Virus record (IMG/VR): IMGVR_UViG_3300032116_000919
Location: 1 to 30,596 of that record
Strand: one strand, 5' to 3'
Source: a virus
Length of the DNA: 30,596 bases
The notes under the pieces are model-generated. The model saw only the letters and a program-made list of their open reading frames with translations. It was not told where the DNA came from and did no database searches. The translations under genes were made by a program, and so were the position numbers. This document shows, piece after piece, positions 1 to 30,596 of this stretch (its first letter is position 1; the number at the start of each line of letters is the position of its first letter).

Positions 1-136
1 GGCAGATCGCCTTGACGCGGTCGGCCTTGCGCCGCACGCCGTCGGTCACCGGCATCACGCGCGGATCACCGTCCTGCCACGTCGCGCCGTCGGTCCACGG
101 CACCGAGTGCCGACGCCCATCGATGATCAGATCCAC
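1..136 (-). CDS. Probable endolysin (amidase), N-terminal part
   Basis: An open frame begins with GTG at 136 and runs off the left edge, giving about 45 residues. It starts VDLIIDGRRHSVPW and ends ADRVKAIC. A charged N-terminus leading to a strand of the RVKAIC type resembles the start of phage N-acetylmuramoyl-L-alanine amidases, where a VLHTT-like zinc-ligand segment would come next; that part lies outside the window. A GGGAGAG ribosome-binding sequence sits about 6 nt upstream, inside the end of the preceding coiled-coil gene, and the two genes overlap by 10 nt. The position next to a lipoprotein and a membrane protein fits a lysis cassette. The amidase assignment is inferred from a short fragment and from context; any other cell-wall hydrolase is possible. 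Confidence 0.45.
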   Translation of the reverse strand, partial: MDLIIDGRRHSVPWTDGATWQDGDPRVMPVTDGVRRKADRVKAIC

Positions 137-279
137 GTCATGCTCTCCCTGCGCCGCGCGGCGCGCTCTTGCTCTTGGGCGACCCACTGCGCGATCTGCT
201 CGAGCTGCGCCCGCAGCCGCTCGACCTCCGCGCGGAGTTCTGCGACCTCGACCTCGAGGAGAGCCTCTCGCTGCGTCAC
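127..279 (-). CDS. Small coiled-coil protein in lysis cassette
   Basis: A 50-residue protein starting with GTG at 279, which overlaps the TGA of the lipoprotein gene by 4 nt (GTGA). Residues 5-45 form an almost uninterrupted charged heptad pattern (EVEVAELRAEVERLRAQLEQ), so an alpha-helical coiled coil is expected. No membrane segment or signal peptide is visible. By position it could stand in for an inner spanin, but it lacks the usual N-terminal anchor, so that role is not supported directly. Its last codons contain the ribosome-binding site and start of the probable endolysin gene. The frame is believable because of the exact start/stop coupling and the helical pattern; the function is unknown. 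Confidence 0.55.
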   Translation of the reverse strand: MTQREALLEVEVAELRAEVERLRAQLEQIAQWVAQEQERAARRRESMTWI

Positions 280-464
280 TCCACGACCCCCGCGTCGACG
301 ACGCGCACGGGCGTCTCGCAGACGCCGCCGTCGAGGTGATGCGCGTGCACCTCCTGGGCGGTCGTAATGGCGACCTCGAGGGCCTTCAGCGCGAGCTGCA
401 GAGCGGTCGAGCCGCAGCCCGCCAGCGAGAGAGACAGAGCGACGAGAGTCAGCGCGCGAGCCAT
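276..464 (-). CDS. Small lipoprotein, possible outer spanin
   Basis: A 62-residue protein with a lipoprotein signal peptide: Met-Ala-Arg, a hydrophobic core (LTLVALSLS) and the lipobox LAGC with Cys17 as the expected lipidated residue. The mature part would be about 46 residues. ATG at 464 is preceded by a strong CAGGAG sequence 7 nt away and overlaps the end of the receiver-membrane gene by 16 nt. A small lipoprotein between a membrane protein and a putative endolysin suggests an Rz1-like outer-membrane spanin subunit, used to disrupt the outer membrane of a Gram-negative host at lysis. The mature part is not proline-rich as in classical Rz1, so the spanin role is an inference; an exclusion or surface lipoprotein is an alternative. 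Confidence 0.65.
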   Translation of the reverse strand: MARALTLVALSLSLAGCGSTALQLALKALEVAITTAQEVHAHHLDGGVCETPVRVVDAGVVE

Positions 465-763
465 GATCCACTCCTGAGGTTTTCGAGCAGCAAGGGGAGC
501 ACCATCGCGCCGCGCGCGCCGCCGCCGCCGCGCAGTGCTTCGAAGAGGTTGTGCGGCCTGACGCCAGCGACCAGCAGGATCGCTGCCGCGGTCTGCAGGT
601 CGAGGGCCTTCGCGCGCGCCAGCAGCACGACGGAGACAAGCGCGACGAGGTAGATCACGCGGTCGAGCACGACGCGGATTCGATCGCGCCACGGGTCGTG
701 CGCCGTCGACGGCGGCTCGACCGTCGGCAGAGCGGGCAGAGAGAGCGGGGAGGGCGGCGGCAT
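449..763 (-). CDS. Possible nested product: membrane domain alone (holin-like)
   Basis: Inside the receiver-membrane gene, ATG at 763 (residue 121 of the full protein) follows CCGGAG with a 7-nt spacing, in the same frame. Starting here would give a 104-residue protein with a proline-rich N-terminus, one clear hydrophobic helix (about residues 35-49) and one weaker one (about 57-68), and without the receiver domain. Size and topology are compatible with a small holin or antiholin. The start and the function are inferred; the internal site could be unused. Confidence 0.33.
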   Translation of the reverse strand: MPPPSPLSLPALPTVEPPSTAHDPWRDRIRVVLDRVIYLVALVSVVLLARAKALDLQTAAAILLVAGVRPHNLFEALRGGGGARGAMVLPLLLENLRSGSWLAR

Positions 764-1123
764 CGTGGGTCTCCGGTGCGGCGTCGACACGAGTCGCTCG
801 ACGCGCGCGAGCAGATCCTCGGGCTCGAACGGCTTGGTGATCATGTCCCATCCGTGGGCGAGAGCGGCGTTGCGGGCGTCCGCTTCGGGCGCGCCCGACA
901 CCAGCAGCGCGGGGAGCTTCGCAGCGCGCAGGCGCTCGCGCAGAGCCGCCGACGGCGCGTCGAGGACGAGGTCAAGCACCACGGCCTCAGGGAGAGACTC
1001 GTCGAGCGCGGAGAGCGCCGCAGCGACGGTCGATGCCTCGCGGACGTCGTGCCCCGCCTCGCGCAGCAGCGACGCGACCATCGTCAGCAGCGCGGGCTGG
1101 TCTTCGATCACGAGCAACCTCAC
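449..1123 (-). CDS. Response-regulator receiver domain fused to a membrane segment
   Basis: A 224-residue protein starting with GTG at 1123, coupled by GTGA to the tail-fibre-like gene upstream. Residues 1-112 form a complete CheY-like receiver domain: acidic pocket E7-D8 in VIEDQ, phosphoacceptor D51 in VVLDLVLD, switch serine S76 in LLVSG and lysine K97 in ITKPFEPEDLL. A proline-rich linker (about 118-145) follows, then a hydrophobic helix (about 155-170, VIYLVALVSVVLLA) and a second short hydrophobic stretch (about 178-188). No DNA-binding output domain is present. Receiver domains normally accept phosphate from a histidine kinase. Finding one joined to a holin-like membrane segment beside a lipoprotein and a putative endolysin suggests host-signal control of lysis, but this is inference. 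The membrane part may also be made separately from an internal start at 763. Confidence 0.75.
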   Translation of the reverse strand: MRLLVIEDQPALLTMVASLLREAGHDVREASTVAAALSALDESLPEAVVLDLVLDAPSAALRERLRAAKLPALLVSGAPEADARNAALAHGWDMITKPFEPEDLLARVERLVSTPHRRPTMPPPSPLSLPALPTVEPPSTAHDPWRDRIRVVLDRVIYLVALVSVVLLARAKALDLQTAAAILLVAGVRPHNLFEALRGGGGARGAMVLPLLLENLRSGSWLAR

Positions 1124-1866
1124 AGCGACCTCGCCGCCTGCACGTCGAGCACGTCGACCGTGAGCCCAGAACTCACCGAGGTGTCGAGAGTGCCGACGAG
1201 CACCTGACAGTGCGTGCCCCAAGTCACCGCCGCCGCGGCGTCGCTCGACCGCGACTGCGCCACCGTCCACGAGGTCGGCAGAGCGCCCGCGCTCCCGACG
1301 CCCCAGAGCGTGCGGTAGCCAGCGTCGCCGCCACGGATGCGCAGCCACAACTGCCCGCCGGTGCGCTGCCCCGAGGTCGGCCCCGTGGTCGTGCTGATGT
1401 CCGTCGCAGACGAGGACGCGACGCGGTAGCTGATCGCGCTCCCGTTGGTGTCGATCTCGAGGGTGACGTTGTCTGACGCGGACACCCCCGCGACGAGACG
1501 CACACGCGTCGACGCGCTGCCGTCGCCGGTGAGCACCTGCACGCGCACCGCCACGTCCCATGCGGACGGCCCCGGTAGGAGGTCGGTGCGCGTCACCGAC
1601 TGCGCCCCTGCGGCGCTCGCAGGCACCGCGAACGACAGCCGCGAGGGGCTGGATCCCTGCGCCACGGACGCGCCGCCGGTGGCGGTGCCCGCGGTCCACG
1701 CGGAGAGCGTGGTCTGCCCCGTGAGCGTGAGCGCGAGCGAGGCGTTGAGGTCGCTCGTCGCGATGTCGCTCGACAGCGGGAGCCCCGCGATCGTGCGCGA
1801 GCTCGGCACGCCGCCACCGCCGAAGATCGGCGCGCCGCTGACGATCTGAGTGCCGCAGGTGATCAC
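1120..1866 (-). CDS. Tail-fibre-like protein, short paralogue
   Basis: A 248-residue protein. GTG at 1866 is chosen because it makes the GTGA overlap with the preceding gene and because its first residues, VITCGTQIVSGAPIFGGGG, match the start of the protein at 2081-3094. A second shared segment, VPSSRTIAGLPLS (residues 20-32), matches VPTTRTIAGLDLS in that protein. The rest is Thr/Ser/Gly/Ala-rich and predicted to be beta-rich, ending VDVLDVQAARSL, as expected of a phage fibre or adhesin part. It sits at the distal end of the tail genes, before the lysis genes, where host-recognition proteins usually lie. No enzymatic motif is visible. A starting point at GTG 1887 would add seven residues and is less likely. 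Confidence 0.65.
   Translation of the reverse strand: MITCGTQIVSGAPIFGGGGVPSSRTIAGLPLSSDIATSDLNASLALTLTGQTTLSAWTAGTATGGASVAQGSSPSRLSFAVPASAAGAQSVTRTDLLPGPSAWDVAVRVQVLTGDGSASTRVRLVAGVSASDNVTLEIDTNGSAISYRVASSSATDISTTTGPTSGQRTGGQLWLRIRGGDAGYRTLWGVGSAGALPTSWTVAQSRSSDAAAAVTWGTHCQVLVGTLDTSVSSGLTVDVLDVQAARSL
1824..1866 (-). repeat. 43-nt direct repeat, copy A (start of short fibre gene)
   Basis: This segment matches 3052-3094 with 3 differences in 43 positions. Both copies cover the first codons of a tail-fibre-like gene, from the GTG start into the glycine run. The pair records a duplication or a recombination site used for fibre exchange. Confidence 0.85.
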
Positions 1867-2084
1867 GTCGGCGCTCCCGCGAGCCACGTCCAGCAGCCCG
1901 CCTGCGGCGTCGCGCTGAACGGCACGCGCGGCACGATCTCGACGGCGGTCGGAAGGAAAACCGCGAGCGACGCGGTTCCGTCGTCGGGGATCGAGTCGTC
2001 CTCCGCGTGAGTCGCGGTGACGATCGCCGCGCGCGGCACGGTGGAGTCGGGAGGGAGAAATCGGACGATGGTGCCGAGCGTCAT
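1863..2084 (-). CDS. Small conserved-type phage protein, function unknown
   Basis: A 73-residue protein starting at ATG 2084, overlapping the upstream fibre-like gene by ATGA and the next gene by GTGA. It begins MTLGTIVRFLPPDS, continues PRAAIVTATH, then SLAVFLPTAVEIVPRVPF, and ends with a Trp/Gly-rich stretch. The pattern (short strand, RAAIVT core, aromatic C-terminus) resembles small beta-rich proteins often found among phage tail or packaging genes that have no known role. No signal peptide, membrane segment or catalytic motif is visible. It lies between two related fibre-like genes, so a part in tail-tip or fibre assembly is possible. Confidence 0.6.
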   Translation of the reverse strand: MTLGTIVRFLPPDSTVPRAAIVTATHAEDDSIPDDGTASLAVFLPTAVEIVPRVPFSATPQAGCWTWLAGAPT

Positions 2085-3094
2085 GGTGCGACTCCGAGGA
2101 TGCGGTATTGCAGGTCAGTCCACTGCACCGTGTACGTCCCGCTCCCGGTGGCGGTTCGCCCGCTGCGCACGCTCACGCGCGAGAGAAATCCACCCGCGAG
2201 GACGGCGACATTTGTCGCGACGCTCGCGGTGGTGTTCCAGCTCGTCGGCGGCGTCGAGGTGCCCGACGATCCCCACGCCGAGCTGGCGTACGATGGCGTC
2301 ACGATCAGCCTGATCCACACGCCACTGGTTAGCGAAAAAGTGCCCGCCGTCGCGACGAGCACGTACCCCGAACCGGTGTTCTGGTAGAGCGACAAGAAGC
2401 CGTTCTCATGCACTTGCGCGACGAAACCCCGCGTGTCGCTCGCGTCGCTCAGTGCGAGCGACGTGTACCACGGGGTCAAAATGGAGGTCGTGACCGTAAA
2501 TCGGCCCATCACCTCGATCATCGGGCACTCGGCCGTGGTGATCGACGCGCGAAAGCCGTTGAGGAAGCTGTTGTTTGCGGTGTTGAAGGTCAGCGCGCCA
2601 GCGGCGGGGCGCGTCACCGACGCGGTGCCACCCGTCACGTCCGTCCAGCCCGTGGTGGGCAGCAGGATGCGATTGCCGTTGACGGTGCCGAGCGCGGTGT
2701 TGAGGTCGCCCGCGCTGCGATTCGCGGAGAGGTCCAGGCCCGCGATTGTGCGCGTCGTCGGCACCGCGTTGACGATCCGCGAGTCGTTGCCCGCCGCGAC
2801 AGTGCCCGCCGTGGTGCCGACGCTGATCGCCAGCGTCAGGTCGCCGCTCAACGCGCCGCCGCCCGTGAGGGGCGACGAGGTGCTCACGCTGCGCGTCGTC
2901 GGCACCGCGCCGATGCGCGCGAGCGCCGACGCGGCGTTGAGGGCCTCGCCGACGCCGCTCGCGTTGAGGCCGACGATCGTGCTCGGCTTCGTCGCGTCGA
3001 GCAGCACGTCGGCGGGCGCGTCGGGCAACGTGCCACCACCGCCGCCGCCGTAGATCGGCGCGCCGCTCACGATCTGCGTCCCGCAGGTGATCAC
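2081..3094 (-). CDS. Tail-fibre-like protein
   Basis: A 337-residue protein starting with GTG at 3094, coupled by GTGA to the upstream gene. The N-terminus VITCGTQIVSGAPIYGGGGG is shared with the protein at 1120-1866, followed by a glycine-rich hinge. Residues 30-140 contain two related units: GAVPTTRSV (about 62-70) followed by SPLTGGGALSGDLTLAI, and NAVPTTRTIAGLDLS (about 109-122). The phrase SPLTGGG with DLTLAI is common in trimeric phage fibre shafts. The C-terminal half (150-337) looks like a globular beta-sandwich domain with several Trp and Tyr residues, suitable for carbohydrate or receptor binding. Its role is inferred as part of the tail fibre; receptor and trimer state cannot be told from sequence. 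Confidence 0.7.
   Translation of the reverse strand: MITCGTQIVSGAPIYGGGGGGTLPDAPADVLLDATKPSTIVGLNASGVGEALNAASALARIGAVPTTRSVSTSSPLTGGGALSGDLTLAISVGTTAGTVAAGNDSRIVNAVPTTRTIAGLDLSANRSAGDLNTALGTVNGNRILLPTTGWTDVTGGTASVTRPAAGALTFNTANNSFLNGFRASITTAECPMIEVMGRFTVTTSILTPWYTSLALSDASDTRGFVAQVHENGFLSLYQNTGSGYVLVATAGTFSLTSGVWIRLIVTPSYASSAWGSSGTSTPPTSWNTTASVATNVAVLAGGFLSRVSVRSGRTATGSGTYTVQWTDLQYRILGVAP
3052..3094 (-). repeat. 43-nt direct repeat, copy B (start of long fibre gene)
   Basis: Partner of 1824-1866, with 3 mismatches in 43. It lies at the same place relative to the gene start, which supports GTG at 3094 and at 1866 as the true starts. Confidence 0.85.
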
Positions 3095-3420
3095 AGCCCG
3101 AGAGCCTCCACGCTCACCGTGGTCCCGACCGTCGAGGTCGCCGTCAGTCGCACCGTGCGCGCGGGCTCCGAGCTGCCCACGATCGCCGCGAGCGAGGTGC
3201 CGCCCGCGAGCGGGATGCCCGTCGTAATCGAGGCCGCCGCCTCGAACAGCGTGCCGAGCGGCGACACCGCGACCGTGAGCGCCGTCACGGCGTTGCCGCC
3301 GGTGTTGCGCAGCACGATCGTCCAGTTCGTCGACCCGTTGAGGTTCAGGTCGATGTCCGTCGCGACTCCTGCCGCGAGCGTGGCAGTCGCCGTGATCGGC
3401 TGCAGGAGCGGCGAGGGCAT
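3091..3420 (-). CDS. Hypothetical beta-rich tail-tip protein
   Basis: A 109-residue protein from ATG at 3420, overlapping the preceding stop by one nucleotide (TGATG). Its composition (ATATLAAGVATDIDLNLNGS, then TNWTIVLRNTGGNAVTALTV) suggests a small immunoglobulin-like or jelly-roll beta fold. No signal peptide or membrane helix is seen; the Ala-rich stretch is not hydrophobic enough. Its place between two fibre-like genes suggests an accessory fibre or fibre-attachment component. I do not recognise the family. Confidence 0.6.
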   Translation of the reverse strand: MPSPLLQPITATATLAAGVATDIDLNLNGSTNWTIVLRNTGGNAVTALTVAVSPLGTLFEAAASITTGIPLAGGTSLAAIVGSSEPARTVRLTATSTVGTTVSVEALGL

Positions 3421-3917
3421 CAGACCTCGACCTCGACGGCGATCGCGGCGTCCACCGTCGTCGCAGTCCAGCCCGAGCCAACGCGATGCTGCACCGTGAT
3501 CACGTCGCCGGTCTCGAAGGTGTAGAGCCCACGCGCGAACGTCGCGGTCGCCTTGCTCTGCCCGATCGCAATCGTCGCGATCGCAGCGGCGTCGTAGATC
3601 ACGCCGTTCTTGTAGATTCCGAAGATCGCGACGGAGCCAGCGGCGTTGCCCGAGAGCCCCACCGAGAGACTCACGACGCCGCCGTCGCGAGCCGCGACGA
3701 AAGACGCAGTGCTCAAACCCGAGACGCCGCACCAGTGGTCGTTGACGGGCGTCGAACTCGCGGGCGTCGCGTTGTCGCCCGCCGCGATGTTGCTGTGCCC
3801 GAAGGGCAGGAACGCGCGCACGCCGAAGGCGATGCCGCCGTCGAAGGTCTGCTCCTGGGTGAAGGTGTTGACGTCGGAAACGGACGCTGCGGTGACGAAT
3901 GAAGCGGGGCTGCCCAT
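3420..3917 (-). CDS. Tail-fibre-associated protein, head-fibre or adhesin-like
   Basis: A 165-residue protein starting at ATG 3917, with AAGAGG upstream. The N-terminal 30 residues (SVSDVNTFTQEQTFDGGIAFG) resemble the coiled, repeat-like linkers found before globular fibre domains. Residues 50-165 form a Gly/Ser/Ala-rich, beta-type domain with segments such as AGSVAIFGIYKNGVIYD and FETGDVITVQHRVGSG, the style of C1q/TNF-like or viral jelly-roll tips. It is probably a minor fibre or decoration protein that acts on the outside of the virion. There is no enzymatic motif. It stands 6 nt downstream of the previous gene. Confidence 0.6.
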   Translation of the reverse strand: MGSPASFVTAASVSDVNTFTQEQTFDGGIAFGVRAFLPFGHSNIAAGDNATPASSTPVNDHWCGVSGLSTASFVAARDGGVVSLSVGLSGNAAGSVAIFGIYKNGVIYDAAAIATIAIGQSKATATFARGLYTFETGDVITVQHRVGSGWTATTVDAAIAVEVEV

Positions 3918-3923
3918 GGTGAT

Positions 3924-4454
3924 CTACCTCTTGTTGGTTTTGGTGCCTGCGACGCGCAGAGCTGGAGTGCGCAGCGTGCCGCCCGTGTCGTTGTAGAACT
4001 TGAGCTTGTAGCTGTCGAAGCTGTCGACGTACAGCCACTTGCCGCCGCCGAGATCGCCAGCCCACGAAGCCCCCGCGGCGCGCACTGGCGGGTTGCCGTC
4101 GGTGACCTGCGCCGACGCGCCGTCCAGCGCGCCGAGGCCGAGGTACGCGACGCCGCTGGTCACCGTCTGGTCCCACTGGTAGTCGTTCGCGCCGCCAACC
4201 TCTTGGTTCGCGCCGCTGTGGATGTTCAGCGTCCACGCGACGACAAAGTCCTTCCAGTTCCGCTCATCGACCACCATCACCTTCGCGTTCGCGAGGTCGA
4301 CGGCGCTCTCGAACCACACGACGCGCTCGCCCGCCGAGAGCCCCGTGAGGTTCCCGACGGCGCTCGGCTCCCCGCCCACGGCGCGATCCTGAATCGAGTT
4401 CATCTGCGAGCTCGTGATCACTGCGTTGACGGAGTAGGTGTTGACGCGATCCAT
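3924..4454 (-). CDS. Tail protein downstream of gp48-like gene, function unknown
   Basis: A 176-residue protein from ATG at 4454, with GGGAG 7 nt upstream and a 2-nt gap after the gp48-like gene. The N-terminus is MDRVNTYSVNAVITSSQMNS, followed by LTGLSAGERVVWFESAVDLA, and the protein ends in a basic tail, TKTNKR. The central part is rich in Trp, Asp, Asn and Gly (WKDFVVAWTLNIHSG, WAGDLGGGKWLYVDSFDSYK), which fits a beta-rich surface domain. In Mu the gene after gp48 encodes the tail fibre (gp49/S), so a fibre adaptor or distal tail role is likely. No homologous family is recognised. Confidence 0.6.
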   Translation of the reverse strand: MDRVNTYSVNAVITSSQMNSIQDRAVGGEPSAVGNLTGLSAGERVVWFESAVDLANAKVMVVDERNWKDFVVAWTLNIHSGANQEVGGANDYQWDQTVTSGVAYLGLGALDGASAQVTDGNPPVRAAGASWAGDLGGGKWLYVDSFDSYKLKFYNDTGGTLRTPALRVAGTKTNKR

Positions 4455-4456
4455 GG

Positions 4457-5047
4457 TCAGACTCCCAGAGCGGTGGTGTCGCAGTAGCTGTCGAGGTAGC
4501 CGTCGCAGTAAAACCCGATGGCGTTGCAGATGCTGTAATTCGTGTGCGCTGGCTTCATCCGGTCGACGATCGCACGCACCTGCGCCGCCTTCTCGGGCAC
4601 CTGCACGAAGCCCAGCGAGACGACCACCGCGAAGAGGAAGACGTACACGCCGTTCGGCGGTCCCTCGTTGATCGAGACCGCCGACTGCGTGAGCGCCTCC
4701 AGCGCGCGCTCGATCCCCTGCGGCGAGCCCGCGAAAGACGCGCGGACGTAGGCCACCAGCCGCGCGCGCCGCTCGGCGGTCGACAGGCCCGCGACGACCG
4801 GGAGCCCGTAGACCGTCTCCCACTCGTCGAGCATCTCCGTCACGGTGTCGGCGTACGCCTCGTCCAAGCACGCCAGAAGCACCCTGCGGGCGTCGTCGAG
4901 GCTCGCCCCGAGGGAGAGGGCGTCAGCGGCGTTCAGCGAGCCCTGCGGGGCCTGCCAGCCCGAGCCGACGGCACGCAGCATCTGGCGCGCGATCGCGAGC
5001 GTCGATGCGCGGCCCGTCGTGCTCGAGGTCGGCAGCGACTGGATCAC
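4457..5047 (-). CDS. Mu gp48-like baseplate/tail protein (DUF2313)
   Basis: A 196-residue protein starting with GTG at 5047, overlapping the baseplate J gene by GTGA. The order gp46-gp47-this gene is that of Mu. The protein has the features of DUF2313 proteins: an opening with LARQMLRAVG-type sequence, a middle section with EMLDEWETVYGLP followed by a STAERRARLVAYV arginine-rich helix, and a C-terminal globular half with aromatic and Cys residues (YSICNAIGFYCDGYLDSYCD). In Mu, gp48 contributes to the baseplate periphery where fibres join. The family assignment rests on motif and position. Confidence 0.8.
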   Translation of the reverse strand: MIQSLPTSSTTGRASTLAIARQMLRAVGSGWQAPQGSLNAADALSLGASLDDARRVLLACLDEAYADTVTEMLDEWETVYGLPVVAGLSTAERRARLVAYVRASFAGSPQGIERALEALTQSAVSINEGPPNGVYVFLFAVVVSLGFVQVPEKAAQVRAIVDRMKPAHTNYSICNAIGFYCDGYLDSYCDTTALGV

Positions 5048-6573
5048 GGCACGACCTCGAAGGTCGACAGCGTGAGGATCGTCTTCCAGGTGCTCGGCGT
5101 CACGTCAGCCCCAGGCGTCGTCAGCAGCGCCGAGAGCACGCCGTCAACGCGGGTCATCGCACCCTGCAGCGCCGTGCGGTAGAGCGTCGAGCGCGCGCCG
5201 ACCGCGTCCTCCGTCGGCCACCGCGAGGCGGGCGACGAGTCGCTCGGCCCGAGGGCGTCGAAGAACGCGAAGACCGCCGTGCGCAGCGCCTCCCAAGAGG
5301 TCGTGTACCCGCGCAGCGTCGACCCGCCCGTGGGGGCCGCGAGAAGCGCCGTCCCGAGCGGGAAGGTCGTGCGCCCCGTGCCGCCGTTGTACGTCCCCGT
5401 GCCAAGCGTCGCGACCTGATACCCGCCGCGAATCACGCCGGTCCCGACGAGCACGAGCGCCTTCTTCCCCGACAGGTTCGTGCCCGTCACAGAGTAGTCG
5501 CCGGTCACCACCAGCGACGTGGTCGTCGAGCTGCTGTGGACGGTCGGCGCGACGACGAAGCTGAACGCCGCCGCGCTCGTCAGCGTGAGCTTCGCGACGA
5601 TCGCTTGCGCTTGCGTGTTCGCCGTCTGCACGACCCACGTGTTCGGACCCATCGTCACCGGGCGCAGCTGCTCGCCCGTGGCCGTGAGCGTGCCCTGCGC
5701 CGTGCGCAGCCCGTCGATGTACTCCGACACGTTCGGCAGCGGTCCACCAGCGACGCGGGTGTTGAGGTCGTCGGCGGGCACGATGCGCGTGTTGACCGTG
5801 CTGTCGCCCTGCGCGGGGCCGAGCGCGACCACGGTCACGCACCCGAGCACGCCCGCCGTGCCGTTGCCTGGCGTGACGGTCGGCGGCTCGAGGAGCGGGT
5901 AGACGTACGCGTCGACCACGGGCGTCGCGAGGTAGCCCTTCGCCCACGCGCGCCAATCGGCGCGGTTGCCGCTCGCAGGGCGCTCGGAGAGGTACGCGAG
6001 CAGGATCGCCCGGTACGCGTCGTCGTCGGCCGCGTCGGTGCCCGCTGCCGCAGAGAGCACCGTGCCGGTCGGCGAGAGGCCAGCCGGCGCGGTCTGAAAC
6101 GTCAGCACGTCGCCCGCGTCGCGCGTCGAAGCCGAGCCCAGCGCGAGCGCGGTGACGATCACCGTCGCGAGGCTCGACCCGTCCGTCGTGATCGAGCCCG
6201 CGGGCACGGAGTACAACGAGCCGTCGCTGTACGCCATCTGCGTCCCCGAGGGGATCGCGTACGTCGTCAGCGGTGCCGCGCCGGTCACCTGCACCGAGGC
6301 CGTCGCGTAGGTGCCCGCAGGGCGCGGCACGCCGTAGACTGACCCGAAGCGGTTGAGCCCCGTCGTCGACGCCTGATCCGGCAGAATGTCGCGCGCCGTC
6401 TGCTCGGCCTGCGCGTCCACCGCCTCTTCGATCACGGCAATCTGCGACGCGAGCAGGTACGCGTCGGAGCCCGCCGCGGTCAGCAACGTCTCGCCGCGCA
6501 GCGCGTACTCCGCCGACCAGTAGGCGAGCAGCTGGTCTCGGATGTCGGCGCGGGTGCGGGCAACGAAGGCCAT
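5044..6573 (-). CDS. Baseplate wedge protein J, Mu gp47-like
   Basis: A 509-residue protein starting at ATG 6573, joined to the upstream stop by TAATG. The N-terminal part has ADIRDQLLAYWSAEY and the pattern ...DAQAEQTARDILPDQAS followed by GLNRFGSVYGVPRPAG, which is the classical Baseplate_J opening. The signature GTDAADDDAYRAILLAYL (about 178-195) with ASGNRADWRAWAKG matches the conserved core of the family. Mu gp47 is shorter; the extra length here is a Thr/Gly/Val-rich beta segment (about 325-425) absent from the family core. In contractile tails this protein forms the wedge that links hub and sheath and rearranges on contraction. Confidence 0.9.
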   Translation of the reverse strand: MAFVARTRADIRDQLLAYWSAEYALRGETLLTAAGSDAYLLASQIAVIEEAVDAQAEQTARDILPDQASTTGLNRFGSVYGVPRPAGTYATASVQVTGAAPLTTYAIPSGTQMAYSDGSLYSVPAGSITTDGSSLATVIVTALALGSASTRDAGDVLTFQTAPAGLSPTGTVLSAAAGTDAADDDAYRAILLAYLSERPASGNRADWRAWAKGYLATPVVDAYVYPLLEPPTVTPGNGTAGVLGCVTVVALGPAQGDSTVNTRIVPADDLNTRVAGGPLPNVSEYIDGLRTAQGTLTATGEQLRPVTMGPNTWVVQTANTQAQAIVAKLTLTSAAAFSFVVAPTVHSSSTTTSLVVTGDYSVTGTNLSGKKALVLVGTGVIRGGYQVATLGTGTYNGGTGRTTFPLGTALLAAPTGGSTLRGYTTSWEALRTAVFAFFDALGPSDSSPASRWPTEDAVGARSTLYRTALQGAMTRVDGVLSALLTTPGADVTPSTWKTILTLSTFEVVP

Positions 6574-6950
6574 TAGACGGCTCCTGTGATGCGCGTGCGA
6601 CCCGCAGAGCGCGTGTCGCGGTACTGAATCTCGTACAGCAAACGGTCGCCGCTGTCACCGCGCACCGTCACCGCAAGGTCAGCGATGACGCCAGCCCGCA
6701 CGAGCCGGTCGAGCCCCGCGAGGATGGCGGCGCGCGCCGAGGCCGGGGCTCCCGTCGCGACCTTGCGCAGCGACTCCCAATCGACCCCGAGGCCGAGGTC
6801 GAGGGCGCACGCGCCGAGCTGGGTGCGCAGGGTCATCGCGACGATCTCGGCCGCGGGCGCGGGCGCGAGCTCCCAGGTGTTCCCCGACATCAGCACCTCG
6901 CCCGTCGCAGGATTGCGCCGCCGGGTGCGCGCGTACACGCTGCCGCTCAC
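6573..6950 (-). CDS. Baseplate wedge protein, Mu gp46 / gp25-like
   Basis: A 125-residue protein starting with GTG at 6950 (GTGA overlap with the preceding gene). It contains ARTRRRNPATGEVLM, then a segment that aligns in style with gp25/W-family wedges: AEIVAMTLRTQLGACALD, LGLGVDWESLRKV, and a final strand pair (DRLLYEIQYRDTRSAG). Mu gp46 has the same size and place between the spike gene and gp47. It would act at the inner baseplate ring and seed sheath assembly. Confidence 0.82.
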   Translation of the reverse strand: MSGSVYARTRRRNPATGEVLMSGNTWELAPAPAAEIVAMTLRTQLGACALDLGLGVDWESLRKVATGAPASARAAILAGLDRLVRAGVIADLAVTVRGDSGDRLLYEIQYRDTRSAGRTRITGAV

Positions 6951-7213
6951 GAGACCCCCACGGTGAAGACGTACGGAGAGGGCGGGATGCTCGCCCCGAA
7001 CGCCCCCGCTGGCACGGTGATCGACACGACGGCGTTCGCCGTGATCTCGTCCACGACCGAGGTCGCGACGCTGTGGGCGATCGCCTTCAGCGCGTCGACC
7101 TGCGCCGCCGCGAGAGGCGAGGAGAAGCCGCTGCTCGGAGCCGCCACCAGCGCGTCGTAGATGCGCTTCGACAGCCCCGTGGTGCACGCGCTGTTGCCGG
7201 GGTCCAGTGCCAT
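6947..7213 (-). CDS. Small protein within the baseplate cluster, unknown
   Basis: An 88-residue protein from ATG at 7213, with a GTGA overlap to the gp46-like gene. The N-terminus is MALDPGNSACTTGLSKRIYD, then a helical alanine-rich part (AAAQVDALKAIAHSVATSVVDE) and a beta-like end (AVVSITVPAGAFGASIPPSPYVF). No membrane helix or signal is seen. Mu has no extra gene at this point between gp45 and gp46, so this is an addition to the Mu order. A small tail accessory or chaperone for the spike is possible, but not shown. Confidence 0.65.
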   Translation of the reverse strand: MALDPGNSACTTGLSKRIYDALVAAPSSGFSSPLAAAQVDALKAIAHSVATSVVDEITANAVVSITVPAGAFGASIPPSPYVFTVGVS

Positions 7214-7216
7214 GGG

Positions 7217-7813
7217 TCAAGCCTTCGTGCGGGCAGCGCCGCCCGCGTTGGAGATGACGCCCGAGAGCGTCGCCGTCGGCCCGACGACGGGCGCTCCAGG
7301 CACGCCGTCGGCGTCCTGAAGGGTCGTCGTGAACGTCACCGGGTACGGCCCCGCGACCGCCGTGAGCGTGCCGATTCTCACCGGGTCGGTCACGCGCGCC
7401 ACCTTCAACGTGCCCCCGTTGATGACGACTTCGTGCGTCGACCCCGCGGTGATCTCGATGTCGCCGTTGGCCCGCAGGCGGATCACCGTCTGCGCGTTGC
7501 TCGCTCCGCAGCCGTACACCCGCGTCTCGCCGCCCTCGACGCTCTGCGCGGGCGCGCCCTTGTCGATCAAACCGAGCGCCACCTGACGGTCGCCGAGGCG
7601 CACGAACGGGGCTTCCGTCGTCGCCGTGATCGACGGCGAGGCCATGACGCCCGCGGGCTGGAGAACCTCGACGGCGTCGCCGCGCTCCGCGCCGTCGTCG
7701 TCGCCCTCCGACCCGACGGCCGCGAGCTGGATCGTCGTCGCGCGAGTCGAGCTCGCCGCGGTCACCGAGATGACCCGCCCGAACTCAATCGTGATCTGGT
7801 CGTCGTCGGTCAC
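7217..7813 (-). CDS. Baseplate spike protein, Mu gp45-like
   Basis: A 198-residue protein starting with GTG at 7813, overlapping the hub gene stop by GTGA. The N-terminal half forms an OB-like beta domain (FGRVISVTAASS ... TTIQLAAVGSEGDDDGAERGDAVEVLQPAG), followed by a short beta-helix-like repeat region (GDIEITAGSTHEVVINGGTLKVARV), as in gpV/gp45 needle proteins. The position after the gpP-like gene and before gp46 matches Mu gp45. Mature spikes act as a trimer at the tail tip and puncture the outer membrane. The C-terminal apex with metal-binding HxH, usual in long spikes, is not visible here. Confidence 0.75.
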   Translation of the reverse strand: MTDDDQITIEFGRVISVTAASSTRATTIQLAAVGSEGDDDGAERGDAVEVLQPAGVMASPSITATTEAPFVRLGDRQVALGLIDKGAPAQSVEGGETRVYGCGASNAQTVIRLRANGDIEITAGSTHEVVINGGTLKVARVTDPVRIGTLTAVAGPYPVTFTTTLQDADGVPGAPVVGPTATLSGVISNAGGAARTKA

Positions 7814-9039
7814 GTGGACTCCGGTTCGATCAGCAGCGCCCCGAGCGGCACCATGCGCAGGCGCGAGAGCGTACCACCCGCGCGCGACCGCCGAAACTCG
7901 ACCGCCGTGATCAGCATATCCTCGTCGAGCGGGCGACCCTGCGCGTCCAGGCACACGTCGTCGCGCACCCGCGCCACGGTGTTGAGGGCGTAGAGCAGCC
8001 GCTGCTCGTCCAGCGTCTGACCGTGGCCGCGCACGACGCACTCGTAGGTGCGGAAGCCGCGCATCGCCTCGAGGATCGCGCGCGACGCCTCCTGTCCCGC
8101 GCGCGCCCTCGTCCGCGCCCGCTGGGAGCGGACGTAGCGGGGCTGCGACGGGAACGGGTCGAGCGCCAAGCCGCGCGTCACCACCGGGTCGCCGAGCCCG
8201 ACGTTGATCGTCGTCACCGCCGAGCGCGCGGAGAGCTGCGCGCCGCGGTCGCTGCCGGTGAAAACGCTGATCGTGGTCGGCACGCCCTTCGATGACAGCG
8301 TCTCGCCGCCCGAGAGGATGTTCCCCTCGTAGGCACCGTCGCCGTCGGGCACCTCGCGGCGCGTGAAGAGGTACTGCGGCGAGCCCGTGCTGCGCGGCAC
8401 GTCGACCACCAGCGCGAGCCCCGAGTCGGCAGACGGCGCGACCCAGCAGAGGTAGCCGAGGCGCGAGACGATGGAGTCCGCAAACGCCCACACCTTCTGG
8501 CCAGGGACCGGGTGCGCGCGGTCGACGACGACGGTGCGCGGTGCCGTCCGGCTGGCCGCCCGAGGGCCGCGCGCGCGACCGCTGGTGACCCTGATGTCGG
8601 CCGCGGAGTCGACCACCCGCACGGGGATCCCGAGCGGGCCGAACACCTGCGGGAGCGCCTCGCCGAGCGTGAGGTTGCGCACCGTGAAGGTCGGGTCGGC
8701 GTCGAAGTCCATCGCGGGACCGGCGAGGTCGCGACCCGACAGGATCACCGTCGCGCCGTTGCGCCGGTCGGCCTCGGTGCGGATCGACTCGACGCGCCCG
8801 GTGAGCTGGCAGGCGTTGTCGATCGACAGCGCCACGTCGTCGCCCAGGCGCACCGTGCGCTTGATCACGTCCCACGTCGTTCGGCGCGCCGCGCTGCGGA
8901 AAAACGCGAACGTCCAAGCGTTCCCCGGCGAGAGCATATCCAGCGAGATCACGTACTCGTCCCACACGTCGATCTCGGTGCCGCTAGTGCACAGCACGAG
9001 GTCGACAACGTGGTCGAACGCGGTCGGGTCGAGGCTCAC
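7810..9039 (-). CDS. Baseplate hub protein, Mu gp44 (gpP)-like
   Basis: A 409-residue protein starting with GTG at 9039, overlapping the gpN-like gene by GTGA. The N-terminal domain (about 1-110) has the gp27/gpD-type hub pattern with FDHVVDLVLCTSGTEIDVW and ATVILSGRDLAGPAMDFDA. Later segments include LTLGEALPQVFGPLGIPV and a basic region ending RLLYALNTVARVRDDVCLD, PLDEDMLITAVEF. In Mu, gp44 is the hub that carries the spike gp45. The fold assignment is by motif and gene order. Confidence 0.85.
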   Translation of the reverse strand: MSLDPTAFDHVVDLVLCTSGTEIDVWDEYVISLDMLSPGNAWTFAFFRSAARRTTWDVIKRTVRLGDDVALSIDNACQLTGRVESIRTEADRRNGATVILSGRDLAGPAMDFDADPTFTVRNLTLGEALPQVFGPLGIPVRVVDSAADIRVTSGRARGPRAASRTAPRTVVVDRAHPVPGQKVWAFADSIVSRLGYLCWVAPSADSGLALVVDVPRSTGSPQYLFTRREVPDGDGAYEGNILSGGETLSSKGVPTTISVFTGSDRGAQLSARSAVTTINVGLGDPVVTRGLALDPFPSQPRYVRSQRARTRARAGQEASRAILEAMRGFRTYECVVRGHGQTLDEQRLLYALNTVARVRDDVCLDAQGRPLDEDMLITAVEFRRSRAGGTLSRLRMVPLGALLIEPEST

Positions 9040-9926
9040 GTCGGCAGCACCGTGACCAGCGTGCCCGCGGGCACCAGGAGCGGGTCGGTGAAGCTGTTGG
9101 CGGCGTAGAGCAGGGCGACGCGCGAGATGTCTCCGTAGACCGTCTGCGCGATCTCGGCGACGCTCATCTCCGCGGGGAGCCGGTAGTACCGCACCGCGGA
9201 GACGTTCGGGGCGAAGCGCGCGTAGTAGCTCTGCAGCGACACCCGCACCGCGAGCAGCGCCACGACCGCTTCGTGAGCCGCCGTTCCCGCAAGCGAGGGC
9301 AGCGCAAGGTTGCGGTCGACCGCGGCGTTCATCGTGCGAAACGCCGCGGTGATCTCGCTGCTCGTGAGCACCGTCGCGCTCTCCAGCGCGGTCATCTGCT
9401 CGTCGATCGTCGCGCTCGTCGGCGCGTAGCCGGCGAAGGGAGCGCCGAGCGCGTCGGCCTGCGCCGTCTGCGTCTGCACCGTCGTCGTCGGGTCCGTCGT
9501 GACCGCGCCGTCGAGCCCGACCAGCGACGCGAGCGACCCGTTGTGCTCCTCGAAGGTCACCTTGAGGCGCTGCCCGTTGCGCAGGCCGGGGTCGTCGCTC
9601 GCCGACCACGACTGCACCGCGATCTCGAGCGTGCCCCACGTCGGGTGGACGAGCGTGCCGATCGGGTGCGACTCAAACTCTGCGATGAGGTCGCCGCGCA
9701 GGTCGGGCCAGAGGCGCCCGTAGCGCGCGACGAGAGGCCCGCTGTTGATCAGCGGGATCGTCAGCGAGCCGCGGTAGGCCTTGATGCCCGCGGGCTCCAT
9801 GTCGGCGCCGCGCCGCCGGTAGGCCGTGTGCTCCACGAAGTCGTTGCCGCCCTCCATGTCGGAGCTTTCCAGCGGGAAGCGGATGCCGCGGTACTCGGCC
9901 TCGGGGAGCTGGTCGAAGTCTGCCAT
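9036..9926 (-). CDS. Tail/DNA circulation protein, Mu gp43 (gpN)-like
   Basis: A 296-residue protein from ATG at 9926, with GAGGAG upstream and a 3-nt gap after the tape measure gene. Residues 8-100 match the DNA_circ_N pattern: EYRGIRFPLESSDMEGG, HTAYRRRGADMEPAG, then a DxWxDLR-like stretch (RLWPDLRGDLIAEF) and SHPIGTLVHPTWG. Such proteins are tail components placed between tape measure and baseplate hub. The C-terminus (about 250-296) carries a LysM-like pattern, EMSVAEIAQTVYGDISRVALLY ending LLVPAGTLVTVLP, possibly used to bind peptidoglycan or to connect with the hub. Confidence 0.85.
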   Translation of the reverse strand: MADFDQLPEAEYRGIRFPLESSDMEGGNDFVEHTAYRRRGADMEPAGIKAYRGSLTIPLINSGPLVARYGRLWPDLRGDLIAEFESHPIGTLVHPTWGTLEIAVQSWSASDDPGLRNGQRLKVTFEEHNGSLASLVGLDGAVTTDPTTTVQTQTAQADALGAPFAGYAPTSATIDEQMTALESATVLTSSEITAAFRTMNAAVDRNLALPSLAGTAAHEAVVALLAVRVSLQSYYARFAPNVSAVRYYRLPAEMSVAEIAQTVYGDISRVALLYAANSFTDPLLVPAGTLVTVLPT

Positions 9927-9929
9927 GCG

Positions 9930-12083
9930 TCATCTCCTCGGCGCCGCAGTCGTCGCCGCGTGCGTGGCGTCGACGGGCGAGATCGTCGCGGTGATAGGCG
10001 CCTGCCGCAGCGCCTCCGCGAACGCGTTGCCGATCTCCTGCGCGCTCGGCGGTCTGTTGAGCGCCTGCGCCGCCGCCGCTCTGCCTGCGCCGCCGCCGCC
10101 CGCGCCCCGGTGCGCCGCGATCAGAGCACGGTCGTCGTACGCCGCCTGGCCGACGTTGCTCGGCGTGAGCATCGTGGCGAGGAACGCGGCCACCGGGTTC
10201 GCTCGACCGGCGAGGAACCGAGCGCCGCTGCCAACGGTCGCGGCGACGCCACCGGCGCCCGCCGCCTCGCCGCCTGCGGTCACTGCCGCAGCCTCACCGC
10301 CGACGCCAGTGAGAGCCTGCACGGCGCGCGCGACAAAGCCGGTCCCACCCGCCGCCGACGCGCCGAGACGGTTGATCATCGCGCTGCCGAGGACGCCCGA
10401 AACCAGCCCGCCGCCGGTCTGCAGCGCCGTGCTGAGGATGGGGCTGGATTTCGAGAAGTCGTCGAGGGCGTTGCTGAATCGAACCACCGCGTTGGTGCCG
10501 TCGTTGAGCGCGTTCAGTCGCTTCTCCTCGGCGCTCTGCATTGCCGTGCGCTGCTCCGTCTCGACCAGAGCGCGCCCCCGCTCAATGTCCGCGGCGCCGA
10601 AGCGGGTGCCCTCGGCCTGCATTCGCTGAACGTTCTCAGCGATCGTGCGACCGCCCGACCCTTGGGATGCGAGCGCCGAGATGAGCGTTCGGATCGGCGA
10701 GCCGACAACCATGGCATTCCGAGAACCGCCAGAGCGCAGCAGGTTGATCACCGCGTTCGTGTCGCCACCCATGCCCCGCATCAGATCGCTCACGAAGCCG
10801 ACAGCGTTCTGATTGCGCAGCGCGACGCGGCCTTGCGCGTCTTGGGTCGTCAGCCGGTCAGCAAGGTCCGCTCGCCCCTCATTGACGAGCCGCTGTCTCA
10901 CGCGTCCCGCCATCGTGGGACTCGTCACCTCGCTGCGCAGAGCGGCGAGCGCGTTGAGGGCGTTCCTCGGCGTGAGTCCTCCAGCCGATGTGATCTCGCC
11001 GACGGCCATGGTTTCAAGCACCGCCGACCGAACCGAAGCGGCTCGCTGTTCGGCGGTCTGATTGCCAGACGTAGAGCGAGCGATGTTGGCCATCATCGGC
11101 CCCAGGGCCGTTGACATGACGGTCGAAAGCTCGATCGAACCTGCCTGCGCCATCCCGGTCATGTTGCGCAGCACGTCCATCTGCATGGCGCCTGTGATGC
11201 CTTGCTTTGAAAGCATCCCGCCCGCGCGCATCACCTCAGAGGGGTCTTGATAGGTGTTACGAGCGAATTCCATCAATCGAATCTGATCGTTGAACCTTGC
11301 CGCTCTCTCCTGTGGCGTCGCACCAGCGAGCACGTTCGATTGGGTCTGTGCCTCCATGAGGCCGCTTGCGACTTGATCCATGGAGAGCCCGCGGAGGTTG
11401 CCCGTCGCGAGGGCGGTCTCTAGCTGGCGCCGCATCGATACAGCCTCATCGCCGCCGATGCCCGCTTGGTAGAACGCGGCGTTTAGCGTGTGCTCGCTCT
11501 CGGCCCGCTGGCGGCGCGCATCTTGGATCTGCGAGTGCGCCTCGCGAACGACCGGCATTGCAGCGTCGCGACCCACGTTCATCCCGCGCCGGATGCCGTG
11601 GCCGATGGTGCGTGCGTCTCGCTCGCGCCGCGCCGCTTCGCGCGATGCGACGGCCGTCTGCTGCCTCTCCTCGCGCTCGACGGCGCGCGTCACCCGCTCG
11701 AGCGCGGTGGTCCGCACGCGGGCCTCCTGCTCTGCGGTGAGCCCCCGTCGCTGCGCCTCGGCGCGGGCGATCTCCGACGCCTGGCGCTCGGCGCGGGCGC
11801 GCCCCTCGGCGGTGAGCTGCGCCGCTCGGCGCTTCTGCTCCTCGGCGCGCACGAAGGCCCGCACGCTGGCCTGTGCCGCGCGCTCCTGATCTCGCGTGAT
11901 CTGCTGCGAGTCGCGGTACACCGACTGCTGCGCCCGCCGCGATCCAGCCGGGATGCCCGCGAAGAGGTTGCCCATCGACGCGCGCACGACGCGCTCCGTC
12001 TCCTGCGCCTGCGTGCGGATCTGGCCGAAGGCCGCGACGATGCCCGCGGTCGTGGCGTCGATCTCGAGCACCGCGCGAGGCAT
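9930..12083 (-). CDS. Tape measure protein, Mu gp42-like
   Basis: A 717-residue protein from ATG at 12083, overlapping the chaperone stop (TGATG) and preceded by a strong GAGGAG site at 12092-12097. The first 180 residues are strongly helical and rich in Arg, Glu, Gln and Ala (coiled coil; for example QERAAQASVRAFVRAEEQKR). The middle (about 190-520) is helical with Met and Gln, and the last 200 residues contain a hydrophobic Gly/Ala region (about 545-620) usual in tape measure proteins that cross the membrane. Length of the tail is set by this protein. The segment coding for the middle is visibly lower in GC than neighbouring genes. Confidence 0.9.
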   Translation of the reverse strand: MPRAVLEIDATTAGIVAAFGQIRTQAQETERVVRASMGNLFAGIPAGSRRAQQSVYRDSQQITRDQERAAQASVRAFVRAEEQKRRAAQLTAEGRARAERQASEIARAEAQRRGLTAEQEARVRTTALERVTRAVEREERQQTAVASREAARRERDARTIGHGIRRGMNVGRDAAMPVVREAHSQIQDARRQRAESEHTLNAAFYQAGIGGDEAVSMRRQLETALATGNLRGLSMDQVASGLMEAQTQSNVLAGATPQERAARFNDQIRLMEFARNTYQDPSEVMRAGGMLSKQGITGAMQMDVLRNMTGMAQAGSIELSTVMSTALGPMMANIARSTSGNQTAEQRAASVRSAVLETMAVGEITSAGGLTPRNALNALAALRSEVTSPTMAGRVRQRLVNEGRADLADRLTTQDAQGRVALRNQNAVGFVSDLMRGMGGDTNAVINLLRSGGSRNAMVVGSPIRTLISALASQGSGGRTIAENVQRMQAEGTRFGAADIERGRALVETEQRTAMQSAEEKRLNALNDGTNAVVRFSNALDDFSKSSPILSTALQTGGGLVSGVLGSAMINRLGASAAGGTGFVARAVQALTGVGGEAAAVTAGGEAAGAGGVAATVGSGARFLAGRANPVAAFLATMLTPSNVGQAAYDDRALIAAHRGAGGGGAGRAAAAQALNRPPSAQEIGNAFAEALRQAPITATISPVDATHAATTAAPRR

Positions 12084-12751
12084 CAGTCGATCTCCTCAAC
12101 GGTCATCGTCGGGGTCGAGGCTGCGGGCGAGGGCTCGGGCGAGGCGCTCGGCTGCGATGTACCCGAGGAGTTCGCCATCATCCATGTCGCACGCTGGGCG
12201 ACCAGTGTAGTGATAATGGCTCGCAGCGTGCCGAAATCGTAGCGCGGCAAGCTGGTCATGGAGGCTTGCCCTTTTCCCAGGGCGTCGGCCACCTCCCGGA
12301 CCTCGTCGAGCGTCTTCAGCGACCGGAACGGCGACCGCTCCTGCGACCACGAGAGGTACTCGTCCCAGCAGGCACGGATCTCGTCGACCTCGAAGTGCGC
12401 GCGCACCTCGCTCGCGTCAGCCGCGAAGAGCGCGTCGGGCTTCTCGGGGTCGACCAGCGCACGCGCGAGCGTCTGCACCATCACCTCGAGGTTCAGCACC
12501 GCGTCGCCCGCGTCGCCGACGAGGTCTTCGCGGTGCCACCCGCCGGTCGAGACGAGCCACTTGATCGCCTCGGCGTGCGCGCGCGCCGCGTCGTCGGCGG
12601 TGAGGGCGCGCACCGCGAGGCGGATCGTGGTGCGGCCCTCCGCGCGGACGATGTCGAGGTCGAAGGCCTTGTGCGGGCGGGCGCGCCCCGCGAGGAGCTT
12701 GGCGAGGGGGGAGCCTACGCGGAAGCGGTCGAGGTCGCTCACGACCCGCAC
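12083..12751 (-). CDS. Tail assembly chaperone, Mu gp41-like
   Basis: A 222-residue protein from ATG at 12751, located between tube and tape measure genes, the usual site of tail assembly chaperones (lambda G, Mu gp41). It has no membrane segment. Residues 1-160 form a compact domain containing FDLDIVRAEGRTTIRLAVRAL and several helices (DEIRACWDEYLSWSQERSPF). Codons 159-160 lie on a slippery heptamer (G GGA AAA), after which the -1 frame stays open to 12096. The unshifted tail is 62 residues and turns Ser/Pro/Thr-rich, ending TMTVEEID, with its stop joined to the tape measure start. The two products would share 160 residues and differ at their ends, as is known for chaperones that recruit tube subunits to the tape measure. 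Confidence 0.8.
   Translation of the reverse strand: MRVVSDLDRFRVGSPLAKLLAGRARPHKAFDLDIVRAEGRTTIRLAVRALTADDAARAHAEAIKWLVSTGGWHREDLVGDAGDAVLNLEVMVQTLARALVDPEKPDALFAADASEVRAHFEVDEIRACWDEYLSWSQERSPFRSLKTLDEVREVADALGKGQASMTSLPRYDFGTLRAIITTLVAQRATWMMANSSGTSQPSASPEPSPAASTPTMTVEEID
12096..12278 (-). other. Programmed -1 frameshift site and alternative C-terminus
   Basis: The heptamer GGGAAAA (12278 down to 12272) lies in frame as G GGA AAA, a standard X XXY YYZ slippery site. After the shift, 58 codons remain open and end at TGA 12096-12098. The shifted tail reads RASLHDQLAALRF... and finishes CDMDDGELLGYIAAERLARA followed by a charged end. The protein-like ending and the low frequency of strongly biased third positions between 12190 and 12270, where both frames would be used, support dual coding. 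The shifted product would be 218 residues. No downstream structure was calculated. Confidence 0.6.
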
Positions 12752-12763
12752 GCTACCACGAGG

Positions 12764-13135
12764 TCACGAGGTCGAGGTGATCTTCCCGTGGAACTCCCAC
12801 GAGACGGAGTTCGCGTCGGCCACCTTGGTGCCAGCGCGGACGGTGCGAATGTCGCCGGTGCAGGTGTACGTCTTCCCCGCGAGCTTGAAGCCGAGCGTGA
12901 TGACCGCCTGGGCGAGCGCGATGCCCACCCAGTCGAACTCCATGCCGCTCTGAGGGATCGCGTTGTCGACGCGGACCATCACCTTCTGCGGGCCCACGCT
13001 GAATCCAGCGGTACCGAGAAGCAGGGTTTGAACGTCCTTGTTCTGCGTGTCGACATCGAAATCGATGCTCGACGACTGCAGCACGGGCACCGCGTTGACG
13101 GTGACGAAACCGGGACCGGAGTAGATCGTTGCCAT
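12764..13135 (-). CDS. Tail tube protein
   Basis: A 123-residue protein from ATG at 13135, with GTGAGGA about 9 nt upstream, 11 nt after the sheath gene. It has the size and order of Mu gp40 (tube). The sequence is beta-rich: SSSIDFDVDTQNKDVQTLLL, KVMVRVDNAIPQSGMEFDWV, then TYTCTGDIRTVRAG and VSWEFHGKITSTS, typical of tube subunits that form stacked hexameric rings. The assignment follows from position between sheath and chaperone as much as from sequence. Confidence 0.82.
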   Translation of the reverse strand: MATIYSGPGFVTVNAVPVLQSSSIDFDVDTQNKDVQTLLLGTAGFSVGPQKVMVRVDNAIPQSGMEFDWVGIALAQAVITLGFKLAGKTYTCTGDIRTVRAGTKVADANSVSWEFHGKITSTS

Positions 13136-13146
13136 GGCTCAGTTCC

Positions 13147-14763
13147 TCACAGGCTCGCGAGCTGGCGCACGTTGCCAGCGATGATGTGGAGCCCGCTCAC
13201 AGGCTCGCAGGGGATCTCGCAGTTGAGGCGCCCGCTCACCACCGGGTCGGCCTGCACCGCGAGGAGCGAGGCGTTGGCCGTCACGTCGCGGATGATCGTG
13301 CGCGCTTCGTAGCCCGCGAGGCGGTCGAGGATGTACGACCTCACCAGCGACGGCGTCGTCACGTTCGGCGAGAGCGGCGGGTTGCCGTTCGCGCTGTCGG
13401 CGCCGAGCTTGAAGCCCTGATACGTGACCGAGAGCGAGCTCTGCAGGTCGTCGGCGACGTAGTCGCAGACGGTCACGAACTCGGTGTCGATCACGGCGTA
13501 GTTCGGCACGCCGAGGTACAGCGACCGCGAGGTGATCGACCGCGAGAGCGAGCACAGACCGGGGCGCGCCGTCGAGGGCACGACGCACGCGAGGCCGTTG
13601 TTGAGCGCGCTCTCGACCTCGGTCGCCGTCGGCTGGTCGGCCACGCTGGTCTGCGCGAGGAGCAGCGCGAGCTGCACCCCGTCGAGGTTCGCCGCGGGGT
13701 CGCTCGACTCGCCGACGAGCACGCCGCTCAGGGCGCCGTCGCCCGCGAGTCGCGCCGCCGCGAGCACCGCCGCGACCTCGGGGCCGGGAACCTTCGACGC
13801 GTGGTGCCAAGCGACCTGCAGGCGCGAGGCGTTGAGCCCGGTGGCGAGCGTGGTCGCGTTCGCCAGCGTGTCGATCGTCCCCGCGATGCCCTGCTGCCGG
13901 ATCCCCACGGTCACCGCCGCGAGGTTGTCCAGATGGGTCACGAGGCGCCCGATGTTCGTCGCGTCGTTCGCGGCGACCACGATGCGCGAGTACTTCTGCG
14001 AGGCCACCGCCGCGAGCGCGTTGGTGTAGTTGTCGGCCGTGTTGCCGCCGGTGAGGTTGAACTCCGCGCCGATGCCCGCGCCGACGCTCGTCCACTGAAA
14101 CGTCGTCGCGCCAGGCGACGTGGTCGACGAGCCGGTCACGCGCGTCTCGACCACCGAGGACGACGAGACGAGGTAGGCGTCGACGATGAGGCTGTTGCCG
14201 CGCGGCCCCGCGTGCTTCGCGGTGATCGTCACCACGCCCGCGGCGTTCTGCGCGGTGTACGGCAGGCCGTTCGCGTCGTTGATCGCGTCGGCGATCGCAG
14301 CGGCGATGGTCGTCGCGCTGTTGCCGGTAGCCACGGGCACGTCGAGCACCTGATCGCAGAGGCGCAGGCGCACCGTGAAGGCCGCGGTCGCCGTCGTCGC
14401 GACGGTCAGATCCGCCGCAGCCGCGGTGCCCCCGCTCTCGGCCACGGAGCAGAGCCAGAGGCTCGCCGCGGGCGACTGCGCGAACACCGCCGCCGCCATG
14501 CGCGCGAGCTCGCTGCCCGCGCCGCAGAGCGACACGGCGTCAGACGCGCTCGCGCAGAAGGTCGGGGTCGCCACGGGCATCGATCCAGCCGCGACGCTGA
14601 ACGCGGGCGAGGCGCCCGTCAGCGTCGTGCCGATCGCGTTGCCGAGCAGCAGGATCTTCTCGGGCGCCGCGCCCGCCGACGTGCCGGGACCGCCGAGGAT
14701 TACGTTGAGGTAGACGCTCGGCGTCTTCGTCGAAGACGCGAGGCCGGGGATGGTGATGGTCAC
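13147..14763 (-). CDS. Contractile tail sheath protein, Mu gpL-like
   Basis: A 538-residue protein starting with GTG at 14763, which overlaps the DUF2635 stop by GTGA. The N-terminus MTITIPGLASSTKTPSVYLN and the next line (GAAPEKILLLGN) match Mu gpL-type sheaths. The middle contains a TDNYTNALAAVASQKYSRIV segment with nucleotide-like strand-helix alternation, and the C-terminal domain ends RTIIRDVTANASLLAVQADP followed by a final strand. This makes the phage a myovirus. Mu gpL is of similar length (about 500 residues). High Ala/Thr content is in line with genome composition. Confidence 0.92.
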   Translation of the reverse strand: MTITIPGLASSTKTPSVYLNVILGGPGTSAGAAPEKILLLGNAIGTTLTGASPAFSVAAGSMPVATPTFCASASDAVSLCGAGSELARMAAAVFAQSPAASLWLCSVAESGGTAAAADLTVATTATAAFTVRLRLCDQVLDVPVATGNSATTIAAAIADAINDANGLPYTAQNAAGVVTITAKHAGPRGNSLIVDAYLVSSSSVVETRVTGSSTTSPGATTFQWTSVGAGIGAEFNLTGGNTADNYTNALAAVASQKYSRIVVAANDATNIGRLVTHLDNLAAVTVGIRQQGIAGTIDTLANATTLATGLNASRLQVAWHHASKVPGPEVAAVLAAARLAGDGALSGVLVGESSDPAANLDGVQLALLLAQTSVADQPTATEVESALNNGLACVVPSTARPGLCSLSRSITSRSLYLGVPNYAVIDTEFVTVCDYVADDLQSSLSVTYQGFKLGADSANGNPPLSPNVTTPSLVRSYILDRLAGYEARTIIRDVTANASLLAVQADPVVSGRLNCEIPCEPVSGLHIIAGNVRQLASL

Positions 14764-14966
14764 TTGCTGGGCTCCTGCTCTGCCACGAGGGCGAGATCAC
14801 CGCGCGCGATCGCGCGGCGGTAGTGGTGGTGGTCATCGACGAGCTCGCCGTCGGCGAGCGGCGCGCCCGTCTTGTCGCGCCCCGCGAAACGGCCGCGGTG
14901 CACGCGGCCGGACTCGTCGAGCAGGGTCATCAGTCGGCCTTCGACGGCCGCGATCAACAGCTTCAT
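14760..14966 (-). CDS. DUF2635 small tail protein, Mu gp38-like
   Basis: A 68-residue protein from ATG at 14966, joined to its neighbours by ATGA upstream and GTGA downstream. It has a basic N-terminal half (GRVHRGRFAGRDKTG) and the DUF2635-style end, in which a HHHYRRAIARGDLALV segment parallels the YWxRRLxDGDVxL pattern of Mu gp38. In Mu it lies between gp37 and the sheath gene exactly as here. Function is unknown; a tail completion role is assumed. Confidence 0.75.
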   Translation of the reverse strand: MKLLIAAVEGRLMTLLDESGRVHRGRFAGRDKTGAPLADGELVDDHHHYRRAIARGDLALVAEQEPSK

Positions 14967-15589
14967 GGGTTGGGCTCCGATTCGAATTGCACGAGGGGCT
15001 GGACAGCATCGGCGAGGCCGGTGCCGATGAGGTTCACGTCGCCCACGACCGGATTCAGCGGCGGGAGGTTCACGCCGGGGTCGGGGTTCACAGCCTGCGG
15101 GAGCTCGCGCAGCGCCTCGATGCGCGCGGCGTACGCGTAGCAGACGCCCTCGTCGACGAGCTCTGGCACCGCCGCAGAGGCCCGCAGCGGGCGGTCCCGC
15201 CACGTCGTCCCCGGAGGCGTCACGATGAGCCCGTTGACGGCGCCCAGGGCCACGTCGAGGAGCTGCAGGATGCCCGCGGCGCCGACCGCGCTCTGGTTCA
15301 TCGCGTCGTCGATGGCGCGCGGATCCTCGAGGGCGACGATCACCGACCACGTCGCAGCGCCGCGGTCGCTCACGTCCGCGAGGACGTTGACGATGCGCTG
15401 CGGCTGCTCGCCGTCGAAGCGCACGAGCACCGCCGGGAACTGCCCGCCGCAGACGCGAGAGAGCCCCTCGCGCGTCACCGGGCCCGCGTAGCGCCCCGCG
15501 AGCGCGAACGGCGCCGTGGCCGTCGCAGGGACGGCGACCTTCGCGGCGAGCGCGGTCAGGATGGCAGAGTCGATGACGGCGAGGCTCAT
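14963..15589 (-). CDS. Tail terminator-like protein, Mu gp37-like (DUF1834)
   Basis: A 208-residue protein from ATG at 15589 (ATGA overlap with the preceding gene). It opens MSLAVIDSAILTALAAKV, continues with an RYAGPVTREGLSRVCGGQFPAV segment and a beta-rich centre (ATWSVIVALEDPRAIDD), and ends in an acidic-proline tail. Order between the gp10-like gene and the DUF2635 gene matches Mu gp37, which is thought to terminate the tail tube or sheath. Family assignment is by size, opening helix and gene order. Confidence 0.75.
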   Translation of the reverse strand: MSLAVIDSAILTALAAKVAVPATATAPFALAGRYAGPVTREGLSRVCGGQFPAVLVRFDGEQPQRIVNVLADVSDRGAATWSVIVALEDPRAIDDAMNQSAVGAAGILQLLDVALGAVNGLIVTPPGTTWRDRPLRASAAVPELVDEGVCYAYAARIEALRELPQAVNPDPGVNLPPLNPVVGDVNLIGTGLADAVQPLVQFESEPNP

Positions 15590-15942
15590 GGCAGACGCTC
15601 GATCGCGCCGACGATGGACGCAGCGACGACCTGCGCGACAGTATCACCCTCCGCGCGCCACGCGGGGCCGAGAAAGGGGTACGGGCGGTTGCGCGACGTG
15701 CCGAGCTCGACGTAGCTGCCGTAGAACATCCCGCCGTCGACGCGCACCCGGTAGCCGGCGTCGAAGCTCCCCTCGGTGAACTGGTACTCCGTGTTCGTCT
15801 GCAGGCGGAACGTGCGGTTCGTGTACGGGTGATTCGCCTTCGCGTAGGCCGCGACGAGGCGCCCGCCGCTCGCCAGAGCACCGGGCAGCACGCGCACGAC
15901 GGCGCCGCGCATCTCGTCGACGGCGTCCACCAGCGCCCCCAT
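15586..15942 (-). CDS. Head-tail joining protein, HK97 gp10-like
   Basis: A 118-residue protein from ATG at 15942 (TGATG). It has an N-terminal helix (MGALVDAVDEMRGAVVRVLP), then beta strands with YRVRVDGGMFYGSYVELGTSRNRPYPFLGPAWR. The YxxYVExGTSxxxPxPFLxPA signature is characteristic of HK97 gp10-type neck/tail completion proteins, in which it precedes the final helix. It would act at the head-tail interface after capsid assembly. Confidence 0.85.
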   Translation of the reverse strand: MGALVDAVDEMRGAVVRVLPGALASGGRLVAAYAKANHPYTNRTFRLQTNTEYQFTEGSFDAGYRVRVDGGMFYGSYVELGTSRNRPYPFLGPAWRAEGDTVAQVVAASIVGAIERLP

Positions 15943-16424
15943 CAGAAGCCGCCCGTGTCCTTGTAGTCAGCGATGCGGTTCCACACGTTCGTGTCGCGCC
16001 CCACGTCGTTCTGCACGTTGAGCGTCTGCGCCCGCGGGAGCGGTGGCGTCTGCGAAGAGCCTGGCGCACGCGCGTCGGCGTCGCGGTTGAGCTGCTTGAT
16101 GAACTCGCGAGCGCGGCGCCCTTGCTCGGCGAAGCTCCCCTGCTCATCCCACAGCCCGTGGCGCCGCGCGGCGATCTCGCACGCGAGGTCGACCACGCAC
16201 CCGATCACCGCTGGATCGATCGTGTCGGTGAGCGAGTAGACGCCCTGCGCGAAGGCGACGCGCGTCATCGTGCGGAAGAAGCTGTTCGCTTCGGCGAGGC
16301 ACAGGTCGCGGAAGGTCGTGTCGACGGCGTTGCCGCCGTTCTTCGCGAAGAGCCGCGTGTAGACCTGCGTCGACAGGCGACCGGTGAGGTCGGCCGCGGT
16401 AGCGATCGTCGTCTGCTCGGCCAC
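15942..16424 (-). CDS. Head-tail connector, Mu gp36-like (DUF1320)
   Basis: A 160-residue protein starting with GTG at 16424, 2 nt after the preceding stop and preceded by GAGG. The opening MAEQTTIATAADLTGRLSTQ and the helical central part (FRDLCLAEANSFFRTMTRVA, IGCVVDLACEIAARRHGLWD) follow the connector pattern in which short helices alternate with an intact DLA/E core. It ends NVWNRIADYKDTGGF. In Mu, gp36 sits between gp35 and gp37. It would form a ring joining portal and tail. Confidence 0.78.
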   Translation of the reverse strand: MAEQTTIATAADLTGRLSTQVYTRLFAKNGGNAVDTTFRDLCLAEANSFFRTMTRVAFAQGVYSLTDTIDPAVIGCVVDLACEIAARRHGLWDEQGSFAEQGRRAREFIKQLNRDADARAPGSSQTPPLPRAQTLNVQNDVGRDTNVWNRIADYKDTGGF

Positions 16425-16426
16425 GG

Positions 16427-16726
16427 TCAGACCTCGACGAGCTCGAGCTCTCGCCCGAGCGTGAAGCCGTCCGCGAGGAGCGCCTGGGCCACGGCCGACG
16501 GCACCTCAGCGCCGGGCGACCACTGCCCGCGGGAGCCCGCGAAGATGTTGACCCGCGCCCGGTAGACGGGCTCAGGAGCGGCCGGGGGAGGCAGGGTGGG
16601 CGCGTGGCCCGCGCTGTCCGCGGCGGCGCCCGCAAGGGGCGTTTCCGGGGCAGCGCGGGGCGCCTCCGCGACCGTCGCCGACGGCGCCGAGGGTTCGGGC
16701 TGCGGCCGACGGTCACGGCGCGACAT
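16427..16726 (-). CDS. Small head-tail region protein, Mu gp35 position
   Basis: A 99-residue protein from ATG at 16726, coupled to the capsid stop by TGATG. The first half is disordered and rich in Pro, Ala and Glu; the second half is a small folded domain (YRARVNIFAGSRGQWSPGAE, VAQALLADGFTLGRELELVE). Mu has gp35 between capsid and gp36, and this gene fills that place. No family signature is strong enough to name a function; a capsid-stabilising or connector role is possible. Confidence 0.7.
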   Translation of the reverse strand: MSRRDRRPQPEPSAPSATVAEAPRAAPETPLAGAAADSAGHAPTLPPPAAPEPVYRARVNIFAGSRGQWSPGAEVPSAVAQALLADGFTLGRELELVEV

Positions 16727-17757
16727 CAGGAGACGACCGTGGTGTAGAGGAAGCCGGTGTCACCGCCGCCGATCACGAACTCGCTGTCGGAGTGCGAGGT
16801 CTTGATGAACACGCCGCCGCGGACGCCGCGGAGGTTGTCGACGATCTCGCGCGTCTCGATCGTGCCGAAGCGGAAGGTGTACCCGAAGGTCCGCGTCGCG
16901 CGGGGCGACGGGGTCTTCTCCACGCGGATGAGCGCGGCCGACTTGCCCCAGAGGTAGTTCGAGCTCACAGCGGCGCCTTCGGCAGCGGAGTTGTACTTCG
17001 CGCGGCCGATGACGACGTTGTCCAGCCCGAAGGCCTCGGCGAAGAGCTGCTCGTTCACGCGCAGCGGCACGTCACCGGCGGTGGTCGACGCGCGCGAGAG
17101 GATGTACTGCAGCACCTTCGGGTTGTTGCGCAGCTTGATCCACGCCTGGGCGCCGAGCACGAGGGTGTTCGGCCGCACGAAGCAGCTCTCGATCGCGTCC
17201 TCGATCTTCTGAATCGGGTCGGAGGTCGCGGTGTCCCACCGGTCGCCGCCCGAGAGCGCCGCGGTGTTCGAGCCGTAGTTGCTCGCGTTGAAGACCACGT
17301 CGGCGACGCGCTTCTCACGGGCGAGCATGAGGAAGTTCATCACGATGTCCTGCGCGTAGATCTTCGGCTGCAGGGGCGCGTCCGCGTTGGCGATCTCGTC
17401 GTTGGAGACGAAGTCCATCAGCGCGTAGTCGGTGACAGAGTACGTCAGGTTCGACGTGAGCGAGTACGTCACCTCGTTGACCTGCGAGCGGGGACCGGCG
17501 ACGGCAGAGTCGCTGACCTCCTGCATCGTGTTCACGGGGAACGCGAAGATCTTGTCCGAGCGGTGCTTCACCGACACGACCGGGAGGCACTGGTCGGCGA
17601 CATACTCGCGGTTGTTGTACTGCGCGACGAGGTTCGTGAGCGCGCGGTCGATGTGCACCACCGACGGCGAGAGGCTCATCGCGTGCGCGACGTCGCTCGG
17701 GCCCATCCCGTGAGCGCCGAGGATCTGGTGCTGAATGCTCTGAATCAGGTTGCTCAT
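16726..17757 (-). CDS. Major capsid protein
   Basis: A 343-residue protein from ATG at 17757, 5 nt after the decoration gene. It starts MSNLIQSIQHQILGAHGMGP and continues with ALTNLVAQYNNREYVADQCL, LPVVSVKHRSDKIFAFPVNT and YALMDFVSNDEIANADAPL, then NTLVLGAQAWIKLRNNPKVL, and ends in a beta-rich C-terminal part. The mixture of FVADxVFPxVxVxxxSDxxF opening and the WxxLRxNPKVLxYI segment is typical of HK97-fold capsid proteins of other tailed phages rather than of the Mu gpT family, which is shorter. The assignment is strong from length, position and motif. Confidence 0.85.
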   Translation of the reverse strand: MSNLIQSIQHQILGAHGMGPSDVAHAMSLSPSVVHIDRALTNLVAQYNNREYVADQCLPVVSVKHRSDKIFAFPVNTMQEVSDSAVAGPRSQVNEVTYSLTSNLTYSVTDYALMDFVSNDEIANADAPLQPKIYAQDIVMNFLMLAREKRVADVVFNASNYGSNTAALSGGDRWDTATSDPIQKIEDAIESCFVRPNTLVLGAQAWIKLRNNPKVLQYILSRASTTAGDVPLRVNEQLFAEAFGLDNVVIGRAKYNSAAEGAAVSSNYLWGKSAALIRVEKTPSPRATRTFGYTFRFGTIETREIVDNLRGVRGGVFIKTSHSDSEFVIGGGDTGFLYTTVVS

Positions 17758-17762
17758 GGTGC

Positions 17763-18170
17763 TCAGCCTTGGAGGTTGCCGATGTGGATGTCGATCGCGA
17801 CGCGCTCGCCGCTGTTGGCGTTCTCCATCGCGTAGCCGATGGTCGCGACGTTGGTGCCCGCGCCAGGCGCGGCGGGCTTCACGCCGCCCGAGGTGTTGGC
17901 GACGGTGAGCAGCTGCCCGCGGGTGATGCCCGCGGCGGCGATGCCGGGGTAGATCCCCGCGGTCACCACGTCGGCGGCGGTCTGCGCCGAGGTCACGGAG
18001 TAGAACGAGAGCCCGAGCAGCGCGACGCTGGTGGGGTCGGGGTCGGCGCCAGCGGGGAGCGCGGCGCTGTTGTCAGTGGCGCCCTGCACGAGCACCGCGC
18101 CCGCGCTCGCGGTGAGCGACGAGACGGCGAAGGGCGTGACGAGCTGGACGTTGCGGCGAGACGTGGTCAC
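17763..18170 (-). CDS. Capsid decoration protein (DUF2190-like)
   Basis: A 135-residue protein starting with GTG at 18170 (GTGA with the protease gene). The order protease, this gene, capsid is the usual place of a decoration or cement protein. The sequence is Ala/Gly/Thr/Val-rich and beta-type: VQLVTPFAVSSLTASAGAVLV, ITRGQLLTVANTSGGVKPAA, NVATIGYAMENANSGERVAI. It ends IDIHIGNLQG. This pattern resembles DUF2190 and related cement proteins that bind the outer capsid surface. Confidence 0.68.
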   Translation of the reverse strand: MTTSRRNVQLVTPFAVSSLTASAGAVLVQGATDNSAALPAGADPDPTSVALLGLSFYSVTSAQTAADVVTAGIYPGIAAAGITRGQLLTVANTSGGVKPAAPGAGTNVATIGYAMENANSGERVAIDIHIGNLQG

Positions 18171-18694
18171 TTGAGGCCTCCGATCAGGGCGGTGAGGGGC
18201 GCGAGGGCCTCCTCGCGCAGATCGCGAGAGGCCTGCAGGAGCGCGTCCTTGTAGGTCAGCGCGGCGTTCGCAGACATGAGCCGAGTCGCGCGGTCGTGCG
18301 CGGCGTCAGCGTGGCGCACCGGCGACGGCGCGCGCTCAGCCGGGATGCCACCCTGCGGGGCGACGCGGGCCGACATCAGGCGGGCGTCGGCGGCGGGCGC
18401 CGACTGCGCCGGGTACAGCGCGTCGAACGTCACGCGGTCGGCGCGGCAGAGCTTCACGAGCCGGTCGCGAGCCGTCGCGGGCGCGCGGCCCTCGGCGATC
18501 ACGCGGTCGCTCATCGCGGCGCTCTCGGCCATCTCGAGCTCCTCGAGCTTCTCGAGCATCTTCTCGATCGCTTCGAGGATCGCCATCTCTTCGACCTGCC
18601 CCTCGAGGTTGCAGTACGTCGCGCCCATCGCGCGGAGCTTGGCCATCGCCTTGCTCTCGCCCATGGGCACTGCCATCTTCTTCTCGTCTTCCAT
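18167..18694 (-). CDS. Possible nested scaffold protein (Mu gpZ-like)
   Basis: Within the protease gene, ATG at 18694 (residue 433) follows AGAAGGA with a 7-nt spacing, unusually good for this genome. Starting here gives 175 residues: a charged opening (MEDEKKMAVPMGESKAM), a coiled coil (about 30-60, EEMAILEAIEKMLEKLEELE) and a helical C-terminus. Mu makes its scaffold gpZ from an in-frame start within gene I, so the same plan is likely here. The start was chosen by its ribosome-binding site; expression is not demonstrated. Confidence 0.5.
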   Translation of the reverse strand: MEDEKKMAVPMGESKAMAKLRAMGATYCNLEGQVEEMAILEAIEKMLEKLEELEMAESAAMSDRVIAEGRAPATARDRLVKLCRADRVTFDALYPAQSAPAADARLMSARVAPQGGIPAERAPSPVRHADAAHDRATRLMSANAALTYKDALLQASRDLREEALAPLTALIGGLK

Positions 18695-19990
18695 CTTCGT
18701 TTCCTTCTCGGCCCGAATGGCCGCGGGGATGTGCACGCTCTCGGGCGAGAGCGATGCGGCGCGCGGATCGCGCGCGGTGACCGGCTCCATCCCGTCGAGG
18801 AAGGGCCGATTCGTCAGCGCGACGCTGGTGAGCCGCGCACCGATCGGCTCGCCACTCTCAGGGTCGACCGCGCCGAAGACCACCGCGGGGCTGCAGTACG
18901 CGTAGCGCCCGCTGCGGATCGCCTCGACCGCAGCCGGGTCGCACCACTCGACCGTCGCCCACAGCTCCTCGCCGCGGACTTCGAGCGCAGTGATCCAGCC
19001 GACGGCCGGGGCCCCGTGCTGCAGCACGCCAGGCGCGCTCACCATCTCGGTCGCGTGCTCGTAGTCGACCGGGACGCGGCGGTTCTTCGAGCGATCGAAG
19101 TTCCCCACGATGCCCGCGAAGGTCTCGCCGTCCATCGTGAAGCCACCCTGCGGGTGACCCTTGAAGTCGCCCATCCGCGCGATCTGAATCTGCGAGCGCG
19201 ACACCGGCTCGGCGGTCATCGAGATCGCCACGCTCGGGCACCGCGCCGTGCGCGACTGCTCCCACGCCGCGCGGTGCCGCTCGAGGTGCTTCAGCGCGGC
19301 GTCGCGCACGTCCGCGGGCACGTCGACGCCGCCGCCACGGGCGCCGTGCAGAGCGCCGATCGCAGCCGACACGCCCGCGGGGACCGTGACGAGCTCGTCG
19401 CCGCGAACGTCGTGGTGCGGGAGGATGTACGAGGTCAGGTTGTCGCGCGGCCCGCGCACGATCGCGAAGCCCTCGGCGTAGTCGTTCCACGCGTCGGCCG
19501 ACGGCTCGTCGGCGTCGACACCGGCCCACGCACGCAACCGCTGGATCGCTGCGTCGGCGTCCCACGCGCCCTCGGCGAAGGGGTACTCGTGGAACGGCAC
19601 CACGCTCACCTCAGCGTCGGCCATCGTCGTCGTCGCGTCGCTCATCTTCGCTGCCTCGTCTGCCGCGTCCATCTGACGCACGACCTTCCGCGCCCAGGCG
19701 TAGCCCGCGTCGCCGCCCCACCCCTGCCACGCCTGCCAACCCTTGCCCTGCTCGCCCCACGTCGAGCCCTGCTTGTCGACCTCGTGGCGATCGAAGTACG
19801 CCTTCATCCGGCGCACCGTCTCGGGCGAGAGGCTCTTGCCGTTCGCGAGGTCGCGCGCGCGAGCGAGGCCGACGCCGGTCATCCCACGCTGCGACGGCGG
19901 CTTCGTCGCGCGCACCTCGAGGGCGCGGCGAGCGGCGTCGCGGGCGCCCTGCGGGGGCGTGAAGTCGATGTGCTCGTACCTCGCCGTCAC
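18167..19990 (-). CDS. Composite prohead protease/scaffold, Mu I-like
   Basis: A 607-residue protein starting with GTG at 19990, overlapping the portal stop by GTGA. Four parts are visible. Residues 5-110 form a domain of the type found in phage structural proteins: GMTGVGLARARDLANGKSLS, then RRMKAYFDRHEVDKQG and a Trp/Gly-rich WGGDAGYAWARK. Residues 128-245 form a second helical domain (AIQRLRAWAG, DDYAEGFAIV..., SYILPHHDVRGDELVTVPAG). Residues 260-405 are a Mu I-type protease domain (DFKGHPQGGFTMDGETFAGI, VPVDYEHATEM, then TSVALTNRPFLDGMEPV). Residues 432-607 are helical and resemble a scaffold. Mu gpI is shorter and lacks the first two domains. It should cleave head proteins during maturation. 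Confidence 0.82.
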   Translation of the reverse strand: MTARYEHIDFTPPQGARDAARRALEVRATKPPSQRGMTGVGLARARDLANGKSLSPETVRRMKAYFDRHEVDKQGSTWGEQGKGWQAWQGWGGDAGYAWARKVVRQMDAADEAAKMSDATTTMADAEVSVVPFHEYPFAEGAWDADAAIQRLRAWAGVDADEPSADAWNDYAEGFAIVRGPRDNLTSYILPHHDVRGDELVTVPAGVSAAIGALHGARGGGVDVPADVRDAALKHLERHRAAWEQSRTARCPSVAISMTAEPVSRSQIQIARMGDFKGHPQGGFTMDGETFAGIVGNFDRSKNRRVPVDYEHATEMVSAPGVLQHGAPAVGWITALEVRGEELWATVEWCDPAAVEAIRSGRYAYCSPAVVFGAVDPESGEPIGARLTSVALTNRPFLDGMEPVTARDPRAASLSPESVHIPAAIRAEKETKMEDEKKMAVPMGESKAMAKLRAMGATYCNLEGQVEEMAILEAIEKMLEKLEELEMAESAAMSDRVIAEGRAPATARDRLVKLCRADRVTFDALYPAQSAPAADARLMSARVAPQGGIPAERAPSPVRHADAAHDRATRLMSANAALTYKDALLQASRDLREEALAPLTALIGGLK

Positions 19991-21327
19991 GGGGGCACCA
20001 TCAGCGCCGCGTCGGGCGCCGGGTCGGGCAAGCCGAGCAGGTTGCGCACGTCCGCTGCCGCGAGCGGGAGCCCCGCGCGCACCATCAGGTCGATGCGCTT
20101 CGTGAGCGCGTCGAGATCCTGCGTCGGGTCGACCGCGAAGCTGATCGACGGCACAGGCGCCGTGGGCCCGTAGACCCGCGCGACGATCGGCCCGATGAGG
20201 TCGCGTCGCAGCGTCGCCGAGAGCGCCTCAGCGTCGCGCCTGGCGATCGTCAGCGTCGTGCGCTCGTGCACCTCGCCGAGCGCCCGGTTGCCGCCGGTCT
20301 CGCCGACCTCGCTGCCGAGCGTCGAGCCGACGATAGCCTTCGACATCTCGCTGTTGCAGATCGCCACGAGGCGCTCGTGGATCGCGTTGACGTTCGGCGC
20401 GTCCTTCACCTCGAGCTTCGTCGTGTCGGGGATCACCACCGACACCGTCGAGCTCATCGCTTCGAGCGCGTCCTGCAGCGCGGCCACGTCCTCGGGCGCC
20501 GCGCGCACCGGCGCGTCAGGGCCCGTGCCGCTGTTGTACTGCCCGACGCGCAGGCCGCGCCCCGCCCACTCCGCGAGCGCGAGGAAGTCGCGCATGCTGA
20601 ACCGCTTGAAGAGCGAGTACCAACACACCGCGCGGCCCAGGCCCTCGCGCGTCGGGTAGCCACCGCGAACGCGAGGCCGGTGCACGACGAACTTCCCCTC
20701 GGGGAACAGATCCAGCGGCACGCCTGGGAAGCGCGCGAAGGCCCGCTCGGCCTCCGTCTGCGGCACGCCGATGCCCGCGCCAGAGCCCGTCGCGTCCCAA
20801 AGGTGGAGCTTCCAATCGGTCGCGTACGCGAGGCGCCGCGGGTGCACGAACTCGAACGCGATCGGGCGGCGCCCGTCGCTCGACCAGATCACCTCGGCCA
20901 CGCTGCGGCCGTAGTAGATCCCTTGCTGCAGGTGGTGCAGGAGATCGCCGAACGACAGCGCCATGTCGCCGCGCGCCTCAACGTCGCGAAGCGTCTCCGT
21001 GACGAAGTCGGCCACGCGCGCGCCGAGTTCGCCCGAGTCCTTCGGAGGCCGGATCTCCCACGCGGCGCCCGCGACGAGCGCCTCGCGTCGGAAGAGCTCC
21101 GCGTGGAGGTGAGGGTCGGCCTCGCGCAGCTCGTCGAGCGCGTCGATCCACTGGTAGAGGTACCCGATGTCGGCCTGCCGCTGGATCGCGGTGAGCGCCT
21201 GCGGCGTGAGCGCGGAGCCAAGTCGGTACTGAAAGCGGTCGTTGTACGGCGGCGTCGCGAGGAACGGCACACGCGACGCGGTCGCGCGCGCTGCTGCGAT
21301 CTCAGCCTGTGTCGCGGTGCTCACCAT
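19987..21327 (-). CDS. Portal protein, Mu gp29-like (DUF935)
   Basis: A 446-residue protein from ATG at 21327, overlapping the large terminase by 7 nt. It has the DUF935 pattern: a lead part ALTAIQRQADIGYLYQWIDA, DPHLHAELFRREALVAGAAW, HHLQQGIYYGRSVAEVIW, VHPRRLAYATDWKLHL, then FSMRDFLALAEWAGRGLRVG and NSEMSKAIVGSTLGSEVG, and the closing LMVRAGLPLAAADVRNLLGL. The Mu portal is about 512 residues. It forms the dodecameric ring at one capsid vertex, through which DNA is packaged by the terminase encoded just upstream. No MuF (gp30) gene follows it, unlike in Mu. Confidence 0.92.
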   Translation of the reverse strand: MVSTATQAEIAAARATASRVPFLATPPYNDRFQYRLGSALTPQALTAIQRQADIGYLYQWIDALDELREADPHLHAELFRREALVAGAAWEIRPPKDSGELGARVADFVTETLRDVEARGDMALSFGDLLHHLQQGIYYGRSVAEVIWSSDGRRPIAFEFVHPRRLAYATDWKLHLWDATGSGAGIGVPQTEAERAFARFPGVPLDLFPEGKFVVHRPRVRGGYPTREGLGRAVCWYSLFKRFSMRDFLALAEWAGRGLRVGQYNSGTGPDAPVRAAPEDVAALQDALEAMSSTVSVVIPDTTKLEVKDAPNVNAIHERLVAICNSEMSKAIVGSTLGSEVGETGGNRALGEVHERTTLTIARRDAEALSATLRRDLIGPIVARVYGPTAPVPSISFAVDPTQDLDALTKRIDLMVRAGLPLAAADVRNLLGLPDPAPDAALMVPP

Positions 21328-22661
21328 ACGGCTCGGCCCGCCGACCGTACCAGCGTCGGCGGCGGCGACGCAAGGGGCGCGGCGCGATCGATCACGAGGT
21401 CGGTCAGCGCCCACACCAGCGCGTCGAGCCGGTCGGGCGACCGCGCGGCGCTCGCCGGATCCCACGACACGCACTGGTCTTCGAGCCGCGCCAGCAGCCC
21501 GACGTGCGAGACGCGGCCCTGCTCGTACAGCGCCGCCACCGGCTCGGCCCGCAGCGCCTTGCCCCGCGTCGCGCGCACCTGGGCGACGGGGACCGCACGG
21601 TCGACGGCGCGCAGCACCGACGCGACGAGGTCGCCGCCCTGATTGACCTCGGCGACGATCCTGTCCGCGCGGTGGCGCCGGTACGCCTCGACGGCGCGCC
21701 GCGCCCACTGCTCGGCCGGGTAGACGCCGCTCAGGTCTTCGAGCACGTACGCGCGCCCATCCAGCCCGAGCCCCGCCACGACGATGCCCGTCTCGTCGGA
21801 GCCTTCGTGCGCGGTCATCGCTGGATCGATCGCGACGACCACGCGGCGCATCGTCGGCGCCGTGTCGACGCGCGAGGCGTCGAACATCGCGAGGCGCCAG
21901 AGCGCCCCCGGCGCGTCGTCGAGGATCTCGCCGTCGAGCTCCTGCCGCCCGAGCCGGGTGTTGCCGTAGCGCGCGGTCAGCGCCTCGACCACGCCGGGCG
22001 CGAGGTTGCGGGCGTTGTCCAACGTGCGGCCGCGGGTGACGCGCGTCGTCGGAGACGCGGCGAGCGCACGCACCAGCTCCGTCGGGCGAGGCGTCGTGGT
22101 CACCACGACGCGCGGGTCGTCGCCCAGGCGCAGGCCCATCTGCAGCTGGTCCCACGCCTCGGGGTAGCGCCACGCCGCGAGCTCGTCGCACCACGCGGCG
22201 TCGTGCTGCGGGCCGCGGAGCTGGTCGGGCTCCTCGGCGCTATACGTCGTCGCAATCGAGCCGTTCGGCCACGTCAGGCGCCGGCGCGACGGCTCCCACG
22301 TCGGGCGCTCGTGCGGTGGCGAGATCGCGAGGATGCCCGACTCGCCCTCGACGATCACGTCGCGCACGTCGGCGGCGGTGCGCGCCACGAGCGCCACGCG
22401 GCGCGCGCGGCCCGACGCGACTAGAGCACGCACCCACTCGGCGCCCGTGCGGGTCTTCCCCCACCCGCGGCCCGCGAGGATGAGCCACGTTCGCCACGCG
22501 CCCGACGGCGGCTGCTGGTCGGGGCGAGCGAGGCGCCGCCAGTCGAACGGCGCGCGCACGCGCAGCTCCTCGAGCACCTCGGCGAGACGCGCCCGGTTAG
22601 TGGACGGTGTCGTCGAGGTCGGCGTCTGCGAGTCGACGCGCCTCGGCGCGGAGCTCGGCAT
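21321..22661 (-). CDS. Terminase large subunit
   Basis: A 446-residue protein. The N-terminal ATPase has a Walker A AGRGWGKT (residues 63-70), Walker B with catalytic carboxylate AAWCDE (155-160) and a coupling motif TTTPRP (188-193). The C-terminal RNase H-fold nuclease has acidic residues D279 (VVAIDPA), E338 (IVAEVN) and D413 (RLDALVWAL). These are all the core residues of phage packaging motors. ATG at 22661 has GGGAGAG 9 nt upstream but overlaps the small subunit by 65 nt; GTG at 22577 is an alternative that avoids the overlap and removes 28 poorly structured residues. It cuts concatemeric or replicating DNA and pumps it into the prohead through the portal. Confidence 0.93.
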   Translation of the reverse strand: MPSSAPRRVDSQTPTSTTPSTNRARLAEVLEELRVRAPFDWRRLARPDQQPPSGAWRTWLILAGRGWGKTRTGAEWVRALVASGRARRVALVARTAADVRDVIVEGESGILAISPPHERPTWEPSRRRLTWPNGSIATTYSAEEPDQLRGPQHDAAWCDELAAWRYPEAWDQLQMGLRLGDDPRVVVTTTPRPTELVRALAASPTTRVTRGRTLDNARNLAPGVVEALTARYGNTRLGRQELDGEILDDAPGALWRLAMFDASRVDTAPTMRRVVVAIDPAMTAHEGSDETGIVVAGLGLDGRAYVLEDLSGVYPAEQWARRAVEAYRRHRADRIVAEVNQGGDLVASVLRAVDRAVPVAQVRATRGKALRAEPVAALYEQGRVSHVGLLARLEDQCVSWDPASAARSPDRLDALVWALTDLVIDRAAPLASPPPTLVRSAGRAVW

Positions 22662-23067
22662 CGGTCATCTCTCCCACGTTGCGGACGTTCTCGACGTGCG
22701 TGCCCTTCGCGCGGTGCTCGGCGACCTCGGCCTCCCATCGCGCGCGCTTCGCGTCGTGCCGCGCCTTCGGGTCGCCGCGGCGGTGGTCGAGCTGCCACGC
22801 GGCGGCGCGCCAGTCCTGCGTCGCCGCCTTCGAGACGGTCGCCGCCAAGCCGACGTTGGCGGCGGCGTACGCCTCGCGCGCCCGCTCGACGAGGTCGCGC
22901 ACGTCGTCGTTCGTGCACGTCCCCTCGCGCACGCTCTTCGACCAGTCCATCCATGTGCGCCAGGGGATGCCCGCGGCCTCGGCGGCGTCGCGGTAGAGCG
23001 CGCCAGCGCGCAGGGCGTTCAGCAGCCGGTCGCGCTTCTCGCGCGTGATGGCGTGAGCGCGTGGCAT
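22597..23067 (-). CDS. Terminase small subunit
   Basis: A 156-residue protein from ATG at 23067 (TGATG); GTG at 23070 (GTGA) would add one residue. Residues 6-45 form a helix-turn-helix-like element: RDRLLNALRAGALYRDAAEA followed by GIPWRTWMDWSK, as in small terminases that recognise the packaging site. The rest is helical and charged, ending in an acidic tail (ADADLDDTVH). It lies directly before the large terminase and directly after the accessory block, so the packaging genes may share a transcript with it. Confidence 0.83.
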   Translation of the reverse strand: MPRAHAITREKRDRLLNALRAGALYRDAAEAAGIPWRTWMDWSKSVREGTCTNDDVRDLVERAREAYAAANVGLAATVSKAATQDWRAAAWQLDHRRGDPKARHDAKRARWEAEVAEHRAKGTHVENVRNVGEMTDAELRAEARRLADADLDDTVH

Positions 23068-23582
23068 CACTTCTTCACAGGTACCCAGCCCTTGCCGAAA
23101 GAGTCCTTGCCCGCGTGCTCAGGCGACGGGCGAACATCACTGAGACGTTCAACCTCTTCGTCCTCCATCCCGAGGCGCGCTTCGATCTCGGCCTGGGACA
23201 GCCCGGAGTCTTGCAGCGTGCGGACGATGTTCGACATCTTGAGGATGCCGTGCTGACCGCGAGCGCGGTTGAATCGCACCGTGGCGATCATCTGGTCGGA
23301 CTTCGACTTGCCGTTGCGGAGGCGCACGACCGGGACCATACCGCCGGTCATCGCGGCCACCTGAGCGTCACGAGAGGCTAGAGTCCAACGGTGGAAGCCG
23401 TCGACGATCTCGCCGTCCTCGCGAACGACGATCGCAGCACACCACCCGTCCTCCATGAGCGACCGCTTGAGCAGGTTGAACTCCGGGGAAAACACCGTGT
23501 TGGGGTTGTAGTTGTTGGCGCGCAGCGAAGACGCTGGTACCCACTCGATACGGTCGATGGGGTGCGACTTGTCGTCACTCAT
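23067..23582 (-). CDS. ParB/Srx-domain protein, IbrB/YbdM-like
   Basis: A 171-residue protein starting at ATG 23582, overlapping the PP-loop gene by 8 nt. The ParB/Srx core is clear: ASSLRANNYNPN (residues 17-28), GEIVDGFHRWTLA (57-69) and a second part with TVRFNRARGQHGILKMSNIV (101-120), followed by a short helical region with LSQAEIEARLGM. The pairing of an IbrA/YbdN-type PP-loop ATPase with this protein is known from E. coli YbdN-YbdM and the prophage IbrA-IbrB pair, where it affects expression of immunoglobulin-binding surface proteins. ParB/Srx folds can bind nucleotides or DNA. What this pair does in a phage is not known; regulation and DNA modification are both plausible. Confidence 0.85.
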   Translation of the reverse strand: MSDDKSHPIDRIEWVPASSLRANNYNPNTVFSPEFNLLKRSLMEDGWCAAIVVREDGEIVDGFHRWTLASRDAQVAAMTGGMVPVVRLRNGKSKSDQMIATVRFNRARGQHGILKMSNIVRTLQDSGLSQAEIEARLGMEDEEVERLSDVRPSPEHAGKDSFGKGWVPVKK

Positions 23583-24717
23583 AGCGGGTCGTGCCCTCTT
23601 CCTCGGTTTGCTTGAACGCCATGGTGCGACGTCCCTTGAAGTCGCCGCGCTCGGCGAGCATTAGCAGGAACGACCACGACAATTCTTCGGCGCCGGTGAC
23701 GTGCCCTTTGATCGGCGCTCCGCCGGTTCGCCCATCGTGCGCCGTGATCTCCTGTCGAACCCTCGCTGCGACGAGCGGGCGCTGATCTTCGGGCCACTTC
23801 ATGATCGCCGCGTGCACCGCCTGCTGCCACGTCATGCCGACGGGAGGCTCCTTGCGACGGTCGCCGAAACCGTAGAGCGGGGAGCGGCTGTACCGCCCCG
23901 CAGTCGCAGCGCCTGGGACGCGGGCGATCATTTTCTCCCACAGGTGCGGCCAGCACTCGGCGTACCGCCAGAGCCCTTGAAGCGGCTCCTCCCCATAAGG
24001 CGGACAGACGCGTTGCCCGTGCCGCGAGACACCAGCGAGGGTCATGACGTCATAGGCACGATTGTAGTCCCACCCGAAGAGACGCGGCGCCGTCCACACG
24101 TCCTCCGTCGTCCAGTCGTAGATCGGCTTCGCGATCATAACGTGAGGCGCGTAGGGGTCCTGCGAGAGCCAGTTGTCGTGCTCCTTCATCATGACGATGC
24201 GGAGGCGACGGAGGCTCTCCTGCGCACGAATGCCCGTGAGGACGACAGTCGAACACGCGCGGTCGCCGAGGACGTGACCGTTGAGTTGCGGAATCGGGAG
24301 GCGCTCGGACGGCGTGCGCGGAAGCGACGTGATCGCCTTCGCCGGGAGAGGGCGGCACCACTTCGCCTCGTCTTCCGGCGCCCACGGGTACCACCACGGC
24401 TCTTCGCGCGAGCACGCGTTGCGGTGCTTGACCGGGTAGCAGAACCACCGGAGCGAGATGCCGTCGCGCTCGCTGACGCGCTGAACGTACTCGACGGTCT
24501 CGGGGTGGATTGCCTCCTCGTCCCAATGGACGGCTTCGAGCGGGAGGCGACCCATCGAACGCGCGACCTCATAGGCGAGGTCGAGCACGACGGTAGAATC
24601 CTTCCCGCCGCTGAACCACACCACAACGCGGTCGAAGCGACGGAAACAGTCAGCGATGCGCTCGCGCGCGAGCTCGGCCACGTCTTCCGTTGTCCTCTGT
24701 CGTGTAAAGCCAGCCAT
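23575..24717 (-). CDS. PAPS-reductase-fold PP-loop ATPase, IbrA/YbdN-like
   Basis: A 380-residue protein from ATG at 24717, coupled by TGATG to the amidotransferase gene. The PP-loop is intact (VVWFSGGKDST, residues 32-42), followed by AVHWDEEAIHPETV, the signature TGIRAQESLRR (161-171) and KPIYDWTTEDVW (197-208), then a Cys-Tyr-Gly region and a C-terminal 130-residue extension with several Trp residues and a final basic stretch. PAPS-reductase-fold enzymes activate a substrate by adenylation from ATP or use PAPS. The IbrA/YbdN group is followed by a ParB/Srx partner, as here. The catalytic motif suggests an active enzyme; its substrate is unknown. Cysteine residues for disulfide or sulfur transfer were not identified with certainty. 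Confidence 0.88.
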   Translation of the reverse strand: MAGFTRQRTTEDVAELARERIADCFRRFDRVVVWFSGGKDSTVVLDLAYEVARSMGRLPLEAVHWDEEAIHPETVEYVQRVSERDGISLRWFCYPVKHRNACSREEPWWYPWAPEDEAKWCRPLPAKAITSLPRTPSERLPIPQLNGHVLGDRACSTVVLTGIRAQESLRRLRIVMMKEHDNWLSQDPYAPHVMIAKPIYDWTTEDVWTAPRLFGWDYNRAYDVMTLAGVSRHGQRVCPPYGEEPLQGLWRYAECWPHLWEKMIARVPGAATAGRYSRSPLYGFGDRRKEPPVGMTWQQAVHAAIMKWPEDQRPLVAARVRQEITAHDGRTGGAPIKGHVTGAEELSWSFLLMLAERGDFKGRRTMAFKQTEEEGTTRYE

Positions 24718-25361
24718 CAGGAACTGATCTCCTCTGACGATCCGTCGCGGTAGATGACGGCGCCCGTCTTCGGCCGCACCGCGACGGCTCCGGCGAACTC
24801 GCGCGAGCACACTGCCGACCACGTCGGCGTCACCTGCGCGAACAGCGGTTGTCCGAAGGCGTAGAAGGCGAGGGCGGAGCGGTGGAGCACCACGAGCGCG
24901 CCTGGCGTCGAGGGGCAAGCGGAGCGGACAGCGTTGACGATGGCGCGGGCGATGCCGTCGAGCGGGATGCGCTTCGCGATGAGGCGCCCCAGGACCTCGC
25001 TGTCATTGTCCGTCGAAGGGGCGAGGCCCTCCGCGGCGGCGAGGGCGGCGAAGCGAGGTACGCGGCCGTTGTGACAGACGACGATGTCGCCGCAGTCGAG
25101 CGGCTGCGCACTCGCCACGTCGGCGACGTTGACGCCCGTCGTCGCGAGACGCGAATGTCCCGCAACGGCCCACGCGGCGGCGCGGGGCAACTTCGACACG
25201 GAGGCGCTAGTGAGCGGCCCCGACGCGCGAGAGACGCGCAACGACTCCCCGTCGAACCACGCGACGCCGTGACTATGCGGTCCCCTCGTGGAGGCGAGTA
25301 GCGCAACGTCGCGGAGCGTCTCCGCGAAGTAGGCGCCAGAGACGGCGAAGAGCCCGCACAT
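24717..25361 (-). CDS. Class II glutamine amidotransferase
   Basis: A 214-residue protein; ATG at 25361 is fixed by TGATG coupling and by the nucleophile being the second residue: MCGLFAV, so Cys becomes N-terminal when Met is removed. Other family residues are present: STRGPHSHG (24-32), GHSRLATTG (68-76), CHNGR (96-100; Asn98, Gly99) and TDNDSEVL (117-124). These are all the residues needed to release ammonia from glutamine. There is no acceptor domain attached, so the ammonia must go to a separate partner; the PP-loop proteins encoded on each side are the natural candidates. This repeats the two halves of AsnB-type amidotransferases as separate genes. Confidence 0.9.
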   Translation of the reverse strand: MCGLFAVSGAYFAETLRDVALLASTRGPHSHGVAWFDGESLRVSRASGPLTSASVSKLPRAAAWAVAGHSRLATTGVNVADVASAQPLDCGDIVVCHNGRVPRFAALAAAEGLAPSTDNDSEVLGRLIAKRIPLDGIARAIVNAVRSACPSTPGALVVLHRSALAFYAFGQPLFAQVTPTWSAVCSREFAGAVAVRPKTGAVIYRDGSSEEISS

Positions 25362-26137
25362 CAACACGCACCGACTGAGCGAAGGAACTCGCGCGCCGAG
25401 GGAATGAGCGTCGCGGCCTCGTGAACCACGTCGGCGTCGATGGCGAACACCTCGCGCCATCCGCCGCGGACGCCGCCGCACCACTGACGCGCGGGCCACG
25501 GGCCGGTGCCCTGCCTGAACCCATGGGGCCACGCGTAGCACGGCGCGAACGGGAGGCCGAAGTAGTGCATCGCGGCGAGGAGCTCTTCGTGGCTCCAGTC
25601 GGCGAGCGGATGGAAGCGCGTCACGCCCTGCCCGTTGGTGTCGACCGCGGTACGAATGTTGTTGCCGTCGGCGCGGCGACGCCCGGTGACGAGAACGTCG
25701 AGGCGGTGCTTGTGAAAGTAGGTGGTCTGCCCGCGATGCTGCACCGCCGCGAACCACTTTGCAGCGGCGGCGGCCGTCGTGGGGAAGAGCCACTCCTCGT
25801 GAGCCGCAAGCCAGCGGAGATCCTGCCCCGTGTTGACGATCTCTAGGGAGCCGGGCATGTGGTCCGTCGCCCACCGCAGGAACTCAGGGAACTCCAGGTT
25901 GCAGATGACCATGCAGCACTGCGCGAAGCCCGCGCGACGCATGACCTCGCCGAGCAGTACGCTGTCCTTGCCGCCGGACCATCCGTAGGCGACGCGCTTC
26001 CCGGCGCACGTCTCGCGGACGGATCGCACAGTCGCGGCCATCCGCGCCTCGACGGCGCTGCGGGAGACGGTCGACTCGATCCCCGCGATGGCGACGTGCC
26101 AGTCCGTCTCGCTGGTCTGTTGCTTGCGCCCGATCAT
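25361..26137 (-). CDS. PAPS-reductase-fold PP-loop ATPase, second type
   Basis: A 258-residue protein starting at ATG 26137, overlapping the cupin gene by ATGA. The PP-loop is YGWSGGKDSVLL (residues 51-62), with a preceding AAxVRSVRETCAGKRVA helix and strand, then CCMVICNLEFPEFLRW, then VLVTGRRRADGNNIR (148-162) and FHPLADWSHEELLAAMHYFG (175-194), the usual motifs of the PAPS reductase family. It ends GAREFLRSVGAC-like with a Cys as last residue. It is shorter than the IbrA-like protein and lacks its long C-terminal extension. The order puts it immediately before the amidotransferase gene, suggesting a direct partnership. A TGRRRADGNN form instead of TGxRxxES points to a different substrate. 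Confidence 0.87.
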   Translation of the reverse strand: MIGRKQQTSETDWHVAIAGIESTVSRSAVEARMAATVRSVRETCAGKRVAYGWSGGKDSVLLGEVMRRAGFAQCCMVICNLEFPEFLRWATDHMPGSLEIVNTGQDLRWLAAHEEWLFPTTAAAAAKWFAAVQHRGQTTYFHKHRLDVLVTGRRRADGNNIRTAVDTNGQGVTRFHPLADWSHEELLAAMHYFGLPFAPCYAWPHGFRQGTGPWPARQWCGGVRGGWREVFAIDADVVHEAATLIPSAREFLRSVGAC

Positions 26138-26847
26138 CCGCCCGTGTTGAACGGGTTCGCCCCGATGTATGTACGGTTCCTCATCGGGTGCGCGGTGTCG
26201 GTCGGCCCCCAGTCGGAATCGGGATGGTAGGCGATCACGTCCATAGTCTCGCGGGTCTTCGTGCGATCGGTGCGGAAGCTGTGCATCTCCTGCGGCTCCA
26301 ACATGAACACCGCGGAGGGAGAAAGCTCCTCCTCCCACTGTTCCGCGCGACCGAGCTGAACGGGGCCGAACGCGTGACCGATGCCGCGCGCCACGATCCC
26401 GAGGCGAATCGTCGGGTGGGTGTGCTGCGTCTGGACGATGCCGGGCGGGAAGTGCAGGTGATTGAAGACGGGGTCGCCGAGACGCGGCGGGTATACGAGC
26501 ATTGAGTCGGAGCAGCCGTCAATGTACGAGAGGCGACCGCGCTGCTCGATGCGTCCGAAGCATTCCATGCCGCGAAAGCCATAGCGTGTGATTAGCACCA
26601 CGCGGGAGCCCGGACGCACGTCGGTTACCGTGAATCGGCCAGGGCAGCAGAAGAACGATCCGGTGGCCAGTTCGTGAGAGGCGCCCGCGGCGTGCACGGC
26701 AGCGCGTCCATCTAGCAAATAGCCGTAGGTAGTGCGGAGCGGGTCGGCGACCTCATGCCCCTTCGTGACGACCATCAGATCGGAGGGGTACGCGGTTTCC
26801 GTCGCGTCGATGCGCGCGCCGTGATCCGGATTGCGGATTAGCTTCAT
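26134..26847 (-). CDS. Cupin-domain protein
   Basis: A 237-residue protein from ATG at 26847 (ATGA with the ParB-like gene). Two cupin-like halves can be seen. The first (about 40-90) reads YGYLLDGRAAVHAAGASHEL then GSFFCCPGRFTVTDV. The second (about 125-205) contains VFNHLHFPPGIVQTQHTHPT with His142 and His144 as likely metal ligands, IVARGIGHAF, and PQEMHSFRTD with His189 as a further ligand. Cupins include dioxygenases, isomerases and epimerases as well as small-molecule sensors. In an operon with PP-loop ATPases and a glutamine amidotransferase it could supply an oxidation or isomerisation step, or bind a product. No signal peptide is visible. Confidence 0.8.
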   Translation of the reverse strand: MKLIRNPDHGARIDATETAYPSDLMVVTKGHEVADPLRTTYGYLLDGRAAVHAAGASHELATGSFFCCPGRFTVTDVRPGSRVVLITRYGFRGMECFGRIEQRGRLSYIDGCSDSMLVYPPRLGDPVFNHLHFPPGIVQTQHTHPTIRLGIVARGIGHAFGPVQLGRAEQWEEELSPSAVFMLEPQEMHSFRTDRTKTRETMDVIAYHPDSDWGPTDTAHPMRNRTYIGANPFNTGG

Positions 26848-27596
26848 TCTGAGACCGTCTTCATGTGAGCGCGCGCGAGGTGAACGATAGCAGCATCGCG
26901 AGACGGGAGGTCGAGAGATCGCTGCACCGACTTCAACGCGGCAATCACTACGTCGTGGTCTTCCAACGTCATAGTCAGCAGCAGCGTTTTGAAGGGAGCC
27001 TTGCTCTCGTCGCCCCCGGTGTCTTCGATGGACGGAGCGGCGCCGAACTCGTCGAGGAAGTCACTTTGCGTGCTGCGACTAGCTGGCGCCGCAGCAGCCA
27101 TTACGGCGTCTCCCGCTCGCTTGACCAGCGCATCCAGCGCCTCGCCGCCGAAGCCCATGTCGGCCATCACGGCGGCGTCGCGGCCGAACTGCGCGGCCAT
27201 CGCGACGATCGCCTCCGCTGAGTCGGTGCCCTGGAGACCGCGGGCGTTGTCCGCGAGGGTCATGGCGTCGGCCTCGGCGTCGGACACGTCGACGACGCGC
27301 ACGGGCACGCAGCCGGGCGGACCGCCGAACGAGTGCTCGGCGCCGCCGCGCATCTCGCCGTCGACCTCAAGGCCCTGCAGGATCAGCTTCGCGGCCTCGA
27401 GGCGCCCGTGCCCGCCGATGATGCGGCGCCCTCGGGCCTGAGCGACGATGGGCGCGCCCCAGGCGGTGCGGAGGATGGTGCGGGCGAGCTGCGCGACTTC
27501 GCTCCCGTGCAGGCGCGGGTTGCGTGGGTTGGGTCGCAGGTCGGCGACGGGGAGCCAGATGGCTGCGTCGCGCGCGTTTGGTGCGGGTTTCGCCAC
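26844..27596 (-). CDS. ParB-like N-terminal domain protein
   Basis: A 250-residue protein starting with GTG at 27596. The ParB N-terminal motifs are RPNPRNPRLHGSEV (residues 21-34), a strand-helix TAWGAPIVAQARG and the box IIGGHGRLEAAKL (59-71). A central hydrophobic/acidic part (ADAMTLADNARGLQGTD) and a C-terminal region (FKTLLLTMTLEDHDVVIAAL, then RSLDLPSRDAAIVHLARAHM) complete the protein. Phage proteins with this domain are usually non-partitioning; some act on DNA as nucleases or recruit modification enzymes. It is the first gene of the block and is probably transcribed from its own promoter; no ribosome-binding sequence is evident before the GTG. Confidence 0.82.
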   Translation of the reverse strand: MAKPAPNARDAAIWLPVADLRPNPRNPRLHGSEVAQLARTILRTAWGAPIVAQARGRRIIGGHGRLEAAKLILQGLEVDGEMRGGAEHSFGGPPGCVPVRVVDVSDAEADAMTLADNARGLQGTDSAEAIVAMAAQFGRDAAVMADMGFGGEALDALVKRAGDAVMAAAAPASRSTQSDFLDEFGAAPSIEDTGGDESKAPFKTLLLTMTLEDHDVVIAALKSVQRSLDLPSRDAAIVHLARAHMKTVSE

Positions 27597-27602
27597 GTCT
27601 GC

Positions 27603-27631
27603 AGTGTCGCGCGCCGCGATGGCGCCGTCAA
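27603..27631 (-). promoter_or_regulatory. Candidate promoter for the accessory operon (leaderless)
   Basis: On the minus strand TTGACG (27631-27626) is followed by 17 nt and GACACT (27608-27603). The -10 box matches the consensus at only 3 of 6 positions. The start codon GTG at 27596 lies 7 nt after it, so the transcript would begin at or next to the start codon, in line with the lack of a ribosome-binding site. Confidence 0.33.
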
Positions 27632-27640
27632 ATACGACGA

Positions 27641-27664
27641 CGCCCGCGGCAAGACCCGCGGGCG
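27641..27664 (-). terminator. GC-rich hairpin, possible terminator of the replication operon
   Basis: A perfect 9-bp stem (CGCCCGCGG with CCGCGGGCG) and a 6-nt loop. On the minus strand it is followed by a weak T-containing stretch (TCGTCGTATTTG). It lies between the primase stop and the ParB-like start, where an operon boundary is expected. A full T tract is missing, so an intrinsic terminator is only possible. Confidence 0.4.
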
Positions 27665-27738
27665 ACGGCGTGCTGGTCGGCGTGGGAGAGACGGACGACC
27701 GCCGCGAACCATGCCGCAGGGCGCGGCGGGGGTCAACT

Positions 27739-27915
27739 GCTACGCCGCTACATCGACGCTACGTGCTCTGCTACGTGTCGAAACGCTTCAAAACAAGGCT
27801 GCTACGCTGCTACACCACTACTCTTATAGAGAGAGAGAGATTATATTTTATTGGGGGCGCGCGCGAGGGCGCCCCCCTATTGGGAGCATGGGGGCGTAGC
27901 GGGTAGCGGTGTAGC
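27739..27915. repeat. GCTAC iteron-like repeats around an AT-rich stretch; candidate origin
   Basis: GCTAC occurs six times at 27739, 27747, 27758, 27770, 27801 and 27809, and as the inverted form GTAGC at 27896, 27903 and 27911, each a 5-nt unit. Steps between neighbours are mostly 7-12 nt. Between the two sets lies the only strongly AT-rich sequence of the window (27821-27852). Its position next to the primase-helicase gene fits a replication origin or an operator. Confidence 0.45.
27853..27876 (-). terminator. GC-rich hairpin downstream of primase gene
   Basis: GGGGGCGC (27853-27860) pairs with GCGCCCCC (27869-27876) across an 8-nt loop. It lies 42 nt beyond the primase stop. On the minus strand it is followed by A-rich rather than T-rich sequence, so it may be an origin structure rather than a terminator. 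Confidence 0.3.
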
Positions 27916-27917
27916 GG

Positions 27918-29987
27918 TCAGGGTCGATGGCGCCACGCGCCGTCGTCGGTAAGGCGGTCCCAAAGGCGAGTGTTTCGCCCATCGACGCGCAGGACGCGGG
28001 TGACGTAGCCGAGGCGCCGCAGGATCGCGGAGACCCGCGCGGACTCCCGCGGGGTGATCCGGTCGAGGTCGACGCGCAGGGCGCCGGTGAGCACCCGCTG
28101 CGTGGTGATGTCGCGCCCCTCGGCGCCCGAGAGTCCATCGAGCCACGTCGCGACGGAGTCCTCCCAGGCGTCGGCCACGCGATGAGCCTCGGTGGCCTCG
28201 GCGCGTGCGGCCTCTGCCTCGGCGACGAGCCACCAGCCCTCGCGCGCGTCGAGGGCGGCGAGTGCTTCGGCCCAGAGCTGGTCGCGGTCGCGACGGAGGG
28301 CCTCGGTGTCGACGCGCCCGACGCGCACGACCCAGAACCGGCGATCGCCGGTCGAGTCGGTGAGGAACTGCGCTTCGTTGGTGCTGCCGACGATGACGTT
28401 GTGGCGGGGCACGGACTCGACGACGCGGCCGTAGGGCTGCCGGTAGCTGTCGACCTGCGAGGAGACGAAGGCCTTCACGCGTCCAGCGTGGGCGCGAGAG
28501 GTGACGTGCTCGAGCTCCCCGAGCTCGTAGATCCACGCGCTGTTGATTTGAAGCATCGCGTCCTTCGACTCGATGTCGACGGCAGAGTCGCTGAACCACT
28601 CGCCGCCGAGGACGCGGAAGAACGAGCTCTTGCCGACGCCCTGCGGGCCGACGAGCACTAGCGATGTGTCGACCTTGCAGCCTGGCGTGATGGCGCGCGC
28701 GACGGCGCTGATGAACCACGCTCGCAGCATCGTTCGGTTGATCGGCGTGTCGTCGGCGCCGAGCACGTCAGTCGCGACGCGGTCGAGGCGCTCGGTGCCG
28801 TCCCACGTCAGCGCCCGGAGGTACCGCTGGACGGGGTGATAGCGCCGCTCGCTAGCGACGAGCCCGACGCCGGACACGACGGACTCTGCTGCGGGCGAGA
28901 ACGCCCACCGGCGCTCGATCTGCTCTCGGATGGCAGCGAACCTCGCATCGGTGACGCGCTCGCCGCCGAGTTCTGGCGCGCGCGTCATCTCGTTGAGTCG
29001 GAGCGAGGCGTACTCCTGCGAGTGCCGCAGGATCGTGCACACGTTCGCGAAGGTGTTTCGCACCTGCCCCTTTGGCGTGGTCGAAAGTTGAGAGTGCCAT
29101 GTCGTGTCCTCCGGCGGCGCCTCTGCCAGAGCGGGCGCCGCGGGCGCCGCGGGCACTGCGAGCTTCGGCGCGTTCGGCTCGTAGCGCATGGCGCTCGACA
29201 CGATGCCCTTGACCTCTGCGGGGTCGAGCGGCGGCGAGCACAGGCGCTCATTCAGGGACGAAATGGACTTGAAGATCTCCGGCTCATCCCATCCTGTGCC
29301 GCGCATCGAACACGCGCGTTTGTAGAGAGTTTCGTTTCGCGAACCTTCGAGGATCGTCTCTCCGCTGCCGCCCGAGAGCACGCGGAGCTTCGGGCGCCGC
29401 GCGAGCGCGTCGAGCCAGGCGCGAGGCGCCTCGGCCACGTCGACCGCGTCAGGGCGCGAGGAGAGCTCCCACGCATACGACCCGCCGCTGACGTGCGAGG
29501 ACGGCGCTGCGACGACGTAGCCGCCCTCTCCGCGCACGTCGACGCCTGGGGCGAGGACGCCGGCGCTGTTGCGCACCTCGACGCCCTGCGGGACCGTCAG
29601 GTAGATGTGCCTCCCCTTCGAGCCGGTGAGCGCCTCGACGGTGTCGGGAATCTTGCCGAGGCGCTCGACGAGCTCGTCGAAGCCCTCGTCGCCGCCGTGG
29701 CGCGGGTCGATGTCGACGACGACGAGCCCGCCGCCGGTGGCGACGCCGACGTTGGCGTCGGGCCACTGGGACCACCACGCGCGGATCTGCTCTGCGTCGG
29801 TCGTGGCGTCAAGGCACCCGCGCGCCGTCCGCGGGTGCTTCCCCGGCTTCGTGCCGGTGCAGTTGGGCGAGGCGCAGGTGCAGCCGCTCGCGTCGACGGA
29901 GTGCAGGGGGAACACGCGCCAGCCGAACTGCGTCGCGTAGGCCATCGCGGCGCGCCCGAGGCGCGAGAGCTTGATCGCGGGGGTCAC
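27918..29987 (-). CDS. Primase-polymerase / VirE-type helicase fusion
   Basis: A 689-residue protein starting with GTG at 29987 (GTGA with the regulator gene); ATG at 29945 is an alternative. Residues 10-190 form an archaeo-eukaryotic primase-polymerase domain: FGWRVFPLHS, a Cys cluster (C36, C38, C43) before GKHPR, catalytic D92 and D94 in VVDIDPRHGG and the H127 motif GSKGRHIYL. Residues 380-600 are a VirE/D5-like superfamily 3 helicase: YHPVQRYLRALTWDGTERLD, Walker A VGPQGVGKSS (446-455), Walker B WIYELGELE (485-493), and STNEAQFLTD...GDRRFWVV (535-554). The end (about 620-689) looks like a winged helix (SAILRRLGYVTRVLRVDG). It would prime and unwind phage DNA, which replaces Mu-type transposition here. 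Confidence 0.9.
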   Translation of the reverse strand: MTPAIKLSRLGRAAMAYATQFGWRVFPLHSVDASGCTCASPNCTGTKPGKHPRTARGCLDATTDAEQIRAWWSQWPDANVGVATGGGLVVVDIDPRHGGDEGFDELVERLGKIPDTVEALTGSKGRHIYLTVPQGVEVRNSAGVLAPGVDVRGEGGYVVAAPSSHVSGGSYAWELSSRPDAVDVAEAPRAWLDALARRPKLRVLSGGSGETILEGSRNETLYKRACSMRGTGWDEPEIFKSISSLNERLCSPPLDPAEVKGIVSSAMRYEPNAPKLAVPAAPAAPALAEAPPEDTTWHSQLSTTPKGQVRNTFANVCTILRHSQEYASLRLNEMTRAPELGGERVTDARFAAIREQIERRWAFSPAAESVVSGVGLVASERRYHPVQRYLRALTWDGTERLDRVATDVLGADDTPINRTMLRAWFISAVARAITPGCKVDTSLVLVGPQGVGKSSFFRVLGGEWFSDSAVDIESKDAMLQINSAWIYELGELEHVTSRAHAGRVKAFVSSQVDSYRQPYGRVVESVPRHNVIVGSTNEAQFLTDSTGDRRFWVVRVGRVDTEALRRDRDQLWAEALAALDAREGWWLVAEAEAARAEATEAHRVADAWEDSVATWLDGLSGAEGRDITTQRVLTGALRVDLDRITPRESARVSAILRRLGYVTRVLRVDGRNTRLWDRLTDDGAWRHRP

Positions 29988-30133
29988 TGTGCGGCCACCG
30001 CCGGAAGGGCGCCGCGCAGGAGCAGTCGGATCACGTCGGCGCGCGACAGACCGGCTTCGCGGCTGCGCCGGTCGAGGAGCTCGCGCTCTTGATCGGAGAG
30101 ATGGACGAGGATGGCCTTGGGTCGAGTACGCAT
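29984..30133 (-). CDS. Ribbon-helix-helix regulator
   Basis: A 49-residue protein from ATG at 30133. The opening strand RPKAILVHLSDQ, helix ERELLDRRSREA, turn GLSRADVIR and second helix LLLRGALPA are the ribbon-helix-helix fold (Arc/CopG type) in full. These proteins bind DNA as dimers through the N-terminal strand. The TGA forms GTGA with the primase start, so it is coupled to it. Probably it controls its own operon through the palindrome just upstream. The gene is short but its fold pattern is clear. Confidence 0.8.
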   Translation of the reverse strand: MRTRPKAILVHLSDQERELLDRRSREAGLSRADVIRLLLRGALPAVAAQ

Positions 30134-30140
30134 GGCGGGG

Positions 30141-30161
30141 AGTATATCCACCGCATATGCG
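30141..30161 (-). promoter_or_regulatory. Candidate operator and -10 box upstream of the RHH gene
   Basis: CGCATATGCG (30152-30161) is a perfect 10-bp palindrome. Directly after it on the minus strand is TATACT (30146-30141), a near-consensus -10 box, 7 nt before the ATG at 30133. A good -35 box was not found. Binding of the regulator here would cover the promoter. No ribosome-binding site is seen before the ATG. Confidence 0.42.
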
Positions 30162-30166
30162 TGACG

Positions 30167-30493
30167 CTACTGATTTTCGCCCATGCGTGCGCGGGCGATG
30201 GCGGCGCGGGCCTCGTCGACGGAGCGGACGACGGCGGCGAAGCCTCCGTGCAGGCGCACGACGGCGAGCCACTGGCGCTGCTCCTGCGTCGCGCGGCCCG
30301 TGGGCGTTTTGACCTCGAGCGCGATGAAGCGCCCGCGGAGGCAGCCGACGAGGTCCGCGCTGCCGACGGCGAGCCCGTAGCGCACGCGCGCGCCGCGGTG
30401 CTCGGCGACGCCGGTGTTGTTTCGCCAGAGCACCAGCCCCGGCTCGTCCGAGAGCGCCAGGCGGATCTCGTCTTGGATGTGTCCTTCGGTCAT
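30167..30493 (-). CDS. VRR-NUC domain nuclease
   Basis: A 108-residue protein from ATG at 30493, chosen for the GAGGGGAG site upstream over an earlier ATG at 30550. Pattern of the VRR-NUC/PD-(D/E)XK family: EGHIQDEIRLALSDEPGLVLWRNNTG opens with the conserved Glu and NxxG, then LAVGSADLVG with the catalytic Asp (about 47), FIALEVKTPTG with E-x-K (about 58-60), and QRQWLAVVRLHGGFAAVV. Such enzymes often resolve branched DNA or cut single strands, so a role in recombination or replication with the neighbouring primase is likely. Short length is normal for phage members. Confidence 0.85.
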   Translation of the reverse strand: MTEGHIQDEIRLALSDEPGLVLWRNNTGVAEHRGARVRYGLAVGSADLVGCLRGRFIALEVKTPTGRATQEQRQWLAVVRLHGGFAAVVRSVDEARAAIARARMGENQ

Positions 30494-30495
30494 CG

Positions 30496-30596
30496 TCAGA
30501 CTCCCCTCGGCCAGTAGCCGAACTTCTCCTTGAACCGAACACCGACCCACGCGGGCTTGTAGGCCCGCTGTCGCGCGATCTGTCGCAGTCGCGCGA
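30496..30596 (-). CDS. C-terminal end of a probable DNA helicase gene
   Basis: An open frame enters from the right edge and ends with TGA at 30496-30498, leaving 32 residues: an Arg-rich helix RLRQIARQRAYKPAW followed by VGVRFKEKFGYWPRGV. The YKPxWxxxRFKEKFGxWPRG pattern is the usual end of phage DEAD/DEAH-type helicases. The stop lies 2 nt before the nuclease start, so this gene belongs to the same operon. The frame is convincing; the helicase name depends on a short fragment. Confidence 0.55.
   Translation of the reverse strand, partial: ARLRQIARQRAYKPAWVGVRFKEKFGYWPRGV

Follow-up and report, generated by a model that had tools for sequence, protein, structure and literature searches.

The window, by which we mean the whole 30,596-nucleotide stretch of viral DNA that was analysed (IMG/VR record IMGVR_UViG_3300032116_000919), harboured six open reading frames on its minus strand, in the order ParB1, bicupin, PP2, GAT, PP1 and ParB2, all of which were open and intact. 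Successive genes overlapped by 4, 4, 1, 1 and 8 nt, and ParB2 in turn shared 4 nt with the small-terminase ORF (23070-22597), the operon running on into the terminase genes. The start codons of the six ORFs were chosen in this analysis, that of ParB1 being GTG, and a promoter scan of the region found no sigma-70-like site. The features are as follows.

26844..27596, minus strand: ParB1, 250 aa, ParB/Srx-type; GGHGR box at 27402-27416
26134..26847, minus strand: cupin (bicupin), 237 aa; HxH (HTH, residues 142-144) at 26416-26424
25361..26137, minus strand: PP2, PAPS-reductase-type PP-loop ATP pyrophosphatase, 258 aa; SGGKDS (residues 54-59) at 25961-25978
24717..25361, minus strand: GAT, stand-alone class-II glutamine amidotransferase, 214 aa; Cys2 at 25356-25358
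23575..24717, minus strand: PP1, IbrA-like PP-loop protein, 380 aa; SGGKDS (residues 36-41) at 24595-24612
23067..23582, minus strand: ParB2, IbrB-like, 171 aa; DGFHRW at 23382-23399
22597..23070, minus strand: small terminase gene (phrog_4102, 5.8e-18); context, outside the cassette
21321..22661, minus strand: large terminase gene (Terminase_6N, 5e-27; Terminase_6C, 5e-18); context

The six-gene block with overlaps of 1-8 nt and intact motifs that had been described in a sequence-only reading was confirmed, each ORF being open and the two SGGKDS motifs, Cys2, HxH, GGHGR and DGFHR all being present.

Profile searches with PP1 returned PAPS_reduct (1.8e-15) and DUF3440 (6.5e-8) from Pfam and phrog_2302 (1e-78) from PHROG, and its homologues in named phages are annotated as IbrA. 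ParB2 matched ParB_N (1.4e-6; 28.6 bits, the cut-off being 26.3) and phrog_2159 (4e-59), and its alignment revealed near-invariant DG.HR and HNRARG boxes; a ParB_N score above the cut-off together with a G.HR-type box places it in the ParB/sulfiredoxin superfamily. ParB2 lies directly downstream of PP1, across the 8-nt overlap. In family (phrog_2302 and DUF3440 for the one, phrog_2159 for the other) and in gene order the two are like the IbrA and IbrB of prophages and phages, and on these grounds PP1-ParB2 is classed as an IbrA/IbrB-like pair. It differs from IbrA/IbrB in its company, being joined by PP2, ParB1, the cupin and GAT in the window and by a symporter in other cassettes, and in its seat within a terminase operon. 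The paper on Serratia phage eta did not report modified bases and did not mention PP1-type genes.

The PP2 protein matched phrog_424 (8.6e-20), and its match to PAPS_reduct (0.00098) fell below the Pfam cut-off. The fold neighbours of its AF2 model (pLDDT 96.9) included CysH, TtuA, the GMP-synthetase ATPPase and TilS, the synthetase domain and TilS being distant from it in sequence, and more than 100 PP2 homologues were located in cassettes. GAT matched GATase_6 above the cut-off (3.6e-8), and Cys2, R71, N98-G99 and D120 were conserved in an alignment of eight GATs, each encoded directly after PP2; the N-terminal cysteine nucleophile, the oxyanion-hole NG and the glutamine-binding Arg and Asp are those of a class-II (Ntn) amidotransferase. 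ParB1 had no Pfam match and was assigned to the ParB/sulfiredoxin group by PHROG profiles only, namely phrog_498 (the N-terminus of a ParB-DNA methyltransferase; 4.5e-19) and the ParB families phrog_723 and phrog_620; its family is that found fused to phage DNA methyltransferases (phrog_498), and its homologues adjoin PP2 or the cupin in cassettes. The cupin matched Cupin_2 below the cut-off (2.3e-4), its AF2 model (pLDDT 89) had a bicupin fold, and residues H142, H144, H189 and Q139 and a YIDGC.D motif were invariant in 42 relatives. A weak profile match (E=0.13) was found to YlbA (1rc6), which we take to be AllE, (S)-ureidoglycine aminohydrolase, and 1sef and 1sfn were among the many bicupin fold matches of the model (TM 0.63).

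The sequence-only reading had staked its proposal on these genes occurring together elsewhere. They do so, the recurring unit being a cassette of four or five genes and not the exact six, and since far more than 100 loci, spread over several phyla, keep the order, the arrangement is not a product of chance. The order PP2-ParB1-PP1-ParB2, usually with a sodium/solute symporter (SSF) in front, was kept at more than 100 phage or prophage loci, mostly of Clostridia, SSF-PP2-ParB1-PP1-ParB2 being found at approximately 114, whilst a ParB1-cupin-PP1-ParB2 version was found at 19 to about 30 virus loci; other gene orders recurred too. PP1-ParB2 is the constant core of these cassettes, and a second module, related to it, is formed by PP2 and the ParB that goes with it, ParB1. 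The earlier reading had overlooked this recurring unit, as well as the likeness of PP1-ParB2 to IbrA/IbrB and the continuation of the operon into the terminase genes.

In each of eight independent contigs GAT directly followed PP2, these being the window, L048/L164 (a single contig, with GAT inverted), L171, L173, L185, L221, L228 and L236, and GAT and PP2 therefore look like a pair. Scanning viral contigs with the single PP2 and GAT sequences gave no matches, and profile alignments were required. A mutual exclusion of GAT and the symporter was entertained and dropped, both being present in L173 and L185. Gene-to-gene distances in cassettes correlated at 0.76-0.91, and PP2 proteins 86-89% identical to one another preceded non-homologous terminases; the presence of near-identical cassettes ahead of unrelated terminases indicates that the cassette moves as a unit.

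The position of the cassette was compared with what related viruses encode there. Amongst loci with the same terminase and a ParB gene but no cassette, 13 of 16 encoded a C5-methylase, an N6/N4-methylase, Mom or a TAGT glycosyltransferase; where ParB was missing, 1 of 49 did so (p = 4.5e-10, or 1.2e-7 with near-duplicates collapsed). The comparison is one of position; it covers two terminase families, was made with five enzyme queries, and includes some near-duplicate loci. No such enzyme was found in the 14 cassette loci. Phage ParB and modification genes, whether fused (ParB-N6/N4 methylase) or adjacent (ParB beside C5-methylase, Mom or TAGT), share with the cassette the slot upstream of the small terminase and the ParB family, but here PP-loop enzymes stand in place of the methylase, Mom or TAGT. 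Because the cassette, whose core recurs next to the packaging genes of many unrelated bacterial viruses, occupies the slot in which related viruses keep known DNA-modifying enzymes, it probably attaches a hitherto undescribed chemical group to viral DNA.

The best explanation, to which we assign a probability of about 0.56, is that the block represents one form of a mobile cassette of phages, which would modify phage DNA late in infection from a single operon with the adjoining packaging genes. DNA is probably the target, adenylation followed by amination the putative chemistry, and evasion of nucleases the putative purpose. In the window variant, GAT would hydrolyse glutamine and hand the ammonia to PP2; PP2, and PP1 likewise, would adenylate, at the expense of ATP, a carbonyl or carboxyl of a base, either within DNA or as a nucleotide. 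A nitrogen nucleophile, from GAT or from an imported solute, would then replace the activated group. PP-loop adenylation with subsequent attack by a nitrogen nucleophile is the chemistry of GMP synthetase, TilS and Asn synthetase, and of ligases of the latter type. The ParB proteins would bind or track DNA, or serve as NTP switches that recruit the enzymes to it; the cupin may process an intermediate, and the sodium symporter of the Clostridia and Bacteroidota phages may import a precursor. Import by this phage-encoded transporter would, to our knowledge, make it the first modification of phage DNA to be supplied in such a way. As many of the loci are prophages, a broad modification of DNA would also affect the host in these carriers unless the genes were expressed late.

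As to the chemistry, we tentatively suggest a new class of DNA hypermodification: two PAPS-reductase-type PP-loop enzymes in tandem, each partnered by its own ParB, may directly substitute a native base carbonyl with no handle installed by a methyltransferase, the nitrogen coming from glutamine as ammonia or, in other versions, from a solute that the phage-encoded symporter imports. The block contained no gene that would install such a handle. The Cmo (5-carboxymethylcytosine) pathway was rejected: CmoA (Cx-SAM synthase) was found in 0 of 49 records, some of which, the window included, are possibly fragments, a C5-methylase of any type was present in 3 and absent in 46, the window amongst the latter, and the window lacked a CmoX-type C5-methyltransferase. 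Gat-QueC pairs a class-II amidotransferase with a PP-loop protein, a pairing common to Gat-QueC/Dpd and the window block, but the block lacks Dpd, QueD and QueE genes and its GAT is stand-alone; the QueC profile (PF06508) scored 13.5 bits with PP1 against a cut-off of 22 and did not match PP2, and neither protein has the QueC C-terminal zinc motif. The earlier statement that this is not a recognised pathway holds, in view of the CmoA and C5-methylase counts above and of the CysH and QueC signatures, none of which was seen. A decorated DNA base, as had been proposed, gains support from the ParB and modification enzymes in the same slot of same-terminase relatives that lack the cassette, and from a 2025 paper on PP-loop amide ligases whose substrate is phage DNA and whose genes lie close to ParB genes (PMC12783734). 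In that paper the Asn-synthetase-like ligase CmoY joins glycine to the 5-carboxymethyl-dC of phages, and another ligase cluster bears a glutaminase domain. The cassette is like CmoA-CmoX-CmoY in these respects, yet PP1 and PP2 are PAPS-reductase-type and not Asn-synthetase-type, and GAT is a separate protein. A ParB-like protein, DpdB, also belongs to the Dpd system (PMC12839542).

A rather unlikely alternative is that the cassette makes a small molecule, for lysogenic conversion or a host-takeover metabolism, in which PP2/GAT, PP1 and the cupin would act on a solute brought in by the symporter to give a product useful to the lysogen or inhibitory to a defence, the ParB domains being NTP-using enzymes (cf. 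free serine kinase and sulfiredoxin) and not DNA binders. The symporter, present in most Clostridia cassettes, has the urea symporter DUR3 (6e-19) and a choline transporter as its closest solved structures, and Bacteroidales cassettes carry an additional signal-peptide-like gene between the symporter and PP2; both genes suit small-molecule metabolism as well as they do the modification of DNA. The bicupin fold, with its possible hydrolase relatives, and the copies in Streptomyces (L221, L228) and Actinomadura (L251), near which no phage genes were obvious, point the same way. An imported solute could equally be a base precursor, however, and the exchange of slots with DNA-modification genes, the kinship of ParB1 to methyltransferase-fused ParB proteins and the terminase operon all argue for DNA. 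A urea/ureide theme linking a DUR3-like symporter to an AllE-like cupin was attractive, but the symporter also scored, below cut-off, with PanF/PutP models and the fold matches of the cupin were generic, and no substrate is assigned on this basis.

It is improbable that PP1-ParB2 is a regulatory pair, co-activating the expression of prophage genes in the manner of IbrA/IbrB, to which the remaining genes are accessories. IbrA/IbrB pairs have been named as such co-activators, homologues in named phages bear these annotations, and the pair lies ahead of late genes; but the papers found on IbrA/IbrB offered annotation and established no mechanism for IbrAB, and lone PP1-ParB2-type pairs also occur in early or replication regions. 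Catalysis is implied by the intact ATP-pyrophosphatase motifs of two PP-loop proteins and by the company of GAT, cupin and symporter.

Sulfur transfer to DNA or RNA by a DndC/SspD/BrxP-like or thiouridylase-like system is very unlikely. PP1 weakly matched DndC and BrxP profiles, TtuA and CysH are fold neighbours of PP2, and those systems share with the cassette the PAPS-reductase-type PP-loop fold and a ParB-superfamily partner (DndB). Unlike them, the cassette has neither a desulfurase nor ABC ATPase partners, no cysteine desulfurase, DndD or DndE being present in the block, and it lacks a conserved Fe-S/persulfide cysteine set: C93 was the only cysteine more than 90% conserved in PP1, and none was universal in PP2, the window PP2 lacking even the commonest. 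With PP1 scoring 30.8 bits against a curated cut-off of 290.4 for the DndC model TIGR03183, a DndC-type DNA sulfurtransferase was rejected. The glutaminase subunit points to ammonia. Given the cysteine counts of PP1 and PP2, of the bases proposed earlier the amidated one fits better than the sulfurated one.

An auxiliary sulfur-assimilation role as PAPS reductase (CysH), for which the PHROG and Pfam family names and the published labelling of such genes as sulfur or host-metabolism genes speak (PMC8879888, PMC11318856), is most improbable, the CysH catalytic motif E-C-G-[L/I/M]-H occurring in 0 of 103 PP1 and 0 of 116 PP2 proteins despite retention of the SxGKDS ATP-binding motif in 94 and 113 of these, and ParB and terminase partners making no sense for sulfate reduction. 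The 'PAPS reductase' metabolic-gene label that phage annotation pipelines apply is probably wrong for the PP1/PP2 family.

The DNA-modification model is directly testable, since the cassette is present in prophages of cultured gut commensals, amongst them Anaerotruncus colihominis DSM 17241 (L198), Agathobaculum desmolans ATCC 43058 (L249) and Acetatifactor muris DSM 23669 (L177). If true, a gene set that spans several phyla in phages and prophages, and is frequent in gut Clostridia, would be a hitherto undescribed DNA-modification machine and plausibly a shield against host nucleases. It would also provide a biochemical setting for the IbrA/IbrB pair, help to account for the ParB proteins seen alongside modification enzymes in phages, and put right the practice of counting these 'PAPS reductase' genes towards viral sulfur metabolism.

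The record is linear (30,596 bases), and its minus strand carries six intact genes with successive overlaps of 4, 4, 1, 1 and 8 nt, preceded by a VapE-type primase-helicase gene and followed by the large terminase; ParB2, the last gene, also shares 4 nt with the small-terminase gene. The sequence-only reading had described six overlapping genes with domain assignments, and this was borne out by the intact reading frames, the overlaps and searches with Pfam, PHROG and NCBIfam profiles, as follows:

Minus strand, ParB1: recognised by PHROG ParB profiles only
Minus strand, cupin: weak profile recognition
Minus strand, PP2 (PP-loop protein): weak PAPS_reduct match
Minus strand, GAT (class-II glutamine amidotransferase): GATase_6
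Minus strand, PP1 (PP-loop protein): PAPS_reduct and DUF3440
Minus strand, ParB2: ParB_N
27597-27917, intergenic gap of 321 nt separating ParB1 from the primase-helicase gene: possible regulatory region

A run of TC dinucleotides lies in this gap near 27826-27842, and no sigma-70 site was found there.

The block, ParB1-cupin-[PP2-GAT]-PP1-ParB2, is one variant of a wider cassette. The order symporter (SSF)-PP2-ParB1-PP1-ParB2 was first met in L003, a gut-phage locus encoding a PP2 relative; a profile search of viral contigs gave 43 loci, mostly sharing this order, and added searches of viral and genome contigs raised the total to approximately 250 loci, with some contigs counted twice. Gene orders were tallied as SSF-PP2-ParB1-PP1-ParB2 (114 loci), PP2-ParB1-PP1-ParB2 (18), ParB1-cupin-PP1-ParB2 (19, plus PP2-bearing variants) and cupin only (48). 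Hosts include Clostridia, Negativicutes, Bacteroidota, Streptomyces, Actinomadura and one Gemmatimonadetes MAG. In Bacteroidales cassettes (L243:6375-6977, L247 and L235:5189-5914) the symporter and PP2 are separated by an additional gene whose start resembles a signal peptide; those of these genes that were tested had no Pfam or PHROG match, and the product could be an outer-membrane partner of the symporter. In two Riemerella prophages (L233 and L240) PP2 lies among capsid genes, apart from the ParB pair, and in L240 it is split across two frames.

Two pairs of genes can be distinguished within the block. GAT was found directly after PP2 in eight independent contigs. Among them are L173 and L185, both with SSF, the two Streptomyces loci, the L048 contig, in which GAT is inverted, and L236 from Gemmatimonadetes, which in addition encodes the cupin and a large terminase sharing 54% identity with that of the window; PP2-GAT therefore appears to behave as a pair. 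Locus L072 has the order of the window without these two genes, its cupin directly adjoining PP1. PP1 and ParB2 gave strong matches to phrog_2302 and phrog_2159, respectively, and by sequence are the known IbrA/IbrB-like pair. Named phage records with a PP1 homologue numbered 215, several labelled IbrA with IbrB adjoining, and phages with the pair include those of Streptococcus, Mycobacterium, Escherichia, Fusobacterium and others. In the regions examined, the pair usually had no PP2, GAT or cupin beside it and was often located in the early or replication region. Our literature search found no paper giving the chemistry of IbrA/IbrB.

We propose that the block is a late DNA modification system. 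The best evidence, which is positional, came from relatives of two large terminases (those of one Clostridia cassette phage and of the window), whose upstream content was compared in the 79 loci where at least 3.5 kb was available. This slot held the cassette in 14 loci (all from the Clostridia set), a ParB without the cassette in 16 and neither in 49. A DNA-modification enzyme, namely a C5-methylase, an N6/N4-methylase (fused to ParB), Mom or a TET-associated glycosyltransferase, accompanied ParB in 13 of the 16, and was found in 1/49 loci without ParB and 0/14 cassette loci (Fisher p = 4.5e-10; p = 1.2e-7 with near-duplicates collapsed); these enzymes were checked against Pfam on representatives and carried over to other loci by tblastn. 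In profile searches ParB1 further hit the ParB portion of phage ParB-DNA-methyltransferases. Among the viral sequences sampled as relatives of the window's terminase, none carried the cassette; the genome contig L236 has it. Within the slot, ParB adjoins a Mom protein in L283:5875-7118 and a TET-associated glycosyltransferase in L392:5856-7464. In L270:4744-7152 an ABC-type ATPase and a formyltransferase come after ParB and may form a further modification set.

In the proposed system, PP2 with GAT, and PP1, would adenylate a base carbonyl or carboxyl, admitting a nitrogen nucleophile; the ParB proteins would bring the PP-loop enzymes to DNA, the symporter would bring in a precursor, and the cupin would work on an intermediate. 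The observations cover which genes are present, their order, their motifs and the slot; the target, the nucleophile, what the cupin does and how the phage benefits are inferred.

Chief among the rival readings is a role in small-molecule metabolism. It is kept alive by the symporter, whose closest solved structures are DUR3 and a choline transporter, though it also scores as PanF-like below the cut-off, and by the Streptomyces and Actinomadura copies (L221, L228 and L251), around which no phage genes are obvious; L251 has a DegT/DnrJ aminotransferase gene between ParB1 and PP2. In two published surveys such genes are classed under host or sulfur metabolism, and in prophage LM41phi14 from these surveys phrog_424 and phrog_2302 lie two genes apart, an arrangement resembling this cassette (PMC11318856, PMC8879888).

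CmoA, CmoX and CmoY make carboxymethyl-dC, to which a PP-loop enzyme of the Asn-synthetase-like kind among them ligates glycine; ParB genes commonly lie nearby, and a second ligase cluster bears a glutaminase domain (PMC12783734). The block is not this pathway, since CmoA was found in 0/49 records tested and any C5-methylase was missing from 46/49, though by analogy its working principle may be similar. Sulfate reduction and Dnd-like sulfur transfer are argued against by the absence of the CysH catalytic motif (0/103 PP1, 0/116 PP2) and by poor cysteine conservation, PP1 having one near-invariant cysteine (C93) and PP2 no universal one, the commonest being missing from the window's protein.

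The PP-loop motif is retained in 94/103 PP1 and 113/116 PP2 proteins, and GAT retains Cys2, the NG of the oxyanion hole, and the Arg and Asp that bind glutamine. Structures similar to the AF2 model of PP2 (pLDDT 96.9) include PAPS reductases, TtuA, TilS and the ATPPase subunit of GMP synthetase; the cupin is modelled as a bicupin (pLDDT 89), and its structural neighbours are generic. The cupin also occurs in large T4-like phage contigs (L074:5886-7624, L079, L084, L089, L112 and L117) beside a different PP-loop protein with SGGIDST, followed in some by a GDQLFG-like motif, and no Pfam match. PP1 was absent from 25/26 such contigs at the threshold used, and the two genes are possibly another unit; in L074:8310-9981, just downstream of them, are genes that by eye are QueE-like and QueD-like.

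A set of 113 loci had the five genes of the SSF cassette complete, together with a terminase candidate. Within this set the gene-to-gene distances show correlations of 0.76-0.91, and PP2 proteins of 86-89% identity precede terminase candidates sharing no detectable similarity, those checked belonging to different families (gpA-type phrog_15, phrog_2 and phrog_38). As the candidates were picked by position, mobility of the cassette is strongly indicated but not proven for each individual locus.
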